This document shows, one piece after another, positions 1-64,000 of a stretch of 64,000 nucleotides of DNA. The stretch lies in NCBI RefSeq assembly GCF_003416885.1, contig NZ_QVPD01000004.1, positions 124,001-188,000 on the forward strand. Reading direction: 5' to 3'. The notes below the pieces were generated by a model. The model worked only from the letters and a program-made list of their open reading frames with translations, had not been told where the DNA came from and did not search any database. A program made the position numbers and the translations under genes. This stretch comes from Cognatiluteimonas weifangensis (lineage in GTDB: Bacteria > Pseudomonadota > Gammaproteobacteria > Xanthomonadales > Xanthomonadaceae). Numbering within the stretch: position 1 is the stretch's first letter; each line of letters starts with the position of its first letter.

Positions 1-426
1 CTGGAAATCCGAGGGCGCCCCCTGGTGGAAACCGCCGCGGGCGCTGGCCACGATCACCCGCTTGCCGCCGACCAGGCCCTGCGCGCCCTGGTCGGTGTAG
101 CGGAAGGTCTTGCCGGCCACTGCCAGGCGGTCGATCCAGGCCTTGAGCGTGGAGGCGATGCCGAAGTTGTACATCGGCGCGCCGATCACCACCACGTCGG
201 CGTCGAGGAACTCCTGCAGCGCCTGGGCCGCGGCGGCGGCCTCGGCCGGGTCGGCCGCGACCAGCGAGCCGCTGCGCAGGTGCGGCAGCGGCGCGGCGTC
301 CAGGTCGCGGTAGGTCACGTGCAGCCCCGGCGTCGCCGCCCGCCAGCGCGCGACGATGGCGGCGCTGAGTTCGCGGCTGGCCGAGTTCTGGCCCAGGATG
401 CTGGAATTGATGTGCAGGAGTTGCAT
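1..426 (-). CDS. azoR: FMN-dependent NADH-azoreductase (partial, C-terminus off the left edge)
   Basis: The first 142 codons are present and the gene runs off the left edge; the family is about 200 residues. AzoR is a cytoplasmic flavodoxin-fold enzyme that reduces quinones and azo compounds with NADH. The N-terminus has the phosphate-binding loop ([14 protein letters not shown]), then the flavin-site motif [10 protein letters not shown] near residues 84-93 and a KTFRYTDQG stretch, all typical of AzoR. The ATG at 426 is the only sensible start. It is divergent from a LysR-type regulator across about 100-130 AT-richer bases, the classic arrangement of a LysR gene and its target. The substrate cannot be told from sequence. 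Confidence 0.85.
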
Positions 427-481
427 GCGGTGTGCCTCGGACGGATGCGGCAGGGCGCCGCGACCGAACCAAGGTAGGTTG

Positions 482-532
482 TTGCCAATTTGGAATAAAG
501 CTAGTCAAATACCACGCATCGTTCCGGATATG
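482..532. promoter_or_regulatory. azoR/lysR divergent control region with LysR-box-like dyad
   Basis: The interval between the divergent azoR and lysR genes is much richer in A+T than its surroundings. It holds an interrupted dyad, ATTTG at 488-492 and CAAAT at 506-510 with a 13-base spacer, close in form to LysR-type operators. A possible promoter for the regulator reads TTGCCA (482-487), 17 bases, TCAAAT (505-510). Position and symmetry are seen; binding is inferred. Confidence 0.4.
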
Positions 533-556
533 GAACTAATTGCGATCGAGACGCCC

Positions 557-1519
557 ATGCAGGACCTCAACGATCTGTATTACTTCGCCATGGTCGTGGA
601 CCATGGCGGGTTCGCCGCGGCCGAACGTGCGCTGGGCATCCCCAAATCGCGCCTGAGCCGGCGCATCACCCAGCTCGAGGCCGACCTCGGCGTGCGCCTG
701 CTGCAGCGCTCCACCCGCCGCTTCGCGGTCACCGACGTGGGCAACAGCGTGTACCGCCACGCGCAGACGATGCTGGCCGAGGCCCAGGCCGCGCGCGATG
801 TGGTCGACCGGCTCAGCGCGACCCCGCGCGGCGTGGTCCGGGTGAGCTTGCCGGTGAGCCTGGCGCAGCAGCAGATGCCGATGCTGCTGCCCGAGTTCCT
901 TGCCCGTTACCCGGAGGTGCGGCTGCAGCTGTCGGTCAGCAACCGGCGCGTGGACCTGATCAACGAAGGCTTCGACGTCGCCCTGCGCGTGCGCTCCCGG
1001 CTCGACGACGACGGCAGCCTGGTGATGCGCAGCTTCGGCCAGATCCAGGAATTGCTGGTGGCCAGCCCGAAGTACCTCGACGGCATGGGGCGGCCGCGGG
1101 ACCCGGACGAGCTCGCCGGGCACGTGACCCTGAGCATGGGTGAGGACGAGGCGCGTCAGCGCTGGGAACTGCACGGACCGGACGACGAGGTGCGCCGGAT
1201 CGAGCTCAAGCCGCGCGTGGCCGGTTTCGACTTCCCGATGCTGCGATCGCTGGCGCGGCAGGGCGTGGGCATCACCCTGCTGCCGGAAACCCTATGCGCC
1301 GAGCTGGTGCGGGCCGGCGAACTGGAAGTGGTGCTGCCGCAGTGGCGCCTGCCGCAGGGCATCTGCCATGCCGTGTTCGCCTCGCGCCGCGGCCTGCTGC
1401 CGGCGGTACGGGTGCTGATCGATTTCCTCGCCGAAAAACTGCCGCCGTTGCTGCAGGCGGCACAGCTGGATTGTGAAGAGTGCGCGGGGCAGAGCGGGAC
1501 GCGGGCGACACGCAAATAG
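557..1519 (+). CDS. LysR-family transcriptional regulator
   Basis: A 320-residue LysR-type regulator. The N-terminal winged helix-turn-helix spans about residues 3-62 (GGFAAAERALGIPKSRLSRR, then LEADLGVRLLQRSTRRF). The rest is the periplasmic-binding-like effector domain. The ATG at 557 gives the family's usual N-terminus (MQDLNDLYYFAMV); an in-frame ATG at 530 would add nine residues, and neither has a strong ribosome-binding site. It is divergent from the azoreductase gene and so probably controls it, perhaps in response to quinone-like or electrophilic compounds as in other LysR/azoreductase pairs. The effector is unknown. Confidence 0.9.
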   Translation: MQDLNDLYYFAMVVDHGGFAAAERALGIPKSRLSRRITQLEADLGVRLLQRSTRRFAVTDVGNSVYRHAQTMLAEAQAARDVVDRLSATPRGVVRVSLPVSLAQQQMPMLLPEFLARYPEVRLQLSVSNRRVDLINEGFDVALRVRSRLDDDGSLVMRSFGQIQELLVASPKYLDGMGRPRDPDELAGHVTLSMGEDEARQRWELHGPDDEVRRIELKPRVAGFDFPMLRSLARQGVGITLLPETLCAELVRAGELEVVLPQWRLPQGICHAVFASRRGLLPAVRVLIDFLAEKLPPLLQAAQLDCEECAGQSGTRATRK

Positions 1520-1609
<90 letters not shown>

Positions 1610-1707
1610 GACCGCCGCATTCTAGCTGTGTACCGCATTGCTCAGAGATGCGCGCGAGATAGGGACCCAGCGTCGCGTCTTGAAGCCGTCGGAAACGAGG
1701 CACGAAC

Positions 1708-2200
1708 CGGCTTCGAAGGGAGTCGCCGCCCGGGCGGGCTGGAGGCGCTGCGCCCTCCTGACGACCTCCCGTCCTCAAGTCGGGGCGCGGGCCATGCATG
1801 CCTGACGGGCCGTCACGTCTGCAATCTGGAGATCGGCTTCGGCCGGAGTCGCAGCCCGACGAACCGGGGGGTGCTTCACCCTCATGACGACGTCCTCTTC
1901 AAGTTGGGTCGCAAGCCATCGATGGCTTGCGCTTGGGAAATCGGCTTCGGACGGAGTCGCCGCCCGGCGGGCTGGGGGTGCTGCGCCATCCTGATGGCGT
2001 GCTTTCTTCAAATTGGGTTGCAGGCCATGCCTGGCCTGACCTCAAGTCATGGCCTGCACTCGGGAGATCGGCTTCGGAGGGAGTCGCCGCCCGGCGGGCT
2101 GGGGGTGCTGCGCCCTCCTGACGACCTCCTGTCTTTAAGTCGGGTCGTGGACCCTCCATGGTCCACTCTCCGCACCCCCAGCCCGCCGGGCGGCGACTTC
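1708..2200. repeat. Repeat locus A, family 1: four imperfect tandem units of about 108-127 bp
   Basis: Units begin near 1708, 1831, 1939 and 2066 with (GA)TCGGCTTCGG, followed by GAGTCGCCGCCCGGCGGGCT, a GGGGTGCTGCGCC segment, CTGACGACCTCCTGTCTT and CAAGTCGGGGCGCGGGCC. Unit two is the most diverged. The last unit ends in a long inverted repeat (separate entry). The same family recurs at 10971-11351. It lies in the 1.17 kb without a gene between tRNA-Ser and the response regulator; open frames here are by-products of GC content and repetition. Confidence 0.85.
2083..2197. repeat. Perfect 26-bp inverted repeat closing repeat array A
   Basis: Bases 2083-2108 are exactly complementary in inverted order to 2172-2197 (26 of 26). 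The 63-base loop carries its own 7-bp hairpin, GTGGACC at 2147-2153 against GGTCCAC at 2160-2166. The sister structure at 11238-11351 is 24 of 26. No T-run follows, so it is not an ordinary terminator. Confidence 0.9.
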
Positions 2201-2262
2201 GAGGGATTGGGTGTCATCGCTTCGGGCGGCTTTTTTCTGCAGGCGCCGACTCACTTGCTAGA

Positions 2263-2625
2263 AGCCGGCGGCCCGGCCTGTGCGGGACCGTGGCGGCATG
2301 GGTCCGGCGCATTGCGCCGGACGGGTGGGCCAGGGAAGGCCCACCCCGGTCTTGCCGCCTGCGCAGGAGTGCGCAGACGAGCAAGCCCCCGCCGAGCCTG
2401 CAGGGGCGAAGCGGTGTGCTTGCGAAGCACTGCTTCGCGCACCGCTGAGCGCCTGGAGGCTATGCCGCCGGGCCGGACCCGCGTAGCGGGGATTCACGGC
2501 GTGTCCCGCACAGGCCGGGTCGCCGGCTTCCCCCACAAAGGTTTCCGCACTTGAAGCATGTATTCACGGCGTATCCCGCGCAGGCAGGACTGCCGGCTCC
2601 TCCGCGCAGGTTTCCGCAGCAGCCT
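2263..2625. repeat. Repeat locus A, family 2: one inverted and two direct copies of a ~70-bp unit, plus hairpins
   Basis: Direct units start at 2491 and 2561 (ATTCACGGCGT, CCCGCACAGGCCGGG, CGCCGGCTTCC, GGTTTCCGCA) with a 70-bp period; the second is truncated after GTTTCCGCAGC. The unit core is also present inverted at 2263-2288 and differs by one base from 2503-2528. Between them lie two perfect 9-bp hairpins: 2302-2310 with 2314-2322, and 2323-2331 with 2338-2346. A third imperfect hairpin spans 2410-2446. The family recurs at 11417-11765. Confidence 0.8.
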
Positions 2626-2781
2626 GCTGAAAGATCACATCCAGCCTGGCGCCGTTGGCGTGGTCTTTCGGCGCACATCGGAATTTACCGACACGCCGGT
2701 GCGGGGTTCCCGTGCTTGTGGCTGCCGGTGGCCGCGCTTAGGCTGGTCCGGACCGCTCGGGGGAGCGGGTAGGGGGCTGCC

Positions 2782-3429
2782 ATGACGATCCGTGTCTTCC
2801 TGGTCGACGACCACGCGCTGGTGCGCGCCGGCATGCGCATGATCCTGTCCGGCGAGACCGACATCGAGGTGGTCGGCGAGGCCGAATCCGGCGAGGACGC
2901 ATTGCCGCAGATCCGCAGGCTCAAGCCCGACGTGGTGCTGTGCGACCTGCATCTGCCCGGCGTCAGCGGCCTGGAAGTGACCGAGCGCATTGTCCGCGGC
3001 GACCACGGCACACGGGTGATCGTGGTGTCGATGCTGCAGGACGGGCCGATGCCCAAGCGCCTGCTCGAGGCCGGCGCTTCCGGCTATGTCGGCAAGGGCG
3101 GCGATGCCGGGGAATTGCTGCGTGCGGTGCGCGATGTCGCCCGCGGCAAGCGCTACCTGGCCAGCAACATCGCCCAGAGCCTGGCGCTGTCGGGCATCGG
3201 CGGCGGGCAATCGCCGTTCGACGCGCTGTCGCCGCGCGAGCTGGAAGTGGCGATGCTGCTGACCCAGGGCCTGCGCCAGGAAGACATCGCCAAGCGCCTG
3301 AGCCTGAGCGCCAAGACCGTCAACACGCACAAGTCGCGTCTGTTCGAAAAACTCGGCATCCACGACGCCATCGCGCTGGCGCGCCTGGCCGGACAGTACG
3401 GGCTGGCCAATCCCGCGCACGCGCTGTGA
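2782..3429 (+). CDS. gacA: GacA/UvrY-type NarL-family response regulator
   Basis: A 215-residue response regulator with an N-terminal receiver domain and a C-terminal LuxR-type helix-turn-helix. The receiver has acidic D9/D10, phospho-acceptor D55 (VVLCDLHLPG), S83 and K105 (GYVGKGG). The output domain starts at SPFDALSPRELEV and contains the helix KTVNTHKSRLFEKLGI. The SPF(D)LS..RE linker and overall length match GacA/UvrY/SirA, the regulators that switch on CsrA-sequestering small RNAs with the BarA/GacS kinase. In many gammaproteobacteria this gene is followed by uvrC; here it faces rne tail to tail instead. An orphan NarL-type regulator is the alternative. A GGGTAGGGGG stretch just upstream may serve as ribosome-binding site. 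Confidence 0.7.
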   Translation: MTIRVFLVDDHALVRAGMRMILSGETDIEVVGEAESGEDALPQIRRLKPDVVLCDLHLPGVSGLEVTERIVRGDHGTRVIVVSMLQDGPMPKRLLEAGASGYVGKGGDAGELLRAVRDVARGKRYLASNIAQSLALSGIGGGQSPFDALSPRELEVAMLLTQGLRQEDIAKRLSLSAKTVNTHKSRLFEKLGIHDAIALARLAGQYGLANPAHAL

Positions 3430-3458
3430 GTCGCGGGCGCGGGTAAGGCGTCGTCGCC

Positions 3459-6400
3459 TCAGGCGTCGGGCGAGCGGTGGCGGTCGACCTGCTCCGCGTC
3501 GTCGGCGCCGGCGTCGGCCGCGAACCGGGCCGCGGCATCGGCCGCGGACGGTTCCTCGGTGGCTGGCGCGGTGTCGGGCAGGGCGTCGAACAGCCCCGGC
3601 GCCGTCGGCTCGCCGTCGAGCGCCGCCGGCTCAGCGATGCCGGGTGCGGCGATCGCGATCCGGGTGTCGATTTCGGGTTCCGCCGCCAGGGATTCCTCCA
3701 CCGAGGAAGCCGTGATCTCGGCCTGCGGTTCGGTTGCGGCCGCGGGCGGCCTGGGCGCCTCCGCGGACGCCGAGGCCGGCGTCTGCTCACGGGGAGGGGC
3801 AGCGGGAATCGCTGCCGGCTCCGGGGGGGCCGCGACGACGCTCACCGGCGCGGGCACAGTGATGTCGGCAGGCGCTGCACTCGGTTCCGGGGTGCCCGCG
3901 GACTCGGCCGCGGGCCCGGGCGTGACGACGACAGCGGACGGCGCGGTCGGCGCGGAGGTGGCCGGAGCCTCGGGCGCAGGGCTCGGCACGGCAGCGGGTG
4001 CCGGCGGCTGTACCGGGCTCGAGGCAGAGGCCCCGGTGGCCGGCTGTGCGGGTGTGGACTCCGCTTGCGATCCCGGAGCCTGCGACGCCGGCGCCGGGGT
4101 CGCTTCCTCGTCCTCGAAATCGAACTCCGGTTGCGAGCGTTGCGCGGCGGCGACGTCGCCGGACCAGGCTTCGTCGTGCTCCAGACTGGCGTCCTGCGCC
4201 GTTTCGGCGGTGGCGCCGGCCTCGCCGCCCCCGCGACGGCGGCGGCGGCCGCCACGACGGCCACGGCGGCGGCGGCCCGTTTCACCGGCGGCTTCCGTGC
4301 CGGTGTCTCCGGGAACGGTGGCGGTCGCGCTGCCGGCGGGCTCCACCGGCTGCGGCGCGGACGGCGCGGCGGCGGCAGTTACCGGGGTGGCAGCGGCCGC
4401 AGCGGCGATCGTCAGCGCCGGGGTGTCCTGCGCCGGAGCGGTCGGCGTGGCGATCGACGCGGCGGTCGGAACGGCGGCTTCGGTCATCGTGGCTTGCGGC
4501 GACCGGGCATCGCTGGCGGCCGCTTCGTGGCGCGGGGGCCGCGGCGCCCTGGGCTGCTTCGGCGGGGTTTGCCGCGGCGGCTTCGGCGCCTGCTCGCCAC
4601 GCGGCTTGTCCTGCCGGGGCTGGGCTGCGGCCTGGCTGCCGCGGCGTCCCTCGTCGCGGCGCTGGCCGTCGCGGGGCTTGCCGCCACGGCCGTCCCGACG
4701 CGAACCGCCGCGCTCGGCACGGCCGCCGCGATCGTCCTGCGGCGCGGCCGGCTGCGGTCGCGCCGCTGCGGCCGGAGCGCCGTCGCCGCCGCGGAAGAAC
4801 CGCAGCACGCGTGCGACCAGCCCGGCCGGCTGCGCCGGTGCGGCGGCGGCCGGTGCGGGGGCCGGGGCCGGCGCGGGTTCCTCGCGCGGTTCGCGGATCG
4901 GCGCCGGCTGCGCCGGGCGCACGTTGGTGACCGCCGGCGCCGGCGGCACGTTGAGGTTGGCCTTGCTCAGGGCGATGGTCGCCAGCTTGCGCGGGGTGCC
5001 GCGCTGGTAGCTGGGCTTGCCGGTTTCCTCGCCGAGCTCGTTCTCGCGGATCCGGGTGACTTCGTAGTGCGGGGTCTGCAGCTGGTCGTCGGCGACGATC
5101 ACGATCGGCGCGTCGTGGCGCTGTTCGATCTCCGCCAGCGCGCGGCGCTTCTCGTTGAGCAGGTAGTTGGCGATCTCCACCGGCGCCTGCACCAGCACCT
5201 GGCCGGTGTTGTCCTTCATCGCGTGCTCTTCGGCGACGCGGATGATCGACAGCGCCAGCGACTCGACGCTGCGCATGCGGCCGTGGCCTTCGCAGGTCGG
5301 GCATACGATCTGGCTGGATTCGCCCAGCGACGGCCGCAGCCGCTGGCGCGACAGTTCCAGCAGGCCGAAGCGGGAAATCCGGCCCAGCTGCACCCGCGCG
5401 CGGTCGGATTTGAGCGCGTGCTGCAGGCGGTTCTCGATCTCGCGCTGGTGCTTGCTGGAGGCCATGTCGATGAAATCGATCACCACCAGCCCGCCGAGGT
5501 CGCGCAGGCGCATCTGGCGCGCGACCTCCTCGGCCGCCTCCAGGTTGGTGTTGAATGCGGTTTCCTCGATGTCGCCGCCCTTGGTGGCGCGCGCCGAGTT
5601 GACGTCGACCGCGGTCAGGGCCTCGGTCTGGTCGATCACCAGCGCGCCGCCGGAGGGCAGGCGCACCTCGCGCTCGTAGGCGCCCTCGATCTGCGACTCG
5701 ATCTGGAAACGGTTGAACAGCGGCACGTCGTCGGTGTAGTGGCGCAGCTTGCGCAGGTTGTGCGGCATCACCTGCTGCACGAACTCGCGCGCCTCCTCGT
5801 ACATTTCCGGGGTGTCGACCAGGATCTCGCCGATGTCGGGACGCATGTAGTCGCGCAGGGCGCGGATGATCAGCCGCGACTCCTGGTAGATCAGGAACGG
5901 CGCCGGCTTGCTCAGCGCGGCGTCGGCGACCGCCTTCCACACGCTCAGCAGGTAGTCCAGGTCCCACTGCAGCTCTTCGGCATCGCGGCCGACGCCGGCG
6001 GTGCGGATGATCACGCCCATTTCGTCGGGAATCGCCAGCGCGTCCATCGCGCGCTTGAGCTCGGCGCGGTCCTCGCCTTCGATCCGGCGCGAGACGCCGC
6101 CGGCGGTGGGCGAGTTGGGCATCAGCACCATGTAGCGGCCGGCCAGGGAGATGTAGGTGGTGAGCGCGGCGCCCTTGTTGCCGCGTTCCTCCTTGTCCAC
6201 CTGGACCACGACCTCCTGGCCTTCGCGCAGGAGTTCCTTCAGCCCTGCCTTGTGCGGGTCGACCCCGGCCTGGAAGTAGTCGCGGGAGATTTCCTTCAAC
6301 GGCAGGAAGCCGTGGCGCTGGCCGCCGTACTCGACGAAGGCCGCCTCCAGCGAAGGTTCGAGCCGGGTGATGCGGCCCTTGTAGATGTTGGACTTCTTCT

Positions 6401-6506
6401 GCTCTTTGGCGGGTTGCTCGATGTCGATGTCGTACAGGGTCTGGCCATCGACGATCGCGACCCGCAGCTCTTCGGCCTGGGTCGCATTGATCAGCATGCG
6501 CTTCAT
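3459..6506 (-). CDS. rne: Ribonuclease E
   Basis: A 1015-residue RNase E, the endonuclease that starts mRNA decay, matures rRNA and tRNA, and scaffolds the degradosome at the inner membrane. The N-terminal half is canonical: S1 domain about residues 37-119, DNase I-like catalytic region with metal-binding D301 (TAVDVNSAR) and D344 (VVIDFIDM), and the zinc-link CPTCEG with C402 and C405. The C-terminal half is disordered, rich in Pro, Ala and Arg, with arginine blocks ([16 protein letters not shown]) expected to bind RNA. The start at 6506 follows GAGGAA; an upstream in-frame start would add 20 atypical residues. Its 3' end faces the gacA-like gene with 29 bases between. Confidence 0.97.
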
Positions 6507-6972
6507 GTGGCGTTCCTCGCGCGCTCCTGCACGCGACCACGCCGTGGGCGTTTCGCCTCTGGACACCGCAAGCCGTCGCTGCGCGATCTCGACCTGGTCG
6601 AGCCGGTGACGGGCGGCGGACCGCCCGCGCGCGGCGGGGCTTCAATTTCCAGCGCTACGACACCACGGCGGGCCGCGGGAGCGCTTGTTCTCGTTTTCAG
6701 TGTTGCCGGGCCGGCGTCGCGCTGCGAAGCGCGACACGCGGGTCGTGTTCAGCGCCGGCGTCTGACGCGCCGGGCGATGGCCGGGCTTGCCGGCGAGCCG
6801 CTAACATGGCCGCCCCGGGGGCGGTGGTCGCGCACTGCAGCCGGAATCGCATGGGAGGGGGCTTTCGGCCCGGTTTGCCCGGTTCCCGGATGCCATGGCA
6901 CCCCGTGGGCAACTCCCTGCGAAATCAAACCTTTATCTCGCCCGGCGAGTGTAGCAGATCACAGGCGGCCCC
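6507..6972. promoter_or_regulatory. Divergent rne/rluC intergenic region, long rne leader
   Basis: These 466 bases contain no supportable gene. A -10-like TACACT on the minus strand (6953-6948) would give rne an untranslated leader of roughly 430 bases. In E. coli a 361-base rne leader mediates feedback by RNase E, so a long leader is plausible here, but promoter and fold are inferred. A GC hairpin (GTCGCGCT/AGCGCGAC, about 6715-6735) lies in the leader. The rluC promoter must also be here; I could not place it. Confidence 0.4.
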
Positions 6973-7938
6973 ATGGCTCATTCCGATCCGACCGAGCACC
7001 CGCCCGGCGCCCGCATTGTCCGGGTTCCGGAAGACCGGGGCGGCCAGCGCCTGGACAACTTCCTGCTCGGCCACCTTAAAGGCGCCCCGCGCAGCCTGGT
7101 CTACAAGCTGGTGCGCTCGGGCCAGGTACGGGTCAACGGCGGCCGCGCCAAGGCCGAACGCCGGCTCGAGGGCGGGGACGAAGTCCGGATCCCGCCGCTG
7201 CGCCTGCCCGCGCCCGGGGAGAAGGGCACCCCGGCCCGGGGGCTGCTGGAGGCGATGGAGGCCAGCATCGTGTTCGAGGATGCCCGGCTGCTGGCGATCG
7301 ACAAACCTTCCGGCGTGGCCAGCCACGGCGGCAGCGGCATCTCCTTCGGCGCGATCGAAACCTTGCGCGCGTTGCGGCCGCGCGAGTCGCTGGAACTGGT
7401 GCACCGGCTGGACCGCGACACCTCCGGCCTGCTGCTGGTGGCGAAGAAGCGCTCGGCGCTGGCCGAACTGCAGGCGCTGATGCGCGAGGGCGCGGAGCGG
7501 GCCGGCAGCCTGCGCAAGCGCTATCTGGCGCTGCTCGTCGGCCGCATGCCCGACGGCGTGATGAGCGTGGAGGCGCCGCTGCACGTGGGCCTGCGCCAGG
7601 GCGGCGAGCGCCACGTGCAGGTCAGCGCCGCCGGCAAGCCGTCGCTGAGCCACTTCCGGGTGCTGGAGCGCCGCGGCGGCCACTCCTACTGCGAGGTGCG
7701 GATCGAAACCGGCCGCACCCACCAGATCCGCGCGCACGCGGCGCACATCGGTCACCCGGTCGCCGGCGACGACAAGTACGGCGATCCGGCGGTCAACCGG
7801 CGGCTGCGCGAGCAGATCGGGCTGAAACGGTTGTTCCTGCATGCCGCGTCGCTGGAGTTCGCGCTGGACGGCCGCACGCCCTACGTCCTCAACGCGCCGC
7901 TGGCGCCGGAATTGGTCGAAGCGCTGGATCGCCTGTAG
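6973..7938 (+). CDS. rluC: 23S rRNA pseudouridine(955/2504/2580) synthase RluC
   Basis: A 321-residue pseudouridine synthase of the RluA family that isomerises three uridines in helices of 23S rRNA near the peptidyl-transferase centre. It has an N-terminal S4-like RNA-binding domain (about 22-75, RLDNFL...VNGGRAKAERRL) and the catalytic domain with HRLDRDTSG, catalytic D147. The motifs GRTHQIRAHAAHIGHPVAGD and a C-terminal FLHA segment are family-typical. Divergence from rne is the same as in E. coli and supports RluC rather than RluA or RluD. Confidence 0.95.
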   Translation: MAHSDPTEHPPGARIVRVPEDRGGQRLDNFLLGHLKGAPRSLVYKLVRSGQVRVNGGRAKAERRLEGGDEVRIPPLRLPAPGEKGTPARGLLEAMEASIVFEDARLLAIDKPSGVASHGGSGISFGAIETLRALRPRESLELVHRLDRDTSGLLLVAKKRSALAELQALMREGAERAGSLRKRYLALLVGRMPDGVMSVEAPLHVGLRQGGERHVQVSAAGKPSLSHFRVLERRGGHSYCEVRIETGRTHQIRAHAAHIGHPVAGDDKYGDPAVNRRLREQIGLKRLFLHAASLEFALDGRTPYVLNAPLAPELVEALDRL

Positions 7939-8018
7939 GGCGTGGCTGGCGCGACCGCGCGGCGGAGGGGGCGATCCTTCCCGGCGCAATCCTCACAGGC
8001 GTCGCGCCCGGCACGCGC

Positions 8019-8360
8019 CTACGCGAACAGCGTGTCGGCCCGGGCCGCGCAGATGAAGTCGTTCTCCGACAGGCCGCCGGCGTCGTGGGTGGAATAGCGC
8101 ACCACGCAGCGGTCGTAGTGCACCGACAGGTCGGGATGGTGGTTCTCGCGGTTGGCCATGTGCGCCAGCGCGTTGACGAAGGAGATCGTGCGGTAGTAGT
8201 CGGCAAAACCGAAGGTCCGGGTCAGCGCCTTGCCGTCTTCCGCCAGTTCCCAGTCGGGCACGTCCGGCAGCAACTCGCGGATGCGGGCTTCGGGCAGCCG
8301 GTGTTCGCTGCCGTGGCGCGCGATGCAGTGGGCCTGGGCGAGGGGGATGAGGTCGGACAT
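8019..8360 (-). CDS. phhB: Pterin-4a-carbinolamine dehydratase
   Basis: A 113-residue PCD/DCoH-family enzyme. It dehydrates 4a-hydroxytetrahydropterin to regenerate the pterin cofactor after phenylalanine hydroxylation; some members act in molybdopterin-related metabolism. The active-site region ENHHPDLSVHYDRCVVRYSTHDAGGLSENDF (about 71-101) carries the conserved histidines. The ATG at 8360 follows AGGAG; an upstream in-frame start would only add a proline-rich tail. It lies between rluC (convergent) and nfuA (divergent). No phenylalanine hydroxylase is in the window. Confidence 0.93.
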   Translation of the reverse strand: MSDLIPLAQAHCIARHGSEHRLPEARIRELLPDVPDWELAEDGKALTRTFGFADYYRTISFVNALAHMANRENHHPDLSVHYDRCVVRYSTHDAGGLSENDFICAARADTLFA

Positions 8361-8472
8361 GGCTGGCTCCTGCTGGGCCCGGGGAGGGGGTACCGATGCA
8401 CCCAAGCACATCGGTCGTCGCTGGCGGGTGCAGGCGCGCGATACCCGGCGCGCCTGCCGCTAGAATAACGGC

Positions 8473-9066
8473 ATGATCCAGATCTCCGAGTCCGCCCAGG
8501 CGCATTTCCGCAAGCTGATCGAGCGCGAAGACCTGCCGGGCCTGGGCGTGCGCCTGGCCGCCTATCTGCCGGGCACCACCAAGGCCGACGTGCGGCTGGC
8601 GTTCGCCGAGCCGGCCGACCTGGAGGGCGACGAGCAGGCGGTGCAGTACGCCGGGTTCACGCTCTGGGTGGACGCGGCCAGCGCGCCTTACCTGGACGGG
8701 GCGCAGATCGACTACGAGCAGCAGGCCACCGGTGGCCGGCTGCAGATCCGTGCGCCCGGGATCAAGAGCAAGGAGCCGGATCCCTCGGCGCCGCTGACCG
8801 ACCGGGTGGCGTGGCTGATCGAGCACGAAATCAACCCGCAGCTGGCCATGCACCACGGCCACGTCGAGCTGGAGGGCGTCACCGAGGACGGCATCGTGGT
8901 GCTGGTGTTCGGCGGCGGCTGCCACGGCTGCGGCCAGGTCGACAACACGATCAAGAACGGGATCGAGAAGACCCTGTTCGCCAGGGCGCCGGGGGTGACC
9001 GGGGTGCGCGATGTCACCGACCACGACAGTGGCAAGAACCCCTACGCGCCGCGCAGCACGGCGTAG
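8473..9066 (+). CDS. nfuA: Fe-S cluster carrier protein NfuA
   Basis: A 197-residue NfuA. The N-terminal half (1-100) is a degenerate A-type scaffold domain that docks client proteins. The C-terminal half (about 105-180) is a NifU-type domain with the C150-H-G-C153 pair that holds a 4Fe-4S cluster at the dimer interface. It delivers clusters to apo-enzymes, especially under oxidative or iron-poor conditions. Length and motif fit E. coli NfuA (191). A TAGAAT box a few bases ahead of the start may be its -10. The next gene begins 24 bases downstream and may be co-transcribed. Confidence 0.95.
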   Translation: MIQISESAQAHFRKLIEREDLPGLGVRLAAYLPGTTKADVRLAFAEPADLEGDEQAVQYAGFTLWVDAASAPYLDGAQIDYEQQATGGRLQIRAPGIKSKEPDPSAPLTDRVAWLIEHEINPQLAMHHGHVELEGVTEDGIVVLVFGGGCHGCGQVDNTIKNGIEKTLFARAPGVTGVRDVTDHDSGKNPYAPRSTA

Positions 9067-9090
9067 GCGCGGCACCGGCGCGAGCGGCCC

Positions 9091-10770
9091 GTGACGGCAT
9101 TCTCCTCCGCCGAACTGATCGAGGCCTTGCGCCGGCGGCTGCGCAGGTCGCTGCGCCCGGAGCGGCCGCCGGGCGAATTCCCGCCGGGTTGGCGCGACTG
9201 GTTCGCGGCGATGCCCCGCAGCGTTGGCGGCGTCCATGGTGCCCGCGCCGAGGCGATCGTCGCGCTCCTGCTGCAGCGCACGCCGCGGCCACCGCCCCGG
9301 CGCAGCCCTGAACTCAGCCACTGGCAAGCCTTCGCGAGCCTGTGGCGGCAGCAGTGGCAGCCGCCGGAACCCGAGGACCGGCGCCAGCGCATCGCTGCCG
9401 GCGCCATCACCGTGGTGGTGCACCTGGTGCTGGCGATCGCGCTGTTGTGGCTGGCCGAAGTACGCTTCGCCGGCGAGCCGGCGCCGCGCGGCGAGGATGT
9501 GGTGCAGGTCGAGTTCATCGGCGAGGGCACGCCGCAGGTACCGGGGGGCGGGGCGCCCGGCGGCCAGGTGGAAACCAGGGCTGCGGCGGCGCCGGCCCGG
9601 CCCGGGGCCACCGCACGCCAGGCCCCGGCCCCGCAGCCGCAGTTGCAGCCGCCGCCGTCGCCATCGGTTGCAGCGCCGGCCGCCCCGCCGGTGACGGCCG
9701 CCGAACCGCCCGCGCCGGCGCCGGAAGTGGCGGCCGCGCTCGCGCAGCCGCTGCAGGTGACGCAGACGCCGCAGCCCGACAGCACGTTCCTGTTGCCTGC
9801 GCCGGTGCCGCGGGTGCCGGTGTTGCGGCAGCCGCAGTTGACGGTGCCGGAACTGCGAGAGCCGGTACGCACGCTCGAAGTGGCGGAGGCGCCGGCCCCC
9901 GCCGCGAAGCCGGTCGAGCGGATCCAGCCCCGCCTGCCCGCCGCGCAGGTCGCGGTCCCGCAACTGCACACCCGGGTGGAAGCGTTGCCGGCGCCGGTGC
10001 CCTTGCCGGACGCCAGCGCGCGGCAGGTGCAGATCCCGCAGGCGCAGCTGACGGTGCCGAGCCTGCCGGCGCCTGCTGCGTTGCCGGTCGCGGCAGCCGC
10101 CAATGCGGTCGCGGCCGACGCTGCGGCGGCAGATCGGGCTCCGGGCACCGCCGGCATTGCGGCGGACCGTGCCGCCCCCGCGTCCGGGGCGGTTCCGGGT
10201 GCGGCCGCGACGCAGTCCGGGGGCCCGCCTGCGCCGGGCAGCGGCAGCCAGGCTGCGGCGACGGGTACCGGTACCGGCCCCGAGCCGGCGGCCCGGCCCG
10301 GCGGCTGGCCGAGTGCGCAAGCCGGCGACGACTGGGGGCTGTCGGACCGCAATCGCCCCGGGGCACAGGCGGGCAAGCCCGGGCTGTTCGATGGCGACGG
10401 CCGTCCGCGCCTGCCGCCGGGCAGCCAGCAGGCGCCGGGCGGAGGCCTGCCACCGGGCGCGGTCGAGGAAAGGATCGCCAATCTCGATCGCGCCGGCACC
10501 TGGCTCCGACGGCCGCCGATCGATTACACGCCGACCCGCTTCGACCGGTTCTGGATACCTGGCGAGACGCTGCTGGAGGAGTGGGTGCGACGCAACATCC
10601 GCGAGGTCTCGATTCCGATTCCCGGCACCTCGAAGAAGCTGCGCTGCGTGGTCTCGCTGCTGCAGCTGGGCGGCGGTTGCGGCATCACCGACCCGAACCT
10701 GCAGGACCAGGAAGCCGGCGCCCGCCCGCCGCCGGACGTTCCGTTCAAGCCGGAATTGCAGGACAAGTGA
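9091..10770 (+). CDS. Repetitive Pro/Ala-rich single-span membrane protein, TonB-like architecture
   Basis: A 559-residue protein from a GTG start. A basic N-terminal cytoplasmic part (1-100, many RRR and PPP runs) precedes one membrane span (about 102-122). Then comes a long low-complexity periplasmic stretch rich in Pro, Ala, Val and Gln (130-460) with repeats of the type VPxLxxPV. A small folded C-terminal domain (about 465-559, FWIPGETLLEEWVRRNI, KLRCVVSLLQLGGGCGITDPN) holds two cysteines. Layout recalls TonB/TolA spacers but the C-terminal domain is not one I recognise. Similar genes occur in xanthomonads as hypothetical repetitive membrane proteins. It follows nfuA closely. No function is assigned. 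Confidence 0.75.
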   Translation: MTAFSSAELIEALRRRLRRSLRPERPPGEFPPGWRDWFAAMPRSVGGVHGARAEAIVALLLQRTPRPPPRRSPELSHWQAFASLWRQQWQPPEPEDRRQRIAAGAITVVVHLVLAIALLWLAEVRFAGEPAPRGEDVVQVEFIGEGTPQVPGGGAPGGQVETRAAAAPARPGATARQAPAPQPQLQPPPSPSVAAPAAPPVTAAEPPAPAPEVAAALAQPLQVTQTPQPDSTFLLPAPVPRVPVLRQPQLTVPELREPVRTLEVAEAPAPAAKPVERIQPRLPAAQVAVPQLHTRVEALPAPVPLPDASARQVQIPQAQLTVPSLPAPAALPVAAAANAVAADAAAADRAPGTAGIAADRAAPASGAVPGAAATQSGGPPAPGSGSQAAATGTGTGPEPAARPGGWPSAQAGDDWGLSDRNRPGAQAGKPGLFDGDGRPRLPPGSQQAPGGGLPPGAVEERIANLDRAGTWLRRPPIDYTPTRFDRFWIPGETLLEEWVRRNIREVSIPIPGTSKKLRCVVSLLQLGGGCGITDPNLQDQEAGARPPPDVPFKPELQDK

Positions 10771-10970
10771 GCGCGTTTCACCGATGCCCCTGCGGCATCG
10801 GCGTCGCTCGCCGGCGCACAGCCCCGGTGGCCGGCCGGGCGACCCGAAGCGACCACCGTCGCCTCGACGGCCACAGTCGCCCGCGCGAAGCGGCGTTACC
10901 GATTTGCGTGCGCAAGGAGGGCCAGAACCTGCCTCGTTGCTTGACGGGAGCGGTCGCCCCCCTTTTCGGG

Positions 10971-11351
10971 GATCGGCTTCGGCAGGAGGCGTCGCCCTGC
11001 GGGCTGGGTGCTGCGCCCTCCCGGCGACGTCCTGTCTTCAAGTCGGGGCGCGGGCCATTCATGCCCTAACGGGCCGTCACGTCTGCAATCTGGAGATCGG
11101 CTTCGGAGAGAGTCGCCGTCCGGCGGGCTGGGGGTGCTGCGCCCTCCTGACGACCTCCTGTCTTTAAGTCGGGGCGTGGGCCATGCATGCCCTAACGTGC
11201 CGTCACGCCTGCAATCTTGAGATCGGCTTCGGAGGGAGTCGCCGCCCGGCGGGCTGGGGGTGCTGCGCCTCCTGACAACCTCCTGTCTTCAAGTCGGGTC
11301 GTGGACCCTCCATGGTCCACTCTCCGCACCCCCAGCCCGTCGGCCGGCGAC
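10971..11351. repeat. Repeat locus B, family 1: three tandem units of about 125 bp
   Basis: Units start at 10971, 11095 and 11221 (period 124-126) with GATCGGCTTCGG. They follow the same consensus as locus A, including CTGCAATCTGGA and GGGCCGTCACGTCTGCAATC. The third unit ends in the inverted repeat 11238-11263 with 11326-11351 (24 of 26 paired), matching the perfect one at 2083-2197. The 1.07 kb between the repetitive membrane-protein gene and the cytochrome genes contains no supportable gene; translations here are repeat artefacts. Confidence 0.85.
11238..11351. repeat. 26-bp inverted repeat closing repeat array B
   Basis: The left arm 11238-11263 is identical in sequence to the left arm at locus A. 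The right arm 11326-11351 differs from perfect complement at two positions. The loop contains the same 7-bp inner hairpin GTGGACC/GGTCCAC. Conservation of the fold at two separate loci argues that the structure matters or that both derive from one mobile unit. Confidence 0.85.
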
Positions 11352-11416
11352 TGCGTGAGATTGGAGGTTCGTCGCTTCGGCTGGTTTTTTCTGCAAGCGC
11401 CGACTCACTTGCCAGA

Positions 11417-11765
11417 AGCCGGTGGCCCGGCCTGTGCGGGACCGTCGGCGGCATGGATGCCGCCGAGGAGCCTACAGGGACGTATTCACGGCGTGTCCCG
11501 TACAGGCCGGGCCGCCGGCTTCCCCCCACGGAAGCTTCCGCGCTCGGAGACGGATTCACAGCGGCTTCTTCCGCGCCCCGCACAGCCGCCGGCTTCCCTA
11601 CAGAGGGTTTTTTTCCGCACTTGAAGGATGCATTCACGGCGGGCCCCGCACAGGTCGGGCCGCCGGCTTCCTCGCGGAGGTTCCCGCACTTGAAGCATGC
11701 ATTCGCGGCATGTCCTGCACAGGCCAAGCTACCGGCTACCCCGCGGAGATTCCCGTGCTTGGCGG
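11417..11765. repeat. Repeat locus B, family 2: one inverted and four direct ~70-bp units
   Basis: Direct units begin at 11483, 11553, 11631 and 11700, periods 70, 78 and 69, each with ATTCACGGC or a variant, then a CACAGGCCGGG-CCGCCGGCTTCC core and a TTCCGCACTTGAAGCATG tail. An inverted copy of the core is at 11417-11442, matching the direct copy 11495-11520 closely. The order, family 1 array, long hairpin, CTGCAAGCGCCGACTCACTTGC link, inverted core, direct units, is the same as at 1708-2625. Confidence 0.8.
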
Positions 11766-11841
11766 AAGAACCGAAAAACCCGGCCGGAGCCGGGTTTTGG
11801 TGTCGGTCGCGCGGATGCCCGCGGCTCGATGAAGCGGGTGG

Positions 11842-12261
11842 CTACAGCCCGCGCAGGTCGCGCAACTGCGAGGGTTGCGCTCCGAAGTACGCGGCGAGGT
11901 CGGCGATCTGCTGGTCGGTGAGGGCCTTGGCCTGGGCCGCCATGATGTCGGCGGTCGGGCTGCCGCCGCGCTGGCCGCTGCGGTACATCTGCAGCGAGTG
12001 GGCGATGTAGTCGGAGTACTGGCCGCCGATCTTGGGATAGGCCGGGGTGATCGGCGCGTTGCCCTGGGCACCGTGGCAAGCGGTGCAGGTCGTGGCGAGC
12101 TGCTCGCCGGCGGCGGCATGGCCCTCCGGCAGGCCGGCGGAGGAAGTGGCGGGAGCTTCGGCCGCGGCGTGCCCGCTGGCGGCCTGGTCGCCCGGGCTGC
12201 AGGCGGCGAGGGTGGCGGTGGCGGCGAGCAGGGCGATGGCGAGGAGAGGCGATTTCGTCAT
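11842..12261 (-). CDS. Small c-type cytochrome lipoprotein (monohaem)
   Basis: A 139-residue exported cytochrome c. The N-terminus is a lipoprotein signal (LLAIALLAATATLAAC, lipobox cysteine C21), so the mature protein should be membrane-anchored in the periplasm. One haem site, CTACH (C59, C62, H63), sits in a class I fold resembling one half of cytochrome c4 or c5; a methionine in TADIMAAQ is a likely sixth ligand. Downstream of a second, related cytochrome gene by 11 bases, so one transcript. Likely electron carrier to a terminal oxidase; the partner is not in the window. Confidence 0.9.
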   Translation of the reverse strand: MTKSPLLAIALLAATATLAACSPGDQAASGHAAAEAPATSSAGLPEGHAAAGEQLATTCTACHGAQGNAPITPAYPKIGGQYSDYIAHSLQMYRSGQRGGSPTADIMAAQAKALTDQQIADLAAYFGAQPSQLRDLRGL

Positions 12262-12272
12262 GGGAGGTCTGC

Positions 12273-12635
12273 TCACTTCAGGCTGGACAGGAAGGCGGCG
12301 ATGTCGGCGATGTCCTGCTCCGAAAAGCTGCCGGCCTGGGCCTGCATCGTCGGGTGCTTGCGCTTGCCCTGCCGGTATTCGGTCAGGGCGTTGGCCAGAT
12401 ACTCGGCCGACTGTCCGCCGATCCTGGGCACGTGGTAGTTGGGGTAGGCGTTCTTGTAGCCGACCACGCCATGACAGCCCTGGCAGGTGTAGGCCAACTG
12501 CTTGCCGCGGGCGAGGGCATCGCCCGCGGCCGCGGGCGGCGTCGCGGTGGCGGCAGGCGCCGCGGCGGGTTCCTGGGCCATGGCGCCGGTGGCGGCCAGG
12601 GCCAGGCTGGAGGCAATCAACAACGATCGGATCAT
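12273..12635 (-). CDS. Small periplasmic c-type cytochrome (monohaem)
   Basis: A 120-residue soluble cytochrome c with a cleavable signal peptide (residues 1-20, ending GAMA before QEP) and one CQGCH site (C51, C54, H55). Methionine in HPTMQAQ is the probable axial ligand and the C-terminal DIADIAAFLSSLK helix is typical of c4/c5-like domains. It is the first gene of a two-gene unit with the lipoprotein cytochrome; together they look like a split cytochrome c4. The ATG at 12635 is chosen because the signal peptide begins there. Confidence 0.9.
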   Translation of the reverse strand: MIRSLLIASSLALAATGAMAQEPAAAPAATATPPAAAGDALARGKQLAYTCQGCHGVVGYKNAYPNYHVPRIGGQSAEYLANALTEYRQGKRKHPTMQAQAGSFSEQDIADIAAFLSSLK

Positions 12636-12888
12636 GGGCTTGTCCGCTGTCGGAAGACGAATCGGGAGTGCGCCGGCTGTGCAACCCGCAGCGCACGATT
12701 CGTCCAGTATAGCGACGTCGCGTTCACAAGCCCAAGCGCAAGGCTGGCTGTCGCCGGCGCGGCCGCCGCTCCGGCGAACGGACGCGGCCGCGGGTCCCCG
12801 GAAAAAATGCACCATGACCTCTGGCGGATTTGGGCTTTTTGCCGTGGGTGATATACCTAGATACAACACCCCTACGACGAGCCTTCCC

Positions 12889-14031
12889 ATGATCCTCCCG
12901 ACCGACCCCGCCCGCGGCCGATCGCGCCTGCTGGCGCCGCTGCTGCTGTGCGTGCTGTTGCCCGCGGTGTTCGCGCTGGGCGCCTGCAAGCGCGGCGGCG
13001 ACGGCGCGCAGGCTGCCGGCAAGGACGCCGACAAGGGGCCCGAAGCGGTGCCGGTGGAAGTCGTCGCGGTCGGCCGGCGGGCGATCGCCGCCAGCTATGC
13101 CGGCACCGCGGCGCTGGAAGCGCGCGCCGAGTCGCAGGTGGTCGCCAAGACCTCCGGAGTGGCGTTGAGCGTGCTGGTCGAGGAAGGCCAGCAGGTGCGC
13201 GCCGGGCAGGTGCTGGTGCGGCTGGATTCGGCGCGCGCCGCGCTGCAGGCCGCGCAGACCGCGGCGCAGATGCGCAAGCTGGAGAGCAACTACGCGCGTT
13301 CGCTGCAACTCGCCGAGCAGAAGCTGATCAGCGCCAACGACATCGACCAGATCCGCTACGACCTGGAGAATGCGCGCGCGGCCAATCGCCTGGCCAACCT
13401 CGAGTTGTCCTACGCCAACGTCGTCGCGCCGATCTCCGGCGTGGTCGCGCAGCGTTCGATCAAGCCGGGCAACTTCGTCCAGATCAACACCCCGATCCTG
13501 CGCATCGTCGATACCTCGCGGCTGGAGGCGACCCTGAACGTGCCTGAGCGCGAACTGGCCACGCTCAAGGCCGGGTTGCCGGTGCGGCTGCGCGTGGACG
13601 CGCTGCCGGGGCGGGATTTCGCCGGCAGCGTGGACCGGGTCGCGCCGGTGGTGGATGCGGGCAGCGGCACCTTCCGCGTGATCTGCGCCTTTGCCGGCGA
13701 CGGCGTGCTGCAGCCGGGCATGTTCGGGCGTCTGCAGATCGACTACGACCACCGCGCCGATGCGCTGGCGATCCCGCGCGGCGCGCTGCTCGACGACGAG
13801 GCGCAGCCGGCGGTGTACACCGTGCGCGCCGGCAAGGCGGTGCGGGTGCCGGTAAGCCTGGGCTACGTCGACGGCGAATGGGTCGAGCTGCGCGGCGGCC
13901 TGAAGCAGGGCGAACCGGTGGTCACCGCAGGCAAGGTCGCGTTACGCGAAGGCAGTCCGGTGCAGGTGATCGGCGCGCCGGCCGCGCCGGCCGCGGCCCG
14001 GCCCGCCGCTGCCACGGGCGCCAAACAGTGA
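12889..14031 (+). CDS. RND efflux periplasmic adaptor (membrane fusion protein)
   Basis: A 380-residue adaptor of an RND tripartite pump. It has a lipoprotein signal with lipobox FALGAC (C33). Then come a beta-barrel/lipoyl region (VVAKTSGVALSVLVEEGQQVRAGQVLVRLD), a short alpha-helical hairpin with coiled-coil heptads (about 110-165), the second lipoyl half (ANVVAPISGVVAQRSIKPGNFV) and the membrane-proximal domain. The start at 12889 places the signal peptide correctly; an earlier ATG would add 26 residues. A possible promoter is TTGCCG (12839-12844), 17 bases, TACAAC (12862-12867). Its stop overlaps the first permease start (GTGA). No outer-membrane channel gene is adjacent, so TolC-like partner is encoded elsewhere. 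Confidence 0.93.
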   Translation: MILPTDPARGRSRLLAPLLLCVLLPAVFALGACKRGGDGAQAAGKDADKGPEAVPVEVVAVGRRAIAASYAGTAALEARAESQVVAKTSGVALSVLVEEGQQVRAGQVLVRLDSARAALQAAQTAAQMRKLESNYARSLQLAEQKLISANDIDQIRYDLENARAANRLANLELSYANVVAPISGVVAQRSIKPGNFVQINTPILRIVDTSRLEATLNVPERELATLKAGLPVRLRVDALPGRDFAGSVDRVAPVVDAGSGTFRVICAFAGDGVLQPGMFGRLQIDYDHRADALAIPRGALLDDEAQPAVYTVRAGKAVRVPVSLGYVDGEWVELRGGLKQGEPVVTAGKVALREGSPVQVIGAPAAPAAARPAAATGAKQ

Positions 14032-17000
14032 GTTCGCCCGTCTCCGGCGCCCCGGGGCCGGTGCCCGGGTTCGAGCTGGTCGAGTTCGCCACCCGCCGCC
14101 GGGTGACGGTGGCGATGGTGACGCTGACCTTCGTGCTGTTCGGCCTGATCGCGCTGGGCAACCTCAAGGTCAACCTGCTGCCGGACCTGAGCTATCCGAC
14201 CCTGACCGTGCGCACCGAATACACCGGCGCGGCGCCGTCGGAGATCGAGACCCTGATCGCCGAGCCGGTCGAGGAAGCGCTCGGCGTGGTCAAGAACCTG
14301 CGCAAGCTCAAGTCGGTATCGCGCACCGGGCAGAGCGACGTGGTGCTGGAGTTCGCCTGGGGCACCGACATGGACCAGGCGAGCCTGGAGGTACGCGACA
14401 AGATGGAGGCGCTACAACTGCCGCTGGAGGCCAAGGCGCCGGTGCTGTTGCGCTTCAATCCCTCGACCGAGCCGATCATGCGTCTGGCGTTGTCGGCCAA
14501 AGACGCGGGCACGAGCGCGGCCGAGGCACGGCGGCAGCTGATCGAATTGCGCCGTTACGCCGACGACGACCTGAAGAAGAAGCTCGAGCCGGTCGCCGGG
14601 GTCGCTGCGGTCAAGGTCGGCGGCGGCCTGGAGGACGAGATCCAGGTCGACATCGACCAGCAGAAGCTGGCGCAGCTCAGCCTGCCGATCGACACCGTGA
14701 TCCAGCGCCTGCAGCAGGAGAACATCAACATCTCCGGCGGACGCCTGGAAGAGGGCTCGCAGCGCTATCTGGTGCGCACCGTCAACCAGTTCGCCAGCGT
14801 CGAGGAAATCCGCAACATGCTGGTCACCACGCAGGCGGCCGGCGGCGGCGCGGCGGCGAGCGCGGCCGAACAGATGGCGCGGGTGGCCGCGGCCACCGGC
14901 GACGCCAGCGCGATGGCCGCGGCCGCCTCGGTGCAGAGCGCATCCGCGGCCGACAGCAGCGCCGCGGCCGGCGGCGTGCCGGTGCGGCTCAAGGACGTCG
15001 CCAGCGTGCGCCAGGGCTACAAGGAGCGCGAGGCGATCATCCGCCTGGGCGGCAGGGAAGCGGTGGAACTGGCGATCTACAAGGAGGGCGACGCCAACAC
15101 CGTCGCCACCGCCGACGCGATCGAAAAACGCCTGCAGCAGATCCGGACGCAGATCCCGCCGGACGTCGAACTGACCACCATCGACGACCAGTCGCAGTTC
15201 ATCCGCCACGCCATCAGCGACGTCAAGACCGACGCGGTGATCGGCGGCGTGCTGGCGATCCTGATCATCTTCCTGTTCCTGCGCGACGGCTGGAGCACGT
15301 TCGTGATCGGGCTGTCGCTGCCGGTCTCGATCGTCACCACGTTCTTCTTCATGGACCAGCTCGGGCTGAGCCTCAACGTGATGTCGCTGGGCGGCCTGGC
15401 GCTGGCCACCGGGCTGGTGGTGGACGACTCGATCGTGGTGCTGGAGTCGATCGCCAAGGCGCGCGAGCGCGGCCTCGGCATCCTCGAGGCGGCGATCGCC
15501 GGCACCCGCGAGGTCAGCATGGCGGTGATGGCCTCGACCCTGACCACGGTTGCGGTATTCCTGCCGCTGGTGTTCGTGCAGGGCATCGCCGGCGAGCTGT
15601 TCCGCGACCAGGCGTTGACCGTGGCGCTGGCGATCGGCGTGTCGCTGGCCGTGGCGATGACACTGATCCCGATGCTCAGCGCGCTCAAGGGGCGGCCGCC
15701 GATGGCGTTTCCGGAAGAGCCCGCGCATCCGCGCTGGCAGCCGGGCGCGCGCTGGCAGAAACCGCTGGCGACGACCGGGCGTGGCCTGGGCGGACTCGTG
15801 CGCGGCGTTTTCTTCGGCGTCGCCTGGGCCGCGGTGCGCCTGTGGCGCGGCCTCGTGGCCGTGGTCGGCCCGCTGATGCGCGAGGCCAGCGAGCTGGCGA
15901 TGGCACCGTACGCGCGCGCCGAACGCGGCTACCTCAAGTTGCTGCCGGGTGCGCTGCGGCGGCCGTGGCTGGTGCTGGGCTTTGCGGCGGCCGCGTTCGC
16001 GGCGACCGTGCTGGTGGTGCCGCTGCTGGGCGCCGACCTGATCCCGCAGCTGGCGCAGGACCGCTTCGAGATGACGGTCAAGCTGCCGCCGGGCACGCCG
16101 CTGGCCGAAACCGATGCGCTGGTGCGGCAGTTGCAGCGCGCGCACGGCAAGGACCCCGGCATCCGCGCGCTGTACGGCGTCAGCGGCAGCGGCACGCGGC
16201 TGGACGCCAACCCGACCGAGTCCGGCGAGAACATCGGCAAACTCACCGTGGTGATGGAAGACGGCGGCAGCGAGGAGCTGGAGGCCAGCGAAACCGAGAA
16301 GCTGCGCGCCTCGATGCGCGCCCACCCCGGCGCACAGGTCGACTTCAGCCGCCCGCAGCTGGTCAGCCTGTCGACGCCGCTGGAGATCGAGCTGCGCGGC
16401 CAGGACCTGGAGACGATCCGCGTCGCCGGGCAGAAAATGGCCACGCTGCTGCGCGGCAACCCGCACTACGCCGACGTCAAGTCGACCGTGGAGCAGGGCT
16501 TCCCGGAGATCCAGATCCGCTTCGACCAGGAGCGCGCCGGCGCGCTCGGACTGACCACGCGGCAGATCGCCGACATCGTGGTGAAGAAGGTCAAGGGCGA
16601 CGTCGCCACCCGCTACAGCTTCCGCGACCGCAAGATCGACGTGCTGGTGCGCGCGCGCGAATCCGATCGCGCCTCGCTGCAGGACATCCGCCAGCTGATC
16701 GTCAATCCCGGTAGCGCGCGTCCGGTGCGGCTGGAGTCGGTCGCCGAGATCGTCGCCACCACCGGCCCCAGCGAGATCCACCGTGCCGACCAGGTGCGCG
16801 TGGCGATCGTCTCGGCCAACCTGCGCGACATCGACCTGGGTACCGCGGTCGACGAAGTCCACGCCATGGTCGCCGCCGACCCGCTCGGCGCCGGGGTCGG
16901 CATGCACATCGGCGGCCAGGGCGAGGAGCTGGCGGAATCGATCCGCTCGCTGCTGTTCGCGTTCGGGCTGGCGATCTTCCTGGTGTACCTGGTGATGGCC

Positions 17001-17537
17001 TCGCAGTTCGAGTCGCTGCTGCATCCGTTCGTGATCCTGTTCACCATCCCGCTGGCGCTGGTCGGCGCGGTGCTGGCGTTGCTGCTGACGCGCTCGCCGG
17101 TGTCGGTGGTGGTGTTCATCGGCCTGATCCTGCTGGTCGGGCTGGTGGTCAAGAACGCGATCATCCTGATCGACAAGGTCAACCAGTTGCGCGAGGCCGG
17201 GGTGGCCAAGCGCGAGGCGCTGGTGGAGGGCGCGCGCTCGCGCCTGCGGCCGATCGTCATGACCACGCTGTGCACGCTGTTCGGCTTCCTGCCGCTGGCG
17301 CTGGCGTTCGGCGAAGGCGCCGAGGTGCGCTCGCCGATGGCGATCACGGTGATCGGCGGCCTGCTGGTGTCCACGCTGCTGACGCTGGTGGTGATTCCGG
17401 TGGTGTACGACCTGCTCGACCGCCGCCCGGACGCGTACTACCGCGAGCGCGCCCGCCGCGTGCGCGTGGAGTCAGTCGCTGCCGCCGAGCGCCTGCGGCA
17501 CGACCAGGATCCGCTGGCCGACGCGGGGTCGGCATGA
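14028..17537 (+). CDS. RND efflux transporter permease, first subunit
   Basis: A 1169-residue inner-membrane RND pump of the AcrB-like (HAE) superfamily with twelve predicted spans and two large periplasmic loops. It is longer than AcrB (1049) because of an alanine-rich insertion about 265-315 and a loop about 560-640. The proton-relay residues are present: D466-D467 in TM4 (GLVVDDSIVVLES) and K1042 in TM10 (LVVKNAIILID). Start GTG overlaps the adaptor stop, so translation is coupled. A second permease follows after 28 bases. One adaptor with two different permeases resembles MdtABC. Substrates are not deducible. Confidence 0.93.
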   Translation: MSSPVSGAPGPVPGFELVEFATRRRVTVAMVTLTFVLFGLIALGNLKVNLLPDLSYPTLTVRTEYTGAAPSEIETLIAEPVEEALGVVKNLRKLKSVSRTGQSDVVLEFAWGTDMDQASLEVRDKMEALQLPLEAKAPVLLRFNPSTEPIMRLALSAKDAGTSAAEARRQLIELRRYADDDLKKKLEPVAGVAAVKVGGGLEDEIQVDIDQQKLAQLSLPIDTVIQRLQQENINISGGRLEEGSQRYLVRTVNQFASVEEIRNMLVTTQAAGGGAAASAAEQMARVAAATGDASAMAAAASVQSASAADSSAAAGGVPVRLKDVASVRQGYKEREAIIRLGGREAVELAIYKEGDANTVATADAIEKRLQQIRTQIPPDVELTTIDDQSQFIRHAISDVKTDAVIGGVLAILIIFLFLRDGWSTFVIGLSLPVSIVTTFFFMDQLGLSLNVMSLGGLALATGLVVDDSIVVLESIAKARERGLGILEAAIAGTREVSMAVMASTLTTVAVFLPLVFVQGIAGELFRDQALTVALAIGVSLAVAMTLIPMLSALKGRPPMAFPEEPAHPRWQPGARWQKPLATTGRGLGGLVRGVFFGVAWAAVRLWRGLVAVVGPLMREASELAMAPYARAERGYLKLLPGALRRPWLVLGFAAAAFAATVLVVPLLGADLIPQLAQDRFEMTVKLPPGTPLAETDALVRQLQRAHGKDPGIRALYGVSGSGTRLDANPTESGENIGKLTVVMEDGGSEELEASETEKLRASMRAHPGAQVDFSRPQLVSLSTPLEIELRGQDLETIRVAGQKMATLLRGNPHYADVKSTVEQGFPEIQIRFDQERAGALGLTTRQIADIVVKKVKGDVATRYSFRDRKIDVLVRARESDRASLQDIRQLIVNPGSARPVRLESVAEIVATTGPSEIHRADQVRVAIVSANLRDIDLGTAVDEVHAMVAADPLGAGVGMHIGGQGEELAESIRSLLFAFGLAIFLVYLVMASQFESLLHPFVILFTIPLALVGAVLALLLTRSPVSVVVFIGLILLVGLVVKNAIILIDKVNQLREAGVAKREALVEGARSRLRPIVMTTLCTLFGFLPLALAFGEGAEVRSPMAITVIGGLLVSTLLTLVVIPVVYDLLDRRPDAYYRERARRVRVESVAAAERLRHDQDPLADAGSA

Positions 17538-17565
17538 GGACCGCGATCCCGGGGGCGGCCGCGCC

Positions 17566-20500
17566 ATGACCACCATCGCCGAGCGCAGCATCCGGCGGCC
17601 GGTCACCACGGTGATGCTGTTCGTGTCGCTGTTCGTGATCGGCCTGATCGCGGCGGTGCGGTTGCCGCTGGAATCGTTCCCGGAGGTCACGCCGCCGTTC
17701 ATCTTCGTGTCGCTGCCGTACGCAGGTTCCACCCCGGACGAGGTCGAGCGCAGCCTGCTGCGCCCGGTCGAGGACACCCTGGCGACGATGAGCGGCATCA
17801 AGTCGATGGAGTCCACCGCGCGTTCGGACAACGCCGGCATCTTCATCATGTTCAACGACTGGGAACGCGACACGGCGATCGCGGCCTCGGAGGCGCGCGA
17901 GCGCATCGACGCGATCCGCGGCGAGCTGCCGGACGACCTGCAGCGCTACAACGTGTTCAAGTGGTCCACCAACGACCAGCCGGCGTTGAGCCTGCGCCTG
18001 ACCGGCGCGACCGACATGACCGGCCAGCACGACCTGATCGACCGCGAATTCAAGCGCCGGCTGGAGCGGCTGCCCGGAGTGGCGCGGGTGGAAGTGGAGG
18101 GCGTGCCGGAAAACGAGGTGGAGATCGCGATCGACCCCGATCGCCTCTCCGCGCACGGCCTCGATCTCAACGCCCTGACCACGCGGCTGCAGAGCGTCAA
18201 CTTCTCGGTCTCCGCCGGGCAGATCGACGACGCCGGGCGCCGCCTGCGGGTGCGCCCGATCGGCGAGCTGAGCGACCTGGACCAGTTGCGCGGGCTGGTG
18301 ATCGACGACGACGGCCTGCGCCTGGGCGACATCGCCCAGGTGCGACTGAAACCGGAACGGATGACCTACGAGCGCCGCGTCGACGGCCACCCGTCGGTCG
18401 GCGTGGACATCTACAAGGAGCGCAGCGCGAACCTGGTGGCGATGTCGCGCGTGGCGCTGGCCGAGGTCGAGGCCATCTCCAGGGAGCCGGCGCTGGCGGG
18501 GATCGACATCGACGTCACCGACAACCAGGGCGAGAACGTCACCAGCTCGCTGCGGGAACTGGCCGAAGCCGGCACCATCGGCCTGCTGCTGTCGATCGCG
18601 GTGCTGTTCTTCTTCCTGCGCCACTGGGCCTCGACCCTGATGGTGACGCTGGCGATCCCGATCTGCTTCGTGATCACGCTGGGCTTCATGTACTTCGCCG
18701 GGGTCACCCTCAACGTGCTGTCGATGATGGGCCTGCTGCTGGCGATCGGCATGCTGGTCGACAACGCGGTGGTGGTGGTCGAGAGCATCTACCAGGAGCG
18801 CGAACGCATGCCCGGGCAGCCGCGGCTGGCCTCGGTGGTCGGCACCCGGCACGTGGCCATCGCGCTGTCGGCCGGCACCCTGTGCCACTGCATCGTGTTC
18901 GTGCCGACGCTGTTCGGCGACCGCAACTTCCTCAGCATCTACCTGGCGCAGATCGCGATCACCATCTCGGTGTCGCTGCTGGCCTCCTGGCTGGTCGCGG
19001 TCAGCCTGATCCCGATGCTGTCGGCCAAGCTGAAGACGCCGCCGGCGGTGCGCGACGAGCGCGGCCTGATCGTGCGCATGCAGCAGCGCTACGCCCGGAT
19101 CCTGCGCTGGACCCTGGAGCACCGCGGTTGGAGCGTGCTGGGCATCGCGCTGATCGTGGCGGTCAGCATCGTGCCGATGACCCTGACCAAGACCAACATG
19201 TTCGGCGGCGACGAGGCCGGCGAGGCCGACATCTACTACCAGTGGAAGGGTTCCTACACCCGCGAGCAGATGTCCGACGAGGTGCGTCGGGTCGAGCGCT
19301 ACATCGACGCCAACCGCGAGCGCTTCCGCGTCGCCCAGGTGTACTCGCGCTTCAGCGAGCAGGGCTGGGCCCGCACCGAGGTCAAGTTCGACAGCAAGGA
19401 CCCGGCGGTCACCGGCCCGTTGGTGGAGGAAATCCGCAAGGGCCTGCCCAAGTCGGCCCGCGCCAACCTCGGCATCGGCGACCAGGGCGGCGCCGGCAGC
19501 GGCGGCGCGCCCGGGCAGAAGGTGGAGGTGCGGCTGGTCGGCGATTCGACCCGGACCCTGCAGGAACTCGCCGACGAGGTGGTCCCGATCCTGGCGCGTC
19601 GCAAGCAGCTGCAGGACGTGCGCGTGGACACCGGCGACAGCAGCAGCGAGCTCACGGTGCGCGTGGACCGCGAGCGCGCGGCGGCGTTCGGGTTCGGCGC
19701 GCAGGAGGTGGCGCGCTTCGTCGGGCTGGCCTTGCGCGGCGCGCCGTTGCGCGAATTCCGCCAGGGCGAGAACGAGTTGCCGGTATGGGTGCGCTTCGCC
19801 GGCGCCGACGACTTCGGCGCCAAGGACCTGGAGAGTTTCAGCGTGCGCGCGCCCGACGGCCGCAGCGTGCCGCTGCTGGCGATGGTCGATGTGACGCTGC
19901 GGCCCGCGGCGACCCAGATCAAGCGCAACGACCGCCAGACCACGCTCACCATCCAGGCCAGCCTCGGCAAGGACGTGACCATGCCCGAGGCGCGCAAGGC
20001 GATGGAGCAGACGCTGCAGTCGCTGACGTTCCCGGCCGGCTACGGTTACAGCTTCGAAGGCGGCGGCTTCCAGGACGACCAGGAGGCGATGCAGCAGATG
20101 CTGTTCAACCTGGCGATCGCGCTGGTGATGATCTACGTGGTGATGGCGGCGGTGTTCGAATCGCTGCTGTTCCCCTCCGCGATCATGAGCGGCGTGCTGT
20201 TCTCGGTGTTCGGGGTGTACTGGCTGTTCTGGCTGACCGGTACCGAGTTCAACATCATGGCCTTCATCGGCATCCTGGTGCTGATGGGCGTGGTGGTGAA
20301 CAACGGCATCGTGCTGGTGGAGCACATCAACAACCTGCGCCGGCGCGGCATGGGCCGCACCGAGGCGCTGGTCACCGGCGGACGCGAACGGCTGCGGCCG
20401 ATCCTGATGACGATGGGCACCGCGATCCTGGCGATGGTGCCGATCGCGATCGGCAACACGCAGCTGGCCGGCGACGGCCCGGCCTACTACCCGATGGCGC

Positions 20501-20658
20501 GCGCGATCGCCGGCGGGCTGGCGTTCTCGACGGTGGTGAGCCTGCTGTTCCTGCCGACCATCTACGCGATCCTGGACGACCTGAGCCACGGTACCGCGCG
20601 CCTGCTGCAGCACGCGCGCCGCCGCCGCGGCGATCCGCTTCCGTCTCCCGCCGTTTGA
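17566..20658 (+). CDS. RND efflux transporter permease, second subunit, with altered proton relay
   Basis: A 1030-residue RND permease of normal AcrB-like size, third gene of the pump operon. In TM4 the acidic pair is D399-N400 (GMLVDNAVVVVES) rather than Asp-Asp, and in TM10 the usual lysine is N912 (GVVVNNGIVLVEH). AcrB needs both aspartates and the lysine for proton translocation, so this subunit may use a different coupling or work as a passive partner in a heterotrimer with the first permease, as MdtB does with MdtC. Some RND subfamilies carry VDN naturally, so this is not proof of inactivity. The 3' end converges on the TraB-family gene. Confidence 0.92.
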   Translation: MTTIAERSIRRPVTTVMLFVSLFVIGLIAAVRLPLESFPEVTPPFIFVSLPYAGSTPDEVERSLLRPVEDTLATMSGIKSMESTARSDNAGIFIMFNDWERDTAIAASEARERIDAIRGELPDDLQRYNVFKWSTNDQPALSLRLTGATDMTGQHDLIDREFKRRLERLPGVARVEVEGVPENEVEIAIDPDRLSAHGLDLNALTTRLQSVNFSVSAGQIDDAGRRLRVRPIGELSDLDQLRGLVIDDDGLRLGDIAQVRLKPERMTYERRVDGHPSVGVDIYKERSANLVAMSRVALAEVEAISREPALAGIDIDVTDNQGENVTSSLRELAEAGTIGLLLSIAVLFFFLRHWASTLMVTLAIPICFVITLGFMYFAGVTLNVLSMMGLLLAIGMLVDNAVVVVESIYQERERMPGQPRLASVVGTRHVAIALSAGTLCHCIVFVPTLFGDRNFLSIYLAQIAITISVSLLASWLVAVSLIPMLSAKLKTPPAVRDERGLIVRMQQRYARILRWTLEHRGWSVLGIALIVAVSIVPMTLTKTNMFGGDEAGEADIYYQWKGSYTREQMSDEVRRVERYIDANRERFRVAQVYSRFSEQGWARTEVKFDSKDPAVTGPLVEEIRKGLPKSARANLGIGDQGGAGSGGAPGQKVEVRLVGDSTRTLQELADEVVPILARRKQLQDVRVDTGDSSSELTVRVDRERAAAFGFGAQEVARFVGLALRGAPLREFRQGENELPVWVRFAGADDFGAKDLESFSVRAPDGRSVPLLAMVDVTLRPAATQIKRNDRQTTLTIQASLGKDVTMPEARKAMEQTLQSLTFPAGYGYSFEGGGFQDDQEAMQQMLFNLAIALVMIYVVMAAVFESLLFPSAIMSGVLFSVFGVYWLFWLTGTEFNIMAFIGILVLMGVVVNNGIVLVEHINNLRRRGMGRTEALVTGGRERLRPILMTMGTAILAMVPIAIGNTQLAGDGPAYYPMARAIAGGLAFSTVVSLLFLPTIYAILDDLSHGTARLLQHARRRRGDPLPSPAV

Positions 20659-20874
20659 GTCCTGGCGGGGCCGTCCCGGCCCTGCCTCGCCCCGGCCGCG
20701 CGCGCGTCGACACGCCGCCCGGCCGGCGCTGCGGTTGCCGTGCGGCGGAAGGGATCGCAGTGGGCATGCAGGCAGGACCACGGGTGGCCTGCGTCCGCGA
20801 TATCGATCTGGGCGACGGGGGCCGAGCGCGCTACCCCCGCCGCGATTCCCGCCCCCGGGCCCGAAGCAACGCCC

Positions 20875-22107
20875 TCAGGCGAGGAGCTTGCCGAGCATCC
20901 TGGCGCCGCCCAGCCACACGCCGATGGCGGTGCCCAGGCTGGTGAGGAAGAAGTTCAGCAGCACCCGCGCCACGCGGTTGCGCCACCAGCCGCGCACGCT
21001 GGCGACATCGTTGCGCAAGGCCATGAAATCGGCGTAGGTCGGCTTGCGGACCCAGGCTTCCACCAGCGCGCTGAGCGTGCCGGAGGCCAGCGCCGGATGC
21101 AGCGGCGTGACCGGCGAGGCGATGAACGCGGTGAGGATGCTGAGTGGATGGCCGCCGGCCGCGGCGCAGCCGACGGCGCCGAGGCTGCCGGTGAGCAGCA
21201 CCCAGTACAGCAGCAGGTCGGCGCCGACATCGACGCCGCCGTGCCAGAAGCCCCAGGCGAACCCGCCCAGCACGAATGCCGCCAGGGCGAGCGTGAACCA
21301 CGGGATCGGCGACTTCTGCCGCAGCGTTTCCAGCTCGGCGCGAACCGTCGCCGGCGCCTGCGTGTCCTCGCGCAGGTGTCGCGCCAGCCCCTGCAGATGG
21401 CCGGCACCGACCACCGCCAGCACCTCGCGCGCGCCGCTGGCCGCGGTGGCCGATTCGCGCAGGCGCGCGGCCATGTAGCGGTCGCGCTCGGCGATCACGG
21501 TGTCGTACAGGGCCGGATTGTCGGCGGCGAACTCGCCGAAGCTGGCTTCCAGCAGGTCGCCCTGCTTGAGCTTCTCGATCTCGGCGTCGCCGACTTCCTC
21601 GTCGCCGAACAGCGCCGCGACCAGGCCGCCGGCGAGCTTCGCCCGGCCCCACCAGCCCAGCCGCTGCGAGGTGCGCCGGAAGGTCAGACCGACGTCGCGG
21701 TCGATCAGGTGCAGCGTCAACCCGCGCCCGCGCGCCTCCAGTGCCGCGGCCTTGAGCTCGGCGCCGGGCTCGATGCCGAGCTGCTCGGCCAGCCGGCGCT
21801 GGTAGGCAGCCAGCCCGAGATTGGCGGCGAACAGCGCGGTCTTGCCGGACCGGATCACCTGCACCAGGTCCAGCCGGGCCAGCGCATCGGGATCGGTCAG
21901 CGACTGCAGCCGTTGCGGATCGAGCTCCACGGCGATGGTGTCGAAGGCGTCGCTGTCGATCGCCGCGCGCACCGCGGCGACGCTGCTGCTGGAGACGTGC
22001 GCGGTGCCCAGCAGCGTGTAGCGCACGCCATCGCGCTCGACCAGCGCATGCGGCTGCGTGCGCCAGTCCTGCGGTGCGGCCGGGTTCGCGGCGGCGGCGT
22101 CAGTCAC
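20875..22107 (-). CDS. TraB/PrgY/GumN-family membrane protein
   Basis: A 410-residue protein of the TIKI/TraB family. The N-terminal domain holds the two family GxxH motifs, GTAHVS (about 34-39) and VGAGHLQG (about 243-250), with the conserved glutamate in AVELDPQR; these are the putative metal and catalytic residues. Several C-terminal hydrophobic spans follow (about 285-375), giving a membrane location. Members include enterococcal pheromone-shutdown PrgY/TraB and animal TIKI proteases; the bacterial role is unclear. The GTG start overlaps the aguB stop by 8 bases, so it is probably translated with the putrescine genes, a link I cannot explain. Confidence 0.85.
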   Translation of the reverse strand: MTDAAAANPAAPQDWRTQPHALVERDGVRYTLLGTAHVSSSSVAAVRAAIDSDAFDTIAVELDPQRLQSLTDPDALARLDLVQVIRSGKTALFAANLGLAAYQRRLAEQLGIEPGAELKAAALEARGRGLTLHLIDRDVGLTFRRTSQRLGWWGRAKLAGGLVAALFGDEEVGDAEIEKLKQGDLLEASFGEFAADNPALYDTVIAERDRYMAARLRESATAASGAREVLAVVGAGHLQGLARHLREDTQAPATVRAELETLRQKSPIPWFTLALAAFVLGGFAWGFWHGGVDVGADLLLYWVLLTGSLGAVGCAAAGGHPLSILTAFIASPVTPLHPALASGTLSALVEAWVRKPTYADFMALRNDVASVRGWWRNRVARVLLNFFLTSLGTAIGVWLGGARMLGKLLA

Positions 22108-22984
22108 GGTAACGCTTCGTCAGATCGCCGTACGCATCGATGCGGCGGTCGCGCAGGAACGGCCAGATCCGGCGCACGTGCTCGCTGCGCTGCAGGTCGA
22201 CCTCGGCCAGCAGCAGCTGCGGCTCGCCGCCGGCTTCGGCGATGAACTCGCCCTGCGGGCCGAGCACATGGCTGTTGCCCCAGAAGTCGATGCCGGAGGC
22301 CTCCAGTGGCGAGGGTTCGTGGCCGACACGGTTGCACGAGAGCACCGGCAGGCCGTTGGCGACCGCGTGCCCGCGGTGGCTGAGGATCCAGGCGTCGCGC
22401 TGCCGGTTCTTCTCGGCCGCATCGTCGTCCGGATCCCAGCCGATCGCGGTCGGGTACAGCAGCAGTTCCGCGCCGGCCAGCGCCATCAGGCGCGCGGCTT
22501 CCGGATACCACTGGTCCCAGCACACCAGCACGCCCAAGCGCCCGACGCTGGTGTCGATCGGGGTGAAGCCGAGGTCGCCGGGGGTGAAGTAGAACTTCTC
22601 GTGGAAACCGGGATCGTCCGGGATGTGCATCTTGCGGTAGGTGCCGGCGAGCCGGCCGTCGGCGTCCAGCACCACCGCGGTGTTGTGGTACAGCCCGGGC
22701 GCACGCCTCTCGAACAGCGAGCCGACCAGGACCACGCCGTGCTGCCGGGCCAGTTCGCCCAGGCGTTGCGTGGTGGGCCCGGGGATCGGTTCGGCGCGGT
22801 CGAACTCGGCCACCGCTTCGTGCTGGCAGAAGTAGGCACCGTTGTGCAGTTCCTGCAGCAGCACCAGCTTCGCGCCCTGGCGCGCGGCTTCAGCCACGCG
22901 TTGCGCGATCACCGCCAGGTTGGCCGCGGGGTCGCCGTGGTTGGTTTCCTGTACCAGGGCTACCGGGAGTGTCTTCGTCGTCAT
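22100..22984 (-). CDS. aguB: N-carbamoylputrescine amidase
   Basis: A 294-residue nitrilase-superfamily hydrolase that converts N-carbamoylputrescine to putrescine, CO2 and ammonia. The catalytic triad is visible: E45 (LLQELHNGAYFC), K118 (YRKMHIPDDPGF) and C155 (VLVCWDQWYPE). The QELHNGAYFCQ and IPDDPGFHEKFYF strings are specific to the AguB/CPA group rather than other nitrilases. aguA lies 117 bases upstream on the same strand, giving the two-step agmatine to putrescine route. Arginine decarboxylase is not in the window. Confidence 0.96.
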   Translation of the reverse strand: MTTKTLPVALVQETNHGDPAANLAVIAQRVAEAARQGAKLVLLQELHNGAYFCQHEAVAEFDRAEPIPGPTTQRLGELARQHGVVLVGSLFERRAPGLYHNTAVVLDADGRLAGTYRKMHIPDDPGFHEKFYFTPGDLGFTPIDTSVGRLGVLVCWDQWYPEAARLMALAGAELLLYPTAIGWDPDDDAAEKNRQRDAWILSHRGHAVANGLPVLSCNRVGHEPSPLEASGIDFWGNSHVLGPQGEFIAEAGGEPQLLLAEVDLQRSEHVRRIWPFLRDRRIDAYGDLTKRYRD

Positions 22985-23101
22985 GCGGGCATTGTAGGGG
23001 GGCGTGGGGCCACGGGCTTGCGGGGTTTGCGCGACCCGCCGCAGCGCATCCGGCGACCTGCTCGCGACGGGCCTGGCGGCATTCGGGAGGAACTGCCTGC
23101 C

Positions 23102-24214
23102 TTACACCAGGCCGGCAGGCAGCTGCATGGTGAGGCAGTGCAGGCTGCCGTTTTGCCAGATCAGCGGCCGGCACGGCACCGGCACGATCTCGCGGCCCGG
23201 GAAAGCGTCCGCGAGCACTGCGGCGGCGGCGGCGTCGATGCGGGTTTCCTCGGCGGTCAGGCCGTAGGCGGGCATCAGCACCGCACCGTCGACGATCAGG
23301 AAGTTGGCGTAGCTGGCTGCCAGGCGCCGGCCGTGGTCGTGGATCGGCCGCGGCCAGGGCAGCGGAAACAGCCGATAGGGGCGGCCGTCGCGGGTGCGCA
23401 GGGCGGCGAGTTCGGCGGCCATGGCCTGCAATTCGGCATGGTGCGTATCGGCGGGATCGTCGCAGGCCTGGAACACGATCGCATCGGTGGCGGCGAAGCG
23501 GGCGAGGGTGTCGATGTGGGCGTCGGTGTCGTCGCCCTCGAGGTAGCCGTGGTCCAGCCACAGCACGCGCTCCTGCCGGAGCCAGCCGGCGAGCCGGTTC
23601 GACAGCGTCTCCCGCGTCGTCTGCGGGTGACGCTCGTGGAGGCAGCGCCAGGTGGTCAGCAGCGTGCCGGCCCCGTCAGTCTCGATTGCGCCACCTTCCA
23701 GTGCAAAATCAATGCTATGGCGCTTGCTCTTGATGAAGATTCCCGCTTGCTGGAGGCGCTCGACCAGGCGGTCGTCCCGGCGGGCATCGAACTTGCCGCC
23801 CCAGCCGGTGAAGCGGAAGTCGAGCAGGTGGAACCGCGGCGCCTCGGCCGCCGGCTGCGCAGGCTCCTTTTCTTCCGCCGGCGGAGACGGGGAGGCTGGC
23901 GGGCCGCCTGCGGCGACCAGCGTGATCGGGCCGCTGTCGCGCAGCCAGGTATCGTCGTAAGGCGCGGATACGAAGCGCACGCGGGCCATGTCGACCCGTG
24001 CCGAGACCAGGCGGGCGCGGGCATGGGCTTCCACGGCGTCGTCGGCGACGCAGACCAGCACCGGTTCGAAGCGGACGATGGCGGCGACCAGCGCGATGTA
24101 GGTGTCCTCGACCGCAGCCAGGCGCTCGGCCCAGTCGGTGCCGGCGTGCGGCCAGGCGATCAGGACCGCGGACTGGGGTTCCCATTCCGCGGGAAAACGC
24201 AGCGATGCGGTCAT
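23102..24214 (-). CDS. aguA: Agmatine deiminase
   Basis: A 370-residue guanidino-group hydrolase of the peptidyl-arginine-deiminase fold. It turns agmatine into N-carbamoylputrescine, the substrate of aguB just downstream. Catalytic cysteine C360 is in the terminal motif NGSLHCLTMQLP; the EGGAIETDG segment and the GDDTDAHIDTLARF histidine complete the site, and the substrate loop YDDTWLRDSGP is intact. A proline/glutamate-rich insertion (about 104-127, PPASPSPPAEEKEPAQPAAE) is unusual for this compact enzyme and probably loops out. The start at 24214 gives the normal N-terminus MTASLRFPAEWEPQ. Confidence 0.96.
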   Translation of the reverse strand: MTASLRFPAEWEPQSAVLIAWPHAGTDWAERLAAVEDTYIALVAAIVRFEPVLVCVADDAVEAHARARLVSARVDMARVRFVSAPYDDTWLRDSGPITLVAAGGPPASPSPPAEEKEPAQPAAEAPRFHLLDFRFTGWGGKFDARRDDRLVERLQQAGIFIKSKRHSIDFALEGGAIETDGAGTLLTTWRCLHERHPQTTRETLSNRLAGWLRQERVLWLDHGYLEGDDTDAHIDTLARFAATDAIVFQACDDPADTHHAELQAMAAELAALRTRDGRPYRLFPLPWPRPIHDHGRRLAASYANFLIVDGAVLMPAYGLTAEETRIDAAAAAVLADAFPGREIVPVPCRPLIWQNGSLHCLTMQLPAGLV

Positions 24215-24341
24215 CGGCGCAGCGCCGCGCGGCTTGCGGCGGTCGCACCTGCGCCGGCCTGTGGGCCGGGTTCGCGCCGGTGCCGGTGGGGAGGGCCGCA
24301 ACGGGAGCGGCCCGGGTTCCGGCCGGGGCGGGGTGCCATCA

Positions 24342-24668
24342 TCAACGGATCGCCGGCTTGGGGCCGATTTCGGCGGCGTCCGCCTGGTTGGCGACGGCAT
24401 CGATCACGTGGCCGTGCTCGAAATACACGGTGAAGGCCGGGTAGCTCCAGCGGTGGATGGTCGGCCATTGCCGTTTCTGTCCGCCGCGCGGCTCCAGGCG
24501 CCCGGCCGGGGCGCCGAAGCGGGCTTCGACCTGGGCCATGGTCATGCCGCGGGTCGGCAGCGCCGCCGGGTTCTCCTGCTGCACGCGATCGATCAACAGG
24601 GTTTCGGCCGTGGCCGTACCGGCAAGCGCGAACAGGGCCAGCAGCGAAACGGTGCGAAGGCGGTTCAT
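24342..24668 (-). CDS. Small exported protein, possibly SmpA/BamE-like fold
   Basis: A 108-residue protein with a clear signal peptide (about 1-22, MNRLRTVSLLALFALAGTATA). The mature part reads MTMAQVEARFGAPAGRLEPRGG...RWSYPAFTVYFEHGHVIDAV. A 'thou shalt be careful' comparison is with SmpA/OmlA (BamE), whose motif is also MTxxqVxxlfGxP followed by W.Y....vyFe.g.V; here no lipobox is present, so it would be a soluble periplasmic relative. Start ATG 24668 follows GAGGAG. The function is unknown; it is placed between aguA and rpmJ on the same strand. Confidence 0.75.
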   Translation of the reverse strand: MNRLRTVSLLALFALAGTATAETLLIDRVQQENPAALPTRGMTMAQVEARFGAPAGRLEPRGGQKRQWPTIHRWSYPAFTVYFEHGHVIDAVANQADAAEIGPKPAIR

Positions 24669-24780
24669 GGCGCGACTCCTCGAGCGGTGGACGTGGGTTG
24701 TAGCAGATCGCCAGGGCGACAGGCTACGCCGCAACGGCGAGGGCGACGGGCCAGCGCCGCCACCGGGGCGCGCCAATGCA

Positions 24781-24804
24781 AAAGGCCGCATCGCTGCGGC
24801 CTTT
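24781..24804 (-). terminator. Rho-independent terminator after rpmJ
   Basis: A perfect 9-bp stem AAAGGCCGC/GCGGCCTTT (24781-24789 with 24796-24804) with a 6-base loop lies 38 bases past the rpmJ stop. Read on the minus strand it ends CCTTTTGC. The stem is nearly symmetrical and could act in both directions. Confidence 0.7.
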
Positions 24805-24841
24805 CGGGCCCCGCACCGGGGTGCGGGCAAACCTGCCGAAC

Positions 24842-24967
24842 TCAGCGCTGGCGCGCCTTGAACCGCGGATTGGATTTGCAGATCACGAAGACCTTGCCAC
24901 GACGGCGGACCACCTTGCAGTCGCGGTGACGGGTCTTCGCCGACTTCAGGGAGGACAGGACCTTCAT
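24842..24967 (-). CDS. rpmJ: 50S ribosomal protein L36, zinc-independent type
   Basis: A 41-residue L36. Zinc-binding L36 carries three cysteines and one histidine; here only two cysteines remain (RHRDCKVV and VFVICKSN), with the first cysteine position and the histidine replaced, so it is the C-minus (YkgO-like) form that does not need zinc. Xanthomonads are known to carry this type. It stands alone rather than in the spc ribosomal operon, ends in a good terminator, and is divergent from cmk. Confidence 0.95.
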
Positions 24968-25071
24968 GGCGGAACCTCGGCAAAAAATGGGCGGGGACAA
25001 CGAAGCCGTGCATTCTAGCGTGCTTTTCTTCGTCCATTCAAGTGCTTGCGGGACCCGGCCAGGCGTCCCGC

Positions 25072-25077
25072 TACAAT
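25072..25077 (+). promoter_or_regulatory. -10 box of the cmk-rpsA transcript
   Basis: TACAAT in the context GCTACAATCCC lies 22 bases before the cmk start codon, a form frequent in Xanthomonadaceae promoters. A -35 candidate TTGCGG (25046-25051) is 20 bases away, longer than ideal, so the -35 is uncertain. Confidence 0.5.
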
Positions 25078-25099
25078 CCCCGCGAACCCTGGGGGCGGC

Positions 25100-25804
25100 A
25101 TGTCCGACGAAACCAATCCGGCGACCGATCCGGCGATCCCGGTCCTGACCATCGACGGCCCCTCGGGCTCGGGCAAGGGCACCGTCAGCCGGCTGGTCGC
25201 CCGCGCGCTGGGCTGGCATTACCTGGATTCGGGCGCCCTGTATCGCGCCGTGGGGGTCGCCGCCGGCTGGGCGGGGCTGGATCTGGACGATGCCGGCGCG
25301 CTGGTGCGCTGCGCCTTCGACACCGACATCGCCTTCCGCGAGGCCGCCGACGGCGAACTGCGGGTGCTGGTCAACGGCCACGACGCCACCGACGAACTGC
25401 GCACCGAAACCGCCGGCGCCGCGGCCTCGGCCATCGCCGCCATCCCCGAGGTGCGGGCGGCGCTGCGGGACCGGCAGCGCGCCTTCCGCCAGCCGCCGGG
25501 GCTGGTGGCCGACGGCCGCGACATGGGCACGGTCATCTTCCCGGATGCCCGGTTCAAGGTGTTTCTCACCGCCAGCGCCGAAGAACGGGCGGAAAGACGC
25601 TATAAGCAGTTGAAGGACAAAGGGGTTTCCGTTACATTGGCCGGTCTGCTGCGGGAGATTCTGGCCCGCGACGCCCGCGACGCCAGCCGCGCGGTGGCGC
25701 CATTGCGACCGGCCGAAGACGCCGTGCGCATCGACACCACCGGCCTGCCGATCGCCGCGGTCGTCGAACGCGTGCTGGCATTGTTGCCGGCACGCCGGGA
25801 CTAG
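25100..25804 (+). CDS. cmk: Cytidylate kinase
   Basis: A 234-residue (d)CMP kinase that phosphorylates CMP and dCMP with ATP, feeding pyrimidine salvage and mRNA turnover products back to nucleotides. The P-loop GPSGSGKGT is at residues 20-28; [12 protein letters not shown], the NMP-binding insert, and [15 protein letters not shown] are family signatures. The ATG at 25100 puts the P-loop at the usual distance. It is followed by rpsA as in E. coli, where the two are transcribed together. Confidence 0.96.
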
Positions 25805-25975
25805 CGCTCGCGCCGCAGACCAGCCCCCGCCCGCAACCGCGGCCGGGTCATCCACCTCGCACATGGCGCCAGTTTCGATCCCGGTTTCCTTCGAAGCGCC
25901 GCGCCACACCCCAGGTGGGTCGGACGCACCGCCAATGCCGGCGGCCCCGGCCCGTGTATCCACCAGAGATTTTTC

Positions 25976-27676
25976 ATGACTCCTGCAACCACCGAATCCT
26001 TCGCCGAACTGTTCGAACAGAGCCAGGCCCACATCGCCAAGCTCAAGCCCGGCGCCATCGTCAGCGGCGTCGTGGTCGACGTGCGCTCCGACGTGGTCGT
26101 CATCAACGCCGGCCTCAAGTCCGAGGGCATCGTCCCGATCGAACAGTTCCGCAACGACGCCGGCGAGATCGACGTGGGCATCGGCGACACCGTCAAGGTG
26201 GCGCTGGACGCGCTCGAAAACGGCTTCGGCGAGACCGTGCTGTCGCGCGAGAAAGCCAAGCGCGCGATGGTCTGGGACGAACTCGAGGAAGCGCTCGAGA
26301 AGAACGAGACCATCACCGGCCGCATCAGCGGCAAGGTCAAGGGCGGCTTCACCGTCGACATCAAGGACGTCCGCGCGTTCCTGCCGGGCTCGCTGGTCGA
26401 CGTGCGCCCGGTCCGCGACCCGGTGTACCTGGAAGGCAAGGAGCTGGAGTTCAAGCTCATCAAGCTCGACCGCAAGCGCAACAACGTGGTGGTCTCGCGC
26501 CGCGCGGTGGTCGAGAGCGAACATTCCGAGGAGCGCGAGGCGCTGCTGGAGAAGCTGGTCGAGGGCGCCGTGCTCAAGGGCGTGGTCAAGAACCTGACCG
26601 ACTACGGCGCGTTCGTGGACCTCGGCGGCATCGACGGCCTGCTGCACATCACCGACATGGCCTGGAAGCGCGTGCGCCATCCGTCGGAAGTGGTGGAAGT
26701 CGGCCAGGAGCTCGACGTGCGCGTGCTCAAGTACGACCGCGAGCGCAACCGCGTCAGCCTCGGCCTGAAGCAGCTGGGCGAGGATCCGTGGGACAACATC
26801 GGCCGCCGCTACCCGGCCAACACCCGCGTGTTCGGCAAGGTCTCCAACGTCACCGACTACGGCGCGTTCGTCGAGATCGAGCCGGGCGTCGAGGGCCTGG
26901 TGCACGTGTCCGAGATGGACTGGACCAACAAGAACGTCAACCCGTCCAAGGTCGTGCAGGTCGGCGACGAGGTGGAGGTCATGGTCCTGGACGTGGACGA
27001 GGAGCGCCGCCGCATCTCGCTGGGCATCAAGCAGGTCACCAGCAACCCGTGGGAGACCTTCGCCGCGATCCACAAGAAGGGCGACAAGGTCGAGGGCCAG
27101 ATCAAGTCCATCACCGACTTCGGCATCTTCATCGGCCTGGAAGGCGGCATCGATGGCCTGATCCACCTGTCCGACATCAGCTGGAACTCCACCGGCGAGG
27201 ACATCGCCCGCAACTACAAGAAGGGCGACACCCTGGAAGCCGTGGTGCTGGCGGTGGATCCGGAGCGCGAGCGCATCTCGCTGGGCGTCAAGCAGCTCGA
27301 GCAGGATCCGATGGGCCAGTTCCAGGCCACCAACGCCCGCGGCTCGATCGTCAAGGGCACGGTCAAGGAAGTCGACGCCCGCGGCGCCACCATCGACCTG
27401 GGCGATGGCGTCGAGGGTTACCTGGCCGCGCGCGACATCGCCCACGAGCGGGTCGAGGACGCCAGCCAGCGGCTCAAGGTCGGCGACGCGATCGAGGCCA
27501 AGATCGTCGGCACCGACCGCAAGAGCCGGCTGATGCAGCTCTCGATCAAGGCCAAGGACGAGGCCGAGACCCAGGAGGCCCTGGCCGAGTACAACAAGTC
27601 CGCAGCGGACGCCTCCAGCGGCACCACCAAGCTCGGCGCGCTGCTGCGCGAGCAACTCGAGCACAAGTCCGAGTAA
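25976..27676 (+). CDS. rpsA: 30S ribosomal protein S1
   Basis: A 566-residue S1 protein, which binds mRNA leaders and unfolds them on the 30S subunit. Six S1 repeats are visible, the last four close to one another in sequence with repeated [14 protein letters not shown]...GLxHxSD motifs; the first two are diverged ribosome-anchoring domains. Length is close to the E. coli protein (557). It is 171 bases downstream of cmk. In E. coli S1 represses its own translation through a structured leader; I did not verify a comparable fold here. Confidence 0.98.
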
Positions 27677-27696
27677 GTACCGTAGGCACCCTGCAG

Positions 27697-27722
27697 CGGC
27701 CCGGCGCTCCATCGCCGGGCCG
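27697..27722 (+). terminator. GC-rich hairpin after rpsA
   Basis: A perfect 10-bp stem CGGCCCGGCG/CGCCGGGCCG with loop CTCCAT starts 20 bases after the rpsA stop and ends 29 bases before ihfB. Only a weak T content follows (TCTGCC), so it may be a partial terminator or an mRNA-stabilising 3' end rather than a strong stop. Confidence 0.55.
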
Positions 27723-27751
27723 TCTGCCGCACCCGAGCCGGCCGCGTGTCC

Positions 27752-28054
27752 ATGACCAAGTCCGAACTGATCGAGATCCTCACCCGGCGTCAGGGGCATC
27801 TGAAGGCGGAGGACGTCGATCTGGCGGTCAAGTCGCTGCTGGAAATGATGGGGGGTGCGCTCGCCGGGGGCGAACGCATCGAGATCCGCGGTTTCGGCAG
27901 TTTCTCCCTGCATTACCGTCCGCCGCGCACCGGCCGCAATCCGAAAACCGGCGATGCGGTGGCCCTGCCTGGCAAGTACGTCCCGCACTTCAAGCCGGGC
28001 AAGGAATTGCGCGAGCGCGTCAGCGGCGCGATGCCGGTCGCCGCCGACGACTAG
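27752..28054 (+). CDS. ihfB: Integration host factor subunit beta
   Basis: A 100-residue DNA-bending protein that pairs with IhfA. The hallmark stretch [21 protein letters not shown] (41-61) and RNPKTGD, then [16 protein letters not shown], is nearly identical to E. coli IHF-beta (94 residues). The ATG at 27752 gives the standard MTKSELIE start; a GTG six bases upstream is a possible alternative. The order rpsA-ihfB is conserved in gammaproteobacteria. It acts in recombination, replication and transcription complexes. Confidence 0.97.
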
Positions 28055-28147
28055 AATGTCCCGCGCCAGGGCCGCCGGCTCCGGCATGGCTGAACAAGGC
28101 GGGACGCCTCGGCTAAGCTGGCGCGCACACGCACCCGGAGCCGAACG

Positions 28148-28402
28148 ATGCGCCTGATCCGCCTCCTGATCGCGATCCTCTTCCTCGTCGCCGGCCTGGC
28201 CATCGGCGGACTCAACCCGCAGCCCGTGGTGCTGGACCTGGGCATCGCCTCGCTGCGCGCGACGCTGGGCGTCAGCGTGCTGGCGGGGTTGCTGGTCGGC
28301 GTCGTCGTGGGTGGGCTGGTACTGACCACAGCCGTGGTGTTGCCGCTGCGCCAGCGCCTGCGCCGCGCGCTCGCGTCCGCGGCCGCGAAGCCGGAGCGCT
28401 GA
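28148..28402 (+). CDS. lapA: LapA-family inner-membrane protein
   Basis: An 84-residue LapA (formerly YciS, DUF1049). Two hydrophobic spans (about 4-24 and 42-64) are separated by [14 protein letters not shown], typical for the family, with a basic cytoplasmic tail. LapA works with LapB and YejM in control of lipopolysaccharide synthesis through FtsH-mediated LpxC proteolysis. Its stop is two bases from the lapB start, so they are translated together. Confidence 0.92.
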
Positions 28403-28404
28403 GC

Positions 28405-29583
28405 ATGGCTTTCCTCGACCAGTGGTTCTGGTTCGTGCTGCTGCTGCCACTGGCCGCGCTCAGCGGCTGGGTGATCGGCCGTCGCGGCGGCGAGCGCCAC
28501 AGCGACAGCCAGGTCAGCAAGCTCTCCACCACCTATTTCCGCGGCCTGAACTACCTGCTCAACGAGCAGCCCGACAAGGCGATCGAGCTGTTCCTGCACA
28601 TCGCCGAGCTGGACAAGGACACCTTCGAGACCCAGGTCGCGCTCGGCCACCTGTTCCGCCGCCGCGGCGAGGTCGACCGCGCCATCCGCCTGCACCAGGC
28701 GCTGGTGCAGCGCCCCGACCTGACCGACCAGCAGAAGGTGCAGGCGCTGCTGGCGCTGGGCGAGGACTACATGAAGTCCGGGCTGCTCGACCGCGCCGAG
28801 ACGGTGTTCACGGACCTGGCTCGGATCGACCAGCGTGCGCCGCAGGCGCTGCGCCATCTGATCGGCATCTACCAGGCCGAGCGCGACTGGGCCAAGGCGA
28901 TCGAGAACGCCACGCGCTATGAAGCGGTGACCGGCGAGCCGATGGGCAAGCTGGTCGCGCAGTTCGAATGCGAGCTGGCAGACCGCCAGCGCGCCTCCGG
29001 CGACATCGCCGCCGCGCGGGACTCGATCGCGCGCGCCTACGCCGCCGATTCCACGGCGGTACGCGCGGGCCTGCTGGAGGGGCGCATCGAAGTCGATGCC
29101 GGCAACGACGCCGCCGCGATCCGCGCCTTCGAGCGCGCCGCACGCCACGATCCCGACTACCTGCCAGAGATCCTGCCGTCGCTGCTGTCCAGCTATGCCC
29201 GCGTGGGCGACAGCACCGGTGCGCGCGCGTTCCTGACCGAGATGGCCGAGCATTACCGCGGAGTGTCGCCGGTGCTGGCCCTGACCCGGCTGGTCGAGGC
29301 CGATGAGGGCGCCGGTTCGGCGCGCGCCTACCTGGCGCAACAGCTCAAGGACCGGCCCTCGGTCCGCGGCGAGGCGGCCCTGATCGACCTGACCCTGATC
29401 GAGCAGGCCGATCCGGTCGCCACCCTGCACGATCTCAAGCACATTACCGACCAGTTGCTGGTGCGCAATCCGAGCTACCGCTGCAGCCGCTGCGGCTTCG
29501 GTGCGCGCAGCCACCACTGGCAGTGCCCCAGCTGCAAGGAATGGGGCACGGTCAAGCCGCTGCTCAACTACGCGGTGGTGTGA
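28405..29583 (+). CDS. lapB: LPS assembly protein LapB
   Basis: A 392-residue LapB (YciM). One N-terminal membrane anchor (about 5-24) is followed by a run of TPR helices (about 40-330) and a C-terminal rubredoxin-like metal site with C360, C363, C374 and C377 (CSRC...CPSC), then WGTVKPL. In E. coli LapB hands LpxC to FtsH and so limits lipid A synthesis. The stop overlaps a GTG start of the next gene, an O-antigen-type initiating transferase, which makes a single transcript with the following glycan genes likely. Confidence 0.96.
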
Positions 29584-30587
29584 GCGTGCCCGGCGCCGGC
29601 CTGCCAGGGTGGCTTGCGCTGCATTGCGCGGTCGGCCTCATCGGCACCTGGCTCGCACGTGGTTACGCATTGCAGCACGCCTTGATCGACCAGCCGGGAG
29701 CGCGGCGCAGCCATGCCGTGCCGACCCCGCGCGGCGGCGGGATCGCGATCGTGGCGGCCCTGTTGCTGGCGCTGGCATGGCTGGCGCTGGCCGATCCGCA
29801 ACACGCGCCGTTGCATGCCGCAATCGGTGCCGGGCTGTCGCTGGTCGCCGGCATCGGCTGGCTCGACGATCACCGCCCGCTGTCGCCGTGGCTGCGCCTG
29901 GCCATGCATGCGATGGCCGCAGCGCTCTTGGCCGGGGCGATCTTTGCCGCCGGGGGCGGTGCACTGGTCGCCGCGGGCGCCTTCATGCTTGCTCTGGTGC
30001 TGGTGAACGTCTGGAACTTCATGGATGGCATCGATGGTCTGGCGGCGAGCCAGGCGGCACTGGCAGCAGTGGCCTATGCCTTGCTCGCCGGCAATGGCCC
30101 GGTGTTCTGGCTGGGGCTGGCGTTGGCGGCGGCCTGCGCCGGCTTCCTGCCCTACAACTTGCCCCGGGCGCGGATCTTCCTGGGCGATGTCGGCAGCGGC
30201 GCGATCGGGTTCGCGTTGGCGGCGCTGGTCTCGATGTTGCTGCTGGGGGTCGAAGGCCGGCGGGCACCACTCCTGCTCCTCCCCCTGTGCGCATTCGCAG
30301 TTGACGCGGCGCTGACACTGGGCGCGCGCATGCTGCGCGGGGAACGCTGGTGGTTGCCGCATACCCAGCACGCCTATCAGCGCTGGGCGCGGAGCAGGGG
30401 CGGGCACGCCGGGGTGACCGCGGGCTATGCAGGCTGGACGTTCGCGGCGGGGGCGATCATGCTTGCCGCGAGCTCGCAACCGACAGTGGTTATCATGGCC
30501 TCGGTCGGGGGCGTGTATCTCGCCGCCTGCGTAGCGTGGTGGCGACTGCAAGGGATGGCCGGAAGGACCATGGAGGACAAGGGATGA
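29580..30587 (+). CDS. MraY/WecA-family polyprenyl-phosphate sugar-1-phosphate transferase (WbpL-like)
   Basis: A 335-residue multi-span membrane enzyme that starts a lipid-linked glycan by moving a sugar phosphate from a UDP-sugar to undecaprenyl phosphate. Family motifs are intact: DQPGARRSHAVPTPRGGGIA (37-56), the aspartate pair in GWLDDHRPLS (about 96-97), NVWNFMDGIDGLAA (143-156) and FLGDVGSGAIGF. Sequence and partner gene point to WbpL of Pseudomonas, which begins O-antigen with FucNAc or QuiNAc, rather than to MraY or WecA. A GTG at 29580 overlaps the lapB stop; GTG 29586 is an alternative. Its stop overlaps the next ATG (ATGA). Confidence 0.85.
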   Translation: MSVPGAGLPGWLALHCAVGLIGTWLARGYALQHALIDQPGARRSHAVPTPRGGGIAIVAALLLALAWLALADPQHAPLHAAIGAGLSLVAGIGWLDDHRPLSPWLRLAMHAMAAALLAGAIFAAGGGALVAAGAFMLALVLVNVWNFMDGIDGLAASQAALAAVAYALLAGNGPVFWLGLALAAACAGFLPYNLPRARIFLGDVGSGAIGFALAALVSMLLLGVEGRRAPLLLLPLCAFAVDAALTLGARMLRGERWWLPHTQHAYQRWARSRGGHAGVTAGYAGWTFAAGAIMLAASSQPTVVIMASVGGVYLAACVAWWRLQGMAGRTMEDKG

Positions 30588-32488
30588 TCGGCTGGAAGGA
30601 GCGGGTCGGCGCCGGCTTGCCGCGTGTCGCCGTGGTCGTGCACGACCTGTGCATGGTGTGGCTGGCCTGGACCGGCTTGCATCTGTTCCGTTACGCGATG
30701 CGGGCAGAGGTTTCGCCGCTGTCGCCCTGGTCGACCGAGATCGCGCTGGTGCTGCTGGCGCAGGGCCTGGTGTTCTGGCGGGTCGGCCTGTACCGCGGCA
30801 TCTGGCGCTTCGCCAGCGTTCCCGACCTGGTCAACATCCTCAAGGCCTGCGTGTTCGGCCTGCTGGCGATCGTCGCCGGCCTGTTTCTGTACAACCGGCT
30901 CGACCAGGTGCCCCGGACCGTCCTGGTGCTGTACCCGATCGTGCTCACCGCGCTGCTCGGGATGCCGCGGCTGCTGTACCGCGCCTGGAAGGACCATCAG
31001 CTGTCCAGCTCCGACCGTACCGCGTTGCGGGTGCTGATCCTGGGGGCCGGGCAGGCGGGCGAGGCCCTGGTGCGCGACCTGCGGCGCACCGGCGCCTACC
31101 AGCCGGTCGGCTTCCTCGACGACGCCAGCAGCCTGCACGGCAGCCAGCTGCAGGGTGTGCCGGTGCTGGGCCGGATCGATGAGGTCGGGCGGATCGCGCC
31201 GGAAACCGCGGCCGGGCTGCTGGTGATCGCGATGCCGTCGCTCGACGCGACGGCGATGCGTCGCATCGTGGCCATCTGCGAACGCACCGGCCTGCCGTTC
31301 CGCCGGGTGCCGCGGCTCGACGACCTGCTCGAAGGACGCTCGCTGCCCGGCGAATTGCGCGAGGTAGCGATCGAGGATCTGCTCGGCCGGCAACCCGTCA
31401 CCCCCGACTGGAAGGCGATCCGCGGCTGGCTGGGCGGGCGCAGCGTGCTGGTCACCGGCGCCGGCGGCTCGATCGGCTCCGAATTGTGCCGCCAGTGCGC
31501 GCGCCACGGCGCCCGCCAGATCGCCTTGCTGGAAATCGACGAACTGGCGCTGAGCACGATCGAGACCGAATTGCGTCGCGACTTCCCCCAGATCCGCTGC
31601 GTGCCGGTACTCGGCGACTGCGGCGACCCGGCGGCGGTGCGCCACGCACTGGCACAGTCCTCGCCCGAGGCCGTGTTCCACGCCGCCGCCTACAAGCAGG
31701 TGCCTTTGCTGCAGACGCAACTGCGCGAAGCGGTCCGCAACAACGTGCTGGCCACCGAGACGGTGGCTCGGGAAAGCCAGCGTGCCAGGGTCGGCACTTT
31801 CGTGCTGATTTCCACCGACAAGGCCGTGGATCCGGTCAACGTGCTCGGGGTGACCAAGCGCCTGGCCGAAATGGTGTGCCAGGCGCTGGCCGGGCCCGGC
31901 GTCACCCGCTCGGTGACGGTGCGTTTCGGCAACGTGCTGGATTCGGCCGGCAGCGTGGTCCCGCTGTTCCGCGAGCAGATCCGCAACGGCGGGCCGGTGA
32001 CCGTGACCGATCCGGAAGTGACGCGCTACTTCATGACCATTCCGGAAGCCTGCCAGCTGATCCTGCAGGCGGCGGCCTCCGGTTCGCAGCACGCGGTCTA
32101 TACCCTGGACATGGGCGAGCCGATCGCGATCAAGCTGCTCGCTGAACAGATGATCCGGCTGGCCGGCAAGCAGCCCGAGCGCGACATCGCCATCGTCTAC
32201 ACCGGCTTGCGCGCCGGCGAGAAGCTGCACGAAACCCTGTTCCACGCCGACGAACGCTACCGGCCCACCATGCATCCCAAGATCCTGCAGGCCGAGGCGC
32301 GCGAGGTCGCGGCGGAGCGCATCGCGGAAGCCAGCGCGCGTCTGCGCGATGCGGTCGCGCGTTACGACCTGGACGAATTGGCGCTGCTGTTGCGCGAGAC
32401 GGTCCCCGAGTTCGCGCCCGCCGGCGCCGCCGTGGCCGAAGCCGCCACCGTGGTCGCGTTTCCCGCCCGCAACGCCCGGAAAACATGA
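30584..32488 (+). CDS. WbpM/PglF-like nucleoside-diphosphate-sugar 4,6-dehydratase
   Basis: A 634-residue membrane-anchored dehydratase. Four N-terminal spans (about 15-35, 52-70, 85-103, 113-132) precede a CoA-binding-like Rossmann domain ([13 protein letters not shown], 148-160) and the extended SDR catalytic domain ([10 protein letters not shown] 291-300, [21 protein letters not shown]). These enzymes turn UDP-GlcNAc into the 4-keto-6-deoxy intermediate of QuiNAc/FucNAc sugars. In the catalytic SxxK region the lysine is K425 (VLGVTKR). The residue four before it, Tyr in short family members and Met in WbpM, is Leu 421. It overlaps both neighbours by ATGA junctions. Confidence 0.88.
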
Positions 32489-33402
32489 TGGGCCAGATCC
32501 CTCAAGGCAATCGCCGCATCCGCAAGGCGGTGTTCCCGGTGGCCGGCCTGGGCACCCGGTTCCTGCCCGCTACCAAGACCGTGCCCAAGGAGATGCTGCC
32601 GATCATCGACAAGCCGCTGATCCAGTACGCGGTCGATGAAGCGATCGAGGCCGGTTGCGACACGCTGGTATTCGTGACCAATCGCTACAAGCACGCGGTC
32701 GCGGATTATTTCGACAAGGCCTACGAGCTGGAACACAAGCTCGAGCGTGCCGGCAAGACCGAGCAGCTGGAACTGGTGCGCCACGTGTTGCCCGATGGCG
32801 TGCGGGCGGTTTTCGTGACCCAGGCCGAAGCGCTGGGCCTGGGGCATGCGGTGCTGTGCGCCCAACCGGTCGTCGGCGACGAGCCGTTCGCGGTGCTGTT
32901 GCCGGATGACCTGATCTGGAACCGCGGTCCGGGGGCGCTGAAGCAGATGGCCGATGTGGCGCAGGCCACCGGCGCCAGCGTGATCGCCACCCAGGACGTG
33001 CCGCGCGCCAAGACCGGCAGCTACGGCATCGTCGCTACCGAGGATTTCAGCGGGCGCCAGGGGCGGGTGACGGCGATGGTGGAAAAGCCGGAACCGGAGG
33101 TCGCCCCGAGCACCCTGGCGGTGGTCGGGCGCTATGTCCTGTCGCCGCGCATCTTCGACCTGCTGCAGGCCACCACGCCGGGAGCCGGTGGCGAAATCCA
33201 GCTCACCGACGCGATCTCGGCGCTGCTGCGCGAACAGCCGGTGCTGGCCTATCGCTTCCAGGGAACGCGCTTCGACTGCGGCACCCACATCGGCCTGGTC
33301 GAGGCGACGATCCGCTACGCGCTGGACCACGAGATGCTCAGCGACGCCGCGCGCGTCATGATGCAGGACGCGCTGGGCGAGATGGGCGTGGTCGAGCTGT
33401 AG
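32485..33402 (+). CDS. galU: UTP-glucose-1-phosphate uridylyltransferase
   Basis: A 305-residue GalU that makes UDP-glucose for envelope polysaccharides. The nucleotide-binding signature [20 protein letters not shown] (26-45) with [14 protein letters not shown], the VEKPEP motif and the [10 protein letters not shown] segment are canonical. It ends the lapA-lapB-wbpL-wbpM-galU run; its ATG overlaps the previous stop. In Xanthomonas GalU serves xanthan and LPS. The first methionine or the second one three bases later may start translation. Confidence 0.96.
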
Positions 33403-33427
33403 CTGCGGGTGGGGCCCGCGCGGGCAC

Positions 33428-33928
33428 TTAGCCGAACCGCCACCAGGCCCACGCGGCCCAGAGCAACAGCGATGCCGCCAGCGCGATCGCGGCCAGACCG
33501 GCGCGTTCGGCTCGGCGTGCCCAGCGCAGCGCTGCGGCATCGCGCAACACGCGGACATCGCGCAGGGTTTTCCAGGCCCGGGGCGGGAACCGGCCCTCGA
33601 TCCGCGACGCCAGCCCGAGCCGGCGCAAACCGGCACCCAGCAGTGCGGCCGGAACCGCCAACCCGATGCCGAGCCCGGCAAGCAATCCGCGCAGCCAGCG
33701 CCGCACGGTATCCGGATCGCTTTGCGCCAGCTGTCCGTCGATCCGCCCCAGCCAGGCTTCGAGCAGCAACAGCAGGACGGCGCACAACAGGACGGTGAAA
33801 GCCAGCAGCAACAGGGTGCGGCTGCGGTAGGACGGGTCGGCGCGATGGATTTCCATCGCTGCATCAAACTCGGCAGCGGCCGGGTTGTCCAGTCCGCCGG
33901 TCGGCGACTCGCGTGCTGCCGTCCGCAT
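33428..33928 (-). CDS. Small membrane protein, unknown
   Basis: A protein of about 166 residues from the chosen start. It has two strong hydrophobic segments near the N-terminus (LLLLAFTVLLCAVLLLLLEAW and LLAGLGIGLAVPAALLGAGL), a basic middle rich in Arg (WKTLRDVRVLRDAAALRWARRAERAG), and a C-terminal span (LAAIALAASLLLWAAWAWW). The start is uncertain; an ATG at 33856 just before the first span is an equally good choice. Codon use fits its neighbours. It converges on galU with 25 bases between. I do not recognise the family. Confidence 0.6.
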   Translation of the reverse strand: MRTAARESPTGGLDNPAAAEFDAAMEIHRADPSYRSRTLLLLAFTVLLCAVLLLLLEAWLGRIDGQLAQSDPDTVRRWLRGLLAGLGIGLAVPAALLGAGLRRLGLASRIEGRFPPRAWKTLRDVRVLRDAAALRWARRAERAGLAAIALAASLLLWAAWAWWRFG

Positions 33929-34075
33929 CGCAGGCGGGCCGGTGCGTGTCGACGCCGCCGGCGGCGCGGTTGCCGTCGTCGGCGCCAGGTGCCGTCGCGC
34001 AGCACACACGGCATCGCGCCCACCGCAGGCATGCCGCCGGTGCGCCGCCGCGCGCGGCAACTCAAGCCGCGCAGG

Positions 34076-35281
34076 TCAAAGCGCTTCGAAGATGCCGGCG
34101 GCGCCCATGCCGGTACCGATGCACATCGTCACCATCCCGTACTTCTGCTTGCGCCGGCGCAAGCCGTGGAGGATGGTCGCGGTACGCACCGCGCCGGTGG
34201 CGCCGAGCGGGTGACCGAGGGCGATCGCGCCGCCCAGCGGGTTGACCCTGGCCGGGTCGAGTTCGCAGTCGCGGATCACCGCCAGCGCCTGCGCGGCGAA
34301 GGCCTCGTTGAGCTCGATCCAGTCGAGCTGGTCTTTTGTCAATCCCGCCTGCTTCAACGCCTTGGGGATGGCCGCGATCGGGCCGATGCCCATCACTTCC
34401 GGGCGCACGCCGGCGACGGAGAAGCTGACGAAGCGGGCGAGCGGGGTCAGGCCGTAGTCCTTGATCGCCTGTTCGGAGGCGAGCAGCACCGCGCCGGCGC
34501 CGTCGGACATCTGCGAACTGTTGCCGGCGGTCACGCTGCCGCCGAACTGGGCGTTGCGAAATACCGGGCGCAGCTTCGCCAGGCCCTCGGGCGAGGTGTC
34601 CGGACGCGGGCCCTCGTCGGTGTCGACCAGCAGCTTCTTCAGGCGCACGGCATTGCCGGCCGGGTCCGGCAGGCGCGCGACGACTTCCAGCGGCGAGATC
34701 TCGTCGCGGAACTCGCCGGCGGCGATCGCGGCGAGCGCCTTGCGGTGCGAGGCCAGGGCGAACGCGTCCTGGTCCTCGCGCGAGACCTTCCACTCTTCGG
34801 CGACCTTCTCCGCGGTGATGCCCATGCCGTAGGCGATGGCGATGTGGTCGTCCTCGAACACCGACGGCGACAGCGCGACCTTGTTGCCCATCATCGGCAC
34901 CATCGACATCGACTCGGTACCGCCGGCCAGCATCAGGTCGCTGTTGCCCAGCCGGATCTGGTCGGCCGCCAGCGCCACCGCCTGCAGGCCGGAGGAGCAG
35001 AAGCGGTTGATGGTCTGCGCCGGGATCGTGTTTGGCAGCCCGGCCAGCAGCACGCCGATGCGCGCCACGTTCATGCCCTGCTCGGCCTCGGGCATCGCGC
35101 AGCCGACGATCGCGTCGTCGATGCGGTTGACGTCGATCCCCGGCGCCTGCGCGATCACGCTGCGCAGCACGTGCGCCAGCATGTCGTCGGGACGGGTATT
35201 GCGGAACACGCCGCGCGGCGCCTTGCCGACCGGGGTGCGGGTGGCGGCGACGATGTAGGCGTCCTGGATCTGTCTGCTCAT
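34076..35281 (-). CDS. fadA: Acetyl-CoA C-acyltransferase (thiolase of beta-oxidation)
   Basis: A 401-residue thiolase that cleaves 3-ketoacyl-CoA to acetyl-CoA and a shortened acyl-CoA. The nucleophile is C95 (NRFCSSGLQAV). The second active-site group is H357 and C387 (ALGHPLGATGA and CIGTGMGAAGIFEAL), plus NEAFAAQ. It is the distal gene of a tetR-fadN-thiolase unit, 127 bases after the FadN-like gene. Sequence resembles the FadA partner of FadN/YusK type rather than the biosynthetic PhaA group. The start at 35281 (MSRQIQDAYIVAATRTPVGK) fits the family. Confidence 0.93.
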   Translation of the reverse strand: MSRQIQDAYIVAATRTPVGKAPRGVFRNTRPDDMLAHVLRSVIAQAPGIDVNRIDDAIVGCAMPEAEQGMNVARIGVLLAGLPNTIPAQTINRFCSSGLQAVALAADQIRLGNSDLMLAGGTESMSMVPMMGNKVALSPSVFEDDHIAIAYGMGITAEKVAEEWKVSREDQDAFALASHRKALAAIAAGEFRDEISPLEVVARLPDPAGNAVRLKKLLVDTDEGPRPDTSPEGLAKLRPVFRNAQFGGSVTAGNSSQMSDGAGAVLLASEQAIKDYGLTPLARFVSFSVAGVRPEVMGIGPIAAIPKALKQAGLTKDQLDWIELNEAFAAQALAVIRDCELDPARVNPLGGAIALGHPLGATGAVRTATILHGLRRRKQKYGMVTMCIGTGMGAAGIFEAL

Positions 35282-35372
35282 GATTGTTCTCGATTCGTAG
35301 GCCGACGGTGTGGCGTTGCCATCCCTGCGCAAGCGCGGGCGCGGCGCCTTTGTCGTTCGGAAACGGGATGCC

Positions 35373-35395
35373 GGATTCCGGCCTCCGCGGGAATG
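35373..35395. repeat. Single REP-like imperfect palindrome
   Basis: Between the FadN-like and thiolase genes lies ATTCC (35375-35379) ... GGAAT (35390-35394) around a GC centre, preceded by GGGATGCCGG. It looks like the short REP-type elements common between genes in xanthomonads and pseudomonads. It may reduce read-through from the upstream to the downstream gene. Confidence 0.4.
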
Positions 35396-35408
35396 GCGGG
35401 CGCTTGCA

Positions 35409-37781
35409 TCAGTTCCTCAGCGGCTTGCCGGTCTTGAGCATGTGCGCGATGCGGGCCTGGGTCTTTTCCTGCTGCGCCAGGGCGACGAACTGCTCGCGCT
35501 CCAGCCGCAGCAGCCAGTCTTCGTCCACCAGCGCGCCGCGGTCGACCTCGCCGCCGCACAGCACGGTGGCGATGCGCGAGGCGATCTCGTAGTCGTACTC
35601 GCTGATGAAGCGGCCCTCGAGCATGTTCACCAGCAGCATCCTGAAGGTCGCGATGCCGACGTCGCCGGCGACCGGGATGCGGCGCGCCGGCAGCGGCGGG
35701 CGATAGCCGGACTCGGCCAGCACCAGCGCCTGCTGCCGGGCGATGTGCAGGGTCTCGTGGGCGTGGAAGGCGACCACGTCGGCCGCGCGCAGCAGCCCCA
35801 GTTCCTTCGCCTCGACCGCGGAGGTGCCGACCTTGGCCATCGCCACGGTCTCGAACACCTTCTTCAGTTGCGCGAACACGTCGCCGCCGGGGCCCGCGGC
35901 CTGCGCGGCGCGCACCGCCAGTTCCTTCAGCCCGCCGCCGGCCGGAAGCAGGCCGACCCCGGCCTCGACCAGGCCGACGTAGCTTTCCAGATGCGCCACG
36001 GTGCGTGCGGAATGCATCTGGAATTCGCAGCCGCCGCCCAGCGCCAGCCCGCGCACCGCCGCGACCACCGGCACCAGCGCATACTTGATCCGCTGGCTGG
36101 TGGCCTGGAAGTCGGCGACCATCGCCTCGAATCCCTTGAGGTCGCCGGCCTGCAGCAACCCCAGCGCGCCGGCCAGGTCGGCGCCGGCCGAGAACGGCTC
36201 CCGCGGCTGCCAGATCACCATGCCGCGAAAATCGCGCTCGGCGCAGGCGACGGCTTCCTGCAGCCCGGCCAGCACCTGGTCGTCGACGGTGTGCAGCTTG
36301 GTCTTGAACGAGGCCACCAGCACGCCGTCGCCGTCGTGCCAGGCACGCAGGCCGGCATTCTCGAACACGGTCTCGCCCGGATCGGAACGCTCGCCCAGCA
36401 CCGGGTCCGGAAAGCGCTGGCGACGGTAGACGGGCAGGGCGGAGCGCGGCAGCTTGGCGTTCTTCGCCGGGCTGTAGCTGCCTTCGGCGCCGTGTACGCC
36501 GTCGCGGCCGTCGAACACCCAATCCGGCAGCGGCGCGGCGCTCATCGCCTTGCCGGCGACGATGTCCTCGGCGATCCAGCCGGCGACCTGTTTCCAGCCC
36601 GCGGCCTGCCAGGTCTCGAACGGGCCGAGCGACCAGCCATAGCCCCAGCGGATCGCGAGGTCGACATCGCGTGCGGTCTCGGCGATGTCGGCCAGGTGGA
36701 ACGCGCTGTAGTGGAACAGGTCGCGGAACACCGCCCACAGGAACTGCGCCTGCGGATGCGCGCTGCCGCGCAGCGCCGCGAACTTCGCCGCCGGATCCTT
36801 CTCTTTCAGCATCGCCGCGATTTCCGGCGCGACCTCGCCGGCGCTGGCGCGGTAATCCTGCGCCTGCAGGTCCAGGACCAGGATGTCCTTGCCGCGCTTG
36901 GTGTAGAGGCCGGCCCCGGTCTTCTGTCCCAGCGCCCCCTTGGCGACCAGCGCCTCGAGCCATTTGGGCGTCTTGAAATACGCATGCCAGGGGTCGTTCG
37001 GCAGGGTGTCGGCCATGGTCTTGATGACATGCGCCATCGTGTCCAGCCCGACCACGTCGGCGGTGCGGTAGGTCGCCGACTTCGGCCGTCCGATCGCCGG
37101 CCCGGTCAGCGCGTCCACCGTGTCGAAGCCGAGGCCGAACGCCGCGGTGTGGTGCATCGTCGCCAGGATCGAGAACACGCCGATGCGGTTGCCGATGAAA
37201 TTGGGCGTGTCGCGGGCGTAGACCACGCCCTTGCCGAGTGCGGTGGTCAGGAACGTCTCCAGGCCCTCCAGCACCGCGGCGTCGGTGGTCCGGGCCGGGA
37301 TCAGTTCGGCCAGATGCATGTAACGCGGCGGGTTGAAGAAGTGCACCCCGCAAAAGCGCGGGCGCAGCTGCTCGGGCAGGACGTCGGCCAGCGCATTGAT
37401 GCCCAGGCCCGACGTGTTGCTGGCCAGCACCGCATGCGGAGCCACGTGCGGGGCGATGCGCCGGTACAGGTCCTGCTTCCAGTCCAGCCGCTCGGCGATG
37501 GCCTCGATCACCAGGTCGCAGCCTTGCAGCAGCGCGAGGCCGGTGTCGTAGTTGGCCGGCGCGATCGACGCGGCCAGCGCCTTGCTCGCCAGCGGGGCGG
37601 GGGAGAGCTTGCCGAGATTGGCGATGGCCTTGAGCGCCACGCCGTTCGGGTCGCCGTCCTTGGCGGCCAGGTCGAACAGCACCGTGTCGACCCCGGCATT
37701 GGTGAGCTGGGCGGCGATCTGTGCGCCCATCACGCCGGCCCCGAGGACCGCGGCCCTGCGTACAAGCAGTTTATTAGACAT
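35409..37781 (-). CDS. fadN: 3-hydroxyacyl-CoA dehydrogenase / enoyl-CoA hydratase, FadN-like
   Basis: A 790-residue bifunctional beta-oxidation enzyme. The dehydrogenase half comes first: NAD loop GAGVMGAQIA (14-23), SNTSGLGI, HFFNPPRYMHLAELI and FIGNRIG. The enoyl-CoA hydratase-like half is at the C-terminus (about 470-720, FSAGADL and ALGGGCEFQMHS). This order is opposite to FadB/FadJ and equals Bacillus FadN (789 residues), which also sits with a thiolase. Substrates are medium- to long-chain acyl-CoAs. It starts 23 bases after the TetR gene stop, so both are one transcript. A partial copy of the PsrA-like site (TCAAAGGCTTG, minus strand 37798-37788) overlaps the start region. Confidence 0.93.
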   Translation of the reverse strand: MSNKLLVRRAAVLGAGVMGAQIAAQLTNAGVDTVLFDLAAKDGDPNGVALKAIANLGKLSPAPLASKALAASIAPANYDTGLALLQGCDLVIEAIAERLDWKQDLYRRIAPHVAPHAVLASNTSGLGINALADVLPEQLRPRFCGVHFFNPPRYMHLAELIPARTTDAAVLEGLETFLTTALGKGVVYARDTPNFIGNRIGVFSILATMHHTAAFGLGFDTVDALTGPAIGRPKSATYRTADVVGLDTMAHVIKTMADTLPNDPWHAYFKTPKWLEALVAKGALGQKTGAGLYTKRGKDILVLDLQAQDYRASAGEVAPEIAAMLKEKDPAAKFAALRGSAHPQAQFLWAVFRDLFHYSAFHLADIAETARDVDLAIRWGYGWSLGPFETWQAAGWKQVAGWIAEDIVAGKAMSAAPLPDWVFDGRDGVHGAEGSYSPAKNAKLPRSALPVYRRQRFPDPVLGERSDPGETVFENAGLRAWHDGDGVLVASFKTKLHTVDDQVLAGLQEAVACAERDFRGMVIWQPREPFSAGADLAGALGLLQAGDLKGFEAMVADFQATSQRIKYALVPVVAAVRGLALGGGCEFQMHSARTVAHLESYVGLVEAGVGLLPAGGGLKELAVRAAQAAGPGGDVFAQLKKVFETVAMAKVGTSAVEAKELGLLRAADVVAFHAHETLHIARQQALVLAESGYRPPLPARRIPVAGDVGIATFRMLLVNMLEGRFISEYDYEIASRIATVLCGGEVDRGALVDEDWLLRLEREQFVALAQQEKTQARIAHMLKTGKPLRN

Positions 37782-37804
37782 GGTTTGCAAGCCTTTGAAA
37801 TAAA

Positions 37805-38434
37805 TCAGTTCGTCTCGGCCTTGAGGCCGGCGGAAGCGAAGCGGATGAGCTCCCGCGCAGCGCGCTCGCGATGCGCGGCCTCGGACAGACCGGCCGGCCG
37901 CTTGATCAGGCCGAAATCGGCCATGGCGTAGGTCAGCGCGCCGGACAGGAAGTCCAGCCGCCAGTACAACTGCTCCTTGCCCAGCCCCGGCACGCAACCG
38001 GCGATCGCCTTGGCGAAGGCGCGCAGCACGTGGCCGTAGCGGTCGGACAGGAACTTGCGCAGGCTATCGTTCTTCTCGGCGTAGGCGCGGGCGATCACGC
38101 GGATGAAGGCGCCGCCGCCCTGGCGGTCCCGGGCCATGGCCAGCGCCGGTTCGACGAAGGCGGCGAGCACCGGCTCCAGCTCCCCGGGGTGCTGCTGCAG
38201 CGCCGCCTGCAGTTGCGCCAGGCGGCGCGCGCTCATCTCGTCCATGCGCCGGCGGAAGACCTCGTTGACCAGGTTTTCCTTGCTGCCGAAGTGGTAGTTG
38301 ACCGCGGCGATGTTGACGTCGGCGCGGGTGGTGACCTGGCGCAGCGAGGTGCCGGCGAAGCCGTGCTGGGCGAACAGTTCCTCGGCCGCGCCGAGGATGC
38401 GGTCCTTGGTCGAGAAGGGGGCAACGGCGGCCAT
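37805..38434 (-). CDS. psrA: TetR-family regulator of beta-oxidation, PsrA-like
   Basis: A 209-residue TetR repressor. The N-terminal helix-turn-helix (about 9-55, DRILGAAEELFAQHGFAGTSLRQVT and VNIAAVNYHFGSKENLV) closely resembles PsrA of Pseudomonas; the rest is the ligand pocket, expected to bind long-chain fatty acid or acyl-CoA. It is first in a unit with a FadN-like enzyme and a thiolase. An upstream palindrome matches the PsrA consensus, so it should repress its own operon and be released by fatty acids. The ATG at 38434 is spaced well from AGGA; an ATG two codons earlier is too close. Confidence 0.88.
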   Translation of the reverse strand: MAAVAPFSTKDRILGAAEELFAQHGFAGTSLRQVTTRADVNIAAVNYHFGSKENLVNEVFRRRMDEMSARRLAQLQAALQQHPGELEPVLAAFVEPALAMARDRQGGGAFIRVIARAYAEKNDSLRKFLSDRYGHVLRAFAKAIAGCVPGLGKEQLYWRLDFLSGALTYAMADFGLIKRPAGLSEAAHRERAARELIRFASAGLKAETN

Positions 38435-38447
38435 CGTCATTCCTGAA

Positions 38448-38463
38448 TCAAACGCTTGTTTGA
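38448..38463. promoter_or_regulatory. PsrA-type operator
   Basis: TCAAACGCTTGTTTGA has perfect 6-base arms (TCAAAC/GTTTGA) around a 4-base centre. It fits the published PsrA consensus (G/C)AAAC-N2-4-GTTT(G/C). It lies 14 bases upstream of the psrA-like start codon, where a bound repressor would block the whole regulator-fadN-thiolase transcript. Confidence 0.75.
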
Positions 38464-38558
38464 GTCTGCGCCACGACAGGCGGCGCGTCAACCGACGCTG
38501 GTGGAAAGCGATCCGTGCCGCCGCTGGCTCCGCAAGCGTGCCGGCGCGGCGGTCGTGC

Positions 38559-39455
38559 TCAGCGCGACAGGACGAAGGCGGTGACGATGGCCAGCAGCGC
38601 CAGCGGGTACAGGCTGGCACGGTCGAACAGGCGCGCAGCCTGGCGTCCGTCGAGCGTGCGTGCGAGGCGCAGCGCCGGCCACAGCAACAGAACCGCGCCC
38701 GCCGCCAGCAGGGCCAGCTGGAACGGCCAGCCCAGCGCCAGCGGCGACAGTCGTGGCAGCAGCAGGCTCAGCCCGACCGTCGATGCCAGGAGCACGACCA
38801 CCATCGCTCCGGCGGCGCGGAGCCCGAACACCAGCGGGATGGTGCGCGCACCGATGCGGCGATCCTCCTCGATGTCGTTCCAGTCGGCCGGGATGTTCTG
38901 TCCGCCGATTTCCCACGGCATCAGCCAGGCCAGCATCAGCGCCAGCCCCGCCCACGACGGTGCGGGGACCACCGCGAACACCGCCGCCACCGGCCCGGCC
39001 GACTTCACCAGGCCGCTGACGACCGTGCGCCACCAGGTGACCTTGAGCAGCTTGACGTACGCCACCTCCAGCATGGCGGCGGCGAACAGGATGACGAGGA
39101 TCGCGGGATTCAGCAGCCAGATGCCGACCATGGCCACCGCGAACCAGAAGCCGAACCAGGCCAGTCCGCCTTTCATGCTGATCAGGTTCTGCGCCAGCGG
39201 GTAGCGCAGCTCCGAGGCTTCCACCGCGTAGCCGGGCTTGATGCCGCCGGCGACCTTCTCCTTGTCGTCCTTCACCCCGATCAGGTCGTTGAGCGCATAG
39301 ATCGCCGTATAACCGGCCAGCGCCGTCAGCAGGCACAGTCCCAGCACCCGCCAGGGCGGGAAATGCCCCAGCCACAGCAGCGCCGCGAAGCCGGGCATGG
39401 CGATGTCCAGCACCCCGTGGGTGGAGCGCGAGAGCGCGAGGAAGCGACGCAGCAT
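38559..39455 (-). CDS. UbiA-type membrane prenyltransferase homologue (EboC-like position)
   Basis: A 298-residue UbiA-superfamily membrane protein with about eight or nine spans. The two aspartate-rich motifs that bind Mg-diphosphate are recognisable: NDLIGVKDD (56-64), lacking the middle aspartate of the classical NDxxDxxxD, and DWNDIEEDRRIGARTIP (191-207), intact. It is the last gene of a five-gene operon and starts two bases after the UbiG-like stop. The company of a cyclase, a LuxS homologue and a TIM-barrel isomerase recalls EboC, the UbiA-like member of ebo clusters, more than 4-hydroxybenzoate prenyltransferase. The acceptor is unknown; transfer of a prenyl or similar lipid to a cyclic product is inferred. 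Confidence 0.8.
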   Translation of the reverse strand: MLRRFLALSRSTHGVLDIAMPGFAALLWLGHFPPWRVLGLCLLTALAGYTAIYALNDLIGVKDDKEKVAGGIKPGYAVEASELRYPLAQNLISMKGGLAWFGFWFAVAMVGIWLLNPAILVILFAAAMLEVAYVKLLKVTWWRTVVSGLVKSAGPVAAVFAVVPAPSWAGLALMLAWLMPWEIGGQNIPADWNDIEEDRRIGARTIPLVFGLRAAGAMVVVLLASTVGLSLLLPRLSPLALGWPFQLALLAAGAVLLLWPALRLARTLDGRQAARLFDRASLYPLALLAIVTAFVLSR

Positions 39456-39457
39456 GG

Positions 39458-40168
39458 TCAGTCCTTCCTGATGAAACCGGCCATGTAGTTGATGTCTTCG
39501 CGGTCCGGGGCGACGCGGAATCTGCGCGTCAGCGGGTTGTACATGAGGCTGGCCACGGCGCTGAACTCCAGTCCCGCGGCACCGGCCCAGGCGCGCAATT
39601 CGCCGGGACGTATCAACTTGCCGTAGCTGTGGGTGCCGCGCGGCAGCAGGCCCAGGATGTATTCGCCGGCGACGATGGCGAAAGCGAAGGCCTTGAAGGT
39701 GCGGTTGATGGTGGAGAAGAACGCCACGCCGCCGGGCTTGAGCAGCGTCGCGCAGGCGGCGATGACCCGGTCCGGGCGCGGCACGTGTTCCAGCATTTCC
39801 ATGCAGGTCACGGCGTCGAAGCTGCCGGCTTCTTCCTGCGCCAGGGTTTCCACGTCCATGTAGCGGTAGTCGATGTCCAGGCCGCCGCGCTCGGCGTGCT
39901 GGCGAGCCACTTTCAGCGAGAGCTCGGACAGGTCGATGCCGGTGACCCGGGCGCCGGCCTTGTGCAACGCCTCGGTCAGGATGCCGCCGCCGCAGCCCAC
40001 GTCGACCACGCGCGGATGGGCCACCGGGATGCGGTCGGTGATGAAGCGCAGGCGCAGGCCGTTGATCGCGTGCAGCTGGCCCATCTTGCCGGCCGGGTCC
40101 CACCACAGCTGGGCGATGCGGTTGAAGTGGGCGATTTCCGCGGCATCAACATTCTGCGACTGGTTCAT
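39458..40168 (-). CDS. ubiG: UbiG-type SAM-dependent O-methyltransferase
   Basis: A 236-residue class I methyltransferase. Signatures of UbiG are strong: HFNRIAQLWWDPAGKMGQLHAIN (14-36), SAM loop VVDVGCGGGIL (54-64), VTCMEMLEHVPRPD and GTHSYGKLIRPGEL, ending NYMAGFIRKD. In ubiquinone synthesis UbiG methylates two ring hydroxyls. Here it lies between the cyclase (1-base gap) and the UbiA-like gene (2-base gap). It may be the cell's only UbiG, transcribed with unrelated genes, or a copy recruited to this pathway; finding another ubiG elsewhere in the genome would decide. Confidence 0.88.
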   Translation of the reverse strand: MNQSQNVDAAEIAHFNRIAQLWWDPAGKMGQLHAINGLRLRFITDRIPVAHPRVVDVGCGGGILTEALHKAGARVTGIDLSELSLKVARQHAERGGLDIDYRYMDVETLAQEEAGSFDAVTCMEMLEHVPRPDRVIAACATLLKPGGVAFFSTINRTFKAFAFAIVAGEYILGLLPRGTHSYGKLIRPGELRAWAGAAGLEFSAVASLMYNPLTRRFRVAPDREDINYMAGFIRKD

Positions 40169-40169
40169 G

Positions 40170-41297
40170 TTACGGCCTGGTCCATTGTTTCAGGGTATCG
40201 ATCGAGGCGGCGATTTCCGCACGCGCGATGTCGTCGACGAACACGCATTCGCCGATCGCGGCGGGCAGGGGGACGCGCTGGTGGCCGTTGCGGTGTTCGA
40301 CGCGGTCTTGCAGCGATTGCCACATCAGCTCGACATCCAGCAGTTCGAGGGCCGGCGCGATGCCGAGCCGCCCGACCAGGCCGAGGATGCGCGCGGCGTG
40401 GCCGACAGCCAGCAGGCCGCGATGGCGCGCGATGGCGGTGGAGACCAGGATGTCCAGCAGCACCGCCTCGCCGTGCAGCAGGCGGTCCTCGAAACGGGTT
40501 TCCAGGCCGTAGCTGAAGGTGTGGCCGAAATCGACCTTGCGCGCCAGCTCGTCCTCGAACAGGTTCGGCGCCAGCTCTTCCAGCATGCCGTCGATGGCGC
40601 GGTCGAGGATGTCGCCGCCATGCGCATCCTGGAATGCCGCGCGCAGGCCGGTGGCGCCGTGCCGCTCCAGCAGGCCGAACAGCTCGGCATCCTTGATCAC
40701 GGCCAGCTTGACGATTTCGCACAGGCCGTTGCGCAGGTGGCGCGGCTCTAGGGTGGCCAGCAGGCGGCGGTCCAGCAATACCCGGCGTGGCGGCTCGAAG
40801 CTGCCGAGGCGGTTCTTGCGGTCGTTGAAATTCACCCCGGCCTTGATCCCGACCGAGGCGTCGACATAGCCCATCAACGTGGTCGGCACCTTGATGTGCG
40901 GCACGCCGCGCCGGTAGCTGGAGGCCACGAAGCCGACCACGTCGGTCAGCGCGCCGCCGCCGATGGCGATGACCGGCTCGTCGCGGCGGTGGATGGGGAA
41001 GTCGTCCAGTTCGCGCAACAGGCCCAGCCAGCGCTCCACCGTCTTGCCGGCCTCGCCGCCGGGGAAGGGCACGATCCGCGCCTGGATCCGGTGATGGGCG
41101 AAATAAGCGTGGATGCGCGGCCCGTGGTGCCGGTACACGCACTCGTCCACCACCACGAAGCGGCGGCCCGCGCGCACGCGCCCCATCGACAGCAAGGCCT
41201 CGCTGCCGGGATCGAACACGTCCTCGACGTTGACCAGGTCATATTCGACCCGCCGCGTCTGGCTGACCTGCCAACGCATGCCGCTTGCCCCGCTCAC
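40170..41297 (-). CDS. Sugar-phosphate cyclase of the 3-dehydroquinate-synthase fold (EboD-like)
   Basis: A 375-residue AroB-superfamily protein. The NAD-binding GGGALTDVVGF (113-123) and zinc ligands E194 (NGLCEIVK), H259 (DFGHTFSYGLE) and H275 (LLHGEAV) are in place. The stretch YVDASVGIKAGVNFNDRKNRLGSF is more like 2-epi-5-epi-valiolone-type and EboD sugar-phosphate cyclases than like AroB. Expected reaction: cyclisation of a heptulose- or hexulose-phosphate-like sugar to a cyclitol ketone. The GTG at 41297 overlaps the LuxS stop (GTGA); the ATG at 41279 is an alternative. It sits in the middle of the operon. The true aroB should be elsewhere with aroK. Confidence 0.85.
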   Translation of the reverse strand: MSGASGMRWQVSQTRRVEYDLVNVEDVFDPGSEALLSMGRVRAGRRFVVVDECVYRHHGPRIHAYFAHHRIQARIVPFPGGEAGKTVERWLGLLRELDDFPIHRRDEPVIAIGGGALTDVVGFVASSYRRGVPHIKVPTTLMGYVDASVGIKAGVNFNDRKNRLGSFEPPRRVLLDRRLLATLEPRHLRNGLCEIVKLAVIKDAELFGLLERHGATGLRAAFQDAHGGDILDRAIDGMLEELAPNLFEDELARKVDFGHTFSYGLETRFEDRLLHGEAVLLDILVSTAIARHRGLLAVGHAARILGLVGRLGIAPALELLDVELMWQSLQDRVEHRNGHQRVPLPAAIGECVFVDDIARAEIAASIDTLKQWTRP

Positions 41298-41791
41298 GCG
41301 ATGTCCCGCCACGCCGCGCGCCGCTCCAGCACCTCGCGCGCCACGGCCTGGGCGCGGGCGAGGTCGTGGTCCCGCCAGTGACCGCACTGGTCGATGCGGG
41401 CGTAGGGCACGGCGGTCGCCGCCAGCACGCCGCGCAGGATGGTTTCCAGCGCGTCCTCGATGCGCGCGCGCCGGCCTTCGTTGTGCAGGGTGAGGTAGAA
41501 GCCGGTGCGGCAGCCCATCACGCCCACGCCGATGAAATGCCGCGGCAGCAGGCGCTGGAAGCCTTCCAGCAGGAAGTGCTCGAGCGAGTGCGATTCCGCG
41601 CTGCCGAGGGACTCGCCGGCGTTGGGTCGGCGCAGACGCAGATCGATGCAGTAGACCGTGTCGCCGGCCGGCCCCGGATGCGCGCCGCGCAGCTTGACGC
41701 TGGGCGCTTTCAGCAGGTGGTGATCCAGTTCGCCGACGGTGCCGGGCGCCCAGCCCAGCGCTTCGTGGTCGATGATGGCGCTGCCCGGCAT
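41294..41791 (-). CDS. LuxS-family protein (S-ribosylhomocysteine lyase homologue)
   Basis: A 165-residue LuxS homologue. The metal site HSLEH (H68, H72) with C136 (DQCGHW), the catalytic glutamate E71 and the catalytic cysteine C94 (GVMGCRTGFY) are all present, so it should be active on a ribosyl-like substrate. The N-terminus has about 20 extra residues before ELDHHLLKAPSVKLRG, which aligns with the LuxS start. Canonical LuxS cleaves S-ribosylhomocysteine to homocysteine and DPD (AI-2 precursor). Xanthomonads generally recycle SAH with SahH and lack luxS, and neither pfs nor methionine genes are nearby. Placement between a sugar isomerase (5-base gap) and a cyclase (overlap) suggests a pathway role other than signalling. 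Confidence 0.88.
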   Translation of the reverse strand: MPGSAIIDHEALGWAPGTVGELDHHLLKAPSVKLRGAHPGPAGDTVYCIDLRLRRPNAGESLGSAESHSLEHFLLEGFQRLLPRHFIGVGVMGCRTGFYLTLHNEGRRARIEDALETILRGVLAATAVPYARIDQCGHWRDHDLARAQAVAREVLERRAAWRDIA

Positions 41792-41796
41792 CTGTA

Positions 41797-43041
41797 TCAG
41801 GCCGATTGCGGAATCGCGGCCAGGTGACGGTAGCTGTCGTCGAGCGCCTGCTGCCAGGACTCGACGTGGTGGTACAGCTCGACCGAGCCGAAGCCGTCGA
41901 AACCGTTGTCGTTCAACGCCTTGAAGCTGGCCGCCAGATCCAGCGTACCCGCGCCCGGGATCTCGTGGAAATGCGCGATGCCGGTCAGGGTGTTGGCCAC
42001 CATCTCGTGCACCAGCGCCGGGCCGCGCACGCCGCGCAGGAAGGCGATGACCGGACGGGCGCGCTCCAGCACGTCGTAGGAGAGTCCCGGCACCGAAATC
42101 AGGTAAGTGAAGATCTCGTCGTCCAGCGGCGAGCTGCCTGCGTAGAGGCCGGCATGGTCGACCAGCTGCAGCAGCGAGGCGTCCACGCCGGCGCGGGTCA
42201 GGTGCCCGTCGATGCGCGCGCGCTGCGCGGCAGTCGGTGTGTCGTCGCAGAAGTACCGCGGATGGCGGCGATCCACCAGCAGGAACGCTGCGGTGGCCGG
42301 GAAGTACACCAGATAGCTGGCGAAATCCAGGTCGAGCTCGAGGTGTTCGGCGTCCTCGACGATCTTCAGGTTGTAGCCCTTGCGGGCGTCGGAAATGTGC
42401 AGGTAGCGCGCATGGGGAGCGGCCTTGGCCAGCGCGCCGATGTAATCGGCTTCGGAGCAGTAGGCGTGGCAGATGTCGATGTGCAGCCCGAAGCGCTTCG
42501 AGCCGACCATGTCGAGCAGCTCCAGCCCCTGCTCCAGGGTTTCGACGACCATGCCGGGCTCCGGCTCGATCAGCAGCGTGATGTCCTCGTCGTCGCGGAT
42601 CTCGCGCAGACACTCGCGGATCGAATCCGCCAGCAGCTCGCGCGGGTCCAGCGACGGGTTGCGCGCGTGGTCGTCGCGGCGGAAGCCGCTGCCGAAGGTC
42701 ACCAGGTTCACGCCCAGGCGCCGGGCCACGCGGATGCCGCGCTTGACCAGGTCGATGCGGCGCTTGCGCCCGGCCAGGTCGAGGGTCAGCAGCGAGGGTT
42801 CGTGCGGCCGCTGGGGGGTGAAGAAATGCGACGCGGTGGCCACGCAGGGGGCGGCGATGCCGGCCCGGTCCAGTCGCCGCTTCACCGCATCCAGATCCGC
42901 GTCGGTGAGCTCGAACGGGTTGAACTGGTCGCGGTGGAAGCCCAGTTCGACGCCCGCATACCCAGCCTTCGCCACCGCATCGATGGCCTCGCCGAAGGGC
43001 AGGTTGGTGAGGCCGAAGGTGCTGTAGCTGAGCTGGATCAT
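41797..43041 (-). CDS. TIM-barrel sugar-phosphate isomerase/epimerase homologue (EboE-like position)
   Basis: A 414-residue protein of the xylose-isomerase/AP-endonuclease-2 TIM-barrel superfamily, first gene of the operon. Metal-binding positions are visible: E32 (YAGVELGFH), E159 (LLIEPEPGMV), D189 and H192 (LHIDICHAYC), and H215 (ARYLHISDARKG). The C-terminal part (about 240-414) is longer than in simple epimerases and ends with HFHEIPGAGTLDLAASFKAL and FGSVELYHH, the usual closing strands, so an insertion of roughly 100 residues interrupts the barrel. The ATG at 43041 starts right at the first strand. Likely isomerises or epimerises a sugar (phosphate) ahead of the LuxS and cyclase steps; the substrate is unknown. 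Confidence 0.8.
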   Translation of the reverse strand: MIQLSYSTFGLTNLPFGEAIDAVAKAGYAGVELGFHRDQFNPFELTDADLDAVKRRLDRAGIAAPCVATASHFFTPQRPHEPSLLTLDLAGRKRRIDLVKRGIRVARRLGVNLVTFGSGFRRDDHARNPSLDPRELLADSIRECLREIRDDEDITLLIEPEPGMVVETLEQGLELLDMVGSKRFGLHIDICHAYCSEADYIGALAKAAPHARYLHISDARKGYNLKIVEDAEHLELDLDFASYLVYFPATAAFLLVDRRHPRYFCDDTPTAAQRARIDGHLTRAGVDASLLQLVDHAGLYAGSSPLDDEIFTYLISVPGLSYDVLERARPVIAFLRGVRGPALVHEMVANTLTGIAHFHEIPGAGTLDLAASFKALNDNGFDGFGSVELYHHVESWQQALDDSYRHLAAIPQSA

Positions 43042-43348
43042 GCCGGGGCCGCGGTAGAGGGCGGGAAAGGGAGCGTTGCAGGCCGCTTGCCCGGACATCC
43101 GCCTGATGCCAGCGCGCGACGCCAGTCCGGGGGCGTCCGTTCGGCCGTCAAGCCTGCTGGCTGCCCCCGCGGCCCGCCATGACTCACATCAAGCCCGTGC
43201 ATTGGCGGTTGCTCGGGTCGTGCGGGGCGGCCGGCATTTCGGTTAGAATTGTCCGCAGCCATATCGGCCAAACCCGCGCCAGCACGCGGGTTTTTTCTGT
43301 TATCCTCGGGCGATCCGGCATGGACGCCCGCCAATTGCGGAGATTCCC
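43042..43348. promoter_or_regulatory. Divergent region between the LuxS/cyclase operon and ndk
   Basis: No gene is supported in these 307 bases. A -10-like TAGAAT (43244-43249) on the plus strand is followed only about 20 bases later by the terminator hairpin at 43271-43296. A transcript from it would be about 45 bases unless read through into ndk, an arrangement that suggests attenuation or a tiny RNA. A second T/A-rich box TATCCT (43301-43306) could be the actual ndk promoter -10. The leftward operon promoter was not recognised. Confidence 0.4.
43271..43296 (+). terminator. Intrinsic terminator in the ndk leader
   Basis: AACCCGCG (43271-43278) pairs with CGCGGGTT (43285-43292) around loop CCAGCA and runs straight into TTTTTT (43291-43296). 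This is a textbook Rho-independent terminator on the plus strand, yet no plus-strand gene lies upstream within the window to need it. Confidence 0.75.
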
Positions 43349-43774
43349 ATGGCGCTGGAGCGCACCCTCTCGATCATCAAGCCCGATGCCGTCGCCAAGA
43401 ACGTCATCGGCGAGATCTACTCGCGTTTCGAAAAAGCCGGCCTCAAGGTCGTGGCCGCGAAGATGAAGCACCTGTCCCGGCAGGAAGCCGAAGGTTTCTA
43501 CGCCGTGCATCGCGAACGCCCGTTCTTCGCCGCGCTGGTCGACTTCATGGCATCCGGGCCGGTGATGATCCAGGTGCTGGAGGGCGAAGGCGCGGTGCTG
43601 AAGAACCGCGAGCTGATGGGCGCCACCAATCCGAAGGACGCCGCGGCGGGCACCATCCGTGCCGATTTCGCCGACTCGATCGACGCCAACGCCGTGCACG
43701 GCTCGGACTCGCTGGAGAACGCCGCGATCGAGATCGCGTATTTCTTCCCGGCCACCGACGTCTACGCCCGCTGA
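43349..43774 (+). CDS. ndk: Nucleoside-diphosphate kinase
   Basis: A 141-residue NDP kinase that balances nucleoside triphosphates by a ping-pong phosphate transfer. Catalytic H117 is in NAVHGSDS, and the IKPDAVAKN nucleotide loop (10-18) and [17 protein letters not shown] are canonical. It heads the gammaproteobacterial order ndk-rlmN-pilW-rodZ and ends 7 bases before rlmN. Confidence 0.98.
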
Positions 43775-43781
43775 GCCCGGC

Positions 43782-45027
<1,246 letters not shown>

Positions 45028-45041
<14 letters not shown>

Positions 45042-45843
45042 GGCGATCGCCTGCGCCGTGCTGGTGTGCGTGGTGGCCGCGGGCTGCTCGCGCCTGACCT
45101 TCATCAAACCCAAGCTCGAGCGCGGCGAATACACCCGGGTCGCGCCCGAATACAACGTGCGCGAGGACCCCCAGGACCAGAAGCGGATCGCGGCGATGGA
45201 GCGGGTGGCGCTGGCCGAGCAGCGGCTGCGCAGCGGCCAGCTCGACCAGGCCGAGGCCGAGGCCGAGGCCGCACTCAAGGCCGACCCGGCTTCGGCCGAC
45301 GCGCATACGCTGCTGGCGGTGGTCGCCGAGCGCCGCGGCGATGCTGCCCGCGCCGGCGGCCATTACGCCCGGGCCGTGGAACTGGCGCCGACGCGCGGCG
45401 CGGTGCTCAGCAACTACGGCGCCTGGCTGTGCGGCAACGGCCGGGTCGCCGAGTCGCTACCTCTGTTCGACCGCGCGCTGGCCGACCCCGGCTACCGCAC
45501 GCCGGCCGTGGCCCTGGCCAACGCCGGTTCCTGCGCGCTGACGGCGGGGCAGACCGCGCGCGCCGAACGCGACCTGCGCCGCGGGCTGCAGTACGATCCC
45601 GCCAATCCGACCGCGCTGGCTGCATTGGCGGCGCTCGAATACCGCGCCGGCGACTACCTGCAGGCGCGCGCGTTCTCCGAACGCCGGCTGGCGGCTGCAC
45701 CAGCCACGCCGGACGTGTTGCGACTTGCGTCACAGATCGAGCAGAAACTCGGCGACACTGCCGCGGCCGCTCGCTATGTTCAACGGATCAGGACGGAATT
45801 CCCGCAAACGCCGGGGCCGTCGGGGGAATTGGGGCAGCGATAA
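45028..45843 (+). CDS. pilW: Type IV pilus biogenesis/stability lipoprotein PilW (PilF)
   Basis: A 271-residue outer-membrane lipoprotein needed for assembly of the PilQ secretin. A signal with lipobox AAGC (C20) is followed by about six TPR helical repeats (residues 60-260; LxxGQxxxAxxxxxxAL patterns). Position after rlmN and ahead of rodZ is the conserved site of pilW/pilF in gammaproteobacteria. AGGAG precedes the ATG. The stop shares one base with the rodZ start (TAATG). Confidence 0.92.
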
Positions 45844-46646
45844 TGCAGGCGAATCCCACGCAGTCCGGAAACGGAGTGCCCGAGGGCGACCGCGGTTGCG
45901 GCGCCCGGTTGCGCAAGGCCCGCGAGGCGGCCGGTCTCAGCCAGGCCGATGTCGCCGCACGCCTGAAGATGCCGCTGCGCGTGGTGCAGTCGCTGGAAGT
46001 CGAGGACTGGAGCCGCCTCGGCGCGCCGGTGTTCGTCCGCGGCCAGTTGCGCAGCTATTCGCGTCTGCTGGGTTTGACCACGGCGCCGATGTTCGAGGCC
46101 TCCGGCGTCGCCCCGGTGGAGCCGCCGAAGCTGGTGCCGCGCACCTACACCCGGCCGTTGCAGCACTTTGCCGAGCAGGCCGCACGCCGCCTGGTCTACG
46201 TGGTGATGACGATCGCGATCGCGATTCCCGTCTGGCTGGCCACGCGCCCGCACCTGGGCAGCGTCGCGCACGACGCCGCGCCGCTGGATGTGCCCGCTTT
46301 CGGCGACGCCGGCACGCGCGATGCCGTCGACCAGGCGCGCCCGCTGGTGGCATCGCTGGCGCCGCTGCCGGCGCCGGCAGCCCCGGCGCTGTCGCTGCGC
46401 CTGCGCGGGGACAGCTGGGTCGAGATCGTCGCCCGCGACGGCCGTACCCTGGAGCAGTCGCTGCTGCGTGCCGGCGAGCAACGCAGCTACGACGTGGACG
46501 AAGTAGGCAGGGTAGTGCTGGGCGACGCCAACGTCGTGGACGTGCGCAGCCATGGCCGGCCGGCAGACCTGACCCCCTACCTGCGCGCGAATGTCGCGCG
46601 CTTTACGGTATCCTCTGACGGATCCCTCGCGCCTGCCGCCGACTGA
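45843..46646 (+). CDS. rodZ: RodZ-like cell-shape protein
   Basis: A 267-residue RodZ family protein linking MreB to the cell-wall machinery. It has an N-terminal Xre-type helix-turn-helix (about 20-80, GLSQADVAARLKMPLRVVQSLE), a basic juxtamembrane stretch, one span (about 116-134, RLVYVVMTIAIAIPVWLA), and a periplasmic beta-rich DUF4115 domain (about 185-262, LSLRLRGDSWVEIVARDG). This is the standard RodZ order. In E. coli ispG and hisS follow; here yfgM follows after 96 bases instead. Confidence 0.9.
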   Translation: MQANPTQSGNGVPEGDRGCGARLRKAREAAGLSQADVAARLKMPLRVVQSLEVEDWSRLGAPVFVRGQLRSYSRLLGLTTAPMFEASGVAPVEPPKLVPRTYTRPLQHFAEQAARRLVYVVMTIAIAIPVWLATRPHLGSVAHDAAPLDVPAFGDAGTRDAVDQARPLVASLAPLPAPAAPALSLRLRGDSWVEIVARDGRTLEQSLLRAGEQRSYDVDEVGRVVLGDANVVDVRSHGRPADLTPYLRANVARFTVSSDGSLAPAAD

Positions 46647-46742
46647 CCCGGCGCCGGCCCCGACCACGGGGCATGAGGCCGAGCCAGTCCACCCCACCGG
46701 TCGCAGCCGACTGCGCCGGCCAACAGGCAGCATGGCAGCCGC

Positions 46743-47378
46743 ATGGCAATCGACGATCTTCTCGACGAACACGAACAGGGCGAACGGGTCCGTACCTGGC
46801 TGCGCGACAACGCCGCGGGCCTGATCGGCGGTCTGGCGCTGGGCCTGCTCCTGATCTGGGGTTGGCGCTGGTGGCAGGCGCAGCGGGTCCAGCAGAGCAT
46901 GCAGGCCGGCACCCAGTACCAGGCCCTGATCGACACCCTGCAGTCCGGCAAGCTCGCGCAAGCGCAGGCGCAGGTCGAGGCGCTGCCAGCCGGTACCTAC
47001 GACACGCTCGCCGCGCTGGCGCTGGCCGAGGCGCAACTCGCGGCCGGCCAGCGCGACGCCGCCATCGCCACGCTGCGCGCGGCCAAGCCCGACGGAGCGG
47101 AAACGGCCGCGATCGTCGAGCAACGCCTGGCGCGGCTGCTGATCGATGCCGGCAAGGCGAAGGAGGCGCTGGCGCTGCTGCCCGGCGACAGCCGCGACCC
47201 GGAAACCCTGCAGGTGCGCGGTGACGCTTTCAGCGCACTGGGCCAGAAACCGCAGGCGCAGGCCGCCTACAGCCAGGCGCTGACCGGGCTGGAAGTCGGC
47301 TCGCCGCAGCGCAACGTGATCGAACTCAAACTCTCCGAGGTCGGCGGTGCGCCGGCCCAGCCCGAGGCCCGTAGTTGA
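46743..47378 (+). CDS. yfgM: YfgM-type ancillary SecYEG translocon subunit
   Basis: A 211-residue inner-membrane protein with one N-terminal span (about 25-43, AGLIGGLALGLLLIWGWRW) and a periplasmic TPR domain. YfgM works with PpiD at the SecYEG translocon and passes secreted proteins to periplasmic chaperones. It precedes bamB and der as in E. coli. Its stop overlaps the bamB start (TGATG). Confidence 0.92.
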   Translation: MAIDDLLDEHEQGERVRTWLRDNAAGLIGGLALGLLLIWGWRWWQAQRVQQSMQAGTQYQALIDTLQSGKLAQAQAQVEALPAGTYDTLAALALAEAQLAAGQRDAAIATLRAAKPDGAETAAIVEQRLARLLIDAGKAKEALALLPGDSRDPETLQVRGDAFSALGQKPQAQAAYSQALTGLEVGSPQRNVIELKLSEVGGAPAQPEARS

Positions 47379-48589
47379 TGAAGCCAGCACACCTGCGTTC
47401 CGCATCGCGTACTCCGTCCGGCAGGTCTGGCGCGAGCCTGGCCCTGCTGCTCGTCTGCGCGGTTGCGCTGGGCGGTTGCAGCACCGTCAAGGGCTGGTTC
47501 GGCGGCAAGCGCGGCGAGACCCTGAAGCCCGCCGAGCTCACCGAATTCGCGCCCTCGGCGAAGGCCCAGAAGCTGTGGTCGGCCCGAGCCGGCAAGGGCG
47601 AGGGCCGGCTCGGTGCGCGCCAGGGCCCGGCGGTCGCCGACGGCCATGTTTATGCCGCGGCCGTGGAAGGGGGCGTGCGTGCCTTCGACCTGCAGACCGG
47701 CGCTGCACTCTGGCAGCACGAGAGCGAGCTGCCGCTGTCCGGCGGCCCCGGCGCCGGCGACGGCCTGGTGGCGGTCGGCAGTCTGGAAGGCGACGTGCTC
47801 GCGCTCGACGCCGCCACCGGTGCGCAGAAATGGACCGCGAAGGTCGGCAGCGAGGTGGTCGCCGCGCCGGCGGTCGGGCAGGGGCTGGTGCTGGTGCGCT
47901 CCAACGATGGCCGCGTTACCGCCTTCGACGCGGCCAGCGGCGAGCGTCGCTGGTTCTGGGAGCGCGAGACCCCGACTCTCAGCGTGCGCGGCAACGGTTC
48001 GCCGCTGCTGGGGCCGGGGCTGGCTTTCGTCGGCAACGACGACGGCACGCTGTCGGCGCTGGCGCTGGCCGACGGCCGCCTGCTGTGGGAACAGACGGTG
48101 GCCGCCGCCGAAGGCCGCAGCGAGCTCGACCGCATGGCCGACATCGACGGCACCCCGGTGCTCGACGGCACCGTGCTGTTCGCCACCAGCTACAAGAAGC
48201 AGACCATGGCCATCGACGGCCCCAGCGGGCGTCCGCTGTGGGCGCACGACGCCGGCGGTCCGGGACAGGTCGCGGTGTCCGCGGACCGCGTCGTGGTTAC
48301 CGATCCCGACGGTACCGTCTGGGGCCTGGACAAGGCCAGCGGCGCCGCGCTGTGGCAACAGGCCGCACTCGCGCGCCGCAACGTCACCGCGCCGACGCTG
48401 CAGGGCGACTACGCCGTGGTCGGCGACTACGAAGGCTACCTGCACTGGCTCAAGCTCGACGACGGCGCCTTCGCCGCCCGCGTCGACGCCGCCGGCGACC
48501 CGATCCGCGCCGCACCGGTCGTGGCCGACGGCATCCTGGTGGTGCAGAGCACCGGTGGCGAGATCAGTGCCTGGCGCCTGGGACAGTAA
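47378..48589 (+). CDS. bamB: Outer-membrane assembly lipoprotein BamB
   Basis: A 403-residue beta-propeller lipoprotein of the BAM complex, which inserts outer-membrane proteins. The lipobox is LGGC (C34). PQQ/WD-like blades repeat ALDAATGAQKW, AFDAASGERRW and GLDKASGAALW patterns along residues 65-395. An in-frame TTG one codon upstream exists, but the ATG at 47378 overlapping the yfgM stop is preferred. Confidence 0.96.
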   Translation: MKPAHLRSASRTPSGRSGASLALLLVCAVALGGCSTVKGWFGGKRGETLKPAELTEFAPSAKAQKLWSARAGKGEGRLGARQGPAVADGHVYAAAVEGGVRAFDLQTGAALWQHESELPLSGGPGAGDGLVAVGSLEGDVLALDAATGAQKWTAKVGSEVVAAPAVGQGLVLVRSNDGRVTAFDAASGERRWFWERETPTLSVRGNGSPLLGPGLAFVGNDDGTLSALALADGRLLWEQTVAAAEGRSELDRMADIDGTPVLDGTVLFATSYKKQTMAIDGPSGRPLWAHDAGGPGQVAVSADRVVVTDPDGTVWGLDKASGAALWQQAALARRNVTAPTLQGDYAVVGDYEGYLHWLKLDDGAFAARVDAAGDPIRAAPVVADGILVVQSTGGEISAWRLGQ

Positions 48590-48607
48590 CCGCCAACGGC
48601 AGGCCCT

Positions 48608-48644
48608 GCGCGACCCCGGGCGAGGTTGTTGCCCGGGGTCGCGC
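48608..48644 (+). terminator. Long hairpin between bamB and der
   Basis: A stem of 14 pairs (GCGCGACCCCGGGC with GCCCGGGGTCGCGC) encloses the 9-base loop GAGGTTGTT. It lies 18 bases after the bamB stop and about 40 before der. Only GTTT follows, so it is a weak terminator at best and may be a processing or stabilising structure inside a longer transcript. Confidence 0.5.
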
Positions 48645-48685
48645 GTTTGATGGATCCCGTCATGCCCGCAACCCCGCCTGCAGCC

Positions 48686-50086
48686 ATGTTGCCCCTGGTC
48701 GCCCTGGTCGGTCGCCCCAACGTCGGCAAGTCGACGCTGTTCAACGCGTTGACCCGCACCCGCGACGCCCTGGTGCACGACGCGCCCGGCGTCACCCGCG
48801 ACCGCAACTACGGCGTGTGCCGCCAGGACCCTGTGCGCCCATTCGTGCTGGTGGACACCGGCGGCATCGCCGGCAGCGAGGAAGGGCTGGCCGGCGCCAC
48901 CGCACGGCAGTCGCGCGCCGCGGCCGAAGAGGCCGACCTGATCCTGTTCGTGGTCGACGGCCGCGAAGGCGCCTCCGCCCTCGACGACGCGGTCCTGGCC
49001 TGGCTGCGCAAGACCGCCAAGCCGGTGTACCTGGTGGTCAACAAGACCGACGGCATCGATGCGCAGGCGGCGCTCGGCGAGTTCGCGCGCTACGGCATCA
49101 AGGACATGTTCGGCGTGTCCTCGGCGCACCGCCAGGGCCTGGACGGGTTGCTGGCGCGGGTGCTGCAGGTGCTGCCCGGCGACGGCGATGCGCCGATCCT
49201 GGACGAGGATCCCGAGCGCATCCGCATCGCCTTCGTCGGCCGCCCCAACGTCGGCAAGTCGACCCTGGTCAACCGCATCCTCGGCGAGGAGCGGATGATC
49301 GCCTCCGACGTGCCCGGCACCACCCGCGACTCGATCGCGGTGGACATCGAGCGCGACGGCCGCAAGTACCGGCTGGTGGATACCGCCGGCCTGCGGCGCA
49401 AGTCCAGGGTCGAGGAGGCGGTGGAGAAGTTCTCGATCGTCAAGACCCTGCAGGCGATCGAACACTGCCAGGTCGCGGTGATCCTGCTCGATGCCGGCGA
49501 GGGCGTGACCGAGCAGGACGCCGGCGTGCTCGGCGCGGTGCTCGACGCCGGGCGCGCGCTGGTGGTGGCGGTCAACAAGTGGGACGGACAGAGCGACTAC
49601 CAGCGCCAGCAGACCCAGGCGCTGCTGGCGCGCAAGCTGGCGTTTGTCGACTGGGCCGAGGCGGTGCGCATTTCCGCGCTGCACGGCTCCGGCCTGCGCG
49701 AGCTGTTCCGCGCGATCCACCGCGCGCACGCCTCGGCCATGCGCCAGTTCGGCACCGCCGAGGTGACGCGGGCGCTGGAGGCGGCGGTCGAGGCGCATCC
49801 GCCGCCGATCGTGCGCGGACACGCGCCCAAGCTGCGCTTCGCCCATCCCGGCGGCGAGAACCCGCCGACCTTCGTGGTCCATGGCAACCGCCTGCGCGCG
49901 CTGCCGGACAGCTACCGCCGCTACCTCGAGAATTTCTTCCGCAAGCGCTTCAAGCTGGTCGGCACGCCGGTGCGCTTCGTGTTCAAGGAAGGCGAGAATC
50001 CGTACAAGGACAGGAAGAACGTCCTCAGCGAGCGCCAGGTCGCGAAAAAACAGCGCCTGATCCGGCACGTCAAGCGCGGGAAGTGA
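48686..50086 (+). CDS. der: Ribosome biogenesis GTPase Der
   Basis: A 466-residue double-GTPase required for 50S assembly. Two G domains are present, each with GRPNVGKS (9-16 and 185-192), DxxG switches ([14 protein letters not shown]) and NKxD (NKTD; NKWD), then a KH-like C-terminal domain (about 360-450) and a basic tail. The ATG at 48686 gives the usual [16 protein letters not shown] start; ATGs at 48650 and 48662 would add short tails. Its stop overlaps the mobA GTG (GTGA). Confidence 0.97.
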
Positions 50087-50682
50087 GCGTGGCCGGCCAG
50101 GCGAGCAGCGCATCGCGCGACCTCACCCTGGGCATCCTTGCCGGGGGACGCGGCACGCGGTTGGGCGGTTGCGACAAGGCCTGGCTGACGCGCGAAGGGG
50201 TGCCGCAGGTGCTGCGCTGGCAGCGGCGCTTCGCCGACGTGGTCGGCGCCGTACTGGTCAGCGCCAACACCGACCCCGGGCGCTACGCCGCGCATGGTCT
50301 GCAGGTGGTCGCCGATCGCGCCCCCGCGGGCGGGCCGCTCGCGGGGCTGGAGGCGCTGGCACAGGCCTGCGCCAGCCCGTGGCTGCTGACGCTGCCGGTG
50401 GACCTGGTGGAGGTCGACGCGTGCCTGTTGCCGACGCTGCGTGCCGCGGCCAGTGCCAATGGCGCCTTTGCCGCCGACGACGACGGCCCGCAACCGCTGG
50501 TCGCGTTGTGGCGCGTCGCGGCGTTGCGTGCCGCCGCGCCGCGCGCGCTGCAGGCCGGCGCACTGGCCGTGCATGCGCTCCAGGCCGGGCTCGGCATGGC
50601 GTGCGCGCGTTGCGCCGGGGTGCGTTTCGGCAATCTCAATACGCCCGACGACCTGCAGGCGGCGGGCGTCACGCCCAGATGA
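50083..50682 (+). CDS. mobA: Molybdenum cofactor guanylyltransferase
   Basis: A 199-residue nucleotidyltransferase that joins GMP to molybdopterin to form the guanine-dinucleotide cofactor. The loop [17 protein letters not shown] (19-35) and LPVDLVEVD (the metal aspartate) are present, ending [10 protein letters not shown]. The signature is slightly degenerate relative to LAGGxSxRMGxDK (Leu for Met, extra Gly-Cys). GTG at 50083 overlaps the der stop; GTG 50089 is possible. moeB follows 66 bases later, so cofactor genes are grouped. Confidence 0.88.
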
Positions 50683-50748
50683 ACCGGCTGCCCGTCGCGC
50701 CGGGCAGGCGCCTGCTGCCGGCCACGGCAACCGGCGGATAATGGCGGC

Positions 50749-51876
50749 ATGAGCATCCGCGAACTCACGCCCGCGCAGGCCCTGGCCCGGTTGCAGGCCG
50801 GAGCCGTGCTGATCGACGTGCGTGCCGAGCACGAATGCGCCCTGGGCATGGCGCGAGGTGCCCGCAGCATCGTCCGCGAGGCGCTGGAGGCCACGCCGGC
50901 ACGGCACCTGCCCGACCCGGACGCCGAGGTCCTGCTGATCTGCCAGAGTGGGCGCCGCTCGCAGCTGGCGGCGCAGGCGCTCGCAGCCCGCGGCTACCGC
51001 AACGTGGCCTCGGTCGCCGGTGGCACCGACGCCTGGGCGTCGGCCGCGCTGCCGATGCTGCGGCCGGACATCGATGCCGACTTCGGCGAGCGTTACTCGC
51101 GCCACCTGCGCCTGCCGGAAATCGGCCTTGCCGGGCAACGGCGATTGCAGGCCGCGCGCGTGCTGCTGCTCGGTGCCGGCGGCCTGGGTTCGCCGGCCGC
51201 GTACTACCTGGCCGCCGCAGGCGTCGGCGCGCTGCGCATCGCCGACGACGACGTGGTCGAGCGCAGCAACCTGCAGCGGCAGATCCTGCATACCGAGGCG
51301 CGCATCGGCGTGGCCAAGGTCGCTTCCGCCGCGACCGCGCTGTCGGCGCTGAATCCCGAAATCCGGATCGAGCCGCTCGCCGAACGCGTCGACAGCGCCA
51401 ACGTCGAGCGCATGCTCGAGGGCGTGGACGTGGTCGTCGACGGCGCCGACAACTTCCCGGTGCGTTACCTGCTCAACGACGCCTGCGTGAAGCTGGGAAA
51501 ACCGCTGGTCTATGGCGCGGTGCACCGCTTCGAAGGGCAGGTGAGCGTGTTCGACGCCGGTCGCCGGCGCGGCCAGGCGCCGTGCTATCGCTGCCTGTTC
51601 CCGGAACCACCACCGCCGGACGCCGCGCCCAACTGCAGCGAGGCCGGCGTGCTGGGCGTGCTGCCGGGGGTGATCGGCATGCTGCAGGCGACCGAGGCGC
51701 TGAAGCTGCTGCTGGACCTGGGCGAACCGCTGGCCGGGCGCCTGCTGCATTTCGACGCGCTGGCGATGCGGTTCCGCGAAACCCGCCTGGCGCCGGATCC
51801 GGCTTGTCCGGTGTGCGCGGCCGGGACGCCGTTCCCCGGCTATATTGACTACGCGAGGTTCTGCTCCGGTCATTAG
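50749..51876 (+). CDS. moeB: Molybdopterin-synthase adenylyltransferase MoeB with N-terminal rhodanese domain
   Basis: A 375-residue fusion. Residues 1-105 form a rhodanese domain with active-site C65 in LLICQSGRRS. Residues about 112-375 form the E1-like ThiF/MoeB adenylation domain with GAGGLGSPAAYYLAAAG, arginine finger RQILHTE, and zinc cysteines CYRC and CPVC. It activates the C-terminus of the small molybdopterin-synthase subunit (or ThiS-like protein) and can supply sulfur by itself. In most MoeBR proteins the rhodanese part is C-terminal; here it leads. Neighbouring mobA supports molybdopterin work. Confidence 0.92.
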   Translation: MSIRELTPAQALARLQAGAVLIDVRAEHECALGMARGARSIVREALEATPARHLPDPDAEVLLICQSGRRSQLAAQALAARGYRNVASVAGGTDAWASAALPMLRPDIDADFGERYSRHLRLPEIGLAGQRRLQAARVLLLGAGGLGSPAAYYLAAAGVGALRIADDDVVERSNLQRQILHTEARIGVAKVASAATALSALNPEIRIEPLAERVDSANVERMLEGVDVVVDGADNFPVRYLLNDACVKLGKPLVYGAVHRFEGQVSVFDAGRRRGQAPCYRCLFPEPPPPDAAPNCSEAGVLGVLPGVIGMLQATEALKLLLDLGEPLAGRLLHFDALAMRFRETRLAPDPACPVCAAGTPFPGYIDYARFCSGH

Positions 51877-51923
51877 CCGCGCCCGGCGCCCGTCGCGCGC
51901 GGGTTGCTCCGCAAGGGGATCCG

Positions 51924-52922
51924 ATGGCGTTCGCCCGTCCGCATCGCTCCATCCCGGCGCTGTTGCTGCTGGCCGCGCTGGCCCTCGCTGCGGGCGACGC
52001 CGCGGCCGCCGGCGACTGCGGATCGTCGCAGCCGGCGCCCGCGGACAGTCTGGCCGCGCGCATCGCCGCGATCGCCTGCCGCGAGAACGCACTCTGGCAC
52101 AGCCCCTTCATCGATGGCCGCGGGCGCCTGGCCAGCATGACCGTGGCCGAAGCCGAGACCGCCCGCCTGCGCGACGGCGTGACGCCGGCCTGGAAGCGGG
52201 TCGTCGACTACTGGCGCGGCAGCGGCCTGTTGTGGGGCATGCGCGGCGCCGCCGGCGCGGCCACGTGCGGCTACGCCACCGACGCAGGCGATTCGTCGCC
52301 GGCGTGCCGCGCGTTCCTGGTCGACAAGCCGTGGTCGGCGGCGTTCGTCTCCTACGTGCTGCTGCAGGCGGGGGTGCCGGGATTCCGTCCCTCGGCCAGC
52401 CACATCGATTACGTCCGCGACGCCTACCGGCGTCCCGACCGCAGCCCCTACACGCTGGTCGATCCGGTTGCGGCCATCCCGGCGCCCGGCGACCTGCTGT
52501 GCTATGTGCGCGGCAGTACCGCAGTCGTCGACCATGCCGGGTTGCTGGCGTTCCTGGCGGATAACGCCGACGCCGGACTGGCCATGCACTGCGACATCGC
52601 CGTGGCCATCAGTCCGGCACCCGACCGCCTGTATCTGGTCGGCGGCAACGTCCTGCAGGGCGTCACCTTGCGCATGCTGCCGCTCAACCGCCGCGGCCGG
52701 TTCTGGTCGTTGCCGCAGGGCACGCCCGTGGGCTGCGCGCCGGACAATGAAGACGCCTGCAGTTTCAACCGCCAGAACTGGGTGGCGCTGCTCAAGCTCA
52801 AGCCGCTGTCGCCATTACCGGCCGTGCGGCTGCCGCTGCCGCCAGCGCCCGTGTCGCCGGGACAATGCTGCGTCCACTGCGTGCTCGGCGCCGGTATCCC
52901 GCGCTGTCCGCGCACGCCCTAG
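51924..52922 (+). CDS. Exported DUF2272 protein
   Basis: A 332-residue secreted protein. A signal peptide (about 1-29, LLLLAALALAAGDAAAAG) precedes a DUF2272 domain with NlpC/CHAP-like features: WSAAFVSYVLLQAGV with an expected catalytic position occupied by Ala/Ser rather than Cys, ASHIDYVRDAYR, PGDLLCYVRG and VDHAGLL. The C-terminal 40 residues are proline- and cysteine-rich (CCVHCVLG). Many cysteines suggest disulfides in the periplasm. Function is not known; a role at the cell wall is only inferred from the fold. Confidence 0.8.
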   Translation: MAFARPHRSIPALLLLAALALAAGDAAAAGDCGSSQPAPADSLAARIAAIACRENALWHSPFIDGRGRLASMTVAEAETARLRDGVTPAWKRVVDYWRGSGLLWGMRGAAGAATCGYATDAGDSSPACRAFLVDKPWSAAFVSYVLLQAGVPGFRPSASHIDYVRDAYRRPDRSPYTLVDPVAAIPAPGDLLCYVRGSTAVVDHAGLLAFLADNADAGLAMHCDIAVAISPAPDRLYLVGGNVLQGVTLRMLPLNRRGRFWSLPQGTPVGCAPDNEDACSFNRQNWVALLKLKPLSPLPAVRLPLPPAPVSPGQCCVHCVLGAGIPRCPRTP

Positions 52923-52943
52923 TGCGCGGCGCCCGCATCGCGT

Positions 52944-53258
52944 TCACCGGGCGTCGCGCCCGCGTTGCGCTGCCGCCAACGCCGCCAGCTGCTCGGCCGT
53001 GGCCTCGCGCTGGTGCCGGGCTTTCCACTGCGCAGCCGGTTCGCCGTAGACCGCCGCGCGCGCCTCGTCGCGGGTCATGGCGATGCCACGGGCCTGCGCC
53101 GCTTCCCGGTACCAGTCGGCCAGGCAATTGCGGCAGAAGCCGGCGAGCGCCATCAGCTCGATGTTCTGCACTTCCGGGTGGTCGCGCATCAGATGCTGCA
53201 GCAGACGCCGGAATACGGCGGCCTCGATCTGGGTTGTTTCGTGGTCGGACTCGGTCAT
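52944..53258 (-). CDS. DUF1244 family protein
   Basis: A 104-residue cytoplasmic protein with the conserved block VFRRLLQHLMRDHPEVQNIELMALAGFCRNCLADWYREAA (about 15-54), where the C-x2-C pair (FCRNC) may bind a metal, and AVYGEPAAQWKARHQ. Such proteins are conserved in proteobacteria next to various genes and have no firm role. Start ATG 53258 is supported by the homologous region beginning 11 residues later. It is divergent from folD. Confidence 0.85.
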   Translation of the reverse strand: MTESDHETTQIEAAVFRRLLQHLMRDHPEVQNIELMALAGFCRNCLADWYREAAQARGIAMTRDEARAAVYGEPAAQWKARHQREATAEQLAALAAAQRGRDAR

Positions 53259-53384
53259 GGCGGCGGCCCTGCGCGCGGATGGGGGATAATTGCCGGGCCC
53301 GGGCAGCTGTCGGGCAACCGGCGCCACAGCCTAGCGCCGATTGCCGCGCCTGGCGCGGCGCTCCTGCCGCATCGCCGGCCCTGA

Positions 53385-55871
<2,487 letters not shown>

Positions 55872-55958
55872 CGCCGGCGCGGGGCCGGGGATTCGCGCCC
55901 CGGGCTCCAGCGTCCGCCGCAGCCGCTTCCGATCCCGCCCCAGCCCGACTCCGGCCCC

Positions 55959-57542
<1,584 letters not shown>

Positions 57543-57626
57543 GCGGCCTGTCTGCTTGCGGGCCTCGGCCTGCAGCGCGCTGCCGAGCGGCCGTGGCGGC
57601 CGGGCGCTCCGAAGCCGAAGTCATGA

Positions 57627-58163
<537 letters not shown>

Positions 58164-58228
58164 GCCGCGGTAGCCGCGCATGGAGGCGGCGGTATGATGC
58201 CGGGACCCTGGACACCGACCGCGAGCGC

Positions 58229-58813
58229 ATGGCCCACAGCCCGAACGGAAACAGCGAAGGACGCCTGATCTGGATCGACCTGGAGATGACCGGGCTCGAC
58301 ACCGATCGCGATTCGATCCTGGAAATCGCCACCGTGGTCACCGATTCCCAGCTCAACGTGCTGGCCGAAGGCCCGGAACTGGCGATCGCGCATCCACTGT
58401 CGGCACTGGAGGCGATGGACGACTGGAATCGCCGCCAGCACGCCAAGACCGGACTGTGGCGACGGGTGCTGGAGGAGGGCGTGTCGATGGCCGAAGCCGA
58501 GGCCCGCACGCTGGCGTTCCTGGCGCAGTGGGTGCCGGCCAACGCCTCGCCGATGTGCGGCAACTCGATCTGCCAGGACCGCCGCTTCCTGCACCGGCAG
58601 ATGCCGATGCTGGAACGGTATTTCCACTACCGCAATCTCGACGTCAGCACGCTCAAGGAACTGGCGCGGCGCTGGGCCCCGCAGGTCCTGGCCGAAGTCA
58701 GCAAGGAGGCTGCGCACACCGCGCTGAGCGACGTCCACGATTCGATCGCCGAGCTGCGCCACTACCGGCAGCCGATGGGCGTGTTCGGCGGCCTGCCGCA
58801 GGGCGGCGCCTGA
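58229..58813 (+). CDS. orn: Oligoribonuclease
   Basis: A 194-residue DEDDh exonuclease that finishes RNA decay by degrading dinucleotides, including pGpG from cyclic-di-GMP breakdown. Acidic residues D17 and E19 (IDLEMTG), the [10 protein letters not shown] segment and the [10 protein letters not shown] end (catalytic His and Asp) are intact. It ends three bases before the convergent mscS gene. Confidence 0.96.
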
Positions 58814-58816
58814 CGG

Positions 58817-59737
<921 letters not shown>

Positions 59738-59864
59738 GTCGAGTCCTCCACGGGGCGCCATGGCGGCATCCTGCGGCGCCCGCGTCCCGGGTCAGCGGCG
59801 GAGATGGCCGCGGGAACAGGCGCGCGAGAGTGTCCGCCTGCCAGCGGCATGGCCACCTCCGGAG

Positions 59865-62252
<2,388 letters not shown>

Positions 62253-62386
62253 GGCGGAACTCCAGGGGGTCGAATCCAGGGGGGGCGAAGCGGGATTTGC
62301 GGGGGAAGGCCGGACAATTGCCCGGTCCAGCGGCTATTTTAGCAACCCGATCCGCCGCGGCGCTCGCCGCCCGCCCTGGAGCCCCC

Positions 62387-63208
62387 ATGTCCAACCTGCG
62401 CCCGGTGTTCTACGTCTCCGACGGCACCGGCATCACCGCCGAGACCATCGGCCACAGCCTGCTGACCCAGTTCGCCAACATCCGCTTCGTCACCGACCGT
62501 ATCCCGTTCGTGGACACGCTGGAGAAGGCGCAGGTCGCGGCCATGGAAATCCGCCGCGCCGGCGAGCAGTCCGGCTACCGCCCGGTGGTGGTGAATTCCT
62601 GCGTCGATCCGGCGCTCAACGCCGTGCTGGCCGAAAGCGGCGCGCTGATGCTGGACGTGTTCGCGCCGTTCATCGAGCCGCTGGAGCGCGAGCTGGGCAT
62701 GCAGCGCCAGTCGCAGGTCGGACGTGCCCACGGCATGGTCGATTTCGACAGCTATCACCGCCGCATCAACGCCATGAACTACGCGCTGGCGCACGACGAC
62801 GGGGTCAGCATGGACTACAGCGAGGCCGACGTGATCCTGGTCGGGGTGTCGCGCGCCGGCAAGACCCCGACCTGCGTCTACCTGGCGCTGCATCACGGCG
62901 TGCGCGCGGCCAACTATCCGCTGACCGAGGAGGACCTGGATTCCGACCGCCTGCCGGCCAAGCTGCGGCCGTATCGCAGCAAGCTGTTCGGCCTCACCAT
63001 CGACCCGGTGCGGCTGCAGCAGATCCGCCAGGAGCGGCGCCCCAATTCGCGCTATGCGCAGCTGGATACCTGCAAGCACGAGGTGGTCGCGGCCGAGGCG
63101 CTGCTGCGCGCCGAAGGCATCCAGATGCTGAGCACCACGCACGCCTCGATCGAGGAAATCGCCAGCCGCATCCTGGAAGTGCTGGGGCTCGGCCGGGAGA
63201 TGTTCTGA
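62387..63208 (+). CDS. ppsR: PEP synthase regulatory protein (kinase/pyrophosphorylase)
   Basis: A 273-residue PSRP (DUF299) that switches PEP synthase off by ADP-dependent phosphorylation of a threonine next to its catalytic histidine and on by phosphate-dependent removal. The P-loop GVSRAGKTP (153-161), [12 protein letters not shown] and [12 protein letters not shown] are characteristic. The target T-x-H (TCH) motif is present in the neighbouring ppsA. The two genes are divergent with 134 bases between starts. ATG 62387 follows TGGAG. Confidence 0.95.
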
Positions 63209-63327
63209 GCCGCGTTGCGGCCGCGATTGCGGCGCGAAAATCGACTCCACGCAGATCGCCACCGTAGGCCGGCACGCGCGATCCGTCAATGCTGCCGGGG
63301 CCGGATTTTCGCGTGTAGGATCGGGCC

Positions 63328-63819
63328 ATGGCTCCGGTGCTTTCCCGCGTTGCGCGCATCCCCACGATCGGCCGTTTCGGCTGGCTGATGGGGCTGTATG
63401 CGGAGAACCACGACCTGCTGGTGCGCCTGTTCGAGCCGGGCGATCTGGCGCCGGGACATTATTTCTCGCGGATCGGCGACGGCCTCGACCTGCGCCTGGA
63501 CGTGCTCGCGCAGCACGCCTACACCAGCGAGCTGCGCCTGACCTACGCATTGCGCGACCCGGTCACCGGCGAACCGGACCCGTCCGCCTACCTGCGCCTG
63601 TACCGCGACGCGCGCCAGGTCGAGGCGACCCACTGCTACGTCGGCCGCCGCTGGCAGGATGTGCTCGGCATGTTCCCGCCGCCGGCGCGGGTGCTGGACC
63701 ACCGCCTGCGCATGAACACCTTCCTCGGCAAATGGCTGCGCTATCTGGCCGAAGGCGGCCACGGCGTGGCCACCCTGCAAAAAGCGACGGGCCCGACCTT
63801 GGTCGAGCCCGTTGCCTGA
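63328..63819 (+). CDS. DUF1249 family protein
   Basis: A 163-residue protein with the DUF1249 (YqiB) pattern: LMGLYAENHDLLVRLF, a SELRLTYALRD segment, LRLYRDARQVEATHCY and HRLRMNTFLGKWLRYLAEGGH. Members are widespread in gammaproteobacteria and of unknown function. The terminator of the oppositely transcribed tRNA genes lies inside its last codons, so those bases serve two purposes. Confidence 0.9.
   Translation: MAPVLSRVARIPTIGRFGWLMGLYAENHDLLVRLFEPGDLAPGHYFSRIGDGLDLRLDVLAQHAYTSELRLTYALRDPVTGEPDPSAYLRLYRDARQVEATHCYVGRRWQDVLGMFPPPARVLDHRLRMNTFLGKWLRYLAEGGHGVATLQKATGPTLVEPVA
63779..63812 (-). terminator. Rho-independent terminator of the tRNA-Ala/tRNA-Glu unit
   Basis: On the minus strand ACGGGC pairs with GCCCGT (63812-63807 with 63792-63787), extended by TCGACC/GGTCGG pairs around a short loop, and then CGCTTTTT. 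It lies 15 bases past the tRNA-Glu 3' end and inside the DUF1249 coding region. Confidence 0.75.
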
Positions 63820-63826
63820 TTGCGGA

Positions 63827-63902
63827 TGGCGTCCCCACGGGGATTCGAACCCCGGTGTCCACCGTGAAAGGGTGGTGTCCTAGGCCTCTAGACGATGGGG
63901 AC
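63827..63902 (-). tRNA. tRNA-Glu (anticodon TTC)
   Basis: A 76-base tRNA with encoded CCA on the minus strand. Acceptor GTCCCCA/TGGGGAC, D arm GTCTAGAGGCCTAGGAC, anticodon loop CTTTCAC (anticodon TTC), T arm GGTTCGAATCC. It is downstream of tRNA-Ala in one transcript. Confidence 0.97.
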
Positions 63903-63929
63903 GGATTCCGGTGACGCGGTCCGGCGGAT

Positions 63930-64000
<71 letters not shown>

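Follow-up and report, generated by a model that had tools for sequence, protein, structure and literature searches.

A single reaction is associated with LuxS, and finding the gene in a genome is commonly taken as a sign of AI-2 signalling. Most bacteria carry one of the two genes luxS or sahH, according to PMC2233627, and PMC2656534 names Asp78 and Arg65 as LuxS substrate-binding residues, calling Asp78 important for binding substrate. Here we describe a LuxS-like gene within a five-gene operon of the window, the whole 64,000-nucleotide stretch of Cognatiluteimonas weifangensis DNA that was analysed. Several described systems resemble parts of this operon. The ebo (EDB) cluster, EboA-F, is described from Nostoc punctiforme, Pseudomonas fluorescens NZI7 and eustigmatophyte plastids; the six real ebo clusters that we compared hold three of the operon's broad families adjacent to or near each other, whereas the LuxS and UbiG families are the operon's own. 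UbiA and UbiG recall the end of the ubiquinone pathway. The full set has one precedent in print: Table A1 of a 2022 paper (PMC8756737) gives Xylose isomerase-like, LuxS, EEVS, UbiG and UbiA, in that order, as nirS neighbours in Chloroflexi SURF MAG 42. They are reported there solely as such neighbours, and LuxS appears once in the text of that paper, inside this table. The first-pass annotation, which held that a LuxS in such a set was not described, was thus nearly right; the five ORFs had already been tabulated.

Results

Five genes, all on the minus strand, lie between 38559 and 43041, and reading and translating the sequence confirmed the compact leftward arrangement that had been claimed for them. 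A 5-nt gap separates the TIM barrel gene from the LuxS-like gene, whose TGA is overlapped by 4 nt by the GTG start of the cyclase gene at 41297; an alternative ATG at 41279 would leave a 14-nt gap and a cyclase of 369 aa. The cyclase and UbiG-like genes are 1 nt apart, and 2 nt lie between the UbiG-like and UbiA-like genes.

The order TIM barrel, LuxS-like, sugar phosphate cyclase, UbiG-like, UbiA-like is found in 23 of the 24 genomes with this type of LuxS, 10 of them in the window's class, Gammaproteobacteria (window included), and 13 in Chloroflexota (complete loci: the window, L019-L025, L124, L125, L034, L035 and L155-L165). The 24th genome, Desulforadius tongensis (L036), represents a third phylum; there the TIM barrel and LuxS form one 592-aa ORF with the cyclase adjoining, and this core stands without UbiG and UbiA beside it. 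Since the order is identical in 23 genomes, the window's included, the arrangement is not due to chance, and the earlier proposal of a single pathway is borne out by complete loci in two phyla and, in a third, by the fused TIM-LuxS ORF. The TIM-LuxS gap exceeds 30 nt in 10 of the 24 loci, with a maximum of 409 nt. Over 253 pairs, protein distances correlate among the five families at 0.76-0.89, a correlation that shared ancestry also gives. Besides the five families themselves, the one that recurs across the 24 stretches is an ABC-ATPase-like group, labelled by eye, which is present in 6; nothing else recurs in more than that number. Strong matches are sporadic, occurring in 8 of 247 genomes of the window's family, 12 of 396 of the Chloroflexota class and 3 of 9 listed genomes from the window's genus, and some genomes are drafts, 76-85% complete (a figure given without the Chloroflexota). 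The five genes most likely form a single, self-contained biosynthetic operon whose product is a lipid-like small molecule.

The first gene (41797-43041, minus strand; P0001, 414 aa) encodes a xylose-isomerase-like TIM barrel with a ketose 3-epimerase fold. It scores 140 bits against PF01261 (cut-off 31), and its model matches T. maritima L-ketose 3-epimerase with a Z of 30. Glu159, Glu161, Asp189, His215 and Glu388, the expected metal positions, are invariant in all 24 proteins. About 125 additional residues (roughly 225-350) separate the main barrel match from the final part of the barrel. The dehydratase IolE (28 bits) and AsbF (31 bits) are among its weaker matches by sequence. Against the EboE model NF035939, the protein reaches 13.3 bits where the cut-off is 250 and one real EboE scores 474.1.

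The sugar phosphate cyclase (40170-41297 from the GTG, or starting at the ATG 41279, minus strand; P0003) scores 118 bits against PF01761 (cut-off 24). In a quick tree with SH-aLRT support only and several long branches, the 24 operon cyclases form a clade of their own (99), which groups with four annotated sedoheptulose-7-phosphate cyclases and one DDGS-like row (29 rows together, 96), apart from the AroB rows (99) and six EboD rows (100). The best match among solved structures is 4p53, deposited as 'Cyclase' (316 bits). The annotated relatives among the EEVS and DDGS cyclases that we examined have other partners. In the model where a real EboD scores 545 bits (cut-off 333), the operon protein scores 201. 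The description of this enzyme as dehydroquinate-synthase-like calls for correction, as the cyclase clusters with neither the EboD nor the AroB rows. Nor is it recognised as an ordinary AroB: P0003 reaches 206.3 of the 305 bits set by TIGR01357, is placed outside the AroB rows, and is accompanied by another AroB-like gene in the window's genome (G000:C1).

The LuxS-like protein (41294-41791, minus strand; P0002, 165 aa) scores 101.7 bits against PF02664 (cut-off 27), and its model aligns with H. pylori LuxS (1j6x) at a TM of 0.84 in Foldseek. HxxEH, MGC and QCG are retained in 24 of 24 operon LuxS (HxxEH, MGCxTG and QCG in P0002), as are the counterparts of His11 and Arg39; the metal ligands (HxxEH and Cys) and the catalytic Glu and Cys are intact throughout. 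The operon proteins nevertheless differ from canonical LuxS. A branch (SH-aLRT 99) splits them off from 77 canonical sequences, and P0002 stays below the NCBIfam equivalog cut-off for S-ribosylhomocysteine lyase (10 models matched, best 110.5 versus 208 bits). Asp78 and Phe7, each present in 77/77 canonical LuxS, occur in 0/24 operon proteins, and Ser6, likewise universal in the canonical set, in 1/24; the position of Arg65 holds Arg in 5/24 ungapped, or 13/24 if a one-residue shift is allowed. The setting in a biosynthetic operon and the fusion with a TIM barrel seen in one species further distinguish this clade.

We also searched for the enzyme that would supply the canonical substrate. The window's genome has a single LuxS together with SahH. 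NCBIfam cut-offs type the three PNP-family proteins encoded in it as MTIP, DeoD and AMP nucleosidase, so no SAH nucleosidase is recognised there. None of the 24 operon genomes holds a SAH nucleosidase above the model's cut-off. Within the window's class (10 genomes) the enzyme looks truly missing: weak matches in nine fit DeoD, AMP nucleosidase or HpnG models better, and the tenth (G183) gives no match at all. None was recognised in Desulforadius. Seven of the 13 Chloroflexota have a protein for which SAH nucleosidase is the best model; these proteins score 53-66 of 169 bits, with futalosine hydrolase close behind. One of the seven genomes (G762) additionally has a stronger match, which a stop interrupts (128.8 + 56.0 bits). 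The cut-off is an unsure test, since among 14 control genomes LuxS exceeds its cut-off in 5 and SAH nucleosidase in 4, and at least one canonical-LuxS control therefore misses it. The suggestion that the operon LuxS acts on a thio-linked ribose is not supported, given the loss of Phe7 and Asp78 in 24/24 and a SAH nucleosidase gene in 0/10 genomes of the window's class, though seven of the 13 Chloroflexota have the divergent candidates.

The UbiG-type O-methyltransferase (39458-40168, minus strand; P0004, 236 aa) scores 252.7 bits against TIGR01983, above the cut-off of 102.95. It is not its genome's sole UbiG, as a second, higher-scoring copy (272 bits) is found at G000:C41. The UbiA-type membrane prenyltransferase (38559-39455, minus strand; P0005, 298 aa) scores 90.8 bits against PF01040 (cut-off 34.2) but 29.7 against the model for 4-hydroxybenzoate octaprenyltransferase, far below its cut-off of 275. 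The EboC model NF035940 yields no match to P0005 at E up to 10, although the sole control EboC itself scores only 76.4 of 250. The expected first Asp motif of the UbiA superfamily is NDxxDxxxD, which all 5 EboC compared possess; the operon proteins have NDxxGxxxD in 23 of 23, with the second motif, DxxxD, present. Given Gly in place of Asp, it is not certain that these proteins transfer a prenyl group from a diphosphate donor. The checks named at first pass, namely an order not conserved in relatives, a sole housekeeping ubiG, an AI-2-producing luxS and an ordinary aroB, leave the claim of one pathway unrefuted: the order is conserved, the window's genome has other ubiG and aroB-like genes, and it pairs SahH with no recognised SAH nucleosidase.

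Discussion

Our computation shows the module, its conservation, the clades, the retained catalytic and lost canonical residues and, in the window's class, genomes with no recognised SAH nucleosidase. We tentatively propose that the product is a prenylated, O-methylated cyclitol or a cyclitol-derived aromatic lipid, with LuxS reused as a ketose isomerase or eliminase, a reading that could well hold. Sedoheptulose 7-phosphate is an ordinary pentose-phosphate intermediate. The cyclase would convert a ketose phosphate, most likely this one, to a C7 cyclitol ketone. The TIM-barrel isomerase, a metal-dependent enzyme, would pair with the LuxS-like one to act on the ketose or cyclitol. The TIM barrel may carry out 1,2-enolisation or epimerisation, and the LuxS-like enzyme, through its metal centre, Glu57 and Cys84, could combine carbonyl migration with beta-elimination of water or another group, rather than homocysteine; the resulting ring would be an enone, a catechol or hydroquinone-like. 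O-methylation of this ring would fall to the UbiG-like enzyme, and the UbiA-like enzyme would attach a polyprenyl chain in the membrane. We infer the substrate, step order, aromatisation, product and biological role from sequence, and the TIM barrel resembles sugar epimerases more closely than dehydratases, which makes aromatisation a guess. A more specific version is possible, if doubtful: a LuxS-family enzyme that left the activated methyl cycle would, with the TIM isomerase, turn a sedoheptulose-7-phosphate-derived C7 cyclitol into an aromatic or enone headgroup, finished by the UbiG and UbiA types as a prenylated methoxy lipid, a chorismate-free route to a quinone-like lipid.

The gene order TIM-LuxS-cyclase, the TIM-LuxS fusion and the ketose-epimerase fold would also suit a scheme, which we consider rather unlikely, in which these two enzymes act before the cyclase, reshaping or cleaving a sugar (perhaps with a thiol or other leaving group) into an unusual ketose phosphate, and the resulting alicyclic cyclitol is methylated and prenylated. 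Reaction order need not match gene order, however, and the cyclase's grouped relatives are described, in section 16 of PMC5133447, with ordinary sedoheptulose 7-phosphate as substrate. The same enzymes might instead yield a product that is neither secreted nor used in signalling but serves as an alternative respiratory quinone or as an antioxidant of the membrane; the UbiG above its cut-off and the UbiA recall the end of ubiquinone synthesis, and beyond the ABC-ATPase-like group no other family recurs beside the operon. We regard this use as unlikely, as a distribution this sporadic would be expected of an accessory trait more than of core respiration. That the operon LuxS is an S-ribosylhomocysteine lyase clearing S-adenosylhomocysteine from the UbiG-like enzyme is quite improbable: the PF02664 match, intact catalytic residues, fold and Chloroflexota nucleosidase candidates are outweighed by the lack of a recognised nucleosidase in the window's class and Desulforadius, the SahH of the window's genome where most bacteria have either luxS or sahH (PMC2233627), the loss of Asp78 (named in PMC2656534), the separate clade and the L036 fusion. 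Finally, a divergent ebo cluster that kept EboC, EboD and EboE and replaced A, B and F, the kinship raised at first pass, is very improbable despite the three broad families held in common, as the EboE and EboD-scoring models fall far short, the cyclase lies outside the EboD clade, the first Asp motif of the UbiA-like protein is unlike that of the 5 EboC compared, and the EboC model does not list P0005, though its control is also under the cut-off.

With its catalytic centre kept, its canonical substrate residues lost, no recognised substrate source in the window's class and a fixed place in a biosynthetic operon, the operon clade would be a candidate for a LuxS with another job. Genomes with this LuxS may be misannotated as AI-2 producers, and the operon may point to an undescribed prenylated metabolite common to the window's class and Chloroflexota.

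Conservation of the five-gene operon

The five genes at window 38559-43041 on the minus strand are a real, conserved module. Re-read from the sequence and translated, the genes and their junctions agree with the first-pass annotation, and family models identify the products as a xylose-isomerase-like TIM barrel, a LuxS-like protein, a sugar phosphate cyclase, a UbiG-type methyltransferase, and a UbiA-type prenyltransferase. The operon is flanked by a divergent ndk-like gene and a TetR-like regulator (gene labels by eye) within a genome of 2.76 Mb (45 contigs, 99.99% complete). Its GC content of 0.688, against 0.704 for the window, gives no sign of recent foreign origin. A third tRNA at window 63933-64000, cut by the window end, was seen by Rfam and missed by ARAGORN.

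The first-pass annotation had made its reading depend on conservation of gene order in relatives, and the same five-gene order was recovered in 23 loci. A LuxS query against 247 genomes of the family gave nine matches, eight of which (the window and seven relatives) show the same five-gene order; the ninth (genome G051, E 1.9e-4, 28% identity, loci L010/L026) was dropped, as none of the five window proteins matches the region. Among the same-genus genomes listed, three of nine have the operon. A TIM-alignment search of 369 genomes of the class, scoring at most four candidates per genome, returned ten matches, seven of them at 28 bits or less and three strong (the window and genomes G574 and G363). 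All three strong matches are accompanied by LuxS, and the two new loci show the complete five-gene order.

A scan of genome contigs with LuxS returned at least 80 loci, including two Chloroflexota MAGs in which the operon is complete (L034 and L035) and, among the matches listed, Desulforadius tongensis (L036) with TIM barrel, LuxS, and cyclase. At the other 77 listed loci, tblastn at E 1e-3 with the other four proteins turned up only an AroB-like match and two weak matches to the methyltransferase. All 12 matches in 396 genomes of L035's class, L035 included, are in full order, bringing the total to 24 loci, 23 complete and one partial. Because LuxS was the entry point to 22 of the 24, among them the window's, operons lacking it could be missed. 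A UbiA query of 398 genomes of the phylum gave 18 matches, those other than the operons at 45 bits or less, and in six of these regions neither TIM barrel, LuxS, nor cyclase could be matched. Plasmids yielded nothing for the UbiA protein; LuxS matched 27 plasmid records, the ten listed being six annotated S-ribosylhomocysteine lyases and four unannotated places. In 113 genomes of Desulforadius's class, the only strong cyclase match was Desulforadius itself (513 bits; next 189).

A divergent LuxS-like protein

The 24 operon LuxS proteins form one side of a branch against the best-matching 77 other LuxS of the scan (SH-aLRT 99). This tree and the cyclase tree are quick trees with SH-aLRT support only and long branches in both, those among the operon LuxS being L036 and L024, a locus from the window's family. 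All 24 keep the HxxEH, MGC, and QCG motifs, together with the residues that align with His11 and Arg39. Numbers other than those of Glu57, Arg65, and Asp78 follow B. subtilis LuxS. Among residues invariant in the 77, Phe7 is replaced by Gly in 23 operon proteins and Ala in one, Asp78 by Ser in 22, Gly in one, and Cys in one, and Ser6 by Val in 19, Ile in three, and Leu in one, the lone remaining Ser probably being a shifted pattern match; Pro81 is retained in four. The count of Arg65 depends on the alignment: five, or 13 with a one-residue shift. Glu57, Arg65, and Asp78 are important for LuxS substrate binding, according to PMC2656534. The predicted model (pLDDT 95.5) matches only LuxS structures at E ≤0.001 (18 chains). 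We consider it likely that the operon LuxS does not work on S-ribosylhomocysteine.

Source of S-ribosylhomocysteine

The majority of bacteria carry only one of luxS and sahH; Escherichia blattae and two bifidobacteria are among the exceptions (PMC2233627, PMC2561040). SahH is present in the window's genome, the one genome searched for it. Each of the three PNP-family proteins there passes the cut-off of one model: S-methyl-5'-thioinosine phosphorylase, DeoD, or AMP nucleosidase. With the SAH nucleosidase model NF004079, none of the 24 operon genomes and four of 14 control genomes exceeded the cut-off. LuxS passed in five of those controls; therefore at least one control with canonical LuxS fails the SAH nucleosidase test, and for this reason the best weak match per genome was also scanned.

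Within the window's class, weak matches were better fitted by DeoD in the window's genome (G000) and in G041, G088, G114, G167, and G168, by AMP nucleosidase in G082 and in second matches of G000 and G114, and by the hopanoid-associated HpnG in G363 and G574. Not even a weak match was found in G183, of the window's class, or in Desulforadius, G612, G744, and G806. AMP nucleosidase was weakly the best fit in G793, G837, and G991. In seven Chloroflexota genomes (G613, G641, G675, G703, G762, G827, and G920) SAH nucleosidase was the best model, at 53-66 of 169 bits, with related nucleosidase models including futalosine hydrolase close behind. The strongest SAH nucleosidase match among the 24 operon genomes is a broken gene in G762 (contig C2:269991-270720), in two pieces (128.8 and 56.0 bits) with an internal stop. 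Nucleosidases of doubtful type at eight Chloroflexota loci (L127, L216, L217, L218, L219, L220, L224, and L225), for which the SAH nucleosidase model is best with scores near one third of the cut-off, are mostly close to futalosine hydrolase.

These divergent candidates in seven Chloroflexota genomes speak for the operon LuxS being an ordinary S-ribosylhomocysteine lyase, a reading we regard as unlikely. The argument that its substrate would be missing is good for the window's class and rests on that class and Desulforadius; given the seven candidates, it may not extend to about half of the Chloroflexota.

Limits of the module

In Desulforadius (L036, 6708-8486), the TIM barrel and LuxS domain are a single ORF of 592 aa, followed by the cyclase. 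This fusion and the 23 identical orders rule out an ordinary LuxS in a chance neighborhood. With start codons picked by rule, at most 30 nt separate the LuxS stop from the cyclase start in 22 of 24 loci, the cyclase from UbiG in 22 of 23, and UbiG from UbiA in 20 of 23. LuxS lies that close to the TIM barrel in only 14 of 24, and Chloroflexota gaps reach 409 nt; the rule affects these values for L019, L020, L021, and L036.

Comparison of ORFs of at least 90 codons from 24 stretches of 6 to 22 kb found TIM barrel plus LuxS in 24 loci, the cyclase in 24, UbiG in 23, and UbiA in 23; the remaining wide groups, among members listed, are shadow frames of these genes. The next commonest group, ABC-ATPase-like by eye, occurs in six stretches. 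Flanks within the window's family are mostly unlike one another, except for a TetR-like gene common to the window and L024 and a gene run common to L021 and L023, from one genus. Between the five proteins, pairwise distances show correlations of 0.76-0.89 (253 pairs).

Enzymes of the predicted pathway

The cyclase tree has 49 rows: 24 operon cyclases, six EboD and 13 AroB-type proteins (labels from neighbors and similarity), four annotated sedoheptulose-7-phosphate cyclases, a Nostoc row that lies next to an O-methyltransferase and that we label DDGS, and the unlabeled L237. The operon cyclases form one clade (99) that groups with the four sedoheptulose-7-phosphate cyclases and the Nostoc protein (96), separate from the EboD (100) and AroB-type rows (99). 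L237 falls weakly with AroB, and five rows are long-branched, leaving finer placement unsure. The ten cyclases from the window's class cluster (92) with a Chloroflexota copy as neighbor (80), neither support being strong. The best solved-structure match is 4p53 ('Cyclase', 316 bits), which we take to be the EEVS ValA. The Chloroflexi copy is listed as EEVS in PMC8756737. On plasmids of Rhizobium rhizogenes (pC6.5b, L234) and Agrobacterium vitis (L233), an annotated sedoheptulose-7-phosphate cyclase adjoins a ROK family protein, and a TIM-barrel or sugar isomerase/epimerase protein is encoded close by.

The first-pass annotation named a sole ubiG or an ordinary aroB as grounds for refutation; both are ruled out by other copies in the genome. 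The UbiG-like protein scores above the UbiG cut-off, but a second, higher-scoring UbiG lies on a different contig. Against six plasmid-borne ebo clusters, with that of Ketogulonicigenium vulgare as scanned control, the TIM protein is not EboE (13 bits versus 474 for the control; cut-off 250), nor is the cyclase EboD (201 bits versus 545 for control EboD with the same model; cut-off 333), the six EboD standing apart in the tree. The EboC model was not listed for the UbiA protein, a weak test in which control EboC itself reached only 76 of 250 bits. The operon resembles ebo in kind only, combining cyclitol with prenyl chemistry.

The TIM-barrel protein (window 41797-43041; model pLDDT 94.3) is nearest the T. 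maritima L-ketose 3-epimerase 2zvr (Z 30.0, 2.3 A, 254 residues), with several sugar epimerases tied within a Z of 1. Residues at the presumed metal positions do not vary in any of the 24 copies, and about 125 extra residues near 225-350, predicted with high confidence, lie outside the barrel match. A sequence search at E 0.001 finds no solved relative for the UbiA-like protein (window 38559-39455). Its first Asp motif reads NDxxGxxxD in all 23 copies, with Gly replacing the middle Asp, unlike the five EboC compared.

The first-pass annotation knew of no description of a LuxS member in such a set. The five genes do appear in order, as neighbors of nirS in SURF MAG 42 (PMC8756737, Table A1), and in that paper's text LuxS is named once, within the table. 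Otherwise the claim stands: a literature search that included few subscription papers and excluded bioRxiv preprints found no other description of the set.

The five genes almost certainly serve one pathway, which probably starts from a C7 cyclitol.
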